Origin: Pseudobacteriovorax antillogorgiicola | Lineage (GTDB): Bacteria; Bdellovibrionota_B; Oligoflexia; Oligoflexales; Oligoflexaceae | Direction of reading: 5' to 3' | Length of the DNA stretch: 64,000 bases | NCBI RefSeq assembly: GCF_900177345.1 | Contig: NZ_FWZT01000005.1 | Span: 62,001 to 126,000 of the forward strand | Part shown: positions 1-64,000 of the stretch, in pieces | How the letters are laid out: each line of letters starts with the position of its first letter | Numbering within the stretch: the stretch's first letter is position 1 | The notes under the pieces: model-generated | The model's input: the letters and a program-made list of their open reading frames with translations, nothing else | The model's database searches: none | Told to the model about the DNA's origin: nothing | Translations under genes and position numbers: made by a program

Positions 1-863
1 TCTAGCCATGCATAGGTTCCTACTAATTCCAGGTGGTTGAGTGTGGTACAGCCATCTTTTTGAAATAAAGACTCAGTATTCTCATTGAATACATCTTCCG
101 TTTGCAGACGTCCCTTCTTCGAGGCTCCATGAGATCGTTTCCAAAAATAATGCACCCTTTCGTTATGGATCACTCCAATACCCATGTCAAAAGCCTTTAG
201 CCTGGGGTCTTGGCTGAGCCATGATAAAACAATATCCATCACCTTAGCCTCCCCTTTGGCCACCTGACGAGCGAGCATAGGGTTAAAGCGAAAAAGATCG
301 AAGGGCTCTCTAGTCCAGATCGAAAAGCCCTTGAATTTAAAATGATCAAGGGGAAGATGCTCCTGGATCATATCCAGTCGGGGGGTGCGTTTCAGTTCAG
401 TGAGGAGTGCTTGATCAAGTACCCGGAGTGAAGGCTCCAAAAGCTCAACCGACAGAAATTCTGGAAAGCAAAGATAGCGGTACAGCCAATAAGAATCCCC
501 TTCCTTAACTAGTATCCCTGGAAAGCTTCCCTGCGAGGAATAGCGAGTTTCAGCCTTATAAATGGATTCAAAGATCTGATTATAAATAGCCATCTGCTGG
601 CTTTTATCCGCAACTATCTCTTGCTGCCGGCTTTCTAGTTCAGATAAAAATGCGTCGGATAGGGATCCACGGGTTTGTTTGATCTCGTGGGCTTGAAATG
701 GATTTGTGATGGCAACAACAGTTGCTCCGGCATGAAGCGATAGCTCGTCCCAAAGTGCAACAGGGTCTAGGAGACCTTTTGGATAGTAAACTTCAAGAGC
801 AAGTTCACTCCAAATTTCGTCGGTCTTAGACCTCGAAAGTTTACTTGGCGAAGTTGTTGACAT
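1..863 (-). CDS. Unknown protein, cut off by the window edge (C-terminus missing)
   Basis: An open frame runs without a stop from an ATG at 863 on the minus strand to the window edge, giving 287 codons. AAGG lies about 7 nt upstream of the ATG. The protein starts MSTTSPSKLSRSKTDEIW and is soluble-looking, with no signal peptide and no membrane segment. It is rich in aromatic residues and has a charged helical stretch around residues 70-100. I do not recognise a family. It is divergent from tcdA, with a 265-bp gap between them. Confidence 0.75.
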   Translation of the reverse strand, partial: MSTTSPSKLSRSKTDEIWSELALEVYYPKGLLDPVALWDELSLHAGATVVAITNPFQAHEIKQTRGSLSDAFLSELESRQQEIVADKSQQMAIYNQIFESIYKAETRYSSQGSFPGILVKEGDSYWLYRYLCFPEFLSVELLEPSLRVLDQALLTELKRTPRLDMIQEHLPLDHFKFKGFSIWTREPFDLFRFNPMLARQVAKGEAKVMDIVLSWLSQDPRLKAFDMGIGVIHNERVHYFWKRSHGASKKGRLQTEDVFNENTESLFQKDGCTTLNHLELVGTYAWL

Positions 864-1064
864 ACCACTACCTTATTGGCCGATTTCAATTTTGGTATCG
901 AACAAAAACGCTAGAATCTTGAGATAAAATAGTGAGGCACCTCCGCTCGCAGCAGAGCAGATGAGACCACTAGCAAAAGCGGTCACTTGGAGCAAGCAAG
1001 GGCCTCAAGCAATCAAGTATAACATGCTAAATTTATTCGTTTTTACAATCTATCCAAAGATTTT

Positions 1065-1092
1065 TTGACATATTATTAAATTTCAGTATGAT
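1065..1092 (+). promoter_or_regulatory. Sigma70-type promoter for tcdA and the TatD-like gene
   Basis: A perfect -35 box TTGACA (1065-1070) is followed after 16 bp by TATGAT (1087-1092, 5 of 6 matches to the -10 consensus). Transcription would start near 1099, about 30 nt before the tcdA ATG. This is one of the best housekeeping promoter matches in the window. Confidence 0.75.
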
Positions 1093-1128
1093 CGTAGCCC
1101 ACACGAGGATCAACGACCGAGGGCCGCC

Positions 1129-1914
1129 ATGAGCGAGAATTCACATTATTCGGACCGTTTTTCGGGAATTTCCCGACTTTATGGGCAGAGCCAAGCCAAG
1201 GGTCTGCAAGAAGCTCACGTTGCGGTTATCGGCATCGGCGGTGTCGGCTCGTGGTCGGCTGAAGCTATCGCACGATCTGGAGTTGGCAAGATCACCTTGA
1301 TCGATCTTGATGATATTTGTATTACCAACAGCAACCGGCAGATCCACACTCTTCATAGCACCATTGGTCAGCAAAAAGTTGATGCGATGGCCACCAGAAT
1401 TCAAGGGATCAACCCTGAGTGTAACGTGAGAGTCATTCATGACTTCTTTACAGCCAGCACGGCTGAAGAAATTCTTAGCCTAAATTTCGACTTCGTGATC
1501 GATGCCATTGATAGCTTGAACAGCAAGGTGTCCTTGCTAAGTCTTTGCCATCAAAAAAAGATTCCCGTGGTCACCGTCGGCGGTGCCGGTGGCCGCCGCA
1601 ACCCGTCTGCGATCAAGCAAGACGATTTGAGTGAAAGCTTTAATGATGGCCTGCTTCGTCGCGTTCGCAAGAAATTGCGCGCGGAGCACGGCTTCCCTGA
1701 TACCGGGTCGTTCGGAATTCCATCCGTATTTAGCATCGAGAGGCTTTGGTTACCGACACCAGAGGGTGAAGTTTGCTTGGTTCCTAAGAAGCAAAAACTA
1801 TCTTACAATCTGGATTGTAACTCGGGATTTGGCACGGCTAGCTTTGTAACCGGAACTTTCGGCTTCACAGCCGCCGCTATTGCTATGGCCCACTTAACTG
1901 GAACTACATTATAG
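1129..1914 (+). CDS. tcdA: tRNA threonylcarbamoyladenosine dehydratase TcdA (CsdL/YgdL)
   Basis: This is a ThiF/E1-like ATP-dependent enzyme that dehydrates t6A37 of ANN-decoding tRNAs to cyclic t6A. The 261-aa length fits the family. The N-terminal RxxRLYG segment (residues 13-19 here read ISRLYG) is followed by the nucleotide-binding loop GIGGVGS at 35-41. The family motif D59-L-D-D...N-S-N-R70-Q71 contacts ATP. A DAIDS motif near 125-130 corresponds to the conserved aspartate region. The hydrophobic C-terminal stretch (SGFGTASFVTGTFGF) is also typical. It is followed 7 bp later by the TatD-like gene, so the two probably form an operon from the promoter at 1065. The activity is cytoplasmic tRNA modification. 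Confidence 0.92.
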   Translation: MSENSHYSDRFSGISRLYGQSQAKGLQEAHVAVIGIGGVGSWSAEAIARSGVGKITLIDLDDICITNSNRQIHTLHSTIGQQKVDAMATRIQGINPECNVRVIHDFFTASTAEEILSLNFDFVIDAIDSLNSKVSLLSLCHQKKIPVVTVGGAGGRRNPSAIKQDDLSESFNDGLLRRVRKKLRAEHGFPDTGSFGIPSVFSIERLWLPTPEGEVCLVPKKQKLSYNLDCNSGFGTASFVTGTFGFTAAAIAMAHLTGTTL

Positions 1915-1921
1915 GCGAGCC

Positions 1922-2683
1922 ATGTTCGCTGATAGCCTTTGTCACTTAACCGCACCGGAGATTGATCAGCCAAGTGTGATCGTTGATCAAAGCCTGAAAA
2001 GACAAATCACAATGATCAACCTTTCAGGAACTCACCCCGAAGACTGGCAGGCACAACGTCGGCTGGCCCAAGCCTCACCCCAAATGAGGTTCAATCTTAA
2101 TTTTGGAATTCACCCTTGGTGGGTGTCCGATGACAAAGCACTCATGAACAACTACATCGATAGGCTGGAGCAAGAGATTCATCTGTGTCATGGGATTGGC
2201 GAAATAGGCCTCGATTACGCCAGGGTTAAGACTGAATCTGAGCGAACCCTCCAGCAGGAACTCTTCGCCAAACAACTCGCCATTGCCTGCACTGCAAGCA
2301 AGCCAGTGATCATCCACTGTGTAAGAGCTCATCACCATAGCCCTCAGATCCTTCGCAACCACAGTAAATGGGGACTCAGGGGGGCGATTCATGGTTTTAA
2401 TGGCAATCACAAGATCCTTGATGAATATTTGGACTTAGATCTTTATATCTCTCTTGGCCCACACTCCATCAAATCATTTAGCAAAGGCTGGCTTCCCCAC
2501 ATTCCGGCGAATCGCTTACTTATCGAATCTGACGCCCCCCAACCAAGGCCTGAAGGCCTTTCGACGCCTGATGGAATTTTTGAAATCGCAGAAAAAATGA
2601 CTCGCTATCGCCAAGAAACTGCTGATCAGTTGCTGACACTTAGCAGGAAAAATTTGTATGATGTCTATAATTTATCAGAATAA
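1922..2683 (+). CDS. TatD-family metal-dependent hydrolase with an altered first metal motif
   Basis: This 253-aa amidohydrolase-superfamily protein resembles TatD DNases, which are metal-dependent 3'-5' exonucleases. Visible landmarks are FGIHPWW (61-67), GEIGLD with metal ligand E94, VIIHC with H132, IHGFNG with H157, and ESDAP with D204. The N-terminal motif is normally D-T-H-C-H. Here it reads D4-S-L-C-H8, so the first metal histidine is replaced by leucine. The protein is slightly shorter than usual (about 260 aa). It starts 7 bp after tcdA and is probably co-transcribed. Whether it is still a two-metal enzyme is uncertain because of the missing ligand. Confidence 0.85.
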   Translation: MFADSLCHLTAPEIDQPSVIVDQSLKRQITMINLSGTHPEDWQAQRRLAQASPQMRFNLNFGIHPWWVSDDKALMNNYIDRLEQEIHLCHGIGEIGLDYARVKTESERTLQQELFAKQLAIACTASKPVIIHCVRAHHHSPQILRNHSKWGLRGAIHGFNGNHKILDEYLDLDLYISLGPHSIKSFSKGWLPHIPANRLLIESDAPQPRPEGLSTPDGIFEIAEKMTRYRQETADQLLTLSRKNLYDVYNLSE

Positions 2684-2709
2684 TCCGAGTTTCCATCGCA
2701 GAGGCCAGA

Positions 2710-3252
2710 TTGAATTTCCAAATCGGTTTCATCTTATCTTGCTGCTGGTGCTTAAACGCCTTCAGCCACCCATACCACAACGATCCAGTGCCCCCTTGGG
2801 TGCTGATGTCGTCGGTGACATGGACCCCGAAAACACAGATCGCTCACTACAGCTTCACATTGCTACACAATGACTTTATTCGGAGCACAGGTCGAACCTA
2901 CGAGCAGTACTCAATTTATGATCAGCAGTACATCAGCGAAAATCGTTCTAAGATTTTGCAACACATTAGGCAATCGGTCTCATTACAAAGCTCAGATCAT
3001 AAGTGTCAACTAAGGCATCAGGGAGTCATAGCCATGGCTCAGGTCCCCATCGATCATCAACTCCGCGCCCCTGCCCATCGAATTCAAATGAAGTTTAGCT
3101 GTCCAAAGGCTCCTACTCAGATCAAGAATCGGCTGATACCGAAGGTCTTGCTATCGTCATTGCGTATTATAAGGCTCAGTTGCAAGCAAGAACTACTGGT
3201 CTTAGATCAGATAGGGCAGGGCACTCTAGAGCCCCATTGTTTTGATTCGTGA
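2710..3252 (+). CDS. Putative secreted protein of unknown function
   Basis: The 180-aa frame starts with an ATG preceded by an AGAGG-like ribosome site about 7 nt away. The N-terminus MNFQIGFILSCCWCLNAFS looks like a signal peptide with cleavage before HPYH. The mature part is basic, with scattered cysteines and two short beta-like stretches around 40-55 and 100-130. No family was recognised. It lies 26 bp after the TatD-like gene and could belong to the same transcript. The signal peptide and uninterrupted length support it as a real gene, but no conserved motif proves it. Confidence 0.55.
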   Translation: MNFQIGFILSCCWCLNAFSHPYHNDPVPPWVLMSSVTWTPKTQIAHYSFTLLHNDFIRSTGRTYEQYSIYDQQYISENRSKILQHIRQSVSLQSSDHKCQLRHQGVIAMAQVPIDHQLRAPAHRIQMKFSCPKAPTQIKNRLIPKVLLSSLRIIRLSCKQELLVLDQIGQGTLEPHCFDS

Positions 3253-3258
3253 TATAAT
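3250..3258 (+). promoter_or_regulatory. Extended -10 promoter for the FGE-like gene
   Basis: The stretch TGATATAAT at 3250-3258 is a TG-n-TATAAT extended -10 element with a perfect hexamer. No good -35 box is present, which is normal for extended -10 promoters. It lies at the end of the upstream gene and about 42 nt before the GTG start at 3301. Confidence 0.55.
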
Positions 3259-3300
3259 CCACATAGATAACTCGCACGGGAAACAATTGTAGGGGGAGCT

Positions 3301-4248
3301 GTGAAAACGACTCTCATCATTGGGCTTGGACTCTATTGTTTCTGGCCTCTAGTGGCTGCTAGCAAGACTTGGCAAGAAACAGTGCGATCCACTGGTGCAT
3401 CCCGTTACGTGGGGCAAGGAAACCCTGACGTCACGAAACATCCCGTGTCTAAGGAACAATGCCTTACCGAACTAGGCGAGAAAAAAATCAAGTACGAGAA
3501 CGCCGAATTTGAAGCAATCTGCGGCGCCAAGTACATGGCTCCCATTTACAATCCAGCTACAGAATCAGCCAAAGATGCCAAGGCTTGTATCGATCAATTT
3601 GAATACCCCAATATCCCATGCGAATACCCAGTGGTCTGGGTAAGAGCCAGCGAAGCAGCTGCCATATGTGAGGCAGAAGGCAAAAGGATCTGTGACGCTC
3701 ATGAGTGGGAAGGTGCTTGTGCTGGTGCACTCTTGCCTCCAGACTACGACTTCAAGCTGAAAGGGGATTCTGCCAATGCTACCGTTAAGCTAAGACGCAA
3801 GGCCCATAACAAATCGAGCCCTCGCAACTGGGCTTATGGACCACAGCGGCAGAAAGGTATTTGTGGTGGCAGCAGTTTCAAACATGAAAAGTGTAACGGT
3901 GGCAACTGGAAGGAGTGTGGCTCGAACACCTATCCTGCTGGATACTTTCCCTCTTGTAAGAGCGCTCTTGAAGTGTACGATCAGCATGGTAACGCCGCCG
4001 AGCATATGAATCTACCACTGACTGAATCTGAGATGGCTAGCCGAGGAAGCACAACGCTTGGCCACACAGAGATGAAAGGCAGCTGGTTTATCTTCGACAA
4101 GTACTACGCCCACCAAGACTGGTGTCGGTGGCGAGCGCCTTACTGGCATGGGACCAAGGTCAAGCACCCCAAAAGCCACCACAATTATCATCTTGGTTTC
4201 CGCTGCTGCAAGACAGTCAGCCCTGAGACAAAGCCGGCTAGCAAGTAA
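3301..4248 (+). CDS. Exported FGE-sulfatase-domain protein (SUMF1-like), probably not an active formylglycine enzyme
   Basis: A 315-aa protein starts at GTG with a strong ribosome site (AGGGGGAG) just upstream. Residues 1-20 form a signal peptide ending near VAAS. The rest matches the FGE/SUMF1 fold (PF03781): CIDQFEYPN near 97-106, EAEGKRICDAHEWEGAC near 124-141, a DQHGNAAEH segment near 229-237, GSWF near 260, and the terminal HLGFRCC motif. In true formylglycine-generating enzymes the GSYMC...C segment carries the two copper-binding cysteines. Here it reads GSWFIFDKYY, so both appear absent. At least 12 other cysteines suggest disulfides in the periplasm or outside. The likely role is structural or binding rather than sulfatase activation. 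Confidence 0.8.
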   Translation: MKTTLIIGLGLYCFWPLVAASKTWQETVRSTGASRYVGQGNPDVTKHPVSKEQCLTELGEKKIKYENAEFEAICGAKYMAPIYNPATESAKDAKACIDQFEYPNIPCEYPVVWVRASEAAAICEAEGKRICDAHEWEGACAGALLPPDYDFKLKGDSANATVKLRRKAHNKSSPRNWAYGPQRQKGICGGSSFKHEKCNGGNWKECGSNTYPAGYFPSCKSALEVYDQHGNAAEHMNLPLTESEMASRGSTTLGHTEMKGSWFIFDKYYAHQDWCRWRAPYWHGTKVKHPKSHHNYHLGFRCCKTVSPETKPASK

Positions 4249-4336
4249 GCCTATCTACCATAGATATTAATTATAATTAACCACGCAATATTACCCATCT
4301 AGCGCGATCCTAATCTCTACAATGATGGAGGATTAG

Positions 4337-5164
4337 ATGGACCCCTACAGCTATCAATGCTATCGACAATATTTTTCTGATTATATCCAAAAACTTAAGG
4401 CACAGCGCTCAAGCCAGTCATTGAGGAGAATTGCTCAGCGATTTGGTATCTCCCCCTCTCGTTTGTCTGAAGTTGTGAATGGTCAAGGGCATCTGAGTAT
4501 CGCCAGCTTCAGCAAGGCCGTGGAAAGCCTAGACCTTGCTTCAGATGACAAGATGTATCTCTCTGCACTTCATAAAGAAGCAACCACAAAGTCACCCCTC
4601 GATCGCCGCAAGGCATCCGATCTCCTTGCTGAGTTACGCTATCATAAATTATTTGAGAGAGTGAATCTTGATGAGCTAGACATAGACTGGCATCACTTCA
4701 CAATCATGTTTGTTCTTTCAGTGAACCCTTATATCTCCCTAGATCAGATGAGCGAAGCCCTCAACCTTTCGGTTGAGGTGGTTGAAAATGCCTTGCTCAA
4801 GCTCCAGCGGATCTCATTTATCAGTCTAGAAGAAGGTCGCTACACTCTTCTCCAACGCCATATTCGAATTCCAGATGCCCATCACTCCCCGGGAATTCGA
4901 AACTTTCATCGGGCCATGCTCAGTCGCGCTATTACAGCTTTAAACCAAGTGCCAAGCAATCAGCGATTCTATCAATCTAATATCTTCACCCTGAACAAAG
5001 ATCGCTATGGTGCTTTGACAAAGAAAATCACTAATTTCCTGAGTGAAGAAAGCCAAAAAGACAAAGGGCAAGATTCGCAGGATGTCTACTGCATCTCGTG
5101 CCAACTGTTCCCACTCACCAAGACAAGCATCTCTCTAGATCAAAATACTGCTCTAGAGACCTAA
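4337..5164 (+). CDS. TIGR02147/DUF4423-family transcriptional regulator
   Basis: The 275-aa protein has the typical layout of the TIGR02147 family, which is common in Fibrobacter, Bdellovibrio and relatives. An N-terminal Y-R-x-Y-F-x-D-Y-I segment (9-18) is followed by a Cro/XRE-type helix-turn-helix near 28-58 (RRIAQRFGISPSRLSEVVNG). A winged-helix-like domain then covers about 110-190, ending in a short region that varies within the family. The ATG is preceded by GGAGGA at a 6-nt spacing. It lies between two secreted-protein genes and may control them, but no operator is evident. Its ligand is unknown. Confidence 0.85.
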   Translation: MDPYSYQCYRQYFSDYIQKLKAQRSSQSLRRIAQRFGISPSRLSEVVNGQGHLSIASFSKAVESLDLASDDKMYLSALHKEATTKSPLDRRKASDLLAELRYHKLFERVNLDELDIDWHHFTIMFVLSVNPYISLDQMSEALNLSVEVVENALLKLQRISFISLEEGRYTLLQRHIRIPDAHHSPGIRNFHRAMLSRAITALNQVPSNQRFYQSNIFTLNKDRYGALTKKITNFLSEESQKDKGQDSQDVYCISCQLFPLTKTSISLDQNTALET

Positions 5165-5233
5165 GCCGATTGCTTGAAAAAGAATCTCATAGGTTTCACA
5201 CTAGTGGATATGTTTGTGGAACCGGAGAAGACT

Positions 5234-6727
5234 ATGAAGGCGATTCGGCTTGGGCTGCTGATACTAGTAGCACTCTTGGAAGGATCTTTTTCGAGCTATG
5301 GCAAGCCTTGTAATGCCCCGCCGATTGTTGTCGAAAGCGCGAAGAAAGCGAGTTACGAGGGACTTTGGATTCGTTGGACCGACCACGCTTGCCAACCCCG
5401 TGCTGCATTCCTCGTTCACAACGATCGCAAAGATCCCCGAGGTTTGTTTGGTGGCTACCTTCGCGAGTATCAATATGAATTTCAGGGTAAAACGAGGGTA
5501 TTGAACACAACCCACTACCACTACCCAGGCTTTGGTATGACGATCAACCACTACCAAAACCCTGATGGAACCGGTGGTAGCTCAGCCTCCTCATCACTCT
5601 ATTTTCGAGGGCAATGGCAGAAATATCTACAAGGGCCTCACCACTATATCCACCAATTCAAGTGGTTGATTAGAATCGGTCGGGTCATGGTACCAACTAC
5701 CGTCCATTGGTTGTTTCGAACAGGTGTTTCTCACCCCATTTACTCAATATCCTACGATATGCGGCAAATTAAGGACGGCGACCTTATTGCTGACACCAGG
5801 AGCCCCTACGGCAATATCAATTGGGATGGAGACGGCAAGAGTATTGTGGATGGAGTCGAGTGGGGCGATCGGTATCGATTTAAAACAACGTCAACCCCCC
5901 TGACAATGGCGAGCAGCTGGGATTACACCGAAAAAAACAAAGTACCCTTTGTGCGAGTCTACTCTAGACAGTCCAACGCAATGCAAGCTTCAATTCAAAC
6001 TCAATTTTGGAGCGAACAGGATGCTGGAGGCTATTGGTTTGGTCGCAACTGGGGTCGTACCTCAAAAAATCGAGAATGCGAGGTTCTCCATAAAATTAGG
6101 CGCACCTGCCGCAAAGATGCTGACCCTCATACTATGCCCGAAGTCTGGAACTGGGCCTACCAAACCATCAACTATCAATTTCAAACCGACCCTCACTCGA
6201 AACGATTTGCCTGGGGCTCAAACTATGGAGCTTTGGGTCTAAGCAAGTACACAGACATGGGTGGGGGAGAACGGTCGGGTTGGCCAGAACAAAGTTATGC
6301 GGTCTTCGTTGTTTTCAGCTCCTTCAGCTCCGGGGGTTTCGAGAGTCTTAAATCCTTCATAGAAAGCAAAGATCAGGTCGAAATCAAGGTTGCCGGGGCA
6401 GAGCTCGTAGAGGAAGGTTTTGATGGTGTGGGTCGAGCCACTCGGGTCAGCTATCGTCCCGCTGGCTACGATCATCGTTATGGATCATGGCGGTTGAAAG
6501 CAAAGTCCGAGGCTATGAAACTAGACGTCTCAGGGCTCACGACAGATCGCGGCATCACTTTAGTCATCGAAGATTGGCCCACGGCCGACTATCAACTTAA
6601 ACTGTCTCCGGAAACCCCGGCCTATAGTAGCTACCAACATCAAAGCAAAGAGCTGTGGATTACGGTCCCAGCTGGAAGAGGCAAAAGAAGCATTGAACTT
6701 TATCCTTCGAGCAAGCGCATGCCTTAA
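5234..6727 (+). CDS. Large secreted protein of unknown function
   Basis: I chose the ATG at 5234 (497 aa) over an in-frame TTG at 5174. It has GGAG 6 nt upstream and begins a signal peptide (MKAIRLGLLILVALLEGSFS). The mature protein starts near KPCNAPP. It is rich in Trp, Tyr, Gly and Asn. A first part (about 30-230) has a beta-sandwich look with many aromatic residues, and a C-terminal part (about 370-490) is also beta-rich. Only a few cysteines are present. No catalytic motif or family was recognised. It follows the TIGR02147 regulator by 69 bp. It could be an extracellular or outer-surface carbohydrate-related protein, but that is a guess. Confidence 0.75.
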   Translation: MKAIRLGLLILVALLEGSFSSYGKPCNAPPIVVESAKKASYEGLWIRWTDHACQPRAAFLVHNDRKDPRGLFGGYLREYQYEFQGKTRVLNTTHYHYPGFGMTINHYQNPDGTGGSSASSSLYFRGQWQKYLQGPHHYIHQFKWLIRIGRVMVPTTVHWLFRTGVSHPIYSISYDMRQIKDGDLIADTRSPYGNINWDGDGKSIVDGVEWGDRYRFKTTSTPLTMASSWDYTEKNKVPFVRVYSRQSNAMQASIQTQFWSEQDAGGYWFGRNWGRTSKNRECEVLHKIRRTCRKDADPHTMPEVWNWAYQTINYQFQTDPHSKRFAWGSNYGALGLSKYTDMGGGERSGWPEQSYAVFVVFSSFSSGGFESLKSFIESKDQVEIKVAGAELVEEGFDGVGRATRVSYRPAGYDHRYGSWRLKAKSEAMKLDVSGLTTDRGITLVIEDWPTADYQLKLSPETPAYSSYQHQSKELWITVPAGRGKRSIELYPSSKRMP

Positions 6728-6778
6728 AAAAACAGTCCACACTCCATCCTTTGAGGGGTGGGATTGCGGCTCAATTTT

Positions 6779-7483
6779 CTAAAAACTTTTTAGGCTACCT
6801 GTGCCATATTTTGCATATTCAATCTGAGGCTTCCCGCGGTAACGGACGTCCCCAACTCCGTAAACATCGACCTTTAAAGTTTTTTCAGCCTGCACATTGA
6901 CGTCTCCCGTACCTTTGATAGAAACACGGACATTCTGTGCAGCCATCTTTTCTGAAGAAACGTCACCGCTCCCCCAAATATCGATATGCAAGCTTTCTGT
7001 TTGCCCCTTTAGCTTCGCCTCACCTGAGCCTTTGATCATGACTTTCATAAATGTGGTTCTAAAAGAACCGAGAACATCGCCAGCTCCGGAAATGTCGATG
7101 ACAGCTTCCTTTCCAGAAAACTCATCCAGGATATCGACATCTGAACTGCCAAGAATCTCAAGCCGGCTCAGGTCACTCATGTATGCGACAATCTCCACGG
7201 ACTGGTCGTTCCGGGAGCACTTTTCCTGGTCGATCTCTATTTGGCCGTTGGCAACACTGAAATTCAGGTTCTGTACAAGGTCCTTTGGTCCTTTGATTTC
7301 TAGTCGCGGTCGGCTGCTTTTTCTAACCAAGACATCGTGAGGAACCTTGATCACTATTTGGTGGACTGCCTTCAACGATTCTACTCGCGATACTGAGCCT
7401 TCCACACCAGGGACACAGTCGAAGATTGCCCAGGCTGAACTTGCCTGCAGGGCAACATATGCCAAAATTAACCAGTTTTTCAT
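6779..7483 (-). CDS. Secreted GIN-domain (DUF2807) beta-helix protein
   Basis: The ATG at 7483 is preferred because AGGAG sits 5 nt upstream. An earlier in-frame GTG at 7489 overlaps that ribosome site. The 234-aa product starts with a signal peptide (MKNWLILAYVALQASSAWA). It continues as repeated short beta-strands of the GIN-domain type: LEILGSSDVDI, IDISGAGDV, VMIKGSGEAKL, IDIWGSGDV, VSIKGTGDV, VDVYGVGDV. These G-[ST]-G-[DE]-[VA] turns are the hallmark of the DUF2807 head domain, a right-handed beta-helix. Family members are envelope proteins of unclear function. It is convergent with the large secreted-protein gene. Confidence 0.88.
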   Translation of the reverse strand: MKNWLILAYVALQASSAWAIFDCVPGVEGSVSRVESLKAVHQIVIKVPHDVLVRKSSRPRLEIKGPKDLVQNLNFSVANGQIEIDQEKCSRNDQSVEIVAYMSDLSRLEILGSSDVDILDEFSGKEAVIDISGAGDVLGSFRTTFMKVMIKGSGEAKLKGQTESLHIDIWGSGDVSSEKMAAQNVRVSIKGTGDVNVQAEKTLKVDVYGVGDVRYRGKPQIEYAKYGTGSLKSF

Positions 7484-7581
7484 CTCCACTCCTTCCAGTT
7501 TGATGGTCGAACTTAGCGTAGTTTACCCTGGAGGATCAAGGCTTGGATTGAAAATTTGCTGAGCCATACTAATCATGGAGT

Positions 7582-9363
7582 TTAGGGTTTTGTCCTATGA
7601 TGCTTGATGAACTTCACAAGCTTTGGAAACACATCGCGATCAGCAGCACGGCCCATAAAGATATCTTGATGGCCATAGCCGCGAAACTCTTCGTACTCCA
7701 CCTCACACTTATGGTTAAGTTGACGTAGTTCATCGTGAGTCTTTAAGTTAGAGCTAGGGAAGATCTTGTTATCTCTACCAGACACAAGAAGCGTCGGCGG
7801 CAGGTTCACTGAAGCTGCTGCATCCAGATAATTCCGAGGCAGGGCACGATGGGTGATGTAAGGTACCGCAGAACCTTCTACCACCATCTTTCGAATGTGA
7901 CGAAAGTAATGCATAGAAGTGCCTCCGAAAAGATCTGCCAAGCGGCTATGAGTCACAGGGCTTAGATTGCGATGTTGATAAGCTGCCGGATTCCCCCACC
8001 CCCACATGAAGCTAATCATATGGCATGCAGCAGCATCACACTCAGGATGGGTCAAGGATACCAAGCGACTCAACCATCGCCCTGGAGTATAGGGTGGGTA
8101 ATTGGGAAAGTCAGGGGAAATGTAGGTATACCGCAGGATGTATTCCATCACACCAGGGGCAAACAAGAGCTTGGCCTTGGCCATGGGGTGAACCGATGGT
8201 GACAGGGACACGCTATTCGATACAACACTTGCCAATCCCGCTGTGCGCCCACAGGCTAACGAGCACATAAGGGCAATTGAACCAACACAGTGAGCCACGG
8301 CATGAATCGCAACATCTGGCCCCACCATGTGGCGAATAGAATTGACTGCTGCAGGAATATCGTAAAGCGCTACATGATCGATGCTATAGCGATGAACTTG
8401 CAAATTATAGGGGAAACGCCGACTACCACGCCAATCGAGAGACCAAACATCCTCGAAGCCGTTGTCGAGCAGGTACTGCACAAAGTTATAATGCTCAGGC
8501 ATCATAAACATATCGGTCGAGGTGGTTAAGCCATGGATCAACAAAACAATATTCTTGCTTTTTTTCCGTTGAAATCGGGTCAAAGTCAATCCCAAGCCAT
8601 CCTTGGTATTGAATGGATGGATCGAGATATCCACGTCCTGGACCCCTTCCACCGTATTGGTAGGGATGATGTGCTTCTCCCACATCTCTGGCTCTGACTC
8701 CCAGAGCTTATCGCGATAGGGGTCCCAGTAGCGACGATACATCATTTCATTGAAGCGGCACACAGCATTGGATCGCAGCCACCGGCTGGGCCCAGAACTC
8801 CTATAGGTGGTCATCTGCTTGGCGAAGGCATCCTCATCGGTATCCATGGTGCCGCGAAACTTGGCGTTGTCAATATTGGGATCACCTTCAATCGAGCCTT
8901 CATAGATATCAAAATATAGGGTCGATATATCACTCCAGCTGACATTCTCAGGGCCACGAAAAAACTTTTTATAGCCGATCATCGTATATTTACGATCATC
9001 TGTTGTTTCAAACTGCGCACGATATTCTAAGATGCTTTGCCCTGCCAAGACGCGGTCGTGATAGTTGCTGGTCTTCAACACTATCTCACCGCTGGTCACC
9101 ATCATCCGCCCACCTAGTTTGGGACTGTCCACAGAACCAGAGATTTTCGCCTGCCCTTCCGGCTTGCGGATAAAATCATCGACATCGCTAATATTGATTC
9201 GAAACATGACTTTAATTTTATTCTTAAGCGACTGGCCTTGGTCCGCAGCATCCATATAACTTTGCGGCTGATCGATCGGCCCACGGGAGAAGCTTTCCAT
9301 ATTTGCATAAAACCCTCGGATTTCTTCACTGTATTCGAGGGATATCTTCTGACCTGCTTCCAT
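7582..9363 (-). CDS. Two-domain alpha/beta hydrolase with a cysteine nucleophile
   Basis: This 593-aa protein has an N-terminal domain (about 1-240) that resembles the region linking GMC/cholesterol-oxidase-type domains to esterase domains (FRGPENVSWSDISTLYFDIYEG). A classical alpha/beta hydrolase follows (about 245-590). The oxyanion motif is LLIHGLTTS. The nucleophile elbow reads A-H-C359-V-G instead of G-x-S-x-G, and the probable acid and base are D531 (SGRDNKIFP) and H565 (GYGHQD). The triad would thus be Cys-Asp-His, as in PHA synthases. No signal peptide or oxidase domain is present. The likely substrate is a lipid or sterol ester, but this is inferred only from the N-terminal similarity. 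Confidence 0.82.
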   Translation of the reverse strand: MEAGQKISLEYSEEIRGFYANMESFSRGPIDQPQSYMDAADQGQSLKNKIKVMFRINISDVDDFIRKPEGQAKISGSVDSPKLGGRMMVTSGEIVLKTSNYHDRVLAGQSILEYRAQFETTDDRKYTMIGYKKFFRGPENVSWSDISTLYFDIYEGSIEGDPNIDNAKFRGTMDTDEDAFAKQMTTYRSSGPSRWLRSNAVCRFNEMMYRRYWDPYRDKLWESEPEMWEKHIIPTNTVEGVQDVDISIHPFNTKDGLGLTLTRFQRKKSKNIVLLIHGLTTSTDMFMMPEHYNFVQYLLDNGFEDVWSLDWRGSRRFPYNLQVHRYSIDHVALYDIPAAVNSIRHMVGPDVAIHAVAHCVGSIALMCSLACGRTAGLASVVSNSVSLSPSVHPMAKAKLLFAPGVMEYILRYTYISPDFPNYPPYTPGRWLSRLVSLTHPECDAAACHMISFMWGWGNPAAYQHRNLSPVTHSRLADLFGGTSMHYFRHIRKMVVEGSAVPYITHRALPRNYLDAAASVNLPPTLLVSGRDNKIFPSSNLKTHDELRQLNHKCEVEYEEFRGYGHQDIFMGRAADRDVFPKLVKFIKHHRTKP

Positions 9364-9648
9364 GAAACCTCCCCACTTAGCCTTTTAAGACTCATATGTA
9401 ATATTATCAAGGGCGACGCAGCATAAATCAAACTTCCATATAAGTTCAAAAATACTTAGAATACCCCTAATTTCACCCAAGCAAATCGAATTTTGAATTC
9501 TTTCCTTAAAAAGTAAGCATCCAATCACAATAGTATATCCATCGATTTTCACTAAAATTTAAATTTTATTTTAAACAAATAAAAAATCCCACCGATCACC
9601 CATTCCGAGGTCGAAAGACCAATTTTGTTTTAGAGGGAGACCAAGAAT

Positions 9649-11370
9649 ATGAGACTGTTTGCCTGGTGGCGAATCATGCCGCCATTGGTCGCATTTTGTC
9701 CTTTTTTAGGCAGTTGCGACTCCACCCAACAAGTAGCAACCAATAAACGATCCGTTGTAGCTATCGAAGGCGATGTCCTCGAAGGCGACACCAATCAGGT
9801 TGCAGACAACACCAATGGCTTCACCAAAAGCTTTAAGGAGGGCTTTTATGTTCTGATGCAACAGAACTGTGGGGACTGCCATAACACCACAGAACCGACC
9901 TTTACTCATGCAAATAGCGATATCGCTCTCGATGTCACACGGAAGTGGATATCGCAAGCACCAGGATTCGAAGGTCAACCTTTGGTAAATTTTTCGGAGG
10001 TTCAGAAAAGTCGATTGGTAAGTATTTTGGCTAAGGATGCTCACTATTGCTGGAGTTCTGATTGTGGTAGCGACGCCAAGGCCATGGAAACGGCGATCAA
10101 AGTTTGGGACTTTCAAGCATCCACTGTGGAAACAGCAACATCTCCAAACGTAATCAATGATGATGTTGTCGATGACGATGTTCCCGATGATACTCCACCC
10201 AATAACGATGATACTCCACCTAATAACGATGATACACCCCAAAACCCTGATCCAGGTAACGGCGGGGGCTACGACGATGATGGCAGTTGGGATGGGGGAC
10301 ACGTGGATAATCCTTACGAAGACCCCTATTACGACTATGATGGGACCGGCTATGTACACATCGAAACGAATTGCGCCTGTAAGAATAAACATCAAATTTG
10401 CCACACCAAAGCGGATCTCGATATCTATATTCTCGATAAAGAAACGGGGCAAGCTCTCTGGGGTTGTGAGACTCACCGAGTGGTGATGGACAATATGTGT
10501 TCATTTACAGTCGTTCTTGGCAAAGACAAAAAGATACCTCTCGATGTTATCAAACGCCCGGCCAATTCTATGAAGTTCATGCTCACTGATGGTCGCGGCA
10601 AGCAGTATGTTCCCTTTCATGCTCCCTTCCATCACGGTCGCGTTGGCCCAAGAGGTTCCGAAGGCCCGAGAGGACCAAAGGGGGAAACTGGGTCTCAGGG
10701 ACCTCGTGGTTATAAAGGCGACAAGGGGGATAAAGGCGACCGCGGTGAACGAGGCTACAAAGGAGACAAAGGAGATAAAGGGGATAAGGGCGATCGCGGC
10801 TACTCTTGTACCGTACGCGGTACTACTCTTTACTGCGAAGACGGGACCATGGCAAACGTCAAGGGACCAAAGGGGGAAACTGGCCCAAAAGGCGACAAAG
10901 GCGACAAAGGCGATAAGGGTGAAAAGGGCGATAAGGGTATAAAGGGCGATAAAGGCTACTCTTGTACGATCCAAGGTTACACTGTGATGTGCGAAGACGG
11001 AACGTCAGCCGTTGTCCTAGGACCCAAAGGGGACAAAGGTGATATGGGCCCTCGTGGTTATCAAGGAACCAAAGGGGACAAAGGCGACAAAGGTGACAAG
11101 GGCGACAAGGGCGATAAGGGTGATATCGGACCTCAAGGACCTATGGGCCCTCAAGGAGAGAAGGGCGAAAAAGGCGACAAGGGTGATAAGGGAGATAAAG
11201 GTGATATTGGACCACAAGGACCCATGGGCCCTCAGGGAGAGAAGGGCGAAAAAGGCGACCAGGGAGAACCTGGGCCTCGTGGGCCTCGTGGTGAAACTGG
11301 ACCTCCTGGACCAGAAGGACCGCAGGGACCTCCTGGACCTCCTGGTGGCTCGGGCGACGATGACATCTAA
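9649..11370 (+). CDS. Collagen-like lipoprotein with a c-type haem motif and two Cys-knob interruptions
   Basis: This 573-aa protein has a lipoprotein signal peptide with lipobox LGSC (lipidated C23). A haem-attachment motif C74-G-D-C77-H78 follows in a small cytochrome-like segment (about 60-160). Next come an acidic linker with repeated DDTPPNN units (about 180-205) and a Cys-containing globular region (about 235-325). From about 335 to the C-terminus it is Gly-X-Y collagen repeats, dominated by GDK, GEK and GPQ triplets. Two near-identical 30-residue interruptions (GYSC...CEDG) carry cysteine pairs C387/C396 and C439/C448. The last part contains a 27-residue tandem repeat. It probably forms a trimeric stalk anchored in the outer membrane. 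Confidence 0.88.
11121..11270 (+). repeat. 81-bp in-frame tandem repeat in the collagen gene
   Basis: Two copies of an 81-bp unit start at 11121 and 11202. The second is incomplete and breaks off near 11270. Each unit encodes nine Gly-X-Y triplets ([20 protein letters not shown] and on). The copies differ mainly at third codon positions, so the amino-acid repeat has been kept while the DNA has drifted. Such repeats can expand or contract by slippage. Confidence 0.8.
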
Positions 11371-11416
11371 GAAGATGTATCGTCGTAAACACAGGCTTTA
11401 GGCAGGCAAACAGTCG

Positions 11417-11434
11417 AAGGCTCATTTGAGCCTT
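11417..11434 (+). terminator. First hairpin after the collagen gene
   Basis: A perfect 8-bp stem (AAGGCTCA/TGAGCCTT) with a 2-nt loop lies 47 nt after the stop. No T-tract follows, so it may stabilise the mRNA end or assist the next hairpin. Confidence 0.45.
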
Positions 11435-11454
11435 GGCTCCAGCTGAAAGTCACA

Positions 11455-11486
11455 GGAAGGGGGAAAAGGGCCCCCCTTCCTCTTTC
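11455..11486 (+). terminator. Rho-independent terminator of the collagen gene
   Basis: A perfect 9-bp GC-rich stem (GGAAGGGGG at 11455-11463, CCCCCTTCC at 11472-11480) encloses an 8-nt loop. It is followed by the T-rich TCTTTC. It lies 85 nt after the collagen stop codon. Confidence 0.7.
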
Positions 11487-11679
11487 AAAAAGATAGCAAC
11501 TTTCAATACTTAGCTAATTGTTTCAAAAACACCAGCATCTACCTTAAAGCAAGCCTCCAAAGGCTTTAGAGATTCCTACATCAGTTCAGTAAGTTAATTC
11601 ATACAATAAAGTCACAAATGAATTACTCCGTACCGATTTATAGATTTCAACACGACTCAGATTAGATGAGGTTCTATCG

Positions 11680-12606
11680 ATGAATTTAAGATTCGCGCTC
11701 GTATCATTCAGTGCACCAATACTCTTGCTTGCCAGTTGTGGAGGAAAAAACGGCAAAAAAGTTGAATACAAGCGCGATATATCTGGAGTCAGCGCTTACT
11801 TCTCTGACGATTTCGTTGATGTCAACGTCAACTCCAATAACCGTGATACCCCTCCTGGATTGCGTCTTGCAAGCCCTGACGCTTTTAAATATACAGTTAC
11901 CGGCTGTATCTCAGGATATGAAATTCTTACGGGTGATCAGGATGATACCAACTTCCAAGTTCAAAGTGGTGACGTAAACTGTGTCTTCAGGCTTACAGAG
12001 CTTACTGTCAACAGTACCGTATATGATCTTTCAGGAGTATCTACATGGAGTGGCGGTTCGGTGTTCACCGTCACAAACGGTGCCAACGAACTTCATGTAG
12101 TGGTCGCAAAGCAGCTACCGAACACCATTAGCGGGGACTCCAACGTTACTATTTCCTATGGAAGTCTCGGCCAAGGCACCGATGGTTCCATTACTGCTAA
12201 CCAAGGCACGAACCTTAGTATCTCCGGTGATAGCATCGACCTGGACCTAAGCAGCTCTTCGGCAACAGTCGATGGAGCCACAGGCAATGGTATTTTCACT
12301 TTCGACCTCGACTGTGATACAACTATCAGTTTAGGAACATGCAATAGTATTGACCTTGCTGGTCTGGTTGTAAGTCTGGACAACAATTCAGGGGGCAATG
12401 ACCTCGACCTAGCAACATGCCAAGCCCTTGCCCAGACAGGCGGCACAAGCTTGCATGTCGGAGCTGATGGGACAACCACGAGTTCCACGCAACAATTTAC
12501 CGGGCCGGGTGTTATGTTTGATACTGACTACCAGAGCCTAGTTCTCACCATATACGATGATACCAGCAAGAGCTGTAAGTATTTCAAAATCCAAATTCAG
12601 CCCTAG
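11680..12606 (+). CDS. Putative lipoprotein, beta-rich, unknown function
   Basis: The 308-aa protein starts with ATG, with GAGG 8 nt upstream. It has a lipoprotein signal peptide ending in LLASC, which predicts lipidated C20. The mature part begins GGKNGKKVEYKRD and is then almost entirely short Ser/Thr/Asn/Gly-rich beta-strands. Paired cysteines (near 76 and 101, then in CDTTISLGTC and later) probably form disulfides. It has no charged active-site motif. It sits after the collagen-like lipoprotein, separated by a terminator, so it is probably transcribed separately. A surface-exposed structural or adhesive role is possible but not shown. Confidence 0.78.
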   Translation: MNLRFALVSFSAPILLLASCGGKNGKKVEYKRDISGVSAYFSDDFVDVNVNSNNRDTPPGLRLASPDAFKYTVTGCISGYEILTGDQDDTNFQVQSGDVNCVFRLTELTVNSTVYDLSGVSTWSGGSVFTVTNGANELHVVVAKQLPNTISGDSNVTISYGSLGQGTDGSITANQGTNLSISGDSIDLDLSSSSATVDGATGNGIFTFDLDCDTTISLGTCNSIDLAGLVVSLDNNSGGNDLDLATCQALAQTGGTSLHVGADGTTTSSTQQFTGPGVMFDTDYQSLVLTIYDDTSKSCKYFKIQIQP

Positions 12607-12648
12607 GTTCGAGCATGTACCTCATGGAAGACATCCGATTCGAGCATC

Positions 12649-13656
12649 TTAGTCACACTTCTCAGCCAACACCTTCGATTGGTCTTCGCTCGGACAGGCG
12701 ATAACTTCGTTGCCATCTAAGACAAGCCTAAAATTCACACTATCCAAACTGCTAAGGGAAAGTAAAGGCGTAATATCCTCGATTAAATTACCGCTTAGAT
12801 CGAGCTTAACAACTTGCGGAATGTTATCCACAAAACTCAGGTCGACGACCTCATTTGAGGACAAATCAAGTTCATCTAGCTTTTTAAGTTGAGGAAAACC
12901 TGAGAGGTCCGAAAGTTTATTGTTGGCTAGGGAAAGATAAGTTAACTGCGCAAGGCTTGCCTCAGACAAGAAGTCCGCATTTTCAAGATTGGCTCCAGCC
13001 ACCTTGAGCCGGTATAAAGAAGTAATACCTTTCACAGAAGATAAATTTTGAGCCCCATCCCCTGTGATATAAAGAGCCTCCAAGTCAAGTGCTGCAACAG
13101 CAGCCACATCAAGATTGCTTCCATCAACTTCTAACCACTTGAGTGCTTCTAGACTCAAAACCGGCGTGAAATCCGCCACGGCATTGCCTGCTAGTTTTAA
13201 GGTGGATAGGCTGTCTGCCATGGCCACTATCGGGTTTATATCCATCACTCTGTTGTTCGAAACATCCAGAAGCTCAAGATCTAGGTCGCGAACAAATGAA
13301 ATATCTTCGATCTCGTTGCCTTGAGCATAAAGCGATATCAGATTGGGCAGGCCTGAAACCGAACTCAGATCTGTAAGGCCCCTTTCGTCAAGCCATATTA
13401 CCGTAGCTTCACCAGCTTTTTCAGCCATGCCTTCACAGCTGTCGGCATTTAAGTGCTCCATCAAAGCATCGATCGTCTTTGCTACTTGTTCACTGGGAGC
13501 CTTTTCACAATCTTTATACACCGTCAGATCTTTCGCGTTGAAAACGACACTTTCTGGAGCGTTGAGGTTGAGATCCTCGTCGCCCTTGTTTCCGTCATCA
13601 TTTGATTTACCGCACGATATCATTAGACCGAGCAAAAAAAGAGTTGTGATTCTCAA
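12649..13656 (-). CDS. Leucine-rich-repeat lipoprotein (internalin-like)
   Basis: The start is a TTG at 13656 with AGGTAGG just upstream; the nearby ATG reads into a stop after two codons. The 335-aa protein has a lipobox ending LMISC (C15). An acidic linker is followed from about residue 85 by about ten LRRs of the bacterial internalin type, with L-x-x-L-x-L-x-x-N-x-[IL]-x-D units such as LDVSNNRVMDI, LSLANNKLSDL, LDLSSNEVVDL and LDLSGNLIEDI. A C-terminal Cys pair (CPSE...KCD) may cap the solenoid. It is probably a surface protein for protein-protein contacts. It is convergent with the preceding lipoprotein, 42 bp apart. Confidence 0.88.
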   Translation of the reverse strand: MRITTLFLLGLMISCGKSNDDGNKGDEDLNLNAPESVVFNAKDLTVYKDCEKAPSEQVAKTIDALMEHLNADSCEGMAEKAGEATVIWLDERGLTDLSSVSGLPNLISLYAQGNEIEDISFVRDLDLELLDVSNNRVMDINPIVAMADSLSTLKLAGNAVADFTPVLSLEALKWLEVDGSNLDVAAVAALDLEALYITGDGAQNLSSVKGITSLYRLKVAGANLENADFLSEASLAQLTYLSLANNKLSDLSGFPQLKKLDELDLSSNEVVDLSFVDNIPQVVKLDLSGNLIEDITPLLSLSSLDSVNFRLVLDGNEVIACPSEDQSKVLAEKCD

Positions 13657-14068
13657 GACCTACCTCATCTTAAAGTGAGTACTTTTAACTAAAACATCGG
13701 GACATTATCAAAAATGGTTTGAAACGTACAGACATAATAAAAGCCAGTTTTCGAAGTGATTTTCAGACAAGAGGGTATCAATTTTTTGCTCTTATCGAGT
13801 GTCGTTTCTTAGATACATTAGTTTCGTTTTTGTAGGATAGTATTCTATTCAAGTATTTGCTTTTCTAAGTCAAGAAGTGATGAAAACCTTTCCGTTCCCC
13901 TGAAGCTTAGAGCAATCCATGGAGATCGTCAGCTGACACCTATCCTTAACGCACGACTCATGCTTGGCAAGGCAGGCATATTCGCAGCGTTCACTGGCTT
14001 TAGACTCCACCGCGGCTATGAAAAATGCTGGCGTTTGCTGTGCTTACGACCCGATGTTGGACTCGAAC
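13657..14068. other. Intergenic region, no convincing gene
   Basis: This 412-bp gap lies upstream of the LRR lipoprotein and downstream of the minus-strand membrane-anchored gene. On the minus strand a short frame (about 14015-13879) encodes a Cys-patterned stretch (C-x3-C-x6-C-x4-C) but has no ATG or ribosome site. A T-loop-like sequence near 14060 has no tRNA stems. No terminator was seen. Confidence 0.5.
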
Positions 14069-14614
14069 CTATGCAGAACCCTTCGATTGCTCCTCACGCT
14101 CAGCCACTCCGAATGGCTGACTTTTTTTAAGATCTTCAAATCGGGCATAGTGATAGTTGAGTTTTTGAGACAGGCTTGAGGAAAGCGGGCGCCACACCCA
14201 AAGCTCTTCTAAGCTTTGAATATCAAATTTTTCTTTGATAAAGTCCCGATCGTTGTTCGCTAGGTTCTGATTGATCTGATCGTCTTTTATGGGAACGATC
14301 ACTTGCTCGCCATAACGAAACACAAACGAATGCGGTCGATACTGCCAGCAACCTTGGGAGTCTTTTTCTAAAGCACAGGTTTGTTCGATTTCTTGAAGGG
14401 TTTGTCCGTAAAAACTCTCATGGATAAAGATCTCTCCTGTCAGGAGATTCGCAAAGACGGCTTGGCGATCATCCAATGGGAGTCTTGAGAACTTATCGAT
14501 TTTACGGTCCAGTTCACTGGTTTTTGCAGATTTGGGAGTCGATCGCTTTTTGAAGGCAATCACCGCACCAAGGACCAGACCACTAAAGGCTATCAGAATG
14601 ACAAACCACTCCAT
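14069..14614 (-). CDS. Membrane-anchored protein of unknown function
   Basis: The 181-aa protein has one N-terminal transmembrane helix (about 2-20, MEWFVILIAFSGLVLGAVIA) and then a basic stop-transfer stretch (KKRSTPKSAK). The rest is a soluble domain that should face the cytoplasm by the positive-inside rule if the N-terminus is outside. The soluble part has alternating helix and strand, with one CALEKDSQGC pair. AGGAG lies 5 nt before the ATG. No family was recognised. It is downstream of the DMT transporter on the same strand, with 54 bp between them, and may share its transcript. Confidence 0.75.
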   Translation of the reverse strand: MEWFVILIAFSGLVLGAVIAFKKRSTPKSAKTSELDRKIDKFSRLPLDDRQAVFANLLTGEIFIHESFYGQTLQEIEQTCALEKDSQGCWQYRPHSFVFRYGEQVIVPIKDDQINQNLANNDRDFIKEKFDIQSLEELWVWRPLSSSLSQKLNYHYARFEDLKKSQPFGVAEREEQSKGSA

Positions 14615-14668
14615 AGAGTCTCCTGAATAAAAATCTACGGGCTACTTATCAATTCGGAATATCTAGCC

Positions 14669-15550
14669 TCAAACCTTAGTGGTATTTCGCAGTTCCAAGC
14701 GCAAGAGGGCGAAACTTGCCAAGACGAAAAGAAAGCATAGGCCATGATACCAGGAGATATTTTCTTGCCACATAAAGTAGGCGCCGATGACCGCGAAAAC
14801 GGGCTCTGATAGGGTCGCTGCTGAAACCCAGGAGGCTGGTACATAATTTAACGCATAGTTGAAGGAGGTATGGCCTAAAATTGTTGGAAAACAGGCCAGA
14901 AGCACAAAGCAAAGCCAGTTAGAGCTTGAGTATTCGATTAGCGGCAAGCCAACGATAGCCAGGATCAAAAAGCTCAGCAAGGCGGCAGTTCCATAACATA
15001 CACTAGTGTATTCCCAGGTATTAAATGAGCTACGAGCTACTTTGCCGAGGATAAAATAGATGGCAAACATCAGTGTCGATGTCAATCCACTCATGAGCCC
15101 CACCAGGTCGTGGGAGCCAATCGCAAAGGAAGACACCTCCCCTTTAAGGATCGCCAGCAAACCGAGCAGCGAGGCCCCCACTGCAAAGAAAAAATATCGG
15201 CCCATGACGCGCTTGAAAACAATAAGCTCTAATAAGGCTACAAATATTGGATTAAGACCAAACAGCAAAGTCGCATTAGCAACGGTTGTTTTCTGAACCG
15301 CATAGATCCAGGTAAAAAAATGCAGAGCCAGGGCGATGCCAGCACCAATACCCCATGCAAGAGACGACCGTTGTGAAAAAATCTTTCTTAGGGAAACCCT
15401 GCCAAAAACCCCAAGGACAATGGTAGCCAGGGTTAAACGCCAAGCTGTCATAGCCATAGGACTAGCATCACCGATTCTTATAATATTCGCTGATTGACTT
15501 GCGGTGAGAACGCCTAAGCCTAAAATCAGATACACCTTAACTGAATTCAT
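14669..15550 (-). CDS. EamA/DMT-family transporter
   Basis: The 293-aa protein shows ten hydrophobic helices in two EamA halves (about 1-135 and 145-285), as expected of drug/metabolite transporters. Landmarks are the first-half end motif NATLLFGLNPIFVALLE and the second-half equivalent ASWVSAATLSEPVFAVIGAYFMWQE, both of which match the conserved P-x-x-[AT] segments of the family. The substrate cannot be predicted; relatives export amino acids, nucleosides or metabolites. The ATG has an AGGAG-type site in ACAGGAGACTCG just upstream. The inner membrane is the expected location. Confidence 0.9.
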   Translation of the reverse strand: MNSVKVYLILGLGVLTASQSANIIRIGDASPMAMTAWRLTLATIVLGVFGRVSLRKIFSQRSSLAWGIGAGIALALHFFTWIYAVQKTTVANATLLFGLNPIFVALLELIVFKRVMGRYFFFAVGASLLGLLAILKGEVSSFAIGSHDLVGLMSGLTSTLMFAIYFILGKVARSSFNTWEYTSVCYGTAALLSFLILAIVGLPLIEYSSSNWLCFVLLACFPTILGHTSFNYALNYVPASWVSAATLSEPVFAVIGAYFMWQENISWYHGLCFLFVLASFALLRLELRNTTKV

Positions 15551-15817
15551 CGAGTCTCCTGTTGAGAAACCGCTACTTTAGGAGGGTTCCTTCCTGCAAG
15601 CAATCCGTCATCCTCACCTACCTAGTCCGAGGAGCATGGCTCCCGTGAACGGATCAATAGCTATCGCGGTGCCGTTGAATCCAAAATAAACAAGTAGTTA
15701 CAATACAACATACCAAAATCGCAGGGGGCTCAAGCCTCTCCTTATAAATACATTGAGGTACGATTCACAAGTCTCGATGAGCTTGGGTGACGGCGGAACA
15801 GGAACGTAGGTAAACAT
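15551..15817. other. Divergent intergenic region with a candidate promoter
   Basis: No ORF was seen in this 267 bp. A small hairpin GGAGC-ATG-GCTCC lies near 15632-15644. A plus-strand promoter candidate is listed separately at 15675-15704. Confidence 0.5.
15675..15704 (+). promoter_or_regulatory. Candidate sigma70 promoter for the micro-ORF and DUF1499 gene
   Basis: TTGAAT (15675-15680) and TACAAT (15699-15704) are separated by 18 bp. They lie about 115 nt before the small ORF at 15818. Each box matches 4-5 of 6 consensus bases. Confidence 0.45.
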
Positions 15818-15937
15818 ATGACCAAGTCCTTGTTAGAGAAGCTAGCCATTCCCCTCCAACTAGCTAAATTCGTGGGGAGCCTGTATGATTTCTGGGTTGA
15901 AGTCGTTGTTAAGCCGGATGAAGACGACGTCCATTAA
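15818..15937 (+). CDS. Small 39-aa protein upstream of the DUF1499 gene
   Basis: An ATG-started frame of 39 codons ends in TAA 24 bp before the DUF1499 gene. The product is helical and amphipathic (MTKSLLEKLAIPLQLAKFVG...) with an acidic tail (KPDEDDVH). An AGG lies 7 nt before the ATG, which is a weak ribosome site. The composition looks protein-like rather than random, and the position suggests a shared transcript. No homologue is known to me. Confidence 0.45.
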   Translation: MTKSLLEKLAIPLQLAKFVGSLYDFWVEVVVKPDEDDVH

Positions 15938-15961
15938 TCACCGAAGGAGCTGCTCTCTACC

Positions 15962-16351
15962 ATGAATCGCATGACACCCGATCAAGCCAAGCAGTGGACT
16001 GGTCTGAAAGAAGGCAAACTCAATCGCTGCCCAGACATGAAAAACTGTGTCTGCTCACAGCATCAAGATAAGTTCTATATAGAGCCATTTAAAGTTGCAG
16101 GGGACAACCCTCTCTACAAAGTGCGTCAGCTAGTAGCCTCAAGCGATGGCTATAAGATTGAAGCTGACTCAGGCAACTATCTCCATGTTACCTACACCAG
16201 CGGCTTGATGAAGTTTGTGGACGATGTGGAGTTTCTAGCTGAGCCGGATAAAGGCTTGATTCACGTTCGCTCAGCCTCACGGCTTGGCTACTGGGATCTT
16301 GGCGCTAACCGCAAACGTGTCGAAGATCTCCGCAAGAAGTTAGAGAGCTGA
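15962..16351 (+). CDS. DUF1499 family protein
   Basis: The 129-aa protein matches DUF1499 (PF07386) along its length. The signature segments are C-P-D-x-x-N-C-V-C-S (about 23-32), the central YLHVTYTSGLMKFVDDVEF (about 75-92), and the C-terminal IHVRSASRLGYWDLGANRKRVEDLR (about 100-124). Members of this family have no established enzyme activity. The usual membrane anchor or signal is absent here, so it is probably cytoplasmic. The ribosome site GGAG is rather far away (about 12 nt); an internal ATG at 15971 is an alternative start. It overlaps the convergent receiver gene by 12 bp. Confidence 0.88.
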   Translation: MNRMTPDQAKQWTGLKEGKLNRCPDMKNCVCSQHQDKFYIEPFKVAGDNPLYKVRQLVASSDGYKIEADSGNYLHVTYTSGLMKFVDDVEFLAEPDKGLIHVRSASRLGYWDLGANRKRVEDLRKKLES

Positions 16352-16699
16352 TTTGTCAGCCTCGTGACTAAGAAGCCCATCGAGATCCTCATGATCGAAT
16401 AACTTGACCTTATCGACGATGGGCACTCCCTTGGGCAAGTTCTTGCGAATCTTTCTTGGGTCGTGCCCAGTCATCACTACAACTGGAATGCCAAGGCTGA
16501 TACATGAGTTAACCACGGATCGCCCATCACCCAAGCGCATATCGTAGTCTGTCAAGACCAGATCAAAATTTTCAGAATGGAGTAGGTAGGTAGCTTCGGT
16601 GCCACTGTCCATCAAGGTCAATCGATGATTGTCCCCAAAGCAGTTTTCAATCGCTTCGCGAATGGCAAACTCGTCATCAACCACCAAGACATGCTTCAT
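16340..16699 (-). CDS. Stand-alone response-regulator receiver domain
   Basis: The natural start is the ATG at 16699, giving 119 aa. A longer upstream extension in frame is not receiver-like. The protein is a single receiver domain with the acidic pair D8/D9, phosphoacceptor D51 (LVLTDYDMRLGDG), a conserved Thr in VVVMTGHDP, and a Lys near 102-104 (VDKVKLF). No output domain is present, so it works like CheY/Spo0F through protein-protein contact or phosphorelay. No histidine kinase lies near it. Its 3' end overlaps the DUF1499 gene on the opposite strand by 12 bp. Confidence 0.88.
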   Translation of the reverse strand: MKHVLVVDDEFAIREAIENCFGDNHRLTLMDSGTEATYLLHSENFDLVLTDYDMRLGDGRSVVNSCISLGIPVVVMTGHDPRKIRKNLPKGVPIVDKVKLFDHEDLDGLLSHEADKSAL

Positions 16700-16910
16700 A
16701 GCCGCATCCACCCTTCCAGTTATGTCGCACTGTAAGATATACCCTGAGTGTAACAAACCAAAGTATACCCAATGATATTCAGGAGTCCAAAAAAACATTT
16801 GGGGCACTAGGCTTGGCAAGCTTGCAGATAACACCTCAAACCATGAATTTCAGACACCGGATATATGAGACCGGCTTCAGATTACCACCAATAATGTGAA
16901 TAAGACAAGT

Positions 16911-18023
16911 TTAGCGTCGGCTGATCACATCACGGTGATAGTAGTCAACCTCAATAAACTCGGGGCTTGTAGGAAAGTCGTAGCTGTGCAAACCCGATAA
17001 TCCAGGCTTTCCTGATCGCAACCAAGTTTGAATCCACAGCTCTTTCAAGGTGTCGGCTGCAAGGGCTAACTGCTCCACTGCAAATTGGTGATAAGCTTTG
17101 GCGACAGACTCAGGTGACTTGCGCTTAGTTTTTTGCATCGGCTTATATTCTTCTAGGAGCGAGTGCTTGCGATCCAGCTGCAGCAAGTCTTCGACCCGGA
17201 CATGAGACGTCAGTGCTAGACCATAGGCCATTTCCAGATAGTTTTCTGGTTTGTGAGCACCGAGAACTTGCCGCTTAAATGGCTCTCTATCTTTGGCGTA
17301 ATTAAAGACTTCGGCCTTAAGACTCAAGTCAAACGCATCGACAACCCGGGACTCAAAAAAGCTGTGCAACCCATTTTGCTTGCTTAGCTGGCCGTCATAG
17401 TTTGACGAGGTATGCAAAGGATTACCAAGGTCACCGACGAAGTGAGAAAGCAAACCCATTTCCAAAAGTGCTTTGTTCAAACGCTCGACTTGCTCACTCC
17501 TTTTAAAAGACTTGCTCTTCGGATTCTGCATCGCCATCTCCCTAAGATAGGCTTCTATGCGCGTTGCAAGTTGATTGACCCGAAATGTTACATGACCAGC
17601 GCGACGAAGCTTTTCCTTCATATTGTCACCAGCCGGACAAACATCTTGGTGTTCGGCGCAGTTCTTTTTAATATTTGCTTCAAGTGCTGCTATGGTCATG
17701 GGAACCACAGCCATGGACGGCTTCTTGCCTTTGGGATAAACGAACTCTAAATCGATGAAGTGGGTCGGTGCATTCTCTTGCACCACAAAATTATTACCCC
17801 CGCGCCACACGGTATCAGGTGTATTGGCGAGATGGGCTAGCATATGCTCTTTGGAAACCATCAGCTTCGCGAAGTCTTCAGAAACTCTCGGGTCCTCTGC
17901 TAGCAATCTTGCCGCTACAATGGTGATCACCTCGTGACCCCGTTGGCCCCACGCAAACAGCGGGCTATGAATACTTGCAAAGCCTAATACAAAGACAAGC
18001 AGACTCACGAAAAATCGATTCAA
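16911..18023 (-). CDS. Secreted S1/P1-type nuclease
   Basis: I place the start at TTG 18023, which has AAGGAG 6 nt upstream and opens a clean signal peptide (MNRFFVSLLVFVLGFASIHSPLFA). Cleavage would leave W25 as the new N-terminus. In this family the free N-terminal Trp binds zinc, which strongly supports this start. Further family motifs are WGQRGHE, THFIDLE and HFVGDLGNPLHTSSNYDGQ with LHSFFE. These supply the His/Asp ligands of the trinuclear zinc site. The 370-aa pre-protein should be a zinc-dependent single-strand nuclease/3'-nucleotidase, useful for nucleic-acid and phosphate scavenging. It is divergent from the phoX-like gene. Confidence 0.9.
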   Translation of the reverse strand: MNRFFVSLLVFVLGFASIHSPLFAWGQRGHEVITIVAARLLAEDPRVSEDFAKLMVSKEHMLAHLANTPDTVWRGGNNFVVQENAPTHFIDLEFVYPKGKKPSMAVVPMTIAALEANIKKNCAEHQDVCPAGDNMKEKLRRAGHVTFRVNQLATRIEAYLREMAMQNPKSKSFKRSEQVERLNKALLEMGLLSHFVGDLGNPLHTSSNYDGQLSKQNGLHSFFESRVVDAFDLSLKAEVFNYAKDREPFKRQVLGAHKPENYLEMAYGLALTSHVRVEDLLQLDRKHSLLEEYKPMQKTKRKSPESVAKAYHQFAVEQLALAADTLKELWIQTWLRSGKPGLSGLHSYDFPTSPEFIEVDYYHRDVISRR

Positions 18024-18325
18024 GACGAACTCCTTGATGCTAAACCCAAACGATACGGCAGCCCATACATTGCATATTTTTGTCCAAAAGTCTCTGGAAA
18101 CCAAAATTTCGCTATAAGTCTTGAATTTTTTGGGATAAAAATTCTCCCAGACTTTACGAGATCTTTTTCAAATTTACACCTGGCGAGATCTATAAACCTC
18201 CCATTCGAAAATTTGAGTTCGCTAGTAAGCAACTGAAATCACCTATTTTTAGAAGCTTCTGGGACGCCCTAGGTGATTTGAACCATGGACTTATCGCAAT
18301 GGTAACCCAAAGAAAGGAGATCGTG
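18024..18325. other. Divergent control region between nuclease and PhoX-like genes
   Basis: These 302 bp separate two divergently transcribed, phosphate-related exported enzymes. The region is AT-rich around 18110-18180. I could not assign a -35/-10 pair or a convincing Pho box by eye. Confidence 0.45.
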
Positions 18326-19684
18326 ATGTCGATTTCAAGACGAACACTTTTTGCCACAGGTGCCGCAACCGTAGGCACAATGAGCGGCTTAGGCTCGATG
18401 GTCGCTGCTGCCGCTCCTAAGAAAGGCAAAGCAGGAAAAGCCTGTCGACCCATCCGAGGCTACGGCAGGCTTTTAAAGGACCCCATGGGACTGCTCGATT
18501 TGCCCAAAGGTTTTCAGTATCGCATTCTTTCTAAAGAAAAAGACGCTCTCACAGAGGGGGCTATCGTTCCCTCCAGTCATGATGGAATGGCAGCATTTTC
18601 CGCAGGTCCTGGCAAAACATATTTGGTGAGAAACCACGAGCTAGAGCCTGAAGATATTGTGGAAGAAAGTCTCACCCCTGTCGAGCACATTGCTGGAACA
18701 GTTTACGATCCAGAGGCCAAGGCTGGTGGTACAACAACCTTGCTGGTGGATCAAGACCGTCGGCTTATCAAAGACTTTATCAGCCTATCAGGTACGTTAA
18801 ACAACTGCGCAGGTGGTAAAACACCTTGGTATACTTGGCTAAGCTGCGAAGAAGATTCCAGCACTCTAGGAAAACCTCACGGCTACGTGTTCGAAGTTGA
18901 TCCAAGAGGCATAGGAAACCCTGAACCCATCATCGCCATGGGTCGTTTCGATCACGAAGCAGTGTGTTTCGATCGTGATGGACTCGCCTACCTTACCGAG
19001 GATGCAGACTCCCCATTCGGGTGCTTCTATCGCTTCACTCCAACGGAACTCTTTGGTGGTATCGGGAGTCTTCATAAAGGTGGAAGTCTAGCGGCGATGG
19101 CCGTGGCTGGGCTGGGAAAAACCGACTTGTCCATCATCCAAACCCAGGGAATCTGCTTACCAGTCACATGGATTCCTGTTCCCAATGTGAATCCCACTGA
19201 TAAAGAAATTCCAGTCAGAGAGCAGATGTTCGGCCTAGGAGCGACTCCGATTCCCAAGGCAGAGGGAACGTGGCTTGGAAATGATGGCAATATTTGGTTC
19301 GTTTCCAGCCGCGGAGATGGCCCCGAAGCCGAAGACGCTGAAGACATCAGCGCCGCCCTGCATAGTGGTCAAATATGGAAGTACAACCCATATCAACAGA
19401 CCATCGAACTTATTGCGCTGATTCCTAAAGGTTCACCATATGACGAGCCAGACAATATCACAGCTGGTCCCCATGGATTTGCAGTTGCGTGTACCGATGG
19501 CGACGATGATCAATGGTTAATCGGCGTTACTGATGAAGGTAAAGTTTTTCCATTTGGCTTTAATGCCCTCAATGATGAGGAATTTGCTGGTGCAACCTTT
19601 GCACCGGATGGTCAAACTCTATTCGTTAATCTTCAAGGACCTCCTGGCATCACATTTGCGATCTGGGGGCCCTGGCAACGCTAA
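18326..19684 (+). CDS. PhoX-family (DUF839) Tat-exported phosphatase-like protein
   Basis: The ATG at 18326 has AAAGGAG 7 nt upstream and starts a twin-arginine signal (SISRRTLFATGAATVG...) ending near VAAAAPKK. The 452-aa product matches the PhoX/DUF839 beta-propeller family: LVRNHELEPE near 108-117, AGTVYDPEAKAGGTTTL near 130-146, a CAGGKTPWYTWLSCEED motif near 165-181, and GRFDHEAVCFD near 205-215. PhoX enzymes are Ca/Fe-dependent alkaline phosphatases in marine bacteria, folded before Tat export. The Cys and Glu in the W-x-x-C-E-E motif are the expected iron/calcium ligands. It is divergent from the nuclease gene, consistent with phosphate acquisition. Confidence 0.88.
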   Translation: MSISRRTLFATGAATVGTMSGLGSMVAAAAPKKGKAGKACRPIRGYGRLLKDPMGLLDLPKGFQYRILSKEKDALTEGAIVPSSHDGMAAFSAGPGKTYLVRNHELEPEDIVEESLTPVEHIAGTVYDPEAKAGGTTTLLVDQDRRLIKDFISLSGTLNNCAGGKTPWYTWLSCEEDSSTLGKPHGYVFEVDPRGIGNPEPIIAMGRFDHEAVCFDRDGLAYLTEDADSPFGCFYRFTPTELFGGIGSLHKGGSLAAMAVAGLGKTDLSIIQTQGICLPVTWIPVPNVNPTDKEIPVREQMFGLGATPIPKAEGTWLGNDGNIWFVSSRGDGPEAEDAEDISAALHSGQIWKYNPYQQTIELIALIPKGSPYDEPDNITAGPHGFAVACTDGDDDQWLIGVTDEGKVFPFGFNALNDEEFAGATFAPDGQTLFVNLQGPPGITFAIWGPWQR

Positions 19685-19841
19685 AAATACAGCTTTTCCT
19701 GACATAAGAGCAAGTCACCAGACTTGCCCACCTTCCTATCGGTAGTCTCAATTTCTTGAGCATTTCTGTATTGTTTCCATTTTCAAGTACCCCCATTCTA
19801 ATAGCCGTTCAGAAACTATAATTTTAATTCAGGGATTGTTT

Positions 19842-20696
19842 ATGAAGTCACTTTTCTTGTGGATCAGTGGTGCCGTGCTCGCCTATTCATCACCAAGCTT
19901 AGCCTTTCCAGAATGGGGTAAAGACTTAACAAGTCTAGAGGCGAGCCTTGGTCAACAGCTTACCGATCCGTATAACTATGAGGGCATCGTCGCACTATCA
20001 AACTGCTCCGGCTCTTTGGTGCGATTCGATGATAGCCTCGATACCGACCCAGCGTTGGTGCTAACCAATGGCCACTGCGTTGGTAGAATTCCCCCAGGGA
20101 CGGCATTGTATCAACGCAGCTCACGGAAATCATTTACGATCCTAAGTCCCTCAGGATCGCGACTAGGGTCGGTGCTAGCTAGCAAACTGATATATGGAAC
20201 GATGACAGACACCGATATGGCGATCTATGAATTGCGTGACAGTTACTCCACCATACGGCAGCGATTTGACACTGAAGCACTCACCATAGCAAGGGATTAT
20301 GTGGAGCTAGGTTCTACCATTGAAGTAATTTCTGGTTATTGGCGCCGGGGTTACACTTGTGAGGCAGAGTCAATTGTCTTTAGTTTGCAAGAAGGTGATT
20401 GGTTTTTTAAGGATTCGATTCGCTATAGCCGCCCAGGTTGTGAGGTGATCGGTGGTACCTCAGGTTCACCCATTGTTTTAGCTGCTAGCCGCATTGTTGT
20501 AGGCGTGAACAATACGATCAATGAAAGCGGTCGCCGCTGCCAGATCAATAACCCTTGCGAGATTGATAAAACTGGCAAGGTTACCTACGAACGAGGTATT
20601 GGTTACGGTCAGCAAATTTCTTGGCTTTATACATGTAGAGATGAATCCGGCACTATTGACTTAAAAGTCGAAGGCTGTGTTTTACCGCAACCTTAG
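19842..20696 (+). CDS. Secreted trypsin/V8-like serine protease
   Basis: The ATG at 19842 has AGGGA 6 nt upstream; a TTG six bases earlier is less likely. The 284-aa protein begins with a signal peptide (MKSLFLWISGAVLAYSSPSLA). The chymotrypsin-fold triad is visible as H78 in LTNGHC, D125 in TDTDMAIYE, and S207 in GGTSGSP. Cysteine pairs (55/79 and others) should form disulfides. The S1-pocket residues cannot be judged by eye. Its natural substrate is unknown. It would act in the periplasm or outside and could serve predation or nutrient release. Confidence 0.88.
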   Translation: MKSLFLWISGAVLAYSSPSLAFPEWGKDLTSLEASLGQQLTDPYNYEGIVALSNCSGSLVRFDDSLDTDPALVLTNGHCVGRIPPGTALYQRSSRKSFTILSPSGSRLGSVLASKLIYGTMTDTDMAIYELRDSYSTIRQRFDTEALTIARDYVELGSTIEVISGYWRRGYTCEAESIVFSLQEGDWFFKDSIRYSRPGCEVIGGTSGSPIVLAASRIVVGVNNTINESGRRCQINNPCEIDKTGKVTYERGIGYGQQISWLYTCRDESGTIDLKVEGCVLPQP

Positions 20697-20733
20697 TGTC
20701 AGATTCCTTTGATGGATACCCTTCTGTTGTGAA

Positions 20734-20763
20734 CTCATGCCGGAATTGTGCTTCTGGCATGAG
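20734..20763. promoter_or_regulatory. Perfect inverted repeat between protease and XRE regulator
   Basis: CTCATGCC (20734-20741) and GGCATGAG (20756-20763) form an 8-bp perfect dyad with a 14-nt centre. It lacks a T-tract. It can be read as a weak terminator of the protease gene or as an operator upstream of the XRE regulator. Confidence 0.5.
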
Positions 20764-20882
20764 AGTCTTATAACCCGCCTAGTCTGTCGTGATGTTTTTT
20801 CTGGGAAAGTTATAGAATATTCTTGAGTGCTTCTGTTGTGGGTGCTTACAAGAAACTTCTAATTTTCTATATGGTGGATACT

Positions 20883-21566
20883 ATGGAACGAGCAATCTCT
20901 AATCGCGAAAGTTTAACCAAGGCTGATGATCGCTATCTCCCCGCTCATCTCGCCACGAAAATCACGTTTCTTAGAAAACTTTTGCGCATGTCACAAGCTA
21001 AACTAGCATCCCAGGCTGGTGTTTCTCTCCGCTCGATTCAACGAATGGAAAGCCAGGAAACCGACCCATTGCTGAGTCATATGATGCAGGTTGCCAAAGC
21101 TTTATCTGTAACTCTATCGGACTTATTTGCTCCTACTGATCAAAGACTTCGGCAGGTCTCTATCCAATGCTCTCCTGAAGAGTATGATACGATGATTCAC
21201 ACCATCCGCACCTCTGACCCTGATCCCAACAACATTCAAGAGCAGTGTCGTCGCCTCATCGCGCAAGTGGATCACATTCCGACCCAATCGCTGAATCCAC
21301 AAAATGCCTTTATTCTTTCTCTGAAAGGCTACTCAAAGATCACAAGCAAGGTGATCGAACCGGTCGATTCGCGCTTTTTGCACGTTATCGCAAATATTTT
21401 CGAGAAGGTTGTTCACAGTCAGGATCGAGCCTATATCTTTGATGGACCCTTATTCCCTCATCAAGGCTTAGGTGTGCAAAACCTTATCTCGGTTTTAAGC
21501 CGACGCCGGGAGCAGTCTCGCCTGCTTGTGATAGCAACCCATGGCTCTGAGTCTCCACTCAACTAG
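20883..21566 (+). CDS. XRE-family transcriptional regulator
   Basis: I prefer the ATG at 20883 (227 aa), preceded by GGTGG at a 4-5 nt spacing. Longer in-frame starts at 20823 (TTG) and 20871 (ATG) lack a ribosome site. A Cro/C1 helix-turn-helix occupies about 24-82: ITFLRKLLRMSQAKLASQAGVSLRSIQRMESQETDP then a VAKALSVTLSDLF end. The C-terminal 140 residues are a helical domain with no family I recognise; they may sense a ligand or form a dimer. The dyad at 20734-20763 could be its operator, which would make it autoregulated. This last point is inference. Confidence 0.82.
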   Translation: MERAISNRESLTKADDRYLPAHLATKITFLRKLLRMSQAKLASQAGVSLRSIQRMESQETDPLLSHMMQVAKALSVTLSDLFAPTDQRLRQVSIQCSPEEYDTMIHTIRTSDPDPNNIQEQCRRLIAQVDHIPTQSLNPQNAFILSLKGYSKITSKVIEPVDSRFLHVIANIFEKVVHSQDRAYIFDGPLFPHQGLGVQNLISVLSRRREQSRLLVIATHGSESPLN

Positions 21567-21611
21567 CTAATCAATCACGCAAGCCTTAAGGGCGAGTCCG
21601 CCCTACCACAC

Positions 21612-22469
21612 CTACTGATAAGCTTGTTGTGCCTTAAGAGCAGAGTTTTTAAGCCATTGCCATAGAGCCTTGGATTCATGAGGACTAAAGTCAAACTGTG
21701 GAGGCATTAAAAGGCCCCGGGGCACAGCATCCATCTTTTGAAACTTTACATGGAGCAGAAGATTTTCGGGGCTTCGCTTCTGATAAATAGCCAGAGGCTC
21801 GACAAAATCCCAGCCGAATGTGGCTCCTACGGACCGAACGCCGTGACAATATTGGCAACGACTGGCAAAGATCTTCAAGCCAATGTCCGTTTCCGGACTA
21901 CTGTTAACACTAAACTGCTTTAGCCAAGACTTGTAATTAATCATTTCGATAGCCTCAAGACTTGTTGTAAAGCGAAATGGATTCAAGCCGGCGCGGTGAT
22001 CTTTAAGTGGAACACGATCGTGAGATATCACCAATTTATTAGTCGTAAAAACTAGAGGGCGAGGATCATTAAATCGCGAGTCCTTGCGCATCAGTTTAGG
22101 AAACGGCTGAGGATTGCCCTTTGGACCGATCATTTTTACGGCAATAAAGGGATCAAAACTATGATCTTGGATTAGAGCCATTGGGATAGGAACTCTCATA
22201 CCATTGCTGATATGAAGCAGGGCTGTATCTTTATTGCTGTCATAACTTTTTAGCAGGTGAGAGAGATAGTAACCCTGATAATCTGATTTCTTTTGATACT
22301 GGACATCGAATAGGTTTTTACTTATCAAATTCGGAATATCGATGGATTTCTGATTAACTGGCTTAACGAACTTTTGAAAGTGGTTGCCCTGCCCTCTCTC
22401 CCAAACTTTTATCGGTTGAGCGGCTAGGGACTCAGCAAAGGCAAGTAGCAACAATACGATGGGGAACAT
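21612..22469 (-). CDS. Exported monohaem cytochrome c-like protein
   Basis: The ATG at 22469 has GGAGG 6 nt upstream and starts a signal peptide (MFPIVLLLLAFAESLAA). The mature 285-aa pre-protein has a non-haem N-terminal domain (about 20-180), which contains a GNPQPFPKLMRK segment with an oxidoreductase molybdopterin/sulfite-oxidase-like flavour that I cannot confirm. A C-terminal cytochrome c domain follows, with haem motif C205-Q-Y-C208-H209. A Met in LLMPPQFDF near 262 is a probable axial ligand. The ending, typical of cytochrome c, is a helix with LWQWLKN. It should reside in the periplasm and carry one electron. The partner is unknown; no oxidase lies beside it. Confidence 0.8.
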   Translation of the reverse strand: MFPIVLLLLAFAESLAAQPIKVWERGQGNHFQKFVKPVNQKSIDIPNLISKNLFDVQYQKKSDYQGYYLSHLLKSYDSNKDTALLHISNGMRVPIPMALIQDHSFDPFIAVKMIGPKGNPQPFPKLMRKDSRFNDPRPLVFTTNKLVISHDRVPLKDHRAGLNPFRFTTSLEAIEMINYKSWLKQFSVNSSPETDIGLKIFASRCQYCHGVRSVGATFGWDFVEPLAIYQKRSPENLLLHVKFQKMDAVPRGLLMPPQFDFSPHESKALWQWLKNSALKAQQAYQ

Positions 22470-22552
22470 AAATAACCTCCAGTTAACTCTGGTAGGTATG
22501 GAGCAAGCTCTGTTCCACAATGGCTTACAATATATTTTCGCTAACTTAGACG

Positions 22553-22578
22553 TGCCTTGCGGTATATCCCGCAAGGCA
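22553..22578 (-). terminator. Terminator-like hairpin after pckA
   Basis: A perfect 10-bp stem (TGCCTTGCGG/CCGCAAGGCA) with a 6-nt loop lies 14 bp after the pckA stop on the minus strand. No run of T follows, so it may act with Rho or protect the mRNA end. Confidence 0.6.
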
Positions 22579-22591
22579 TCTGTTGGAAGTG

Positions 22592-24160
22592 CTACTTCAT
22601 CCCATCAATCACAGCCTGAGGAACTTGGTCCTCGTACTGCTTGAAATTTTCTTGGAACTTTTTCTTAAGTAGTTCTGCTTTTCTTCGATACTCGTCTTGA
22701 TCTTGCCAGGCATTGATTGGACGAAGTTTCTCTGTAGCAAAACCATCCAGAACAGTCGGTATTTTTAAGCCAAAGAAGCCATCATCTTCAAAGCTGCCAT
22801 CTGCTAGCTCACCATTCTGAATGCCATGAATGATACGCCGGGTTTCAGCAATGCCATAACGCTTACCAACCCCAAATGCGCCTCCAAACCAGCCGGTATT
22901 CACCAACCACACCCGTGCATCCTGTTGTTTGACTTTGGCTTCAAGAAGCTCAGCGTACTTCATAGGGTGCCACATCATAAAGGCACCACCAAAGCAAGGG
23001 CTAAAGGTTGCTTTCGGCTCAACAACACCCATTTCTGTTCCGGGTATTTTAGATGTGTAGCCGCTGATAAAGTGGTAAATGGCCTGCTCTGGAGTCAGCA
23101 AACTCACCGGAGGTAGAACCCCAAAGGCATCCGCAGTAAGGAAGATCACATCCTTTGGATGCTGGCCCACACATGGATGCTGCACGTTTTTAATAAATTC
23201 TATAGGATAAGAAACCCTGGTATTAGGGGTAATGCTTTCATCGGTATAGTCGACCTGCCGTGTATGATCGTCCAAGACAACATTTTCGAGGAGTGCACCA
23301 TAGCGAATCGCATGGTAGATATCGGGTTCAGATTCTTCTTTGAGATCGATACACTTCGCGTAGCAACCGCCTTCGATATTAAAGACTCCATCATCCGTCC
23401 AGCAGATTTCATCGTCGCCGATGAGTAGTCGCTCTTCATCTGTACTCAAAGTTGTTTTTCCAGTTCCAGACAAACCGAAGAAAAGGCTTACATCGCCATC
23501 CTTGCTAGCATTGGCACTGCAGTGCATAGACAAGACTTCGTTCTTCGGCATCAGATAGTTCATGATGGTGAAGACACCTTTTTTCATCTCACCCGCATAT
23601 TGAGTTCCAAGAATCACCATTTCCCGTTTCTCTAGGTGAAGATCAACGCTGGTCTTGCTTGTCATATAAGAAGTATGACGGTTTGCGGGGAAAGACCCTG
23701 CATTATATATCACATAATCTGGTTCGCCAAAGGCATCTAGCTCTTCTTGAGAAGGGCGAATCAGCATGTTTTTCATAAAGAGTGCATGATAAGGACGGCT
23801 ACATATGATTCGCACTTTCACCCGATACTTGGGGTCCCAACCAGCAAACCCGTCGACAACATAGAGCCGCTCACAGGTGTTCAGGTAGTCCAGAGCACGT
23901 TCCTTATTGACTTCGAAGGTCTCGTCATCGATCTTCATGTTAACGTCACCCCACCATACATTATCACGACTTTCGGGATGATCGACGATTCTTTTATCTT
24001 TTGGAGATCGGCCTGTCTTTTCTCCTGAATAGGCAACCAATGCGCCCTTATCAGTTAGCTTAGAAGACTGATCGAAACGAATCGCATGTTCGTAGAGAAC
24101 GGCAGTTTCGGTATTGCGGAAAACATTTTTACAATCGATTTGGTATTGGTTTAGTTCCAT
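22592..24160 (-). CDS. pckA: Phosphoenolpyruvate carboxykinase (ATP)
   Basis: This 522-aa cytoplasmic enzyme converts oxaloacetate and ATP to phosphoenolpyruvate, CO2 and ADP, the first step of gluconeogenesis. The length and motifs fit the ATP-dependent class. GEKTGRSPKDKR lies near 46-57, the P-loop GLSGTGKTT at 229-237, a GDDEICWTDDGVFNIEGGCYAK metal/kinase segment at 248-269, and a SPCFGGAF motif near 386. The ribosome site AAGGAG is 7 nt before the ATG. Having this enzyme suggests growth on amino acids or organic acids, in line with a predatory or scavenging lifestyle. An inverted TTGCAA element lies just upstream (24189-24208). Confidence 0.96.
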   Translation of the reverse strand: MELNQYQIDCKNVFRNTETAVLYEHAIRFDQSSKLTDKGALVAYSGEKTGRSPKDKRIVDHPESRDNVWWGDVNMKIDDETFEVNKERALDYLNTCERLYVVDGFAGWDPKYRVKVRIICSRPYHALFMKNMLIRPSQEELDAFGEPDYVIYNAGSFPANRHTSYMTSKTSVDLHLEKREMVILGTQYAGEMKKGVFTIMNYLMPKNEVLSMHCSANASKDGDVSLFFGLSGTGKTTLSTDEERLLIGDDEICWTDDGVFNIEGGCYAKCIDLKEESEPDIYHAIRYGALLENVVLDDHTRQVDYTDESITPNTRVSYPIEFIKNVQHPCVGQHPKDVIFLTADAFGVLPPVSLLTPEQAIYHFISGYTSKIPGTEMGVVEPKATFSPCFGGAFMMWHPMKYAELLEAKVKQQDARVWLVNTGWFGGAFGVGKRYGIAETRRIIHGIQNGELADGSFEDDGFFGLKIPTVLDGFATEKLRPINAWQDQDEYRRKAELLKKKFQENFKQYEDQVPQAVIDGMK

Positions 24161-24188
24161 GTCTCACTCCTTGGTACAAACGTGTCCG

Positions 24189-24208
24189 TTGCAATTTCTA
24201 ATTTGCAA
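24189..24208 (-). promoter_or_regulatory. Paired TTGCAA element upstream of pckA
   Basis: Two self-palindromic TTGCAA hexamers are 8 bp apart, giving a 20-bp near-symmetric site 29-48 bp before the pckA start. This looks like a dimeric repressor or activator site. No clear -10/-35 was identified next to it. Confidence 0.4.
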
Positions 24209-24308
24209 TGGTCGTGCCTAAAACAATCTCACCAAGGTGTTACATTTTTCCTTTCTTCATGCAGGTTGTAGGAATATTACAAACAGGAACCAATCGACAC
24301 ATCTACAC

Positions 24309-24337
24309 TTGAAGTGATTTAACTCTGAATCGATGAT
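24309..24337 (+). promoter_or_regulatory. Weak candidate promoter for the gene at 24415
   Basis: TTGAAG (24309-24314) and GATGAT (24332-24337) are 17 bp apart, 78 bp before the ATG. Each box matches about 4 of 6 consensus bases. Confidence 0.3.
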
Positions 24338-24414
24338 TTGATCCACTGTCAGAGCAACGCAGAGTAGGTAGAGTTTACCCAGGGGCATATCCCCACGAAA
24401 CCAGCTAGCCTGAT

Positions 24415-25596
24415 ATGATAGGGGTGAGTGAACGTCACCTTGAGCAGGTTATGTGGACTGAAAAGCTGGTTGAACAATTTAAAGAAGACATTAAGGCAGA
24501 ACTCGACCATGTTGAAAATCAGGAAGGTCAGGAAGGTCGTGATCGTGTCATCCAAGCGAGGATTGCACAGCTAGAGCAAGGAACTGATAGCGAAAGCCTA
24601 CTCCAACTGTATATATACCTAGTATCGTCTCTCGTATTACACGTTCGAACCAAGAATCTTACCCCTCAGCGAGTGAAGAAGACAATCACCCTCGCCAACT
24701 CGATTCTTCTAGCCCAGGGAATTAAGGAGAATACCTCACGGCTGTCGTTTCTCCATGGTGAGCTGCACTCGATATGGAGCCAGATTGAGTGGCAAGGCGG
24801 CCATCATTGGCAGGCTGCATGGCATCAGTTTCTAGGTTATCAGGTCACCCGAGGTGCGAATCATCGAGAACAAGGCTTTCAGCAGCTCACTATGGCGAAC
24901 CGAGCCCTGCGGCTTGGTCATGTAGATTCAGCTTTGGAAGGTTACTACAAAGCTCAGGACTTACTTTCCGGAGATTGGCTTGATAAATGCCAAGTTAACA
25001 TTATTCGATCTTTGCGTCTCGCAGATCGAAGAGACGAATCGCGATCGATTATTGAGTCTACATTGGCGAAGACCGAGATAAGCCCATCTTTGCATTCTGA
25101 AATTATCTGGGAGAAGTTAGTACACGATTTGCTCGATAATGGGGATCTCAACCCAATGCTCAAGTCGGTAAAGAAGAAGCAACCCCACCATTCCACCAGT
25201 CACATCATTGAAGTCTGTCTTTGGGCTATGATCCACCCGTCGAAGAACTGGCTTCAGAGAATTCCCAGCTTAGAGAACTTAAAGCGAAAACCAGACTTAA
25301 AGCCCGCCCGCGGTGATATATTCTACGAGGCCGCAAAAACCATTTTTGAGTGCTATGACTCCGATATCCCACTCAATCGCAGACTGACGTCTCTAGGTGA
25401 AAAGCTCGCTCTCCAAAATACCCAACTCAATGTTGATAAAGAGCTGCTGGTCTGGGCCGCCTCCACTCGCTGGCTGATCCGATCTCGAAATCAGATCCTT
25501 ACAAAGATCACTTTGAAAGAGTATCAGAGCCTTTGTCAGAAGCTTTCGTCTGGCAAATCGATCGACCTACTAGGTTTGGGTAACCTAGACTCCTGA
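24415..25596 (+). CDS. Helical repeat protein of unknown function
   Basis: The 393-aa protein is predicted soluble and almost all alpha-helical. The spacing of A/L/Y/W residues (for example LGHVDSALEGYYKAQDLL near 163-180 and SLRLADRRDESRSIIES near 196-212) resembles tetratricopeptide repeats. No signal peptide or catalytic motif was seen. The start is uncertain: the ATG at 24415 has no good ribosome site, and GTG 24424 or ATG 24451 (after GAGCAGG) are alternatives. It is divergent from pckA and convergent with a stand-alone receiver gene. It could be a signalling scaffold, but this rests only on the repeat-like character. Confidence 0.7.
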   Translation: MIGVSERHLEQVMWTEKLVEQFKEDIKAELDHVENQEGQEGRDRVIQARIAQLEQGTDSESLLQLYIYLVSSLVLHVRTKNLTPQRVKKTITLANSILLAQGIKENTSRLSFLHGELHSIWSQIEWQGGHHWQAAWHQFLGYQVTRGANHREQGFQQLTMANRALRLGHVDSALEGYYKAQDLLSGDWLDKCQVNIIRSLRLADRRDESRSIIESTLAKTEISPSLHSEIIWEKLVHDLLDNGDLNPMLKSVKKKQPHHSTSHIIEVCLWAMIHPSKNWLQRIPSLENLKRKPDLKPARGDIFYEAAKTIFECYDSDIPLNRRLTSLGEKLALQNTQLNVDKELLVWAASTRWLIRSRNQILTKITLKEYQSLCQKLSSGKSIDLLGLGNLDS

Positions 25597-25632
25597 AGTG
25601 AGCAACAAGGCTGGGTCCGCGGAATGAATGTC

Positions 25633-25989
25633 TTAGCTCGCCAAGCGATCTACAATAGCCTCAGCGATCATTTTCATAGAGCTTGGCTTATGAAAGACAC
25701 GATCTGCTCCAATCCCAATCAGCTCTGAATCATTGATTGTGCCCTCACCCGTAAGCACAAAAATAGGAATAGCATAGCCGATATTTTCCCGTAGAACTTG
25801 AATTAGTTTCCGACCACCCCCGCGCGGCATATTGAGGTCAGTCAAAACTAAGTCTGGCATCTGGATCTTAGCTTGTTCAAGTGCATCATCGGTGTCTTTT
25901 GCATAGGTAAAATCTATATCTTTGCCATCAAGGAATGTTTGGATCACCTTGCAGATTTCGATGTTATCATCAACGACTAACACATTCAT
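25633..25989 (-). CDS. Stand-alone response-regulator receiver domain
   Basis: The 118-aa protein is a single receiver domain. The acidic pair D7/D8, phosphoacceptor D51 (LVLTDLNMPRGGG), a switch Thr in FVLTGEG near 77-80, and the signature K-P near 101-102 (VFHKPSS) are all present. The P-R-G-G-G stretch after the phosphoacceptor is glycine-rich. No output domain follows. The ATG is preceded by AAGGGGAAG. A long non-coding stretch (25990-26706) lies upstream. It probably passes phosphoryl groups or binds a partner like CheY; the cognate kinase is not in the window. Confidence 0.9.
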   Translation of the reverse strand: MNVLVVDDNIEICKVIQTFLDGKDIDFTYAKDTDDALEQAKIQMPDLVLTDLNMPRGGGRKLIQVLRENIGYAIPIFVLTGEGTINDSELIGIGADRVFHKPSSMKMIAEAIVDRLAS

Positions 25990-26230
25990 CTGGCTTCCCC
26001 TTATCTAAACTTTCTAAAAAAATTGACATATTCTAAAGGGCATTTAGTACTTGCGTTGCTGTCACCAGCTAGCAAGTCACCTGTCAATATTGTAGCATTG
26101 AAACTTGCTCAAGAAGAATCAAGTGAGTGATATTCTACAATCTAATTCCCTTTAGTATTCAGTAAAGATTCGCTTCAAAGAATTACCAAAATTATAGAAA
26201 AAAAGGGGGATATTGAATCTGTAGAAGAGT

Positions 26231-26289
26231 CTCCTGGGAAGGCGGTTTGGTGATAATCGAGACAGAGTTTTTTTTTGCCTTTCCAGGAG
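26231..26289. ncRNA. Candidate structured RNA hairpin
   Basis: CTCCTGGGAAGGC (26231-26243) pairs with GCCTTTCCAGGAG (26277-26289) over 13 bp with one G-U pair. The 33-nt loop ends in a run of nine T. It lies in the middle of a 717-bp region without genes, so a small RNA or structured leader is plausible. No promoter or family was recognised. Confidence 0.35.
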
Positions 26290-26309
26290 CACTGAGTTGG
26301 GAGTGGTAG

Positions 26310-26344
26310 CTACTGGCGCAAGGGGTCCAGCTCTACCGGCGCAA
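26310..26344. repeat. 12-bp near-direct repeat with 23-bp period
   Basis: CTACTGGCGCAA (26310-26321) and CTACCGGCGCAA (26333-26344) differ at one base. The spacing of 23 bp (about two helical turns) is compatible with two protein-binding sites on one DNA face. Confidence 0.4.
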
Positions 26345-26706
26345 TGAGGAGCGCGAGAGTACAATACAACACTTGGAAGTGAGGTTTACGTTTCCAGTGA
26401 GACGGCACCATAGATCAGCAAACCCAGGCCTTATTTTGCAAGCACTATGACAATTGCTACCAAACCTAAGCGCACGAAATATCTCAATTGGCAAAAATTT
26501 TTTTTGACAAGAAATCGCTCGCGGTTTTCTCGAATCTGCCGATACGTAAAATCGAGGTGCAATCTTAGAGGTTTGCTCTATCAAAACTGAAAAAAACGTG
26601 ATTTTCTTCACATTACATTCGACAAGAACGTGCTAAATCACGAAGACAACAGTTTTAATCGGACAACCCTCTAAACCACTTTGGGGACCAATGGAGGAAA
26701 CAAGCG

Positions 26707-27681
26707 ATGAAGCTTTTAGCGATTCTATTCTGCCTAGCGAATCTTCTAGGCTGCCAGGACCAAACACTCAAAGGATCAGCCAACAATACTGAATCTGTTC
26801 AAAGTAAAGAAAGCCGACCACAGGAAACTGGGGAAGGCTTACCTGGTTATCTCCACTGTCAATCGACCGAAGGTGATTCTGAAACTAGCCTTGATTGTCG
26901 TTTGCAAGAAGGTGACGTTAAAGTAGACCTTAGTGGTAAAGACGTTTCATGGACTTTAGAAACACCAGTTGATGTTCAATTAGATACTAGGATCTTAGCT
27001 AGCGAAGAACCGTGGCATGTTAATTTTCTTCTCCAGGGACCAATTGAAAGTCGACGCAGCGTGATCTCCCAAGGCGCTGTTCAAATCACTATAGATCAAG
27101 AGTCCTTTGACTACTCGATTCCTGAAAGCCTGAATTCAACTAACAGTCCTTCGGGAGGTGTCTTTCAACTCCTGTTTGGTCCCAGTTCTTCAGGGCGCAG
27201 CTCATCATGGATGGGCCTAAATATGGATAGCGCAACCACCACACCTGTAACCACCAATATGGGCAGCGCCATCGGCAACGTTCAGCTTGAGTTGATACCA
27301 CTCGATGGTGCATCTCTCACCCCTGAAGGACCTTTAGCTAACAGTGGTGCAAGCCCCTGGAGTGAGTTAGGAATTTCAGCAGTAAGTATTGAAGGTTCGC
27401 TAGAAATCCGCGGCCAACTCCCTGCTGGTCAGTATCGCATCAGTGTGATTGTTGGGAATGCTTTTTTAACATCTCCTGCCACTATAGAACTCAGCAGTGC
27501 TGCCGCAGCTTCTGTCCCCGAAACAACGACCCTGAATGCCCATGACGGGAGTAGTCTCGGGGAGACCAATTTCAGCCGTTACGAAAGCAACGAAGAGGGT
27601 ACATTCACTTTCACGATAAGCACAAATCCCATCGCAAAAATTGGGCTCCATGGCTTGATCATCGAGCCTCTAACTCCCTAG
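26707..27681 (+). CDS. Putative lipoprotein of unknown function
   Basis: The 324-aa protein starts with a short lipoprotein signal ending LLGC (C16). The ribosome site is TGGAGG at a 9-nt spacing. An Asn/Ser-rich linker is followed by beta-rich segments, including two short Cys-x-Cys-like pairs near 57-69 (HCQSTE...LDCR), and a Ser/Gly/Thr-rich middle (SSSGRSSSWMGLNMDS). No motif for catalysis or metal binding was recognised. It sits just before the DUF1592/DUF1552 pair on the same strand but is separated from it by 337 bp with a hairpin, so it is probably an independent unit. The surface of the outer membrane is a plausible location. Confidence 0.75.
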   Translation: MKLLAILFCLANLLGCQDQTLKGSANNTESVQSKESRPQETGEGLPGYLHCQSTEGDSETSLDCRLQEGDVKVDLSGKDVSWTLETPVDVQLDTRILASEEPWHVNFLLQGPIESRRSVISQGAVQITIDQESFDYSIPESLNSTNSPSGGVFQLLFGPSSSGRSSSWMGLNMDSATTTPVTTNMGSAIGNVQLELIPLDGASLTPEGPLANSGASPWSELGISAVSIEGSLEIRGQLPAGQYRISVIVGNAFLTSPATIELSSAAAASVPETTTLNAHDGSSLGETNFSRYESNEEGTFTFTISTNPIAKIGLHGLIIEPLTP

Positions 27682-28018
27682 CCTCTATCACACTCAGCCC
27701 CAACAGTTGGGGCTCGGTGTTTGCCAAATCTATAACCTACCTTGATGAAATTACATACCTTTATAGAACCTTCTCAAGCGAGGGTGTGTTTGATTGGATC
27801 ATAAATCCTGTTTAAATCATAAGCTCCTATAACAATTGTTTTTTCTCGCTAGGGGAGGCTACCAATGTCGGCCTCCTTACAAATTCTGTCAGTTAATTTC
27901 AATGGCATAGCCTGATATCTAATCGGAATGATTAGGAAATCTTTCTAGCGAAAGTTTTTAGCATAAGGCACGAGCATTGCTTCACTAAAAGAGGATTTGG
28001 CAAACCACGGAGCAAAGC
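27682..28018. other. Intergenic region with hairpin and weak promoter
   Basis: This gap begins with a hairpin (27696-27714). A weak promoter pair TTGATT (27790-27795) and TAAATC (27813-27818) has a 17-bp spacer, about 200 bp before the DUF1592-type gene. No ORF was seen. Confidence 0.4.
27696..27714 (+). terminator. Terminator-like hairpin after the lipoprotein gene
   Basis: AGCCCCA and TGGGGCT form a 7-bp stem with a 5-nt loop, 15 nt after the stop codon. It is followed by CGGTGTTTGCC, a weak T-tract. Confidence 0.55.
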
Positions 28019-29734
28019 ATGTTGGAAACATCGAGTCATCTCACACTACGACTAGCCATCACCTTGTTTAGTCTGACCATCATCTTAGGGGGCTGCTCGA
28101 AGAAGCCAGCTTCAATTCAGGATGGAAAAAGCAACGGCGGGGAGTTGAAACAGCCTCAGGTCGCTGCCTTTGACCCCGAACTCCAAAACGACATTTTTAT
28201 GAGTATTTTAAACGAAAGCACAGGTGGAAACTGCAAAGGTCCTGAAGCAGCGAAGCCTGAAGCTCGGCTATTAACAGCCCAAGAATATATTCAAGATGTT
28301 CAAAGTGCGTTCGGCATCAGCCTTGGCAGCGATGAGTTGCAAGCCTTACTTCCAGTGGAAACCACAGTACTGGGCTACAATCACCTTCGTCAATTCAATA
28401 TCCTTTCTCCTGAGAAACTAGAATCATACATGAATGCGAATCGCCGTGTTGCTGCTGCGGTTGCTGAACAGGCTGGGACGATCCTGAATTGTGGTCAAGA
28501 CTCCCAAGAATGCGTCGGGCGATGGCTGGCCGAAAAGCTACCTCAGCTTTGGCGCCGCTCAATTAGTGATGACATTGTACAGCAAGAAGTTAGTACTTTT
28601 GCGACTTACGGCTCCAACGAAGAGGCCTTTGAACAATTGGTGCAGCGTCTCTTATTATCACCCTATTTTATTTTTCGCAGGCAATTAGGCCTTCAAGGCA
28701 GCCTAGACAGCTGGGAGGTGGCAAGTCTCCTTGCAGACTCCCTGTGGGCTGCTCCAGTATCGGAGGACCTGAAGCAGAAAGCTGAACAAGGTTCTCTTAT
28801 TTCCAAAGAACAGGTCCGCAGCCAAGCACTAACTATGATCAACGATCCTAAATTCTACCAGGGAGTTAAACGTTTTGCCCAGTCATGGCTTACCACCAAG
28901 GTTATCGACGCCAAAGACTTCGCGAGTACTAACCAGAATCAAATCGATGATAATATCAAGCAACAGCTTCAGGAAGAGTCAGCCAATTTCCTTTACCAGT
29001 TAGTGCAGTCGGAGCAAGATCAGTTTGCTAACATATTTGAAGCTAACTATACAGTAGGCTCTCAACAACTCGCTCAAGTCTACGGCTTTACCGCAGACGG
29101 TCAAGATATTCAAGGCCTACCCGATGGTGTTCAGAAGCTGGCTTACCCCGAAGGTCGTTTGGGAATCATTAGTCAGCCAAGTGTGGCCATCAGTGCAAGT
29201 AATCTAGAGAAAACCAATCCTGCTCTACGGGGTAAGCATATTCTTGAGAAGTTTCTTTGTCACAATCTAGAAACCCCAGAGAACATTGCCGACGTCGTCG
29301 CGAATACCCAATTCGATCAAAATGTGAGTGTCGTCGAAGCCTTCGACAAAGCTACGAACTTTGGTTCTTGTGGTGAATGCCACCGGTTTGTCAACGGTGT
29401 GGGTTTCGGTATGGAGAACATCAGCCCAGCTGGCTTTTTTCAAGATATTGACAACCATCAAAAGCCTGTTGTGGCCGATGGAGAGCTGGTCTCGCTCACT
29501 GGTACGACGACTCCCTTTAATGGTATTTCGGGCCTCAGCCAGGCTTTGGCGAGCAGTAAGGATGTTGAAGTTTGTCTCGCCGTGCAAGCCTTCCGCATGG
29601 TTTATGGCCGCTTAGAAGAAAAGCGAGATGTTTGTACCATCGTCGATGCGTACCAAAAGGCATCTCAAGAAGAACTCAAATTCCACGAACTTTTTGTGGA
29701 ACTATTGATCCAGCGATCCTCTGGCAATCCATAA
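28019..29734 (+). CDS. DUF1592/DUF1588-type haem lipoprotein
   Basis: The 571-aa protein has a lipoprotein signal (LGGC, about C25). It follows the planctomycete-type cytochrome layout: a DUF1587-like start (RLLTAQEYIQDVQSAFGI near 81-98), a DUF1595/DUF1592 middle (LVQRLLLSPYFIFRRQ near 207-222, then FAQSWL near 286-291), a DUF1588 region (NPALRGKHILEKFLCHNLETP), and a DUF1585-like end. One haem-binding motif is present, C451-G-E-C454-H455. The usual N-terminal PSCyt1 domain is missing. It overlaps no gene and is followed 17 bp later by a DUF1552 gene, its usual partner. The function of the pair is unknown; periplasmic electron transfer is inferred from the haem motif. Confidence 0.85.
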   Translation: MLETSSHLTLRLAITLFSLTIILGGCSKKPASIQDGKSNGGELKQPQVAAFDPELQNDIFMSILNESTGGNCKGPEAAKPEARLLTAQEYIQDVQSAFGISLGSDELQALLPVETTVLGYNHLRQFNILSPEKLESYMNANRRVAAAVAEQAGTILNCGQDSQECVGRWLAEKLPQLWRRSISDDIVQQEVSTFATYGSNEEAFEQLVQRLLLSPYFIFRRQLGLQGSLDSWEVASLLADSLWAAPVSEDLKQKAEQGSLISKEQVRSQALTMINDPKFYQGVKRFAQSWLTTKVIDAKDFASTNQNQIDDNIKQQLQEESANFLYQLVQSEQDQFANIFEANYTVGSQQLAQVYGFTADGQDIQGLPDGVQKLAYPEGRLGIISQPSVAISASNLEKTNPALRGKHILEKFLCHNLETPENIADVVANTQFDQNVSVVEAFDKATNFGSCGECHRFVNGVGFGMENISPAGFFQDIDNHQKPVVADGELVSLTGTTTPFNGISGLSQALASSKDVEVCLAVQAFRMVYGRLEEKRDVCTIVDAYQKASQEELKFHELFVELLIQRSSGNP

Positions 29735-29751
29735 ACAACGGGAGCAAGGAT

Positions 29752-30999
29752 ATGAATGCAAAACGAATAACAAGACGAACTCTGTTAAAATATGCAAGCC
29801 ACACCATGATTCTGGGCGCCCTGGGGCGCACCTTTCAAGAAACCCAAGCGTTCGGTGCTGAAGGCAAGCTCAAGCTTTTAATCTGTACGACACCCAATGG
29901 TCATTTCAGTTCGGCTGCGACGCAGGCAGCCCTTTCATCAGCCCTTTCGCCGGCTATTTTATCAGCTGACGCCCTGTTTATTGAAGGCCTGAACAATGCC
30001 ACAACCGTCAATGAAGGTGGCCAGGGAGTTGGAGATTGGCACGGCGGAGAGTCCGCTCTCTTGAGCTTTAATACTGGTAAAAGCGCTGGTGCATCATTCT
30101 TCAGTTCGATTCCAGGCTTAAGTAAGGCCAACCTAGGTATTGGTGTGGGGGACCGTGGCTATGCCCGCGATTCATCTGGAGGGCAGGTGCAAATCATTGA
30201 AAACCCGCAGACAGCTATGGCTACCGCGTTTGGTCAATCACTCCGTAAAGTGAACTCATACGACTTAGCCCTGATCCAGTCTGGGCAAAAGCACCTCTTA
30301 GATCCATGTATGGAAGATATTAAAACCCTTCGCAAGCAGCTTGGTGCCGATGGCGCAATGTTCGACGATTATCTTTACGCACTTCAGGAAAGCTATCGCA
30401 AGATCGCATCGGCAAACCAAGGGAGCGGTGGTGGATCAGGAGATCCAGGCAGCCGCTTCGAAGCCCCTGGCTGTAATAAGAACGCCAATATCGTCGCAGG
30501 AAACGAAGTTGCTGATCAGCACCAAGCCATGCTTGATGTCGCCTACCAAATTATGGCTTGTGACATCTCTCAGGTGACAGTTCTATCGTTTCTAAATAAC
30601 AATAGCGACCCACAACATAATTTCATTCACTCCGAGGGCTCAAATGATGGTGGTATGAGATTCAAACAGTTCTGTGACGAGGCCCAGACTAGAATCAGTG
30701 GGCTGGTCAACAAGCTTGGCGACGGCTCTTACAACATTCTAGATCGTTCAGCAGTCGTTTATATGAGTGAAGGTGGGGAGCACCTGCTTGGTGGCAGCTT
30801 TAGTAGTGGTCATCCACAGCTGAACATTCCATGTGCGATCTTTGGTAAGCTCGGTGGCGCTATCACCCAGAAGGGTACTATGAACGCTGGGGGTAGTACC
30901 AATCGGAATCTTTGGCGCGCCCTTGCTGATGTGATGGCTGGGGGAAATGCTGATCTTTCAGACATAGGTGGCGATGGTGTTACACCGCTGAGTTTGTAG
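29752..30999 (+). CDS. DUF1552 Tat-exported protein
   Basis: I chose the ATG at 29752 (415 aa) because it has GGAG 7 nt upstream and begins a twin-arginine signal (NAKRITRRTLLKYASHTMILG). An in-frame start at 29572 would overlap the upstream gene for no reason. The mature protein matches DUF1552: a YHGG-like segment (VGDWHGGESALLSF near 96-110), QLAWE-like helices, and the C-terminal SEGGEHLLGGSFSSGH and NRNLWRALADVMAG motifs. A Gly-rich loop (GSGGGSGDPGS) splits the centre. DUF1552 genes usually follow DUF1592 genes. Tat export suggests a folded cofactor or metal. The substrate is unknown. Confidence 0.87.
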   Translation: MNAKRITRRTLLKYASHTMILGALGRTFQETQAFGAEGKLKLLICTTPNGHFSSAATQAALSSALSPAILSADALFIEGLNNATTVNEGGQGVGDWHGGESALLSFNTGKSAGASFFSSIPGLSKANLGIGVGDRGYARDSSGGQVQIIENPQTAMATAFGQSLRKVNSYDLALIQSGQKHLLDPCMEDIKTLRKQLGADGAMFDDYLYALQESYRKIASANQGSGGGSGDPGSRFEAPGCNKNANIVAGNEVADQHQAMLDVAYQIMACDISQVTVLSFLNNNSDPQHNFIHSEGSNDGGMRFKQFCDEAQTRISGLVNKLGDGSYNILDRSAVVYMSEGGEHLLGGSFSSGHPQLNIPCAIFGKLGGAITQKGTMNAGGSTNRNLWRALADVMAGGNADLSDIGGDGVTPLSL

Positions 31000-31035
31000 A
31001 CGATTCAACTCTTTCGAGTACTGAGGCGTCGAAGG

Positions 31036-32349
31036 CTAGGCACTCGCCAGTTCTTCACCGCCACGGCGCTCACATAGATAGTACATGTGATAAAGGCCTT
31101 TGCCCTTCAAAGGCAAAAGACCACGACTTTCCGTCAGGAAGTTCTCATGAATAGCTGCTCTGGTGCTACCAGATATATTAATCTGGTTTGGCTCGCAAAC
31201 CTGTTCCAGGCGACAGGCGGTATTCACTGCATCACCCCAGATATCATAAGCAAATTTATCAAGACCCACGATTCCGGCCATCACCATTCCGGTATTGATA
31301 CCAACTCTGATTTGAATCGGAAACTTCTCTGAATGCCGAGCTTTTACATACTCAAGAATCTCTTGGGCTGCTAAACAGCAGTCAAGAGCATGAGTTTCAG
31401 ATTTACGGGGAACGCCTCCAGCACATAAGTAGCCATCACCCACTGTTTTAAGTTTTTCTAGGTTGTACTTGCGAATGATCCGATCGATCGCGCTAAAAAA
31501 CTCATGGAGTCCGCCCACGAGCACATCCGCGGGAACCTGTGTCGTTAGCTTGGTAAAGCCAACAATATCGATAAACATCACAGTAACATGGTCGAACTTT
31601 TGAGCTTCGACCCGACCTGTATTTTTTAATTCGAAGGCGATTTTTTTGGGCAAGATATTCTCAAGCAGCTTCTCGCTCTTAACCTTCTCTCGATTCACCT
31701 GGTCAATAAAGCTTTCCCGCTCCAAACGGTAAAGAAACTCCATCCGACTGAAGCGTTCGAGAACATAGTGGCTAATGACACCCAGGGCATAAACGGAGAT
31801 CATAAAGAAGTGATTGGTTACAACATCCTCAACCTTATTCTGCGATAGCCCAAATTCGATCCATTCATAGGAACCAACAATCACAAGACCTATCAATAAA
31901 GAGTAGCGAAAGCGAATGCCGCTTAGGAGAAAGTTGTAAAGAAGCATAAGCCCCAAAGCAAAACTAAAGAAACCAGAGGCATAGAAGCTTCCATTAAGAA
32001 GTGCCATGGGAACGTGGCCTAGGGTACCAACGAATAGTGGAAAGGCAATCAATCGCTCCCCAAACTTAGGGTAGTGAGAACTCCAAGTCGTGCCCAATAC
32101 GAACAGTAAGGAAGCAGGGACAATCACAAGCCGTATCAAGGCCTGTGCTTCCATATAGTCCACAGCCAGGAGGACGTCGACGATGAAGAAACTTGCGTAC
32201 ATCACCACAGCGAGCACAATTGCGACTCGATTCAAAAAGATTCTCTTGTTCGCTAGGTAGAGCGAATAGTCATCTTCCATTTCAGCCGATTCGAATGCCA
32301 ACGTCGCTGGATGCATGGCTCCAATTTTTCTAAGCGCCTGATCTTTCAA
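31036..32349 (-). CDS. Membrane-bound class III adenylate cyclase
   Basis: The start is taken as TTG 32349, with AAGGAG 6 nt upstream (437 aa). The N-terminal half has six transmembrane helices (about 30-200). A linker leads to a class III cyclase domain (about 245-410). Its features include the metal-binding Asp in VMFIDIVGFT, the second Asp and substrate Lys region KLKTVGDGYLCAGG, and the D-I-W-G-D-A-V-N-T-A-C-R-L-E segment that gives the adenine-selecting Asp and the catalytic Asn/Arg. All essential residues appear present, so it should make cAMP. The membrane part may sense a hydrophobic or environmental cue. No cAMP-binding protein lies in the window. Confidence 0.9.
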   Translation of the reverse strand: MKDQALRKIGAMHPATLAFESAEMEDDYSLYLANKRIFLNRVAIVLAVVMYASFFIVDVLLAVDYMEAQALIRLVIVPASLLFVLGTTWSSHYPKFGERLIAFPLFVGTLGHVPMALLNGSFYASGFFSFALGLMLLYNFLLSGIRFRYSLLIGLVIVGSYEWIEFGLSQNKVEDVVTNHFFMISVYALGVISHYVLERFSRMEFLYRLERESFIDQVNREKVKSEKLLENILPKKIAFELKNTGRVEAQKFDHVTVMFIDIVGFTKLTTQVPADVLVGGLHEFFSAIDRIIRKYNLEKLKTVGDGYLCAGGVPRKSETHALDCCLAAQEILEYVKARHSEKFPIQIRVGINTGMVMAGIVGLDKFAYDIWGDAVNTACRLEQVCEPNQINISGSTRAAIHENFLTESRGLLPLKGKGLYHMYYLCERRGGEELASA

Positions 32350-32443
32350 GGCAATCTCCTTACTTTGCAATACTATCGGCCTTTGATTTCTGATAATTTA
32401 ATAAGATTTTGAAAATCAGGGGATCGAGGGAATATTGTAAGTC

Positions 32444-32522
32444 AAACGATTGCTTTACACTGACGAGGGGAATGATCCGGCACGTGACGCCATCAGCCAT
32501 AACTTAGCTCAGGCAATCGTTT
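32444..32522. promoter_or_regulatory. 10-bp inverted repeat with 59-bp spacing
   Basis: AAACGATTGC (32444-32453) is matched exactly by GCAATCGTTT (32513-32522). The dyad lies in the divergent region before the HTH-protein gene. The spacing is compatible with DNA looping or two operator half-sites. Confidence 0.4.
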
Positions 32523-32549
32523 AAAGCGTGTAGCGCTCCCCAGCGAACC

Positions 32550-32598
32550 CCTTAATATTACTTAAGGCCTTGTATTCACTATATTATTACTGTATGGT
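32550..32598 (+). promoter_or_regulatory. Palindrome beside a weak promoter of the HTH gene
   Basis: CCTTAA-6-TTAAGG (32550-32567) directly precedes TTGTAT (32570-32575) and TATGGT (32593-32598), 17 bp apart. A regulator bound to the palindrome could control this promoter. Confidence 0.35.
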
Positions 32599-32741
32599 AC
32601 GGGACAGAAAATACTTCGCCATGGAGTCATATAAATGTCCCCATTTTATCGGTATTTAGAGGTTTTCCCATGCGAGTCATTAAGAAATAAGTCAATCAAC
32701 CGATCACACAAACGTGATTGAAACTAAATGATGTGTTGCTT

Positions 32742-33851
32742 ATGAAGAACCGTGTTAAACTCAACGTTCCGAATTTGAAAGATGCGCTTCAAGAAAGTGG
32801 AATCAAAAAGCAAGATGTAGCAGCAAAGATAGGAGTTAGTCGCGAAACATTCAGTCGCTGGCTATCGGGTCGAGTTGAATACATCGAAGAAAAAAATGCC
32901 CGGAAGCTTGGTGTCATCCTCAATTGCGCACCGTCGCACCTCTCTCCTGAAATTCCTGTCGAAAAGTATCAGAGTTTAGGCGGCCTCGATCCGCAGCAAG
33001 TTATTTCAGCAGATACCTTCGTAAAAATAGGTTTGTTTAGCGATCAGTGGCAAGCCGTCTTAAATCTGTTCTATTGTGTGAAGCATCCGAAAATAGTCAA
33101 GGACCATCAGGTCACAGTTGAGATTTTCAAAGGCCTCAAAGCCTTGCTCCAACTATCTCCTGACGAAGCACCTATCGTTGAGGAAAATGATGACCCGAGC
33201 ACCTATGAGTTGTTTGATATCATAGCTCGCAAGGTATTCCTCAATGGGGTGCAAAGTCTTCTTCATGGCAACTGGGAAGAGGCAGATCAATGCTTCCGCC
33301 GGGTCCTCATCCAAGGCCAGTCGGAGTGGATCGTCGCCCTATCTTATCTCGGGGCATCGATGAGCAATTGGCTTAATCAACAGCCCGAAAAGGCTAAAGA
33401 TCTATGTGATCGCGGCTTGGCTGTTTTCTCCGAAAGTTTTGATGATCTATCGGTTTTTGCGTCTGCAAACCTCCATTTGATGCAGATTATTCTGAATCCA
33501 AGTGATGAAGATCACGTTCGAACCCAAATTGCTGACGCCCGAAAAGACTTCTCAAAGATCGGCTATCTTCATGGTGAGGTACGATTGAGATTTTATCAGA
33601 TGCTGCTCGACGGTGTCAGGATAGAAGAAGATGATATTCTAGATGGGAAAGATATTACGATTAATCTGAGAAGGCTCCCTCCTCTCTATCGTTTTGAGGC
33701 ATTGTATATCTATTCAATTGCCGCCAAAATGAGGGCCGACGGCGAGGATTCGGATTCCCTTCTCACATTAGCACATGATTTATTGCCAAAACCCCTAAGA
33801 GACCATTTTACGAGTGTGGGCCAGAGTTATGAAAAAAGTTCTTGTAGTTGA
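32742..33851 (+). CDS. XRE-type HTH protein with a TPR-like helical domain
   Basis: The ATG at 32742 (369 aa) is preferred over an in-frame TTG at 32718; neither has a good ribosome site. A Cro/C1 helix-turn-helix spans about 8-60 (LKDALQESGIKKQDVAAKIGVSRETFSRWLSG). The remaining 300 residues are helical. The pattern NWEEADQCFRRVLIQGQSEW then ALSYLGASMSNWLNQQPEKAKDLCDRGLAVF near 190-245 is tetratricopeptide-like. Its 3' end overlaps the following receiver gene by 23 bp, so the two are probably translated together. Together they look like a small signalling cassette in which the receiver modulates the HTH/TPR protein. This is inference. Confidence 0.82.
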   Translation: MKNRVKLNVPNLKDALQESGIKKQDVAAKIGVSRETFSRWLSGRVEYIEEKNARKLGVILNCAPSHLSPEIPVEKYQSLGGLDPQQVISADTFVKIGLFSDQWQAVLNLFYCVKHPKIVKDHQVTVEIFKGLKALLQLSPDEAPIVEENDDPSTYELFDIIARKVFLNGVQSLLHGNWEEADQCFRRVLIQGQSEWIVALSYLGASMSNWLNQQPEKAKDLCDRGLAVFSESFDDLSVFASANLHLMQIILNPSDEDHVRTQIADARKDFSKIGYLHGEVRLRFYQMLLDGVRIEEDDILDGKDITINLRRLPPLYRFEALYIYSIAAKMRADGEDSDSLLTLAHDLLPKPLRDHFTSVGQSYEKSSCS

Positions 33852-34218
33852 AGACTCCGAATCGTTCCGCAAGGAAACCATCGCGACGTTGGAAACTGAA
33901 AATAAATTTGAAATCACTGAAGCCAAAGATGGATCCGAAGGCTTCGATTTTCTGATGAACCAGTCTTATGACTTAGTCATATTGGACTACCATCTTCCCC
34001 AGATGACCGGCGTTGAAATCCTCCGCAAGCTGAAAGATAACGGCCGAAGCACTAACTGCCCAGTCATCATGCTAACTTCGGAGTATGAAGAGCGGGGCTC
34101 GGAAATCAAGCAGCTCAATGTCGTGTCTTGGGTCATCAAACCCATCAACCAAAAGCGCTTTAAGGACCTAGTGGATCAAGTCCTTGATTATTATGCCAGC
34201 CGAAAGCTAGGGAGCTAA
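33829..34218 (+). CDS. Stand-alone receiver overlapping the HTH/TPR-like gene
   Basis: The ATG at 33829 gives 129 aa and lies inside the end of the upstream gene (23-bp overlap). A longer GTG start at 33814 is less receiver-like. The domain has E8/D9, phosphoacceptor D53 (LVILDYHLPQMTGVEIL), a switch Thr/Ser in VIMLTSEYE, and K near 108 in VIKPINQ. No output domain is present. The overlap implies translational coupling with the HTH/TPR-like protein, so that protein is the best guess for its partner. A small GGAGC/GCTCC hairpin surrounds the stop codon (34211-34225) and may help termination. Confidence 0.9.
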   Translation: MKKVLVVEDSESFRKETIATLETENKFEITEAKDGSEGFDFLMNQSYDLVILDYHLPQMTGVEILRKLKDNGRSTNCPVIMLTSEYEERGSEIKQLNVVSWVIKPINQKRFKDLVDQVLDYYASRKLGS

Positions 34219-34380
34219 TAGCTCCTTAATCCACTTGCCCGATACTTTGCCCAAAAAAACTCGTCGCAACATTCATTTTTAAGTCCAGCTCTAGACGAGA
34301 GCTATACTTTTGCTCTAAGATCCGGTTTCTATGGCAACTGCCAGATATCTCTACACCTAGAAGGATTTGAATCGCAACCT

Positions 34381-35424
34381 ATGATACTTTTAATCAGTTA
34401 TGTCACCCTCGCTTTGGGCTGTTCGTTTCTTTGCTCCATCGCCGAAGCGGTGATTTTGAGTGTCACCCCCTCTTACATTAGCCTCCAGGAGCAGGAGGGT
34501 CGTAAGAAGTCAGCACGCCTCCTCAAAAAACTCAAGGATGATATGAATAGCTCGTTGGCGGCTATTTTGACATTAAACACCATTGCCCACACCGTCGGTG
34601 CTGCAGGCGCTGGTGCCGAAGCAGCAGCTATTTTTGGCGATAAGTACGTTGGTATCATCTCGGGGGTTCTCACCTTCCTGATCCTTGTTTTTTCTGAAAT
34701 CATTCCAAAGACAATTGGGGCTCACTATTGGCGCGGCTTGGCTCCTAGCATCGCTGTTTTTTTAAAGTACCTAATCATTTTCTTCTACCCGTTCGTAAGA
34801 CTGTCGGCAATGCTAACCAGACACCTTGCCCACGGACCAAGCCTAAAAGGCTTCAATCGTGACGAATTCGAAGCAATGGCCCAACTCAGCTTTGCCGAGG
34901 GTCAGATTGCTCACCAAGAGCAGAACATCATGAAAAACTTGCTTCAATTCCACAAGAACCGCGTCAGCCAAGTTTTGACCCCTCGCACAGTGGTGTTCTC
35001 GGTCTGCTCCGATATGAGCATTGGCGAGTTTTTCGATAAACATGGCAATGAAAGCTTCTCTCGAATCCCCATCTACAACACCGACCGAGAGCATATAATC
35101 GGCTTTGTTCTGCGCACCGATTTGCTTCTTGCGCAAGCGCGAGACGAAGACGACAAACCTCTTAAGAAATTCAAGCGAGAGATTCATGCTATCCCTGAAA
35201 CCTTGAGTCTCTCTTCAACCTTCGAGCTCTTTATTTCGCGGCGTGATCAGATCATGTTGGTAATCGATGAACATGGTGGCTTTGAGGGTATCATCACCCT
35301 GGAGGACGTGATCGAATTTCTCATCGGTCATGAGATTGTCGACGAAGGAGACAAAGCCCCCAACATGAGGCGATTGGCGCGTCGACTCTGGGCAAGCCGC
35401 CAAAGGCAGATTCCTAAGGGATAA
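34381..35424 (+). CDS. CNNM/CorC-type membrane protein (DUF21 + CBS pair)
   Basis: The 347-aa protein has an N-terminal DUF21 membrane domain (about 1-150) with four hydrophobic segments and family motifs AEAVILS near 21-27, NTIAHTVGAA near 66-75 and FSEIIPKTIG near 103-112. A pair of CBS domains follows (about 195-320), including VLTPRTVVFSV, RIPIYNTDREHIIGFVLRTDL and DEHGGFEGIITLEDVIE. The C-terminal CorC/HlyC transporter-associated domain is missing, as in some bacterial members. Relatives bind Mg-ATP in the CBS pair and are linked to Mg2+/Co2+ efflux. The ribosome site is poor (AAGGA about 13 nt away). Confidence 0.9.
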   Translation: MILLISYVTLALGCSFLCSIAEAVILSVTPSYISLQEQEGRKKSARLLKKLKDDMNSSLAAILTLNTIAHTVGAAGAGAEAAAIFGDKYVGIISGVLTFLILVFSEIIPKTIGAHYWRGLAPSIAVFLKYLIIFFYPFVRLSAMLTRHLAHGPSLKGFNRDEFEAMAQLSFAEGQIAHQEQNIMKNLLQFHKNRVSQVLTPRTVVFSVCSDMSIGEFFDKHGNESFSRIPIYNTDREHIIGFVLRTDLLLAQARDEDDKPLKKFKREIHAIPETLSLSSTFELFISRRDQIMLVIDEHGGFEGIITLEDVIEFLIGHEIVDEGDKAPNMRRLARRLWASRQRQIPKG

Positions 35425-35437
35425 CTCAACTCATAAA

Positions 35438-35466
35438 AATAACGCCAGCATCGAGCTGGCATTATA
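35438..35466 (+). terminator. Terminator-like hairpin after the CNNM-type gene
   Basis: GCCAGC and GCTGGC form a 6-bp stem with a 5-nt loop, extended by ATAA/TTAT across one mismatch. The 3' side is T/A-rich. It starts 14 nt after the stop codon. Confidence 0.55.
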
Positions 35467-35705
35467 TGAAGACTTTTAACAAATAGTTCGCAAATAATAA
35501 GACCATATTATCTTTTATAAGATCAATGTCTAGTAGATAATAGGTTAATAAAACTTTTTAAACTACTATGGCATACATGCAGTATTAGAGCTGGCTTTAA
35601 AGCAGCACGGCTTTACCCAGACTAAATGCTGCACGGAAAAATGTGAGGCTAATGCTAAACTAAAGGCGACTTGAAGTCTGTCGCTAAATTTCCTTAGGAG
35701 CCTCT

Positions 35706-36479
35706 ATGAGTACCGTGTTAAAGATGTTACCTCCTACCCTTCGCCAACTGCTTGAATACGTGAGTCCCGCGACTCTCAAGATCATCTCCATTCGCGAGAT
35801 CCTAGCTCTTTCAAAGTCGCTGATTCAAAATAGCCGAGACAAGTCTCTGGCCCAAGAAATATTCGCTGAACTTCAGACAATTGTAAACAACTCCGTAATT
35901 TCTCAACAAGATGAGTCAAACCAAGGTGAGCTAAAAGAGCTTCCTGACGATCGGAAGGAAGCTGCTGGAGAAGCTATTCTGGAGCTCTACTTTCAGCAGT
36001 TTCTCAATACCAAGGGGTTCTTTATCGACCTCCGCCCCAAAAAAATTGGAACTACAGCCTCTGCACCCTTTATTCAATGGCACGTGTCATTACCGTTTGT
36101 TCTTGATGAGGAGTTTAGACAGTCGATTGTTCAGCTCTATCAATCGTTCTATGGACAACAGGACGATGAGTTTGAAGACGCCCTGCTCAATCTGAATTTA
36201 ATCGAAAAAAATTGGCAGCAAGAGCGCAAGGATCAACTCAAAGGATTACTCATTGATCACTTTGGCTCAAGCCTGGAAGGCAAGGTTACATTCACCATGG
36301 ATATGTTTTATACCTCGTCTCACAATCTTTTCTCCTTCCTGAAAGATAATGGTGTCGAAGTCGACCGTAATTTCCTGGTCTTTGGCATCTACCTTGTTTG
36401 TCTCTATCTCGCTCTCGATGAACTTCAAGTCGGGATCGACGTTCAAAAAGTTGTCGCCAATACGCTACTCGACAAATAG
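35706..36479 (+). CDS. Soluble protein of unknown function
   Basis: The ATG is preceded by AGGAG at a 6-nt spacing. The 257-aa product has no signal peptide. It consists of an N-terminal helical region (1-60), an acidic linker (65-85), and an alpha/beta C-terminal part. There is an aromatic, partly hydrophobic segment at 225-245 (FLVFGIYLVCLYLALDEL) that could be one membrane helix or a buried helix. No family was recognised. It is preceded by 281 bp that hold a hairpin (35438-35466) and little else. It stands alone between the CNNM-type and fasciclin genes. Confidence 0.72.
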   Translation: MSTVLKMLPPTLRQLLEYVSPATLKIISIREILALSKSLIQNSRDKSLAQEIFAELQTIVNNSVISQQDESNQGELKELPDDRKEAAGEAILELYFQQFLNTKGFFIDLRPKKIGTTASAPFIQWHVSLPFVLDEEFRQSIVQLYQSFYGQQDDEFEDALLNLNLIEKNWQQERKDQLKGLLIDHFGSSLEGKVTFTMDMFYTSSHNLFSFLKDNGVEVDRNFLVFGIYLVCLYLALDELQVGIDVQKVVANTLLDK

Positions 36480-36913
36480 TTTAGGCTGAAAATTAGAGAT
36501 ACAATCCCGAGGTAGAGCAATCCTCCAACTATCACCAAGTTTCACATAAGAATTTGCAAGGCAACGATTGATGGCAATGGACTAGCTTTACACCCTTATC
36601 AATTTATGGATAATTTTATTGTGCCTTCGCTTATTAATATACTGATGGTTAAAGGCACAAACCCTCCTTCCGATTTTAAAGCCTAAACGTCCTTACCTTC
36701 GTAAATCTACCCTGATAAAAGATCTCTCAAAGCGAGGGATCTTTCTTATTTGGATTAAGAAATCTATGACGAAGATTGAACAAGCTTGAAGCCAACGGTT
36801 CCGAGAGAGCTTGCCCCTTATTGTTGCTCTATTCTGCAAAACGGGGATTGAAAAAATCTATGAGCTTGTGAAATAACCTAGTCATCATCACATTTAAATT
36901 TGGAGAAATGATT
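36480..36913. other. Intergenic region with one terminator
   Basis: This gap of 434 bp separates the soluble unknown from the fasciclin gene. It is AT-rich and contains one terminator-like hairpin at 36719-36743. No ORF longer than shadow frames and no clear promoter were found. Confidence 0.5.
36719..36749 (+). terminator. Rho-independent-like terminator
   Basis: AAGATCTCTC (36719-36728) and GAGGGATCTT (36734-36743) form a 10-bp stem with one G-U pair and a 5-nt loop. It is followed by TCTTATTT. It lies 240 bp after the upstream stop, so a transcript may extend that far. Confidence 0.55.
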
Positions 36914-37825
36914 ATGTTTTTACAGTCAGTAAAGAACGCAGTTATTGGTGGATCGCTCGCAGCTGGTCTATTTCTGAGTGCTGGACAGGCCTTTGCGGGT
37001 AAAGGATCGTTTAAGATTGGCGACATTTTAGAACGAACCGGAAAGTTCCAAACCTTGACAACAGCTTTACAACTCACTGGTCTCGATCAAGCAATCGCTG
37101 GAGATGATGCACTTACAGTACTAGCTCCTACTGATAAGGCTTTCGAAAAGCTTGGCTCAGAAACTCTGGAAGGACTGATCAACAATCCCGAAAAACTTTC
37201 TGAAATACTGCTCTACCATGTAATTCCTGGAGAGGTTGGATTGTTTGAAGCCCTACAAGCACAAGAAGCTGCAACGCTTAACTCAGCCTCGGTCAGTTTT
37301 TCAATGGAAGGTTTTGGCTTTTTTGTCAACGATGCAAGAATCGTATTCCCAAATATTCGAGCTAGTAACGGAGTGATCCATGCCATCGACTCTGTGCTGC
37401 TGCCTCCTGCACCCCCATCTATTGCCGATATTGCTGCTGGGAATGAGCAGTTTTCAACTCTGGTTGCAGCTCTTCAAGCTACAGGCTTGGATCAAGTGCT
37501 AGCTGGTGAAGGAACTTTCACGGTTTTTGCACCAACGAATGAAGCATTTGCAAAACTTGGTGAAGAAACAATCAACGCCCTTCTAAAAGACCCTGAAACA
37601 CTTTCAAATATTCTTTTGTACCACGTTGTCCCAGAAGCTGCTGTAGAAGCCGCAACTGCAGTGACCCTAAAAAGCGCGACTATGGCTAACGGCAAGGAAA
37701 CCAAGCTCATGTTTGATGGTAAGGATCTGTTTATCAATGATTCTAAAGTTATCGCTACAGACATCATGGCAAGCAATGGTGTGATCCATGTAATCGACAC
37801 GGTTCTGGTACCAAGCGCGAAGTGA
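36914..37825 (+). CDS. Secreted two-domain fasciclin (FAS1) protein
   Basis: The second of two ATGs (36914) has GGAG at an 8-nt spacing; the first (36908) is too close. The 303-aa pre-protein has a signal peptide ending GQAFA. Two FAS1 domains follow (about 30-160 and 165-300), each with an LTVLAPTDKAFEKLG or FTVFAPTNEAFAKLG H1 motif, the YHVI/YHVV H2 motif, and a NGVIHAID/NGVIHVID ending. FAS1 proteins mediate adhesion to surfaces or other cells. Low similarity between the two copies suggests an old duplication. A strong terminator follows (37835-37863). Confidence 0.93.
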   Translation: MFLQSVKNAVIGGSLAAGLFLSAGQAFAGKGSFKIGDILERTGKFQTLTTALQLTGLDQAIAGDDALTVLAPTDKAFEKLGSETLEGLINNPEKLSEILLYHVIPGEVGLFEALQAQEAATLNSASVSFSMEGFGFFVNDARIVFPNIRASNGVIHAIDSVLLPPAPPSIADIAAGNEQFSTLVAALQATGLDQVLAGEGTFTVFAPTNEAFAKLGEETINALLKDPETLSNILLYHVVPEAAVEAATAVTLKSATMANGKETKLMFDGKDLFINDSKVIATDIMASNGVIHVIDTVLVPSAK

Positions 37826-37834
37826 TTCGCCGGT

Positions 37835-37863
37835 GCGCTCCCTATAGCGGGGAGCGCTTTTCT
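37835..37863 (+). terminator. Strong Rho-independent terminator of the fasciclin gene
   Basis: GCGCTCCC (37835-37842) and GGGAGCGC (37850-37857) pair perfectly over 8 bp with a 7-nt loop. TTTTCT follows at once. It begins 9 nt after the stop codon. Confidence 0.85.
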
Positions 37864-37874
37864 AATATAAGTGA

Positions 37875-38237
37875 TTAGGTCCCCGTTGCGGCTTTGATGC
37901 TCTTTAACTCGAAGCGATCTCGGGACATGATGCTTTGAATGGCCTTGGTAAAGAGCTTTTCATCTTTGGTTTCAAGCCCGATGAGATAGCCACTAGTCTC
38001 AAGCTCTTTAACCCACTTTACCAAACCTTGATACTTTTCTGATCGTTGACCAGTTATCAATTCAAGATTTACCTCGCGACCTTCCTTTGGGCTTTCGAGA
38101 CTCCAAAGACAAGCGCCACGCTCTGAAAAGTTGATCACATCGCAGGGTGTTCCTGGTCCACTGTGATCCTTGATGATACCTAGTAGCTGGCTGTCTTCGG
38201 CGTCGATGCGCTCGTAGATCCTTTGATTTGCACCCAT
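37875..38237 (-). CDS. PilZ-domain protein
   Basis: The second ATG (38237) with GAGAG about 6 nt upstream is preferred, giving 120 aa; an ATG six bases earlier is also possible. The protein is a single PilZ domain. The c-di-GMP-binding motifs are visible as R-x-x-x-R in QRIYERIDA (about 6-11) and D-x-x-x-S-x-x-G in DVINFSERGACL (about 33-44). It therefore probably binds c-di-GMP and alters motility, adhesion or predation through a partner. No GGDEF or EAL gene lies in the window. It is convergent with the fasciclin gene, with the terminator in between. Confidence 0.85.
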   Translation of the reverse strand: MGANQRIYERIDAEDSQLLGIIKDHSGPGTPCDVINFSERGACLWSLESPKEGREVNLELITGQRSEKYQGLVKWVKELETSGYLIGLETKDEKLFTKAIQSIMSRDRFELKSIKAATGT

Positions 38238-38540
38238 ATACATCTCTCATAAATATTAACGATCCCCAACTTCCTTTCGGTACTGTTTGGAGCAATCCTA
38301 AAAGAGATTGATACACTCATGATTTCATGTATCTTTCTAGCCGTAATTTTTTAGCGAATTCTGACACAAATCAGCAAAACGAATCACTCATTTTATGGGT
38401 GTCCAAGCATTCTTGCCAAAACATCGAAGACCTGTATGTAATTACCAGTAATTATTAGATAATTCTCTATTTCCAAAGTTCTCGCGACCAGGCTACATTA
38501 GGGAGCAACAGGAATCGGGGATGAATAAGAAAGGTGAACC
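38238..38540. other. Divergent intergenic region
   Basis: These 303 bp lie between the PilZ gene and the GNAT-like gene. I see AT-rich sequence around 38420-38470 but no clear promoter, repeat or RNA gene. Confidence 0.4.
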
Positions 38541-39323
38541 ATGACACAAGGGAAGAAAGCGATTCAACGCCTCAGTCGCCAGCCACTTAATCAACTGAGT
38601 GGAGACAGCTGGGCGTCTATAGAACCTCGCCTGAACGAAATCTATCAGGAAAGCTTTATCCAAGGCTCCTCTAATCGCAGTATCAAAACCGTATTGAATA
38701 GGGGACCAGACACGCAATTAATGCTCGTCTACGGGCCTCAGGGCGAGATCGCAGGATTTGGATCCTATTGCATGTCACGATACCAAGTCCGCGGAAAAAC
38801 CCATTTAGTCTATGATGCAGGTTCCTACGTGAGCAACGCCTACGCTGGTTCTCAGGCTTACTTTATGAAGGAACTATTTCAACAAGCCTTTCGCGTTCGG
38901 ATCACCTACCCCAGGGCACAAATCCATGTGGTCATGTCGTGTGCAACACCCGCTGCCTATCGTTTCTTTACCCAAGGAGTCCAGAAGCTCTACCCTCATC
39001 GCAGCTTTGAGCAACCACAATGGTCCAAGGACATGATGATCGAAGTCCTTGCTGGGCGAGACAAAACGATTGTTTGCCAAGATCCTGTGATCGTGAAGAG
39101 CAACTTCAACCCCCAACTTAAAGACCCAGATCGGATCGTTGGCTCTAAAGCCCTAGCTCAAGATCCCGATGCCAGCTTCTTCTTAGAACTGAATCCTAAG
39201 TTCACATCGGGTCACATGCTCGGTGTCCACATACCTCTGACACTGGCGAACATCCTTGGAACGGGATCTAAGATACTCAAGAAAACTCTAAAACCACGAC
39301 GAAATCTTACAAAAGCGGGATAA
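38541..39323 (+). CDS. GNAT-like acyltransferase-fold protein
   Basis: The 260-aa protein has AAAGGTGA just before the ATG. It has a GNAT-like pattern: a strand with a PQGEIAGFGSYCMSRYQV segment (about 66-83), then YDAGSYVSNAYAGSQAYFMKELFQQA (about 90-115), which resembles the acetyl-CoA-binding turn and helix. A strand (IHVVMSCATPAAYRFF) follows. The canonical R/Q-x-x-G-x-G/A loop is not clear. The C-terminus (about 215-255) is basic and may contact nucleic acid or membrane. The substrate is unknown. It ends 19 bp before the tRNA-Cys CCA end on the opposite strand. Confidence 0.6.
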   Translation: MTQGKKAIQRLSRQPLNQLSGDSWASIEPRLNEIYQESFIQGSSNRSIKTVLNRGPDTQLMLVYGPQGEIAGFGSYCMSRYQVRGKTHLVYDAGSYVSNAYAGSQAYFMKELFQQAFRVRITYPRAQIHVVMSCATPAAYRFFTQGVQKLYPHRSFEQPQWSKDMMIEVLAGRDKTIVCQDPVIVKSNFNPQLKDPDRIVGSKALAQDPDASFFLELNPKFTSGHMLGVHIPLTLANILGTGSKILKKTLKPRRNLTKAG

Positions 39324-39342
39324 AAAAATAGAAGGGGGAAGA

Positions 39343-39418
39343 TGGAGGCGCGGATCGGATTCGAACCGACATGAAACGGATTTGCAATCCGCTCTCTAAC
39401 CATTCGAGACACCGCGCC
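39343..39418 (-). tRNA. tRNA-Cys (anticodon GCA), CCA encoded
   Basis: On the minus strand the 5' end GGCGCGG (39418-39412) pairs with CCGCGCC near the 3' end (39353-39347). The anticodon arm reads GCGGA-TTGCAAA-TCCGT with anticodon GCA. The T-arm contains GGTTCGAATCC. The discriminator base is U, as required for Cys tRNAs, and the 3' CCA is encoded at 39345-39343. All four stems close normally. Confidence 0.97.
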
Positions 39419-39452
39419 TTAATGGAAACACTCACTGAAGCGAGTGAAAGTA

Positions 39453-39481
39453 GTTATACGGGTCTGCTTGGGGAAGATCAA
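39453..39481 (-). promoter_or_regulatory. Promoter of tRNA-Cys
   Basis: On the minus strand TTGATC (39481-39476) and TATAAC (39458-39453) are exactly 17 bp apart. The -10 lies about 35 bp before the tRNA 5' end. A small TCACT/AGTGA dyad sits in the leader. Confidence 0.7.
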
Positions 39482-39668
39482 GCTTTTTCTAATAGAAAAT
39501 TCAATGGTCCAGCCAATTTGCAGAGACCCTTGGAAAGCAGTACCAGCACTTTTGACTCGCTACATAAATTCGGAAAGGTTTTCGATAAAGATTCCAAATT
39601 GGTGCTTTGCTCCAATCAATTCTGAAGGTGAATCCGCCGAAGCTATCTTTATGGTCTAGGAGGAGTGT

Positions 39669-40049
39669 ATGACGCATCATGTATTAATTGTTGAGGATGA
39701 ATCTGACTTAGTAGATATTATCGAGGCCGAGCTTGAACTCGACTTCCCGAGCATAAAACTTACGACGGCAGCCACCGTGGATGATTTGCAAAGCGTCTTG
39801 GAAAGGAAGTCATTTCAGCTAATTATAGCTGATCTCACCGTCCCAGGCTCACAGATCACCCCCGTTTTAGATCTCATTCGAGAGGTCTCTTCGGAAACTC
39901 CGATCATGGTTTTCTCTGGCAAGGTCGAGGAAATGGCAGATTTAGACCACCCTCAGGTTATCGACTTCATTCCGAAACCTTTCCAACCTGAAAAGCTTCT
40001 CGGAAGCCTGAAAAAGTTTTTCGACTCAGACCAGCTAAAACTGGCCTAA
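39669..40049 (+). CDS. Stand-alone response-regulator receiver domain
   Basis: The ATG follows AGGAGGAGTGT, a strong ribosome site. The 126-aa protein is a single receiver domain: E9/D10, phosphoacceptor D55 (LIIADLTVPGSQ), a switch Ser in MVFSGK, and K near 107 (FIPKPFQPE) followed by a Pro, as usual. No effector domain is present. It is monocistronic, between tRNA-Cys and the hflKC operon. Its kinase is not in the window. Confidence 0.92.
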   Translation: MTHHVLIVEDESDLVDIIEAELELDFPSIKLTTAATVDDLQSVLERKSFQLIIADLTVPGSQITPVLDLIREVSSETPIMVFSGKVEEMADLDHPQVIDFIPKPFQPEKLLGSLKKFFDSDQLKLA

Positions 40050-40088
40050 GCCCACTTTTTTTCCCCATCGAAGGAAGACACTTAGCTG

Positions 40089-41027
40089 TCAGTTACGATC
40101 AAGTAGCTTCAGAAACTCTGAGTCAGTGCCAATGACAAGGTTACTCTTAGGGAGTGTTTTCTTATAGGCGTCCATGGTTCTCATGAACTCATAAAATTCT
40201 GCATTGCCTCGCAGTGACTCCGCATAGATAGCAATCGCTTCAGCATCCGCCTTACCCATGATTTCCTGAGATTGGCGATAAGCATCCGATTCAATTTCTT
40301 TAAGGTCAAGATTCATTTGCCCCAGGATCTTGGCCTCTTCACCTTTACCAACAGAGCGTGTTTTCTCTGCAATTCGATTCCTTTCAGAGATCATACGATC
40401 GAACACTTTGTCCTCGACTTCCTGAACATAGGCAATGCGAGTAATCAAAACGTCAACCAGCTCGATCCCTAGTGAATCTAATTCTATTTGCGCCTGGGCC
40501 GTGATCTGTTGCGATAGCTTTTCCCGACCAGCCGTGACTGGCTCAATCTCTCCTGTAACTTTTTCGTCTGTGGTTTCATCATTTTGCTTCACCTTTTCAA
40601 TAATATCGTTAGTGTTGCGTACTGCCTCTACCAGGTTGTAGTTGGAAATTACGTTTTTAGTTTTACCATCCAAAATACCCGTAATCCGTTGCAAGGCTAA
40701 ACGTATATTCTTAACTGCCTTAAAAAACGTCTCGGGATCTTTAATCCGCCAGCGAGCGGTGGTGTCCACAAGAATAAACTTTTTATCCTTTGTTGGTACC
40801 TGGGCTGGATCTCCATCCCAATGCAAGATACGCTTGTCGAAGTAACTGACATTTTGAATGAACGGCGCTTTAAAATGAATTCCCGCATCGGTCACGGGCT
40901 TTCCCATAATCTGACCAAACTGAGTGATGATAGCTTGTTGTGCTTCGTTAACAATATAAACTGAAGAGTTGATCAGAGCTACCACAGCAACGATTGCAGC
41001 AGCTATGAATCCCACTTTTCCTGACAT
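40089..41027 (-). CDS. hflC: HflC, membrane protease modulator
   Basis: The 312-aa protein has an N-terminal transmembrane anchor (about 4-24), then an SPFH/Band-7 domain (NEAQQAIITQFGQIMGKPVTDAGIHFKAPF) and a long helical C-terminus with a KADAEAIAIYAESL segment and a terminal DSEFLKLLDR. With HflK it forms the periplasm-facing HflKC complex that surrounds and regulates FtsH protease in the inner membrane. It starts 9 bp after hflK, with AGGAG overlapping the hflK stop region, so the two are cotranscribed. Confidence 0.95.
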   Translation of the reverse strand: MSGKVGFIAAAIVAVVALINSSVYIVNEAQQAIITQFGQIMGKPVTDAGIHFKAPFIQNVSYFDKRILHWDGDPAQVPTKDKKFILVDTTARWRIKDPETFFKAVKNIRLALQRITGILDGKTKNVISNYNLVEAVRNTNDIIEKVKQNDETTDEKVTGEIEPVTAGREKLSQQITAQAQIELDSLGIELVDVLITRIAYVQEVEDKVFDRMISERNRIAEKTRSVGKGEEAKILGQMNLDLKEIESDAYRQSQEIMGKADAEAIAIYAESLRGNAEFYEFMRTMDAYKKTLPKSNLVIGTDSEFLKLLDRN

Positions 41028-41036
41028 GTAACGCTC

Positions 41037-42056
41037 CTATTTAGCTGATTGATTCGCAACTGGTAATTGTCCATAAATAGGCATCAAGCCCTTCACCCCT
41101 TCATCGACGACCGTAACATTACTAGCATTGCTTAAGACTTCTTCCATGGTTTCAATATAAAGTCGCTTGCGGGTCACTAGAGGAGCTTTTTTATATTCAG
41201 TTAGCTGTGCTTTGAAGCGATTAGCGTCTCCACGAGCTTTGTTTACAGCTTCCTTTGCATAGGCCTGGGCTTCTGCTATTTGCTGCTCTGCCTTACCACG
41301 AGCTTCTGGAATGATGCTATTATACTTTCGTTCTGCTCGGTTGATCGCCTGCTCCTGCTCCTGCTTGGCCGCATTCACATCATTAAACGCAGCTTTTACA
41401 CGATCTGGAGGAGTCACCGACTGCAGCTCTACCGTTGTCAGGCGAATCCCTAGATCGTATTGATCCAGAGTTTCCTGCATCAAATCTTTGACATGTGTTG
41501 CGATTTCCATTCGACCTGTAGTTAAGACTTCACCCACCAAACGATCGCCCACCACTCGCCTCATCACCGACATGGACACATCGCGGATGGCCTTCCGCAC
41601 ATCCGCAGCGCGGAACAAAAATCGCCATGGATCACTGATCTCGTATTGAACCATCCACTCCACATCAGCGAGATTCAAGTCACCAGTTAGCATTAAGCTT
41701 TCGCTGTTCACCTGTTCTCTAGTTCGGGCCCGGTAGCCAAAAACTTCTTCCTGTCGCCTTTTTGATTTAACTTTATAGACTTGGTCTACCCAAGGAACCT
41801 TGAAGTGCAAACCAGGCTGGCTCGTGTGAATGTACTTACCGAAGCGGGTGACCACTCCTTCCTCGTCAGCCTCAACCGTATAAAAGGCCTTCAAACCACT
41901 CAAAACCGCAATAAAAATCAGTATACCTAGTAAGATTTTCTTAGGATCTGCACCCGCACCTCCACCGCCAGATCGGCCATTACCTTTCTTTTTCGCGCTG
42001 AAGATATCTCTCACTTTTTCCGCATACTGGTCAAAGTCACCGTTACCTTGTCCCAT
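41037..42056 (-). CDS. hflK: HflK, membrane protease modulator
   Basis: The 339-aa protein begins with a Gly-rich cytoplasmic tail (SGGGGAGADPKK), one transmembrane helix (about 40-58), and an SPFH domain (VEADEEGVVTRFGKYIHTSQPGLHFKVPW). The helical region carries VNKARGDANRFKAQLTEYKKAP and LYIETMEEVLSN, as in HflK. It partners HflC to control FtsH. The typical Gly/Pro-rich N-terminus is shorter than in enterobacteria. It is first in the hflK-hflC pair and divergent from the NYN gene. Confidence 0.95.
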   Translation of the reverse strand: MGQGNGDFDQYAEKVRDIFSAKKKGNGRSGGGGAGADPKKILLGILIFIAVLSGLKAFYTVEADEEGVVTRFGKYIHTSQPGLHFKVPWVDQVYKVKSKRRQEEVFGYRARTREQVNSESLMLTGDLNLADVEWMVQYEISDPWRFLFRAADVRKAIRDVSMSVMRRVVGDRLVGEVLTTGRMEIATHVKDLMQETLDQYDLGIRLTTVELQSVTPPDRVKAAFNDVNAAKQEQEQAINRAERKYNSIIPEARGKAEQQIAEAQAYAKEAVNKARGDANRFKAQLTEYKKAPLVTRKRLYIETMEEVLSNASNVTVVDEGVKGLMPIYGQLPVANQSAK

Positions 42057-42241
42057 GACAATGTGCCCTTATTAAATTTCATTATATTCCCTTAACGCCG
42101 CCTTATTATGGACTGTTTTGGTAGTTAAAACTAGGTCTCTCGGGATTGCAGATGAGTTTTTTTACCATCCACTTGACGTATCGTTGGCAATTCGAATCAA
42201 TCGGGTTATAAGAAGGGCTTAATGATAACAGGAGGGCTTTC

Positions 42242-43060
42242 TTGCGCGCTGCAATTTTTATCGACGGCGGATATATACAATCCCAGTTTAAACATAATCA
42301 CATCGATCCGGACTGGGAAGAAATCAGTGATTTCTTACTCGAACCTCTACGCCAACAAGTTCCTTTGGACCTTTTGCGCTGCTATTACTATTACTGTGCT
42401 CCTTGGATGTCCCAAGAACCCACTGAGTCAGAGCTCAAGCGCATGGAAAATCATAAAGAGTTTGTCAGCGACATAGAAAATTTGGATCGCTGGGCCATGA
42501 GGCTTGGCAAGTTAGAGAAGCGCTGGGACGGAAAAAAAGAATATTTTGAGCAAAAGCGCGTGGACGTTTTACTTTCGGTTGATCTAGTTCGTCACGCTGC
42601 CGCTGGACATATTCAGCATGCCGTACTTGTGGCTGGGGACAGCGACTTTGTTCCTGCCGTTGAGGCTGCGAAGGAGCACGGCGTTACAGTATCTCTGTGG
42701 TGCGGAAACTTTCGCACCGTTCACAAAGATCTTATCGCCCTGGCAGATGAGGTTCACACCTTCCGCTGGGATGAGTTTCCTAGGTTTGTCTACGTCGACC
42801 CCAAGCCAGCAAAGCCCAAAGGCGGCAATAGCTCTAATAACAAGGGTGCTACAACGAGTAAAGGCCCGAAGAAAGACGACCAGGGACCCAAAAAGGGCAC
42901 TCAGCAGAACCGAAGTCGAAACAATAATCGCAATTCAAATCAGCAAGGTCGAGGACGACCACGCCGCCATGAAAAGAAGGATGCGAAAAAAGAGCTTCAG
43001 TCTGCTGGAGACAAAAGTTCTTGGACGGAACGCATTCGCAAATGGTGGGAAGAAGACTAG
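42242..43060 (+). CDS. NYN-domain (LabA/DUF88-type) ribonuclease with basic tail
   Basis: The start is TTG 42242 with AGGAGG 6 nt upstream. The 272-aa protein has a NYN/PIN-like domain (about 1-180). Acidic active-site motifs are FIDGG (D8), KRVDVLLSVDLV near 102-113 and AGDSDF near 127-132. The C-terminal 85 residues are low-complexity and basic, rich in K, R, N, Q and G, which suggests RNA binding. Such proteins are usually metal-dependent endoribonucleases acting on tRNA or mRNA. It is transcribed alone. The next gene is 134 bp away with a leader hairpin between them. Confidence 0.87.
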   Translation: MRAAIFIDGGYIQSQFKHNHIDPDWEEISDFLLEPLRQQVPLDLLRCYYYYCAPWMSQEPTESELKRMENHKEFVSDIENLDRWAMRLGKLEKRWDGKKEYFEQKRVDVLLSVDLVRHAAAGHIQHAVLVAGDSDFVPAVEAAKEHGVTVSLWCGNFRTVHKDLIALADEVHTFRWDEFPRFVYVDPKPAKPKGGNSSNNKGATTSKGPKKDDQGPKKGTQQNRSRNNNRNSNQQGRGRPRRHEKKDAKKELQSAGDKSSWTERIRKWWEED

Positions 43061-43135
43061 CCAACTACACGGAGCCAGCTCATATTCGGAATACTCGACT
43101 CCTCTCAGGCGCAGACAAGTAGTCCCAGGGCTGAT

Positions 43136-43182
43136 AGAATGGGGCTTGTGGCAATTTCCTGAAACACAAGCTCAGCCATTCT
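43136..43182 (+). promoter_or_regulatory. Two-stem leader hairpin before the gene at 43195
   Basis: Outer stem AGAATGG (43136-43142)/CCATTCT (43176-43182) and inner stem GCTTGTG (43144-43150)/CACAAGC (43165-43171) form one long hairpin. It ends 1-2 nt before the GGAG ribosome site of the gene at 43195. It could terminate the NYN transcript or control translation. Confidence 0.55.
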
Positions 43183-43194
43183 GTTGGAGTTTAA

Positions 43195-43860
43195 ATGAAG
43201 AAAACTGTTCTAGCTGTTACCACCTTCTTCAGCATCACAGCCTACAGCCAAGACAAGAGTCAAAATACCATATGGCCAGACGGAGTGAATGCCGCTGCCT
43301 ATACTGATATCAGTGTTGATCGAGGAACTGTACTAGATCGAGAATTATCCAGCCTGAGGCTATTGGCAGGATTTCAGTTAGTCCGTCTATGGGAAGCTGC
43401 ATCGATCAGCGTCGGCTTTGGCAAGGTAGGATTCTATGATGCCGTCCATGATTGGGACGATGGCGATGAAAAGTTCCAGTTCAACTACCAAGGCCCGACT
43501 TTAGGAGTCGAATTGTTCCCAAACTTTCCGATCAACGCAGAAATTGTTCACTTCATCAATCCAAGGGGCAAAGGAGTCGAAAAGATCTCCTCGGAGCTAA
43601 CGAGCGGGCTCGAAGAGCAAGGCGATTACCGAATGCGCTATAACTTTAAGATCCAAGACACGACCCTCTATATGGGCGTCAGGCTCTGGGATCAGCTCCG
43701 GCTGATGGTGGGGCTAGGGAATCGCAGCATCGACTGGACTTATAAGGTCACTCGCCATGACGAGGATGCAACAGTAAGCGGGATCGAACGCCCCACATCA
43801 GGAAGCGAGACGTCTCAGTATATACTTGTAGGAATACGAGGCACCCAACTCATGAACTAG
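43195..43860 (+). CDS. Exported beta-rich protein, possible outer-membrane barrel
   Basis: The ATG has GGAG 6 nt upstream. The 221-aa product has a signal peptide (MKKTVLAVTTFFSITAYSQ). The mature part shows alternating hydrophobic/polar strands rich in aromatics (SLRLLAGFQLVRL, ISVGFGKVGFYD, FQFNYQGPTLGVELF, LYMGVRLWDQLRLMVGLG) and ends in an amphipathic strand (YILVGIRGTQLMN). This fits an 8-10-strand outer-membrane barrel, although the terminal aromatic residue typical of such proteins is missing. No homologue is known to me. Confidence 0.7.
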   Translation: MKKTVLAVTTFFSITAYSQDKSQNTIWPDGVNAAAYTDISVDRGTVLDRELSSLRLLAGFQLVRLWEAASISVGFGKVGFYDAVHDWDDGDEKFQFNYQGPTLGVELFPNFPINAEIVHFINPRGKGVEKISSELTSGLEEQGDYRMRYNFKIQDTTLYMGVRLWDQLRLMVGLGNRSIDWTYKVTRHDEDATVSGIERPTSGSETSQYILVGIRGTQLMN

Positions 43861-43897
43861 TTGCATCGGATTTTTTAGAAGCAGCGCTGCGATGCCC

Positions 43898-44089
43898 TCA
43901 AGCTCGCTTCAGCTTCTTGGCACAGCGCTCTTTGGCTTCGACACCACAGATTTCACACTTATCCATGTCACCATTGAGATTATTTAATCCGCCACAGCTG
44001 CCTGTGATTGGTTTTTTCATAACAATCACACCGATTGCCATCCCAACTATCACCAGTGGAAAAACGATCATAGCGATCAAGATTTCCAT
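43898..44089 (-). CDS. nqrM: NqrM, Na+-NQR maturation factor
   Basis: The 63-aa protein has one N-terminal transmembrane helix (about 2-23), then KKPITGSCGGL and a Cys cluster (C32, C45, C48, C56). This matches NqrM (DUF539), which is needed to mature the NQR iron centre between NqrD and NqrE. The four cysteines presumably bind or deliver iron. AGGAG precedes the ATG. It lies 10 bp after apbE at the end of the nqr gene set, as in Vibrio. Confidence 0.9.
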   Translation of the reverse strand: MEILIAMIVFPLVIVGMAIGVIVMKKPITGSCGGLNNLNGDMDKCEICGVEAKERCAKKLKRA

Positions 44090-44099
44090 AAATTATCTC

Positions 44100-45089
44100 C
44101 TAATTAAGTAAATATGGCTCAAAACCTGGGGAAACCATTGTTTTGAAACCATTTCCGTCCCGTACAATCATCAAAGCACCAACTTGATCGCGCTTTGCAA
44201 TGCGCATCGCTTCATCTGGGCCCAGCACCATAAAAGCCGTCGCCAGGCTATCCGCCTCGGCACAACTATCGGCTAAGACAGACACGGAAGCAAGTTTGTG
44301 GGTGATCGGCTTACCAGATCGTGGATCGATCAGGTGAGAGAATCGCTGACCATTCGTTTCAAAATAATTTCGATAATCTCCCGAAGTGGCCAAAGACTTG
44401 TTTTCTAATTTAACCACTTTCAGCAGCTGCCGGTTCCCAGAACTTGGCATTTCAATACCGATTTTCCATGGATGCCCAGGGCTCTTCATTCCTTTAGTCC
44501 GAACTTCTCCACCGATCTCCACCATGTAATGGCCGATACCCTGTTTTTCCAGATACTCAGCGAGTAGATCGACACCATAGCCCTTAGCAATTGCCGAAAG
44601 GTCCAAGTACACCTGATCGCTCGTCTTGCTCAAACCCTGTTCAGAAAGTACGATTTTATCGAGACCAATTTGCGATCGAATTCGCTCCAAGTCCACGTCA
44701 CTTGGCACTTTCTCTGGCTGTCCCTCTGGACCAAACCCCCAAAGGTTAACAAGCCGACCTACGGTGGGGTCAAAAGCCCCCTCGGTGCGACGAAAAATCT
44801 CCTGGGAAAGAGCCACAACGTAAGCAAACTCTTTGGCAATAGGATAAACCCGCTCCAATTCACCCTGATTGAAAGCGCTAATTTCAGAGCTGGTGATATA
44901 GGTCGACATCTGCCGATTGACTTCTTTAAGAAGCTCATCGATTTTCACCTGAAAGTCTATGGGGCGATACTCAGTAAACTTAACGTTATAGGTCGTGCCC
45001 ATGGTACGACCTTGGTAATGCAACACAGTTTCCGCAAAACTTAGTGACGCACTTAAGCCTATCACCAAACACAGGATTAATCGTGCCAA
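44100..45089 (-). CDS. apbE: ApbE, FAD:protein FMN transferase
   Basis: I place the start at TTG 45089, with GGAGG 5 nt upstream, rather than an upstream ATG at 45119 that lies inside a terminator hairpin. The 329-aa pre-protein has a signal peptide (MARLILCLVIGLSASLSFAE). The ApbE domain shows GRTMGTTYNVKF near 27-38, DLSAIAKGYGVD near 169-180, and the ending SHLIDPRSGKP. It transfers FMN from FAD to Thr in NqrB and NqrC, in the periplasm, using Mg2+. It follows nqrF and is probably read through the hairpin at 45110-45130. Confidence 0.93.
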   Translation of the reverse strand: MARLILCLVIGLSASLSFAETVLHYQGRTMGTTYNVKFTEYRPIDFQVKIDELLKEVNRQMSTYITSSEISAFNQGELERVYPIAKEFAYVVALSQEIFRRTEGAFDPTVGRLVNLWGFGPEGQPEKVPSDVDLERIRSQIGLDKIVLSEQGLSKTSDQVYLDLSAIAKGYGVDLLAEYLEKQGIGHYMVEIGGEVRTKGMKSPGHPWKIGIEMPSSGNRQLLKVVKLENKSLATSGDYRNYFETNGQRFSHLIDPRSGKPITHKLASVSVLADSCAEADSLATAFMVLGPDEAMRIAKRDQVGALMIVRDGNGFKTMVSPGFEPYLLN

Positions 45090-45109
45090 TCTAGCCTCCG
45101 AAACGGGAA

Positions 45110-45134
45110 AAGGGTGCATGTAGCACCCTTATCA
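45110..45134 (-). terminator. Terminator/attenuator between nqrF and apbE
   Basis: On the minus strand AAGGGTGC-5-GCACCCTT is a perfect 8-bp stem followed by TTCCC. It lies 42 nt after the nqrF stop and 21 nt before the apbE TTG start. It could lower apbE/nqrM expression relative to the pump subunits. Confidence 0.6.
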
Positions 45135-45171
45135 AATCATCTGTTGTGACGTATATCCTTGTCTTACGGAT

Positions 45172-46398
45172 TTATCCACCAAAATCATCGAGTAGGATGT
45201 TTTCATCCTCAACCCCAAGGCTATGAAGCATATCGATCACAGCCTTGTTCATCATCGGGGGTCCACAAAGATAGTACTCAATATCCTCTGGAGCATCATG
45301 ATTCTTCAGATAATTATCGTAAAGTACCTGATGGATGAAGCCTGTATAGCCCGTCCAGTTATCCTCAGGAAGCGGCTCTGAAAGTGCGCAGTGCCACTTG
45401 AAGTTCTCATTCTCTGCCTGGAGTCCGTCGAAATCTTCAACGTAGAACATCTCACGCTTACTACGGGCACCATACCAGAAAGTCATTTTTCGATCGGAGC
45501 CAAGTCGCTTGAGCTGGTCGAAAATATGAGAGCGCATTGGCGCCATACCAGCACCACCACCGACAAAGACCATCTCATTCTTGGTTTCCTTGGCGAAAAA
45601 CTCTCCGTAAGGACCAGAAATCGTTACCTTGTCTCCAGCCTTGAGGTTGAAGATATAGGATGACATACGACCTGGAGGTGCATCAGGGGCGTTACGTGGC
45701 GGTGTTGCAATCCGCACGTTCAGCATGATGATGCCTTTTTCTTCAGGGTAGTTTGCCATGGAGTATGCGCGAATGGTTTCGTCCTTCGTCACTGACTTGT
45801 ACTGGAAAACGTTGAATTTTTCCCAGTCATCTCGATACTCTTCTTGAATGTCGAAGTTCTTAAAGTCAGCCGTGTAAGCTGGAGCTTCGATCTGAATGTA
45901 TCCACCAGCTCGGAAGTTCACGTGCTCACCCGGAGGAAGCTCTAGAACGAGCTCCTTAATGAAGGTAGCCACGTTGTCATTCGATCGAACGGTACACTCC
46001 CACTTCTTCGTATCCAATGCTTCTTCAGGAACTTCGATCTTCATGTCGGATTTGCAAGTAACCTGGCAGGATAAGCGTTCCCCTTCTCGCGCATCTTTCT
46101 TCGAGATATGAGAAAGCTCGGTAGAAAGAATCTCACCACCACCCTCAAAGACCTTCACCTTACATTGCGCACAAGTTCCACCGCCACCACAAGCAGAGCC
46201 TACGAATATTTTTTGGTCGGCAAGTACGTTCAATAGTTTGCCACCTGCAGGCACCGTAATAGCCTTGTCAGGATCGTCGTTAATTTCAATTGTGATATCG
46301 CCAGAGGCGACCAATTTTGACTTTGCGAAAAGGATGACGGCAACGAGACACAACACGATTGCTGTGAACATGCCTACACCCAATATAATCTCTTGCAT
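45172..46398 (-). CDS. nqrF: NqrF, Na+-NQR subunit F (FAD/2Fe-2S)
   Basis: The 408-aa NqrF accepts electrons from NADH. One N-terminal membrane helix (about 4-24) leads to a 2Fe-2S ferredoxin domain with C70, C76, C79 and C111, identical in numbering to Vibrio cholerae NqrF. The FAD domain has R-A-Y-S-M near 210 and the NADH domain has [12 protein letters not shown] near 272. The terminal [12 protein letters not shown] and the ending LLDDFGG are conserved. It starts 19 bp after nqrE. Confidence 0.97.
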
Positions 46399-46417
46399 GC
46401 TGAATTACCTTCCTTCC

Positions 46418-47035
46418 TTAAAGTTGGATTCCTGAGAATGCCATGAAACCCAATGACATGAGTCCTACGGTGATGAAGGTGATGCCAAGCCCCTTCAGCC
46501 CATCTGGTACATCGGAGTACTTTAGCTTTTCTCTAATACCGGCAAGTGCCGCAATTGCAAGCGCCCAGCCAGCCCCAGATCCTAAGCCGTAAACTACTGA
46601 CTCAGAAAAAGTATAATCCCTCTCTACCATAAATAGAGAGCCACCAAGGATGGCACAGTTCACTGTAATCAAAGGCAGAAAGATACCAAGGGCATTGTAG
46701 AGTGCTGGCACGAAGCGATCTAAGGTCATCTCTAGTATCTGAACCATCGCCGCGATCACACCGATGTAGGAGATTAGACCAAGAAAGCTCAGATCGGCTT
46801 GAGCTAATGCAGGAACACCTGTCCACGCCAACGCTCCCTCTTTAAGGAAGTAGTTGTAAAGCAAATTATTTGCCGGAATGGTAATCACTTGTACAACAAT
46901 TACTGCAATGCCGAGGCCTACTGATGTATCGACCTTTTTGGAAACTGCCAGAAAAGTACACATTCCGAGGAAGAATGCGAGAGCCATATTTTCGATAAAG
47001 ACGGCTTTAACAAAGATGCTAAGAAAATGTTCCAT
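46418..47035 (-). CDS. nqrE: NqrE, Na+-NQR subunit E
   Basis: This is a 205-aa membrane protein with six transmembrane helices. Together with NqrD it binds an iron centre through conserved cysteines and forms part of the Na+ pathway. Motifs are [13 protein letters not shown] near 21-33 (Cys ligand), [13 protein letters not shown] near 110-122 (second Cys), and a [11 protein letters not shown] segment. Nothing is unusual in length or sequence. It begins 1 bp after nqrD. Confidence 0.96.
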
Positions 47036-47036
47036 A

Positions 47037-47663
47037 TTAGTTCTCCTTTTCCACCTGGTCTGTTTTCCAAATTCTCAGAATCCAAATAAAGATTCCAATG
47101 AGGAAGAACGAACTAGGTGCCAAAACCATCATTCCGTTGGTCTGGTACCAGCCACCTTCAGTAACCGGAGTCATGATGTTGACGCCGAAAATCGTGCCCT
47201 TACCGAACAACTCTCTAAAAAAGCCTACGAAAATAAGAACGATAGAGTAGCCAAGGCCGTTTCCAATACCATCCAGAAAGCTCTTTCCTGGCGCATTCTT
47301 CATGGCGAACGCCTCAGCACGTCCCATCACAATACAGTTGGTGATAATCAAGCCAACAAATACCGAAAGCTGCTTACTGATATCGTAGAAGAACGCCTTT
47401 AAGAACTGATCAACTAGGATCACAAGCGAAGCAATGACTGCCATCTGAACAATGATCCGGATGCTGTTCGGAATCACGTTTCGAATCAAGCTCACAAACA
47501 AGTTAGAGAACGAGAGAACAATGATAACCGCGAGGGACATTGTTAGAGTTGTGTCCAAGCTCGTTGTAACCGCTAACGCTGAACAGATTCCAAGAATCTG
47601 AAGAGCAATAGGGTTATTAACAAAAATCGGACTTAAAATTATATCTTTTGCCTTTTCAGCCAT
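47037..47663 (-). CDS. nqrD: NqrD, Na+-NQR subunit D
   Basis: This is a 208-aa membrane protein with six transmembrane helices and homology to Nqr[15 protein letters not shown] near 20-33 and [17 protein letters not shown] near 103-119 carry the conserved iron-ligand cysteines. It overlaps nqrC by 8 bp. It is expected in the inner membrane as part of the NQR core. Confidence 0.96.
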
Positions 47664-48444
47664 TGAGATTCCCCTTTTCTCTTACTTTTATGAGGTAATC
47701 TTGAAATCCATCCGGCCCTAGCCAGAATCGAACCATCGCGTGGACACCATTTGCCGTAAGAGTCGCACCTGAAAGGCCATCGACTTGGTGAATCGCATTT
47801 GGATTTGATTCTTGAACCTGACCTTTAAGCACAGAAAAGACTAGGTTCCAGTTGTCATCATATAGCTTCTTTCCAACCCAGCTGGCTTTCCACTTAGGGT
47901 TGTCAATCTCCCCACCGAGTCCAGGAGTTTCTGCATGCTCGTAGAAGCCTAGGCCCACAACAGTTGTTGTATCGGATGCGATCGCTAAAAACCCATACAT
48001 GGTAGACCAAAGCCCTTTGCCGTGAACAGGAAGAATTACTTGCTTGAGTTCGTTGCCTTCCATCACTTCGTACACAGATGCTACCTTAGCCGTCCGCTTG
48101 ATTCGGGCAATATCCCGATCGTTTGGAATCTTCTCGGATCTTTTAGGGTCTGAAGCCGCCTTGCGCTGCTCATACTTAGCAGCATCAATATCTTCGGCAT
48201 ACTCGCCAGAGTCCAAGTTCACCGCTCTAACACGAATCTTCTCAGCAAAGACTTTCTCTACATCCACACCTTCTTCAAGTAAGCCTGCAGCAGCAAGGAT
48301 ATTCTTCTTCTTATCTAAAGCTTTGTTTGCTTCCTGGGTAGGCCGCAATAGAACCGCAGCCATTGACACTAGTATGGAGCAAACCACACAAAGAACACCA
48401 GCGACCAAAAAGGTCTTGCCAACTGTTTCTCGTTTTCCACTCAT
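47656..48444 (-). CDS. nqrC: NqrC, Na+-NQR subunit C (covalent FMN)
   Basis: The 262-aa protein has one N-terminal transmembrane helix (about 10-30). It faces the periplasm and carries the FMN attachment motif D-G-L-S-G-A-T with T228 as the modified threonine. It receives electrons from the D/E iron centre and passes them to NqrB. It overlaps nqrB by 4 bp. Confidence 0.96.
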
Positions 48445-49661
48445 GATGCCACTCCTGTTCGAACTTGTCTGCGTTTGATGTTTGCCTTGACGACGTAGTA
48501 GTCGATTAGCGGCGCAAATAGGTTACCAAACAGGATGGCCAGCATAACACCTTCAGGGAACGCAGGGTTCAAGGAGCGAACCAAAATCGCCATAACACCA
48601 ATCAAAGCACCGTAAACCCACATGCCTTTTTTAGTCATTGCTGATGAAACTGGGTCCGTCGCCATGAAGACCAAGCCAAAGGCAAAGCTTCCAATCACCA
48701 GGTGCCAAGCTGGGGACACTGAGAACATAGGGTTGGTGTCACTACCGATGCTGTAAAGCAAACTAGAGAGGAACAATCCGCCAAATAGCATACCGACCAT
48801 CACACGCCAGGAACCAATTCCTGAGGCAATCAAGACAACTGCTCCAAACAAGCATGCTAGAGCCGAGGTTTCTCCCATTGAACCAGGAACAAATCCAAGG
48901 AATGAGTCGATCCAGGTGTAGCCGTTCTGAACGATGCCTTCTGCACCGCCGATAGCTGCAGCACCAAGAGCAGTTGCACCAGTGAAACCATCGACCGCAG
49001 TCCAAACCGCGTCACCAGAAATTTGGGCTGGATAGGCGAAGAACAAGAACGCGCGAGCGGTTAACGCTGGATTCAGGAAGTTTTTGCCTGTTCCACCGAA
49101 GACTTCTTTACCAAGCACAACCCCGAAGGAAATCCCGACAGCAACCTGCCAAAGCGGGATTGTTGGCGGTAGAGTTAGTGGGAAAAGCATACCTGTCACA
49201 AGAAAGCCTTCATTAACCTCGTGCTTTCTGACAATTGCGAAGAGGACTTCCCAAAAACCACCAGCGATCTGAGTCACGAGGAATATTGGAATAAAATATA
49301 AGGCACCATGGACAAAGTTAGCCAAGATGCTAGCAGAGTTGTAACCGACGCCGAGCGCTCCAATCACATCAGCACGCCAACCAGTAGTTTCCGCGAGCCC
49401 CATATTTGCCAATGCAATATTAGCTTGAAGCCCAGTGTTGTATAGTGCCATGAGGATACAAGGGAACAGTGCTACCGCAACCGAAATCATGATTCGCTTC
49501 AGATCGATCCCATCACGAACATGAGATGCTCCCTTTGTAACTTCACCAGGAGTATATAAGAATGTATCCGCAGCTTCATATAGGGGATACAATTTTTCAA
49601 ACTTCGCACCTTTTTCAAAATAAGGGTGCAAATTGTCTAATGCAGCGCGTAGTGGTTTCAT
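48441..49661 (-). CDS. nqrB: NqrB, Na+-NQR subunit B (covalent FMN, riboflavin)
   Basis: The 406-aa integral membrane protein has about ten transmembrane helices. D-G-F-T-G-A-T holds the FMN-bearing T230, near T236 of V. cholerae. It houses the Na+ channel and quinone site. It overlaps nqrA by 1 bp (TAATG) and nqrC by 4 bp. Confidence 0.97.
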
Positions 49662-51004
49662 TAGCCATCCCTTTCAATTAACGTCAGGCAATTCCTGAGA
49701 TGCGGCCCATACTCTAGCTTTGTTGGACAGGCGAACGTGAGAAGCCCCAGGTCCTCTTCATCCAACTCTAGAGCGCCAAGTTGCTGAGCTCCATCGGTAT
49801 CTGCTGTGAGCAGGGCCCGTAAGAGATAGGTAGGCTCGACATCTAAAGGCATCACGCGCTCGTAACTTCCAATGGGCACCATGGCTCGCACGCTACCACC
49901 TGTGGAAGTCGTAAAGTCAAATTTTTTCTTCGGTGTGAGCCACCAAGAAAGAAACGTTCTTTTAACGGAGAATTTATCAAATCCGGGCCCATGCCAGCCA
50001 AGAAGTTCGCGATCACGACCTTCGGCGATCACTGATACCTGTTGGTGGAAACGACCAAGAAAAGCGTAAGGACCAACTGCGTTGCGGCCAGCGAATACGG
50101 AACCAGAAATGGTTCGAACCTCTCCCTGCTTAACCTTTCCTTTTGTAAACTCGGCAAGATCCGCCCCCAAAGGAAGACGATAAAGCTTAGGATCACGAAC
50201 CATAGGGCCAGCAAGTGAAGTCACTCGTTCTAGAGAAAGCTTGCCGCTCGTGAACAATTTACCAATGGCGATAACATCTTGGTAATTAACACTCCACACG
50301 ACCTTCTCACTACCAACGGGATCTAGGTAGTGAATGTGGGTTCCTGCAAGCCCAGCGGGGTGAGGCCCAGCAAAAGTTTCAAAGTGAAGCTGATCAAGAT
50401 CAGGTGCTGAAATCTGAGTTTCAGGCCCCTTGCAGACGTAAACTTTGCCATCGGTCAGACGAGTAAGGACTTTTAGTCCGCTGTTGAAACTCGCTTCCTG
50501 TCCTTTTAGAACGACTTTAGGATCGGCAGCTAGTGGGTTGGTGTCCATGGCCGTCACGAAAATACTGTGCGGCTTGCTACCCAAAGCAGGAGCCTTGCTG
50601 AATGGTCGGGTTTTAAATGCAACCCAAAGCCCTGCCTGATTGAGGTTATCCTCGACCTCGTCACGACTCAATGTTAAAAGTTGACCATCCTGATAGGACT
50701 TGAACGTTTCCGCATCGGTGCCATCGACAGATACGACGACCGATTGGAGAACACGCTTCTCACCGCGATTGATTGCGACAACTTGACCGCAAGCTGGCGA
50801 CGTAAAGCGAACACCTGGATTTTTCTTATCCACAAACAACAATTGCCCAACTTTAACGCGATCACCAACTTTGACATGCATAGTGGGTTTCATGCCAACG
50901 TAGTCTTCGCCGACAATGGCGACTTGCTTCGTAGAGGCATTTTCGATCACTTGGTTAGGCTCACCCGTAATTGGCAGATTTAGACCTTTCTTAATCTTAA
51001 TCAT
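49661..51004 (-). CDS. nqrA: NqrA, Na+-NQR subunit A
   Basis: The 447-aa protein is the soluble cytoplasmic subunit at the start of the operon. The N-terminal [16 protein letters not shown] and the central [18 protein letters not shown] and C-terminal [28 protein letters not shown] motifs are diagnostic. It is the operon's first gene; its ribosome site is an AAGGA about 13 nt from the ATG. Together with NqrB-F it makes a respiratory complex that oxidises NADH, reduces quinone and exports Na+. Confidence 0.97.
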
Positions 51005-51096
51005 TTGTCGAGCCGGATCCTTTCAATTCGAAGGTAGTATTGACTCACAGTAGACTGAAGCAAAGAGACTCAGAGCTACTACTGAGAAGAGCGTGT

Positions 51097-51105
51097 ACTA
51101 TTATC
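51097..51105 (-). promoter_or_regulatory. Extended -10 candidate for the nqr operon
   Basis: On the minus strand TG-T-GATAAT lies about 95 nt before nqrA; GATAAT occupies 51105-51100 and the TG is just upstream. A TTGATA box is present but too close for a normal spacer. A stretch of 299 bp (51005-51303) separates nqrA from msrP and holds no credible gene. Confidence 0.3.
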
Positions 51106-51303
51106 ACAAACGTCCAAATTATCAAGAAACCATTGAAAGATCACACTTTGACGGTGGAAAAGATAAATCAATGAATTCTCGGTATTTGCTTGCCATTGTA
51201 CGCCTTCCTGACTTTGATGCAATAGTAAAACATTCCATTAAGTCATCACTGGCCTACAAAGCATTAGGCCTATTAAATGCTAATTGCAACGACACAAGGC
51301 AGT

Positions 51304-52278
51304 TTAATAAAGCTTAGTATTATCAAAAGCCTTATATAAATGATCCACCTGGTCGGCATAGCCATTAAACGGCAGCGTTTTCTGCCTCTTTGCAAACAGT
51401 CCGGAGCCAAGAACACGCTCCGTTTTTTGAGACCAGCGGGGGTGAGCTACGCGAGGATTCACATTGGAATAGAAAGGATACTCTTGGGGCGCCGAAATTT
51501 CCCAGCTAGTCTTAGGCTGTTTTTCTAAAAACTCTATGCTGACAATCGATTTAATACTTTTAAAGCCATACTTCCAAGGGACCACAAGACGTATCGGAGC
51601 CCCGTTTTGATTTGGCATCACCTTGCCATACATTCCTACCGCCAAGAATGATAGGTCATTCATGGCCTCATCGAGCCTTAAACCCTCTTGGTAGGGCCAC
51701 TGTAAGACCCTGCTTTTCTGTCCTGGCATCTGCTTTGGATCAAATAATGTTTTGAAGCGGATATACTTCGCCTTACTTGTAGGCTTAGCCTTCGCAATCA
51801 AAGCCCGAAGGGGAAACCCTAGCCAGGGCACCACCATCGACCATGCCTCCACACACCGGAATCGATAGACCCGATCTTCAAGGCTCAATGGTTTGAGAAA
51901 GTCCTCTAGCAAGTAGTCTGCAGGCTTCTCAACATGCCCCGATACGCGCAGGGTCCAGGGTTTGATTTTAAGTTTTTGCGCATATTTTTTAGGATCGGAC
52001 TTATCCGTCCCAAACTCGTAGAAATTATTGTAGCTACTCGCATACTTGAAGGGTGTGATAGATTTTTTTAGGGCTGGCTCTTGATACTTGGGGTTGGCTT
52101 TCGCTGCCAAGCCAAAAGCCTGATCCTCCCAAAGGGTTTGGAAAGCTAAAGGCCCCACGGCACTTAAAATCAGGCTATCACGGGCGGCCTTCAAAATTGT
52201 CCGCCGGCTCGCATAAACATCCTCTGGAGTGATCGCAGAAGATGGAACTTCAAGAGAGTCGCGGACTTTTATAAGCAT
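51304..52278 (-). CDS. msrP: MsrP-type methionine sulfoxide reductase, catalytic subunit
   Basis: The start is the ATG at 52278 (324 aa), which opens a twin-arginine signal (EDVYASRRTILKAARD). The molybdenum-cofactor domain is of the sulfite-oxidase fold, with Mo ligand C142 in YRFRCVEAWSMVVPWLGFPL. Further matches are WPYQEGLRLDEAMNDLSFLAVGMYGK and PNQNGAPIRLVVPWKYGFKSIKSI. MsrP repairs oxidised methionine in periplasmic proteins, with electrons from MsrQ. No msrQ gene lies beside it in this window. The ribosome site is weak. Confidence 0.93.
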   Translation of the reverse strand: MLIKVRDSLEVPSSAITPEDVYASRRTILKAARDSLILSAVGPLAFQTLWEDQAFGLAAKANPKYQEPALKKSITPFKYASSYNNFYEFGTDKSDPKKYAQKLKIKPWTLRVSGHVEKPADYLLEDFLKPLSLEDRVYRFRCVEAWSMVVPWLGFPLRALIAKAKPTSKAKYIRFKTLFDPKQMPGQKSRVLQWPYQEGLRLDEAMNDLSFLAVGMYGKVMPNQNGAPIRLVVPWKYGFKSIKSIVSIEFLEKQPKTSWEISAPQEYPFYSNVNPRVAHPRWSQKTERVLGSGLFAKRQKTLPFNGYADQVDHLYKAFDNTKLY

Positions 52279-52369
52279 AGATAAAAACCTGAATCTAAAG
52301 CCTAACCAATATGATTCAAGGCTAAGGGACTCGGACAAAAAGCGCAAAGAAAATTTTGGTGCACGCCCC

Positions 52370-53167
52370 TTAGGTGTACTTTCCCAGGGCCCGACTGACA
52401 ATATCGATAAAGGCATGTTTCTGTTGGAGGTGCACGTTGTGGCTAGCGCCTGGTACGGCATATGTCTTCCAGCTGAGTGGAAGTTGAGACATGATTGCAG
52501 CGTATTTTTTGTCATCCACTCCAGAGATAAAACTTAATTGCTTGCCATCATCTGCAAAATGATCTGTGGCTACCATAGAACCCACACTCAAAAATTGTAG
52601 GGATCGCTGGATCTGCTCAGGAGACTGGCTAAGACGACGAGCCAGCATGGGTTCAAAACCATCGCAGGCTCCTAGCCCTCGAAACAGTGGGAGCCGATAC
52701 CATGCCTCTAAAAAGTCCCGAAACGAGCGCCTGCCAGCAAGCACATCCTGAAGCAGGAACTGATCCTTCTGATATCGGCTTTCTCGTTCTCCAAGTGAAC
52801 TGATTCCAAAAGAGGCTGACTCGATGAGCAGATGGTCGATATCCCCTGGGCATTGAGCTTTAAGCCGCAGGGCTAAGCGCCCTCCAAGTGAGTACCCGAG
52901 CACTATCAGTCGCCCCTGCTGCTCTGAACGGATGTCCTGCCAAAGGCTTCTCGTTATAGATTCGAAATCCGTCCACGGATTGGCTTCTTCAGACAGCAAG
53001 CTCTGTCCATGGCAGGGCAGATCATACAAGACATACTTGATCCCAGCCTGTGGCAAACCTTGAACGACAGGCAACCAATCACGATGATCACCCATAAAGC
53101 CGTGTAGCATCACTACGGTCAGGTGAACAGGTTTCGAGCCTACAACCACCCTTGAAAAAAGGGTCAC
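52370..53167 (-). CDS. MenH-like alpha/beta hydrolase
   Basis: The 265-aa enzyme has an alpha/beta hydrolase fold: VVMLHGFMGDHRDW near 18-31, the nucleophile elbow LGYSLGGR near 94-101, ESASFGI near 115-121, and GASHNVHLQQ near 243-252 with the catalytic His. These match MenH, which makes 2-succinyl-6-hydroxy-2,4-cyclohexadiene-1-carboxylate in menaquinone synthesis. No other men gene is in the window, so a related esterase is possible. It overlaps the DHFR gene by 4 bp. Confidence 0.75.
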   Translation of the reverse strand: MTLFSRVVVGSKPVHLTVVMLHGFMGDHRDWLPVVQGLPQAGIKYVLYDLPCHGQSLLSEEANPWTDFESITRSLWQDIRSEQQGRLIVLGYSLGGRLALRLKAQCPGDIDHLLIESASFGISSLGERESRYQKDQFLLQDVLAGRRSFRDFLEAWYRLPLFRGLGACDGFEPMLARRLSQSPEQIQRSLQFLSVGSMVATDHFADDGKQLSFISGVDDKKYAAIMSQLPLSWKTYAVPGASHNVHLQQKHAFIDIVSRALGKYT

Positions 53168-53658
53168 TCGGATTTTCTCTTGTAGGTTAAGAAGGAAAAC
53201 TTTTCGGGGTCAGTGTGGTACTCTTCGCTAACTAGCTCAAAGTCTTGCAAAGCCTCTAGAGGATAAGACACATCTCCATCGACCTCTTTATGAATCCGCG
53301 TCATAAAGATCTTCTGAACCAACTCCATGGACTGTCGATAGATTTCCCCCCCTCCCACAACATAGATCTCTTCGCCCCATTGATCGGCAAGATCCCCACA
53401 TTGGGCGAAAGCTTCTTCGAGAGAGCATGCCCGCTGCACTCCTTCGGCGGCGAAATCATCCTGCCGTGTCACCACGATATTAAAACGCTGGGGCAACGGT
53501 TTACCAATGGATTCAAAGGTTTTTCGGCCCATGATGATAACGTGCCCAGTGGTCACAGCCTTGAAAAACTTCAAATCTTCCGGCAAGTGCCAAGGAAGGG
53601 AGCCATCGCGACCAATTGTTCCATTTTCTGCGCATGCAACGATATGGTTGATCTTCAT
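53164..53658 (-). CDS. folA: Dihydrofolate reductase
   Basis: The 164-aa enzyme has the DHFR markers: [28 protein letters not shown] at 6-33 with the substrate-binding acidic residue in the helix, [16 protein letters not shown] near 41-56, and [12 protein letters not shown] near 96-107. It regenerates tetrahydrofolate from the dihydrofolate made by ThyA. It overlaps thyA and the MenH-like gene by 4 bp each, so translation is coupled. Confidence 0.96.
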
Positions 53659-54449
53659 ATGGCTACCTCAGCTTTGATATGGGGGTGAGGATCGTATCCT
53701 TCGAGCTTAAAGTCTTCAAACTTAAAGTCGAACACCGATCGAACTTCGGGATTCAGTAACATTTTGGGCAATGGCCTTGGCTCTCGTGACATCTGTTCCC
53801 GAGCCTGCTCTAGATGATTGTGGTAGAGATGCGCATCGCCAAGAGTATGAACGAAGTCGCCAGGCCTCAGATCCAGCTCCTGGGCCATGATCATGGTCAG
53901 AAGAGAATAACTGGCGATGTTGAAAGGCACACCCAAAAAGATGTCAGCACTACGCTGGTAAAGCTGACACGACAGAGCGCCATCAGCAACGTAAAATTGA
54001 AAAAATGCGTGACAAGGGGGTAGAGCCATTTTATCCAGTTCTCCTGGGTTATAAGCTACAACCAAATGGCGTCGCGAGTAAGGATTACGGCGAATATCGC
54101 TCAGTACCTGCTGAATTTGATCGATTGTCTGGCCGTCTGGAGTTTGCCAGGATCGCCACTGTGCGCCGTAGACTCTGCCAAGGTCTCCTTTATCATCGGC
54201 CCATTCATTCCAGATTCTGACTTTGTTTTCGGTAAGATATTTTATATTGGTATCACCGGAAAGAAACCAAAGTAATTCGTAGATTACAGACTTTATATGG
54301 ATTTTTTTTGTGGTAACCAGGGGGAAACCATCAGCCAGATTAAAGCGCATCTGGTGACCAAAAATACTCTTGGTTCCAGTGCCAGTGCGATCCTCGCGAT
54401 CGACTCCTTCATGAAGGACTTTTGACATCAGATCTAAATAGGCTTGCAT
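53655..54449 (-). CDS. thyA: Thymidylate synthase
   Basis: The 264-aa enzyme matches E. coli ThyA in length and sequence numbering. The catalytic C146 is in [20 protein letters not shown] near 20-26 and the [17 protein letters not shown] segment near 165-181 hold the phosphate and folate sites. It methylates dUMP to dTMP using methylenetetrahydrofolate. It is the first gene of a three-gene operon with folA. A TATAAT-like box lies about 50 bp upstream. Confidence 0.97.
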
Positions 54450-54891
54450 ATACCTCTCAGCACGTAGGAATGAAAAACGCTCAGTTTAATGACATTATAG
54501 GAAACCCTGGAGAAAAGAAACCACAAGAACAGCGTTGGCAGTCGGTGGGCGAGACGGAAAGCCGGTTTAGGGCCTCAACCAAAAGTCAGCTTAAACTTAC
54601 GGGAAAGGCATTTTTATAGCGCCATAAAAACACAGCCAATAGTAATAACCTAAACCTTCCTTTTCGTATAGATAAAATAAACTGATCTTATTGAACAGAT
54701 CAGAGTTTTTTCAAAATCGATATATTTTTTCTAAACAGAACACCATGCAAAAGCCCGTGGCCCAAGCCATTCGCTTTTTCCTTTAATTCCCCTTACTGTC
54801 AATTCACATCCCTTTAACAGAAATTCCAATTGCTAGCTGTAAGAATGCTCGCAATTCAGAACTTATGACATTTTTATGGAAAGGGATCATT
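54450..54891. other. Divergent intergenic region
   Basis: This 442-bp gap lies between thyA and a lipoprotein gene. A minus-strand TATAAT (54499-54494) without a good -35 may serve thyA. The 54630-54760 part is AT-rich. No gene or repeat was seen. Confidence 0.45.
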
Positions 54892-55455
54892 ATGAAAGCC
54901 TTACTATTAGCTACGGGCGTGACTTCAGTTCTTCTAGCATCTTGCGGTAGCCCACAAGTATCAGAGCCCAAAATTAATATTGATGTTCCAAAGGATGCTA
55001 TCAGCTACGATTACGCCTCATCACTGACTGATGCCCTTGATGGCCTTCTAGTGCAAGGCAAAACTCAGTTCACTCTTGATGATTTGATTGCAACCTTACC
55101 TCTACCTGACGGGGTTTCTCCAGAAGATATCGAACCATATCTAGAGAAAAGAAATCAAGAGCTAGAGATTGAGTGCCAAGGCCGTAAGTGCAAACTCAGC
55201 AATGACGGGGAAGCTTTTGAGGTGAAGGTTGACTCTGCTACCATCCTCATTGGCAAAACTATCGAAGCTTCCATCAAGCTCTCAGAGGATAACAAAGAGC
55301 TAGAAATCTGCCGTATATCGGGTGTTCGCGCTCGGGTCGGCGTCACACAAAACGTTGACGGTGGAATTCTAAAACTAGGCAATGGCTCCATCGATACATT
55401 CAAAATTGATGTCGGCATATTTGGTAGCTACCCAAGCCGATCCTGTGATTTTTAG
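54892..55455 (+). CDS. Putative lipoprotein of unknown function
   Basis: The start is the ATG at 54892, since AAAGGGA lies 5 nt upstream and it opens the lipoprotein signal (MKALLLATGVTSVLLASC, lipidated C18). An earlier ATG at 54865 would put charged residues before the signal. The 187-aa product has an acidic helical region (about 40-90) and a C-terminal beta-rich part (about 90-187), with cysteines in ECQGRKCKLS and a late pair. No family was recognised. It is convergent with the glycosyltransferase gene across a shared terminator. Confidence 0.78.
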   Translation: MKALLLATGVTSVLLASCGSPQVSEPKINIDVPKDAISYDYASSLTDALDGLLVQGKTQFTLDDLIATLPLPDGVSPEDIEPYLEKRNQELEIECQGRKCKLSNDGEAFEVKVDSATILIGKTIEASIKLSEDNKELEICRISGVRARVGVTQNVDGGILKLGNGSIDTFKIDVGIFGSYPSRSCDF

Positions 55456-55456
55456 T

Positions 55457-55486
55457 AAAAAAAACGACTAGCAAAATGCTAGTCGT
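55457..55486 (-). terminator. Bidirectional terminator of glycosyltransferase and lipoprotein genes
   Basis: ACGACTAGCA (55464-55473) and TGCTAGTCGT (55477-55486) form a perfect 10-bp stem with a 3-nt loop. On the minus strand the stem is followed by a run of eight T (55464-55457). It lies between the two convergent genes. Confidence 0.88.
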
Positions 55487-55518
55487 GCTTATGTTCTTCA
55501 TCGTCCTCAAAAAAACCA

Positions 55519-56670
55519 CTATTCCTGAACTTCCTTACCAAGAACCAGGCTTGCATCATGATCATCGGTGCCAGCCTTCTTCTTACCAAATGTCCAATAG
55601 AGGTTGCAGAAGTAATTAAAGACACTGGCTGGGATAATACCAGATGCCTGGTAGAGATACTGGTTACCATCAGGGAACATGGCGTTGAGACTTAGGAAGG
55701 TACCGTAGCTAACTAGTAAGGACATCAGAGACACCACATTAAACTTGAGCCCCCGAACGATAAATCGAGAGTCCCCTTTTGATTCGCTGAAAGTCCAAAG
55801 ATTATTCAGCAGAAAGTTCCAGATGATGGACACTTCAATTGCTAGTGGTGACGCCAGATAAGGCTCGGCACCCCAAGTTTGGAACAACCAGAAGAAGAAG
55901 AGGTTTACAACCACCCCAGAAAGCCCAACTGCACCAAACTTGATGAAACGTTCCATTCCGCGGAGCCGGATCGCGAAGGCGTTTTGAATAAACTCAATAA
56001 TGTCCTTGAGGCCCAGCTTCGATTCCCCATAGGCTCGATCGGTGAATATCACCGGCACTTCACGAACCCGAGCACCCAGCACATAGCACGCGTGTAGAAG
56101 GCTCACCTGAAAGCCATAGCCTTGGGTTTTTATAGAGTCAAAATCGACCTGAGATAGCATTGATGTCCGAATCGCCCGAAAACCGGCGGTGCAGTCACGG
56201 ACTGGGTAGATACCTGCGACCATTCTTGCAACGATATTGCCGAAGAATGAATTCGCCTTCCGCCAGAGCTTCCATTCATCAGGAATTCTGCCCCCTGAAA
56301 CGTAGCGGCTTCCGATTACGAAGTCAGCGCCACGCTCGATTTCATGGAGAAGGCGTGGAATATCTTCTGGATCGTGAGAAAAGTCACAATCCATCTCAAA
56401 GATGACATCGGCATGCATCGCCATGGCCTCAGACATCCCACGGATGTAGGCAGCGCCAAGGCCTTGTTTTTGCCCTGTCATCAAATGAATCCATGGCGAA
56501 GTTTCCATGGCAGCTTTCACAATACCTTGGGTCCCATCAGGGGAGTTGTCATCCACCACCAAAACCTGAAGCTCATGCTTGAGTTCGGCACGAACTTGCT
56601 CCAAGGCATGGAGCATCGGGCCAATATTTTCCCGCTCGTTATAGGTGGGAAGAACAATAATCACTTTCAT
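55519..56670 (-). CDS. Polyprenyl-phosphate glycosyltransferase (GT2) fused to a GtrA-like domain
   Basis: The 383-aa protein begins with a GT2 domain (about 1-235) with VIIVLPTYNERENIGPML, VVDDNSPDGT, and the DxD-type motif in EMDCDFSHDPEDIP. It resembles dolichol/polyprenol-phosphate mannose synthases. The C-terminal part (about 240-370) has four hydrophobic helices and a GtrA-like pattern (FIKFGAVGLSGVVVNLFFFWLF). The fused layout is known in bacteria. It probably charges a lipid carrier with a sugar and helps it cross the membrane for envelope glycosylation. No ribosome site is obvious. Confidence 0.9.
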   Translation of the reverse strand: MKVIIVLPTYNERENIGPMLHALEQVRAELKHELQVLVVDDNSPDGTQGIVKAAMETSPWIHLMTGQKQGLGAAYIRGMSEAMAMHADVIFEMDCDFSHDPEDIPRLLHEIERGADFVIGSRYVSGGRIPDEWKLWRKANSFFGNIVARMVAGIYPVRDCTAGFRAIRTSMLSQVDFDSIKTQGYGFQVSLLHACYVLGARVREVPVIFTDRAYGESKLGLKDIIEFIQNAFAIRLRGMERFIKFGAVGLSGVVVNLFFFWLFQTWGAEPYLASPLAIEVSIIWNFLLNNLWTFSESKGDSRFIVRGLKFNVVSLMSLLVSYGTFLSLNAMFPDGNQYLYQASGIIPASVFNYFCNLYWTFGKKKAGTDDHDASLVLGKEVQE

Positions 56671-56997
56671 TAGCTATAACACCGCCATTTCGAACTATTT
56701 CAAACCTAACCCGACTAGAGGCTAGCAGTCTCGCTGTACCGGGACAATGTGTGATATCAGCTGGACCAGTAAAAACAAGCCAATAATCACCTTCAGAAGA
56801 TCTGTTGGCTTAGACTAGACCACCAGTAGCAATGCTTATTGCGCCGTTTAGACATAAAGATAAAGTTCTGAAATTAAGGAAATTTTTCGCCATCTATGAG
56901 GAAACTTCGCGAATTGACTATTTTTATCTATTGTTGAAATTCTGCGAAACCTTTAATCCCTTAGGCAAGACTACATCTAATTCTAAGAGGTTTTACT
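56671..56997. other. Divergent intergenic region
   Basis: No clear promoter, repeat or RNA gene was seen in these 327 bp, apart from AT-rich sequence around 56880-56990. Confidence 0.4.
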
Positions 56998-59784
56998 ATG
57001 TTGCGTCGCCCGAGCAATTGCTTCGCATTGCTATGTTTTATGTCGTCCTTTTTGCCGCTGGTCAGCCAAGGAGCTGAGTCCCCTTTCCATCTAAGGGTCA
57101 ATATGCTGCTTACCGAAGCCCCCAAAGGCAGCCTTGAAGCTCGATGGGGCACTGTAGATAACCGGGAAAAAGCCGAGACCGAGCAAATCCATTTGCTTGC
57201 GAAAGCCAAGTCGATGGCCGGCCGAAACAGCCACGTTCAGCTAGAAATCTATTTAGAAAACAAATCGGATGAGTATCTGGACCAGGTAAAGCTGCATATC
57301 CATAGGGCTAGCTCGGAAGATGATCTATTCGATATCACTGAAGATGCCTACACTGAAACTCCACTAACAGTTCCAGCTGTGATCGAAGTGAATCGGATGG
57401 CACCATTTGCTGTGCGCAAAGTCAGTCTTGCCGTAAGGAAGTCGTTGGCCCCGTTCATCCTAGGCAAGCTAACTTATCAGCCGTCACCTAGCCAACAGGC
57501 CCCCGTTTCTAGTAGCAACATCCTTGTCACAGATAAGGGGGACGAGCTATGGGCACTAGATTCCGAAAACCATCAGGTTGTTGTGTTCCGCCTCAGCGAC
57601 TATCAAGAAGTAGCTCGCATTTCGGTTCCTGAAGGCCCATCAAGCATCGCTTACCATCGAGGTTTGAACCGTATGCTTGTAGCATCCAGATTGGCGAATC
57701 AAGTGTCGATCATCGAACCGATGAAGAAGACGATCCTCGCTACCATCGGCGCCCAGGATCAGCTGGGTCGCGAACTTCGCGAGATACTAGCCTCACCGGT
57801 GGATAACAAGGCCTATGTCAATAGCTACGTGGAAGGCACCATCACTGAAATTGAGCTTAACCCCGATGGCCAGCTACTCAGCTTTCAAAGCCTAGAAATC
57901 GGTCCACGACCAGCAAAAATGAGTATGACCCATGACGGCTCTGAAATCTATGTCGCCCACTTTCTGCCTCGTGGCCCCATTCGTAGCAATGAGTCCTGGC
58001 TCAGCAATATCGATCGCAAGTCATTCAAAAAACTCAAGGACAGTATCATTGAGGACCACTTCAACCCCGATCAAGAAAATCTCGCATGCCTCGCAGACTT
58101 TTACAGCAACTATCCCCCTGCCAAGCTTTTGTTCGATAAAGTCAAAGCACAGGATCTAAGCCTAGAAGGTGTTGCTAGCCAACTAGCTGGTGTATTCCTA
58201 AGCCCATCGGGGGAGCATGCTTGGATTCCAGGCACTCGAATCACGGGAGCCCTTGTGGTTTTGGAAAAAGGACCAGATGCCGACCCAAACCTACAACGAT
58301 TCGGAGGGCTCCAATTGGCACAGTATGTTGCACCGATCATGTTCCCTATGCATGTTGGTAGCGACAAGCGGCTCCACGAAATTTACATCAACGACTTTGA
58401 GCTGGCGATTCCCACCCTCGGTAATATCATCCGATGTATGAATCACCCTTTAGAAATCGAGTTTATCGATCGTGAACTCAAGAAAAACGGTCGCGAACAG
58501 ATCAACCCCTTTCTTGCCTACCCCGTTCCGCAGGGTGCTCTATCTGGATTCGGATTGGTCAAGCAGATCAGCTTCAGCGAAGGTGGTCGCTTGGCGTTCT
58601 TACTAAGCCACAGTTCTGATGAAATAGCAGTCTATGACAATGTTGAATTTCATCCTGCAAGCCAGGAACACTTTCAACTATCTGGCTCAAACCCCAAGGG
58701 CATGGCTATTTCCCCAGATTATAAGCAAGCCTTTGTCCTGTATGAAAACTCACCGCACATCTCAGTCTTAGATATCAGCGCCTACAGCCGCGCCGCTGGC
58801 GACCTTCGATTCCCAGAGCAGATTCCCTACTACTACGGGCCAAGCCTTCAAAACCCAATTCAGCTGGGAAGCTTACCGAGCTTTCCTTTAAATAGAAAGA
58901 TCGACCAAGCTCCCTTAGAACCGAGGATCAAGGAACGAGCTCAACTTGCTCTTTGGAGCAAAGACCCTCTAAGCCCCGACTTGCGACGCGGTAAAATCCT
59001 GTTCTCGTCGGCCAATCCTGATAAGTACCCCGTATCTCAAAATCGATTGGGAGCTTGTGCTTCGTGCCACCCTGATGGTGGTAGCGATGGCTCCAGCTGG
59101 GTGACTATGGAAGGGTCGCGGCGAACCATGTCCTTACGTGGCGGCGTCAAAGATCGCGGCTGGCTTCACATCAGCGCGACACACAAGGATGCCCACGAGT
59201 TCGTCGAACTTGTTGTAAAAGAGCGCCTTGGAGGAAAGCTAAACAAGGACGATCTTAGAAACCTCAGCCTTTACCTTGACGAAGGCATCCCCAAGCTCCA
59301 AAACCCCAGAGTGAATCAAGAACTCGCGGCACAAGGCCAGTTGCTTTTCCAGCAAAAATGCCAATTCTGCCACCAAGGACCAGCCTATACCAGTGGCCAC
59401 CTCACTATGGGCGAGGAGCCAGCCCTCTATAACCTAGGAACAGGCAACCTTGATCATGGCGTCGGCTCCGGGAAGTTTTTTAGTACACTGATCGGCATCA
59501 GCGACTCCGCATCTCAAGAAATCATGGAAGCATTGCTAGGCGATCGTCGCCTGGGACCTGGAGACCCTATCCAAGAGATCTTAGACTTCCGCCAACGTCC
59601 GGTTCGCGAAATCGGGCAGTTCAAGGCTCCCAGCCTCGTGAACACCTTTGACTATTCGATCTATCTGCATGATGGCTCAGCAGCTAGCTTGAAAGATGCT
59701 ATCAAAGCCATTGCCGCAAAGCTAAATTACCAGCTCAAAGATGACGAAGTTGATGCTCTAGAGGCTTACCTAAAAACTCTTTAA
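56998..59784 (+). CDS. Exported beta-propeller/MauG-like dihaem protein
   Basis: The 928-aa protein has an AGAGG site 7 nt before the ATG and a signal peptide (about 1-26, ending SQGA). After an N-terminal beta domain (about 30-160) comes a beta-propeller of YVTN type (about 170-620; for example DELWALDSENHQVVVFRLSDY, PSSIAYHRGLNRMLVASRLANQVSIIE, FLLSHSSDEIAVYDN). The C-terminal part is a dihaem MauG/CcpA-type module with C687-A-S-C690-H and C788-Q-F-C791-H, and the typical FKAPSLVNTFDYSIYLHDGSAASLKDAI. It should bind two haems in the periplasm and may oxidise a partner using peroxide or quinone-linked electrons. The substrate is unknown. Confidence 0.88.
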   Translation: MLRRPSNCFALLCFMSSFLPLVSQGAESPFHLRVNMLLTEAPKGSLEARWGTVDNREKAETEQIHLLAKAKSMAGRNSHVQLEIYLENKSDEYLDQVKLHIHRASSEDDLFDITEDAYTETPLTVPAVIEVNRMAPFAVRKVSLAVRKSLAPFILGKLTYQPSPSQQAPVSSSNILVTDKGDELWALDSENHQVVVFRLSDYQEVARISVPEGPSSIAYHRGLNRMLVASRLANQVSIIEPMKKTILATIGAQDQLGRELREILASPVDNKAYVNSYVEGTITEIELNPDGQLLSFQSLEIGPRPAKMSMTHDGSEIYVAHFLPRGPIRSNESWLSNIDRKSFKKLKDSIIEDHFNPDQENLACLADFYSNYPPAKLLFDKVKAQDLSLEGVASQLAGVFLSPSGEHAWIPGTRITGALVVLEKGPDADPNLQRFGGLQLAQYVAPIMFPMHVGSDKRLHEIYINDFELAIPTLGNIIRCMNHPLEIEFIDRELKKNGREQINPFLAYPVPQGALSGFGLVKQISFSEGGRLAFLLSHSSDEIAVYDNVEFHPASQEHFQLSGSNPKGMAISPDYKQAFVLYENSPHISVLDISAYSRAAGDLRFPEQIPYYYGPSLQNPIQLGSLPSFPLNRKIDQAPLEPRIKERAQLALWSKDPLSPDLRRGKILFSSANPDKYPVSQNRLGACASCHPDGGSDGSSWVTMEGSRRTMSLRGGVKDRGWLHISATHKDAHEFVELVVKERLGGKLNKDDLRNLSLYLDEGIPKLQNPRVNQELAAQGQLLFQQKCQFCHQGPAYTSGHLTMGEEPALYNLGTGNLDHGVGSGKFFSTLIGISDSASQEIMEALLGDRRLGPGDPIQEILDFRQRPVREIGQFKAPSLVNTFDYSIYLHDGSAASLKDAIKAIAAKLNYQLKDDEVDALEAYLKTL

Positions 59785-59791
59785 CCCTTCA

Positions 59792-59811
59792 CCCCATGCC
59801 TAGGCATGGGG
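59792..59811. terminator. Palindromic terminator between convergent genes
   Basis: A perfect 20-bp palindrome (CCCCATGCC-TA-GGCATGGGG) starts 8 nt after the MauG-like stop. It lies 4 nt before the stop codon of the opposing gene. Only short T-tracts flank it. Confidence 0.65.
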
Positions 59812-59814
59812 CTA

Positions 59815-60267
59815 TCATTTACCCCACTGAATAATAGGCTTCTCAAGCTTTCGATCAAAGTGAGTGGTCCTGAAAAACTCTAGTATCTTTGACTCTATAA
59901 TCTCTGGCATGGACGAACGAAAGTATTGCTTGGTTCGGTAATCCAAAGGCCAGATTGAGGCAAATTCGATAATCCGGGTCTTGGTTTTGCAGACGGTTCG
60001 TACATCAAGAGACATACGCGTTCGGTTCGTGTTTGTAGAGCACTCACCTTCAGGAAATCGCGACTTCATATCTTGAAGCTGTACCTGATGGATTCCTCGC
60101 AGGGATTTTTCACTAATTGAGGCCTTGGCGCCAAACTCTTCTTTCATACAACGCACCGTTGCAGGCGTCCCATTGGTCCAATTCATTTCACATAGAAACA
60201 AAAACTCATCACCGAAGGCGATGGAGCTAAACATCAAGAAGAGAAGGCCTGAGGCGATGCGATTCAT
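59815..60267 (-). CDS. Small secreted protein of unknown function
   Basis: The 150-aa protein has AGGAAAG before the ATG and a signal peptide (MNRIASGLLFLMFSSIAFG). The mature 131 residues are basic, with four cysteines (two in a CEMNW...VRCMKE pattern and two flanking RTRMSLDVRTVC) likely in disulfides. There is no catalytic motif. No homologue is known to me. It is convergent with the MauG-like gene and downstream of the carotenoid operon, 75 bp away. Confidence 0.7.
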   Translation of the reverse strand: MNRIASGLLFLMFSSIAFGDEFLFLCEMNWTNGTPATVRCMKEEFGAKASISEKSLRGIHQVQLQDMKSRFPEGECSTNTNRTRMSLDVRTVCKTKTRIIEFASIWPLDYRTKQYFRSSMPEIIESKILEFFRTTHFDRKLEKPIIQWGK

Positions 60268-60342
60268 AGCTTTCCTGCATAAAACAACCTATGAAACAAT
60301 TATACCATCTAGTGAGCCCTTCTGCAGCCAGACTGCCGGATG

Positions 60343-61122
60343 CTACGGGGATGAGAGCTGCGAGTTTTTGCTACGATTCCACCCCAAAGTCGGGCTAAGC
60401 TTCAGCTCCCAACCTTCCCAGAACGACCAAGCTAGCTCCAAACCCTGGACGACCATGATATTGGTGGCGAGAAAGAATATAGCTTCCTCTAGTGGCAAGG
60501 TTCCAAACTTGATACCTGTGGTAAACGTGGGTGAAATGGTCCAAATTTCGAGACCAATGGCTAGGGCATCAGCCAGACAAAGGTAGAGTGTGCTGGTCGC
60601 AATCACAAAGCAAGACCGCTGTCTTGTTTGCCAAAGCCTGTGACCACCGAGAGAGAATTGCAAAAGCATCACCGGGCAAGCCCAACCCAAAATCAAGCCT
60701 AAGTAACGGAACGAATCCGTAAACAGCATGATCCAACCCAAAATGGACAGAAGCAGATAGACCATTGAGCCTGTAAGCCGTGGAACACTATAATCGGGCT
60801 GATGAGACTCAGGGCGGAACGGACGACGAACAATATACAGATAAAGTCCGGTGAGCACAGTTTGGAGTACAAAAAAAGCATATTCTTCGATCGGCACATA
60901 ACCGATAACCCCCAATACCTTATCAGGGCCATACCACCAGATCTTATGCTTCACGAGGTAGTTATCCCAGGGCGTAGTATAAACTACTGCGACAAAACTA
61001 AGAAAACCAATGCCGGCAGCCATGACTCGACCTTGCCCTGGAAACTTTTTGCGAACATACCAAATTTCAAGAAGAATCAATGGCACCAAAAATATCAAAA
61101 GAAACTGCAGGTAAGTCATCAC
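60343..61122 (-). CDS. Lycopene cyclase, fused CrtYc/CrtYd type
   Basis: The 259-aa membrane protein consists of two lycopene-cyclase domains (TIGR03462), each about 100 residues. The first contains TTPWDNYLV...IWWYGPDKVLGVIGYVPIEEYAFF with PIEE at 77-80. The second contains TTGIKFGTLPLEEAIFFLATNIMVV with PLEE at 210-213. The E-E motifs are the catalytic core. Seven transmembrane helices are likely. It should turn the linear lycopene made by CrtI into a cyclic carotenoid such as beta-carotene. Its start is 10 bp after the crtB stop. This type is known as the bacterial-archaeal fused form (CrtYcd). Confidence 0.88.
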   Translation of the reverse strand: MMTYLQFLLIFLVPLILLEIWYVRKKFPGQGRVMAAGIGFLSFVAVVYTTPWDNYLVKHKIWWYGPDKVLGVIGYVPIEEYAFFVLQTVLTGLYLYIVRRPFRPESHQPDYSVPRLTGSMVYLLLSILGWIMLFTDSFRYLGLILGWACPVMLLQFSLGGHRLWQTRQRSCFVIATSTLYLCLADALAIGLEIWTISPTFTTGIKFGTLPLEEAIFFLATNIMVVQGLELAWSFWEGWELKLSPTLGWNRSKNSQLSSP

Positions 61123-61132
61123 TTCTCCTTCT

Positions 61133-62050
61133 TTAGGCTGAAACCCCTGGCAAGCCTTGTAAATGGTGGTGGAGAGCTTTTTGGTGTCGGCCTTTCAACC
61201 AAAAGGTTGGGCGTAAGACTCCTAGTAGCGATCGAAACGTGACTAGTATTTTTTCCCAGCGATTGAGGTAGGTGCGTCCCTGCAAGACCTGAAAACCCTG
61301 CCGCCTGATTTTATGACCAATAGCCTGATAGACTTTACCTGCCACCATGATTGCCAATCGAGGCCTAAAGGGAATAAATCCGTAGCCCTGTTCGCCACTG
61401 GAATAATATTCATCAGCCAGATCAAGATAGTCTGAAACCAAGGCCTGTAACGCGTCGGGTGTCTGGCCTTGATGAGCCAATGCCTGTCGCTCGATCCCTC
61501 GAAGCCTTAACTCTTCCTGGGGCAGATAACATCGGCCGTTCTGTGCATCCTCAAGAATGTCTCGACAAATGTTGGTAAGCTGCATTCCGATGCCCAAGTC
61601 GAGGGCGAAAGAATTGGCTTTTTCCTGTTTGACTCCGATCACAGGACACATCATCAACCCAACAACCCCAGCAACCTTGTAGCAGTACACTAGGAGATCC
61701 TTTTGGCTTTCAATTTCCCCCTTATCTACATCAAACTGAGCACCACTGATCAATTCTTCCGCAAAGCGGTATTCAATTCCCAGCTGCCGAAAGCACTTAT
61801 GTACTCTTTGCAGCAATTTATGATGAGGTGCGCGAAACTCACGCTTCAGAGCCTCTAAGGCTCCCTTCGCCTCGCTCGGATGGGTCTCATCAGCAGTGTC
61901 GTCCACATAGCGGCAGAAGGCATATAACAACGCCACATCCTGAAACCTCTCCTTAGAGAACAGGTGGCTAGCCCAATAGAACGACTTTCCGTGTTCCGCC
62001 ATGATTTCCTTGGGCTCTTTATTCAGATAAGCATCTTCATCTAAACTCAT
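61133..62050 (-). CDS. crtB: Phytoene synthase
   Basis: The 305-aa enzyme joins two geranylgeranyl diphosphates to phytoene. The first aspartate-rich motif is D50-D-T-A-D54 in FCRYVDDTADE. The second lies in QLTNICRDILEDA near 175-187. The N-terminal GKSFYWASHLF is also typical. No signal peptide is present. It overlaps crtI by 4 bp and is followed 10 bp later by the lycopene cyclase. Confidence 0.96.
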   Translation of the reverse strand: MSLDEDAYLNKEPKEIMAEHGKSFYWASHLFSKERFQDVALLYAFCRYVDDTADETHPSEAKGALEALKREFRAPHHKLLQRVHKCFRQLGIEYRFAEELISGAQFDVDKGEIESQKDLLVYCYKVAGVVGLMMCPVIGVKQEKANSFALDLGIGMQLTNICRDILEDAQNGRCYLPQEELRLRGIERQALAHQGQTPDALQALVSDYLDLADEYYSSGEQGYGFIPFRPRLAIMVAGKVYQAIGHKIRRQGFQVLQGRTYLNRWEKILVTFRSLLGVLRPTFWLKGRHQKALHHHLQGLPGVSA

Positions 62051-63528
62051 GATAGGGCTCTCGATTCAGGAATAATCTTTTCCAAAACTTTCGCCGAGCA
62101 TAGCACTCCCGGCACTCCCGCACCAGGATGTGTGTTAGCCCCTACAAAGTAAAGGTTCTCAAAGTCCTCAGACTGGTTATGGAACCGGAAGTAAGCTGAT
62201 TGTCGAAAGCTTGGTTCGATGCCAAAAGCAGCTCCATGTTCGCTTTGCAAGTCTTGCTCGAAATAGTTCGGGTCTACATGAAAATCTACCGTTAGGTTCT
62301 CCGCTAGCCCAGGCAAAGCTCTCTCCTCTAAGAAGCGATAGATCTTTTCTTTGTAGCGTTCGCCTTCATACTGCCAATTGATGGAACTTTTGTTATTAGG
62401 AACTGGAGAAAGAACATAGAAAGCCTCGTGCCCCTCTGGAGCCATACCCGGATCCGTGCGGGTCGGTGCGTGAAGATAGAGGCTAAAATCGTCTGCCAAG
62501 ACTTTACGGTCGAAGATATCACCTAGCAAGCCTTGGTAGCGAGGGCCTAGTAGGATGGTATGATGAGCCAGCTCTGGATATAGTTTCTTCGTCCCAAAGT
62601 AGGCCACAAACAAGCTCATAGAATGAGTTTTTCTGCTCAGGGCACCGTTGGAATGCTTGCGACGATGATGCTCTGGGAGCATATCGCGATAGACCCGCAC
62701 AGGGTCGGCATTACTAACCACAACATCTGCCTCATAGCAGCGCCCCTCCCTGGTCCAGACTCGTTTCACCTTATCACCACGGGTTTCAATTCGTTCCACT
62801 GAAGCATTGGTCAGAACCTGGGCACCATGCCTTTTCAAAAGTTTATCGAATGCCTGCACCAAAGCGGTCGTTCCCCCCTTTACAAAGTGCACGCCCCACT
62901 TTCGTTCGAGCCAGTGAATCAAAAGATAGATTGATGTGATTTTAGTTGGGTTACCACCGACCAGAAGCGGCTCAAAGCTGAAAGCCTGTCGCAAGCGCGG
63001 GTCTTCGATATACTTTGAAACCAGTGAATAAACACTGCGATAGTTCTGGAGACGAATCATATCGGGAGCAGCCCGCAGCATCGAGACGAAGGTATCAAAA
63101 GGTTCGTCTGCCAGCTGGGTGTATCCCACATCGAAAATATCTCGTGCATGCTTGGCAAGCTTGCGATAACCATCCACATCTCTTGGTGATAAACGCTGGA
63201 TATTATCAATCAAGCGCTCTTCATCACCAACGTAATCAAAGGTGCTGCCGTCGTAGAATTGAATTCGGTAAAACGGATCGATTGGCAGGAGAGTGAAAAA
63301 CTCTTTCGGGTCTTCCCCTAGCATCTCGAATAACTCGTTTAATAAGTAAGGAGCAGTAATGACAGTCGGCCCAGCGTCAAATATGAAGCCTTGCTCCTTA
63401 AAAACCCCGGCACGCCCTCCGATTTGGTCCCTTGCTTCGAGCACCGTAACTTCGTAGCCCTTTCGAATCAAGCGCACAGCGCTCGCCAATCCACCAAAGC
63501 CTGAACCGATCACCACTGCCTTTTTCAT
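62047..63528 (-). CDS. crtI: Phytoene desaturase
   Basis: The 493-aa FAD-dependent enzyme has the dinucleotide-binding motif G8-S-G-F-G-G13 (VIGSGFGGLASAVRL) and then EARDQIGGRAGVF near 31-43. The C-terminal FAD motif reads YFVGANTHPGAGVPG near 458-472. It desaturates phytoene to lycopene in four steps and is the first gene of crtI-crtB-cyclase. The short spacing and 4-bp overlap with crtB mark an operon. An ABC-2 permease gene lies upstream on the same strand. Confidence 0.95.
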   Translation of the reverse strand: MKKAVVIGSGFGGLASAVRLIRKGYEVTVLEARDQIGGRAGVFKEQGFIFDAGPTVITAPYLLNELFEMLGEDPKEFFTLLPIDPFYRIQFYDGSTFDYVGDEERLIDNIQRLSPRDVDGYRKLAKHARDIFDVGYTQLADEPFDTFVSMLRAAPDMIRLQNYRSVYSLVSKYIEDPRLRQAFSFEPLLVGGNPTKITSIYLLIHWLERKWGVHFVKGGTTALVQAFDKLLKRHGAQVLTNASVERIETRGDKVKRVWTREGRCYEADVVVSNADPVRVYRDMLPEHHRRKHSNGALSRKTHSMSLFVAYFGTKKLYPELAHHTILLGPRYQGLLGDIFDRKVLADDFSLYLHAPTRTDPGMAPEGHEAFYVLSPVPNNKSSINWQYEGERYKEKIYRFLEERALPGLAENLTVDFHVDPNYFEQDLQSEHGAAFGIEPSFRQSAYFRFHNQSEDFENLYFVGANTHPGAGVPGVLCSAKVLEKIIPESRALS

Positions 63529-63640
63529 TCATTACCCTCTCTTTCAAAAGACTCCAGGAAAGGAAGCCTACATGCACTCAACTGTGCGGGGAGTTTAATC
63601 GGATTTTTTTGCAAGGCCAAGGCCACCATCGTCGGCACCT

Positions 63641-64000
63641 TCACGAAAAACGAGCTTGCTGGTCTCGACGGTAGCCCCAGTAGGTAAGTACCCCAAACAA
63701 TAGAGCATACCCTGCTAGCCAAATGACGTGGTTCAAGGCGAGATCCCGCTTTAAGACGCTAGCCCATACCAGTTCACCATAGTGTCTGGTGGGCAAATAC
63801 TCCGATATGGTTTGTACAAACTCTGGTAGTATGGTCGGTGGTTTCCACAAACCGCCAGCAAACGTCAGGGGCAGGTAAATCAAATTACCAATGGGAAGGC
63901 AGGACTTCTCCCCTGCCCAGTAGCCTAACGCCAAACCCATGCAGCAAAACGATGCTCCTCCAATGAGAAGCACAGCCAAAAATTTAAGCCATTCTAAAAA
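63641..64000 (-). CDS. ABC-2 type transporter permease, cut off by the window edge
   Basis: The frame is open to the window edge, so the N-terminus is missing; 119 residues are visible. They include three transmembrane helices. The stretch PIGNLIYLPLTFAGGLWKPPTILPEFVQTISEYLPTRHYGELV matches the conserved C-terminal region of ABC-2 permeases (NodJ/DrrB type), which export drugs, polysaccharides or lipids. The TTG at 63979 is not the true start; the reading frame continues through it. The stop is 112 bp before crtI, so it may be in the same transcript. Confidence 0.82.
   Translation of the reverse strand, partial: FLEWLKFLAVLLIGGASFCCMGLALGYWAGEKSCLPIGNLIYLPLTFAGGLWKPPTILPEFVQTISEYLPTRHYGELVWASVLKRDLALNHVIWLAGYALLFGVLTYWGYRRDQQARFS

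Follow-up and report, generated by a model that had tools for sequence, protein, structure and literature searches.

Most bacterial collagen-like proteins that have been studied form fibres on the cell surface and serve in adhesion or matrix (PMC4565658, PMC8968730, PMC6460258). In Legionella Lcl, streptococcal Scl1 and Scl2, and Burkholderia Bucl3 and Bucl8, a Gly-X-Y rod is combined with an anchor and a separate folded domain. Bucl8 is a predicted lipoprotein, and interruptions of the rod are already known in these proteins (PMC4565658, PMC8968730). No reference to heme was found in the Bucl survey text. A different precedent is TfcP, a noncanonical cytochrome c from Myxococcus xanthus that supports PilY1 without electron transport. 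The stability of TfcP depends on haem binding and its function is tied to a calcium-dependent adhesin (PMC8833165).

The window analysed here is a stretch of 64,000 nucleotides from Pseudobacteriovorax antillogorgiicola (contig NZ_FWZT01000005.1, positions 62,001 to 126,000). It contains a gene for a 573-residue protein that has the rod, the separate folded domain and the anchor of the proteins above and is, like Bucl8, a predicted lipoprotein, but its folded domains differ from those of the Lcl, Scl and Bucl proteins. The NCBIfam Lcl/Scl models scored far below their cut-offs (118.7 against 500, 114.4 against 325 and 112.6 against 400). A search of 56 related genomes with the N-terminal domain returned one strong relative (E 2.3e-35), which is encoded by a Pseudobacteriovorax MAG (Pseudobacteriovorax sp. 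DT_89, JABSRP010000015.1; G001 below). The features of the locus are as follows.

9649..11370, + strand: collagen-like lipoprotein gene, an intact single open reading frame of 573 amino acids
9649..9717, + strand: predicted signal peptide and lipobox with a putatively lipidated Cys23, from the sequence and an aligned Cys in the G001 relative
9817..10119, + strand: c-type haem-like domain, residues 57-157 (21-member alignment; AlphaFold2 mean pLDDT 92.7; absent from Pfam and NCBIfam)
9868..9882, + strand: CxxCH motif, C74 G D C77 H78, invariant in 21/21 copies
10042..10065, + strand: H132-x-C134....C139, candidate distal haem ligand and adjacent disulfide, with H and first C invariant in 21/21 copies
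10120..10329, + strand: acidic linker, residues 158-227, with 20 Asp/Glu in 70 residues and no Lys or Arg
10330..10635, + strand: four-Cys beta domain, residues 228-329 (C242, C244, C251, C284), from a 17-member alignment and an AlphaFold2 model (pLDDT 87)
10636..10806, + strand: Gly-X-Y block 1, residues 330-386, 19 triplets
10807..10863, + strand: knob 1, 19 residues, C387-X8-C396-EDGT, from the sequence
10864..10962, + strand: Gly-X-Y block 2, residues 406-438, 11 triplets
10963..11019, + strand: knob 2, 19 residues, C439-X8-C448-EDGT, from the sequence
11020..11355, + strand: Gly-X-Y block 3, residues 458-569, ending GPPGPPG, counted as 38 triplets
11454..11481, + strand: terminator-like hairpin 3' of the collagen-like gene (z -3.75)

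A preliminary description of this DNA had given the coordinates, the lipobox, the CxxCH at C74-H78, the acidic linker and the Gly-X-Y region with two CX8C interruptions, all of which are borne out by the 573-residue sequence. It had missed the four-Cys domain and the H132-C134...C139 motif of the CxxCH domain.

Collagen (PF01391) is the only Pfam family above its cut-off in the protein, with 121.4 bits against a cut-off of 27.2 (E 1.3e-35). The three Gly-X-Y blocks hold 68 counted triplets and are predicted to form a triple helix, and the trimeric stalk proposed earlier is well founded on these blocks. The further proposal that disulfides lock the trimers is doubtful. Both knobs come after GYS and share 68% identity across 25 residues, and each C-X8-C pair is more easily read as an intrachain hairpin, which is the simpler arrangement. 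Two other assignments of the knobs were rejected: DUF7151 is unmatched in the protein, and a widespread module is not indicated by a profile that finds five copies in the window protein and the G001 relative plus a few weak short matches. The same genome encodes more collagen-like proteins (L010, L011, L012, L013 and L015). Looser Cys-Cys inserts are present in collagen paralogues, and in L010, L012 and L013 they lie within or ahead of the Gly-X-Y region; L013 and L010 are near-identical across most of their length.

The domain that precedes the collagen is about 100 residues long and its model is beta-rich. Its four cysteines are invariant in 17 aligned copies. Relatives of this domain were found as 18 matches in 8 of 56 genomes, and Gly-X-Y follows directly in 17/17 copies with visible flanks, while the eighteenth stops at a contig end. 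This constant place ahead of Gly-X-Y regions that differ widely in length is expected of a domain that nucleates and registers a trimer, and the four-Cys domain probably nucleates the trimer in the window protein. No Pfam family and no PDB sequence match was found for it, and a comparison of its model with PDB and viral folds gave weak beta-sandwich matches (best E ~0.04, TM < 0.45). C273 (window 10465-10467, in WGCETH) is conserved in no aligned relative and is the only cysteine without an evident partner; it is likely unpaired and available for interchain bonding. Two convergent collagen-like genes on contig C21 of the same genome (L009; 2444-5173 on the + strand and 8156-11722 on the - strand, frames of 910 and 1189 amino acids) are very long; both of their proteins contain the four-Cys domain, and the C-terminal region of each is not collagen. 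In G001 a shorter relative of the gene at 8156-11722 is present (L041).

The preliminary description had raised the possibility that the haem motif is accidental and pointed to close relatives for an answer. CGDCH at residues 74-78 is the sole CxxCH in the protein. When residues 24-332 were shuffled, a CxxCH arose by chance in 0.8% of cases, so that composition alone is insufficient and conservation decides. The two Cys and the His of the motif, along with the His and Cys of the second motif (HYCWSSDC at 132-139), are invariant in all 21 aligned copies, in which the rest of the domain falls to ~20-30% identity. The full-length G001 relative keeps C74, C77, H78, H132, C134, W135 and C139. A chance CxxCH is ruled out by this conservation and by the recurrence of the same combination in a second genome.

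The HxC cysteine has a partner Cys 3-8 residues later in 21/21 copies, and this constant pairing is best explained by a disulfide between the two. With these cysteines taken up, the CxxCH and one distal His are left, the set of ligands expected for a c-type haem. We infer a covalent haem c on this domain, possibly with His/His ligation and probably with H132 as the distal ligand. Across the domain family the proximal His and the HxC His, as putative ligands, are 39-61 residues apart. Canonical cytochromes c place a Met or His ~60 residues on (PMC8833165).

The AlphaFold2 model of the domain is confident and all-helical. A helix at model residues 2-22 ends in CxxCH, helices follow at 34-46 and 66-72, and a loop with the conserved His leads to a C-terminal helix at 83-100. 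Class I cytochromes c show the same order of elements. The domain resembles the class I families Cytochrom_C and Cytochrome_CBB3 in the N-terminal helix that ends in CxxCH and in the conserved candidate axial ligand ahead of the C-terminal helix. It differs from them in having His for the usual Met and an adjacent disulfide, and its family and fold matches are not significant. Foldseek of the model against the PDB returned zero similar solved structures, and a PDB sequence search gave weak matches only, the best (E 0.01) being to haem subunits of flavocytochrome c around the CxxCH. An established Pfam or NCBIfam cytochrome was rejected as an assignment, with no match above cut-off and Pfam cytochrome matches at E >= 0.037. 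Compared by profile with 16 local cytochromes c, the domain gave 67.8% around the CxxCH, over 13 columns only (control 0.1%). Homology to cytochromes c is thus not shown, and the domain is called haem-c-like by its motif, with no claim of membership in the cytochromes c.

Since no fold match to any cytochrome was found and no member scores above the cut-off of a Pfam cytochrome family, it could be argued that the domain is haem-free, a structural or binding module in which Cys, Cys, His and His hold zinc or the cysteines are disulfide-bonded. A set of two Cys and two His would be well suited to binding a metal. We consider this reading unlikely, as the CxxCH is exact in every aligned copy despite the divergence around it, and the other conserved Cys is always partnered, which leaves exactly the haem-type ligand set. 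The maturation system also stands against it. CcmF is encoded in the genome and ResB was looked for there and is absent, so System I maturation is available and c-type haem attachment is plausible. System I puts haem on exported CxxCH motifs with little further specificity.

The CxxCH domain (~95 residues) is not confined to collagen-like proteins. A profile search across 58 genomes of the phylum found 23-26 copies in 15-17 of them, mostly N-terminal in other lipoproteins, behind the lipobox. Lipoproteins of the same phylum with CxxCH and HNCW (for example L017, L018, L020 and L063) have the same haem-like domain in this position, but other extracellular regions without Gly-X-Y come after it. 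Two more copies occur in the genome of P. antillogorgiicola itself. Among 21 reading frames inspected, some cut by contig ends, collagen follows the domain only in the window protein and its G001 relative. In a domain tree these two copies group together (100/100), apart from the other copies within the same taxonomic family.

The G001 protein has 647 residues and all parts in the same order. It is 58% identical to the window protein overall, with 52% in the haem domain, 37% in the linker, 67% in the four-Cys domain and 70% in the collagen with knobs, of which it has three against two in the window protein. Orthologues were found in four genomes of the same family (G002, G004, G005 and G006; Oligoflexus, Oligoflexaceae and unplaced Proteobacteria MAGs). 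A lipobox, a linker of low complexity and a four-Cys domain with 46-52% identity to that of the window protein are retained in them, but the CxxCH domain is missing from all four, and the knobs are missing from 3/3 with visible collagen, the collagen of G005 being cut at a contig end. Some of these genomes have the CxxCH domain in other lipoproteins. Because the sister orthologues are without the haem domain, and without knobs where visible, both are lineage-specific and the collagen part does not require them. In comparison with the sister (Oligoflexus-like) genus, the haem domain and the knobs were either acquired jointly or lost jointly. The idea of a haem head on a collagen stalk is supported by the conserved motif and weakened by the lack of the haem domain in the four sister orthologues.

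TfcP suggests what such a domain may do. Like TfcP, the window protein would have a single-haem cytochrome-type domain tied to an adhesin system and not to respiration. It is possible, and we regard it tentatively as a variant of the surface-fibre explanation, that the haem is a cofactor for the stability or assembly of an adhesin. The TfcP precedent (PMC8833165) and the acidic, potentially calcium-binding linker after the haem domain are consistent with this proposal. However, TfcP is a separate, soluble periplasmic protein with a distal Cys where the window protein has His, and it has neither a fused domain nor a collagen fusion. Residues 175-223 of the G001 protein (L019) contain eight Cys in the acidic linker, and the linker of the window protein has zero.

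The lipobox reads FLGS then C23 in the window protein and ILTAC in the G001 relative, by inspection and alignment, and export and lipidation of the protein are predicted from it. An outer-membrane location, as claimed earlier, is not established. The residue following C23 is Asp, and Asp after the lipidated Cys in E. coli favours inner-membrane retention, although the rules vary between taxa; in E. coli terms this argues against the outer membrane. The length of the rod argues for surface exposure. The Gly-X-Y rise is 0.29 nm per residue, which for 204 Gly-X-Y residues predicts a rod of ~59 nm. A rod of this length would be unable to stand upright in the periplasm, and therefore the collagen-like fibre is likely exposed on the cell surface.

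The gene is preceded by a ribosome-binding-like GAGGGAG at 9633-9639, and its upstream neighbour is an alpha/beta hydrolase gene on the opposite strand. Downstream, a gene for a lipoprotein-like protein (11680-12606, 308 amino acids, with zero matches in Pfam and NCBIfam) begins 310 bases past the collagen-like gene, with the hairpin in between. The collagen-like gene appears to stand by itself. An EamA-type transporter gene lies close by in the window and in G001 alike. No redox partner, adhesion operon or pathway-suggesting partner gene was found among the neighbours, and plasmid records searched gave no match. Other genes in the window encode a leucine-rich-repeat protein with a lipobox-like N-terminus (12649-13656, - strand), a protein with a weak Cytochrome_CBB3 match that adjoins an ATP-type PEP carboxykinase gene (21612-22574, - strand), and a 928-residue protein that weakly matches a lactonase-like beta-propeller and has a cytochrome c motif in its C-terminal part (56998-59784).

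A haem motif and many cysteines within one surface protein, in a genome with many cytochromes (25 Cytochrome_CBB3 matches), could suggest a redox device in which haem stalks exchange electrons with outside acceptors, or in which a peroxidase or oxygen sensor controls the knobs. This is highly improbable. Each chain would have a single haem, placed near the membrane, which makes conduction along the ~60 nm rod impossible, the immediate neighbours examined include no recognised multihaem or porin-cytochrome partners, and the coupling of haem and knobs in relatives is a shared presence and nothing more. A related proposal, that the haem-c domain and the knobs form a redox-responsive fibre whose state follows surface peroxide or oxygen sensed or used by the haem, is given very little credence. 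A redox role for the haem domain is possible, and unsupported.

The explanation that we favour, with somewhat better than even confidence, is a homotrimeric collagen-like fibre on the cell surface, held by a lipid anchor and bearing a haem-c domain at the base, that most likely acts as an adhesin or matrix element, like other bacterial collagen-like proteins. Cys23 would be lipidated and anchor the fibre in the membrane. The domain next to the membrane would bear one covalent c-type haem with H132 as distal ligand and a C134-C139 disulfide, and the acidic linker would be a flexible spacer. The four-Cys domain would gather three chains and fix their register, and the Gly-X-Y rod, its helix broken by two disulfide hairpin knobs, would end in a GPP-rich cap. 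The haem domain may be an added, lineage-specific base module that is stabilising and possibly redox- or peroxidase-active.

As judged from sequence, the protein is a collagen-like lipoprotein that combines a predicted haem-c domain with a domain newly proposed for trimerisation; its conserved haem motif is meaningful and a redox head unproven. No collagen-like and cytochrome fusion was noticed in the literature searched with both terms combined, and in this natural, conserved fusion a bacterial collagen is paired with a domain predicted to carry c-type haem. It exposes two apparently undescribed domains, the CxxCH haem-like domain and the four-Cys domain. The latter, a candidate trimerisation domain new to bacterial collagens, could be useful for recombinant collagens.
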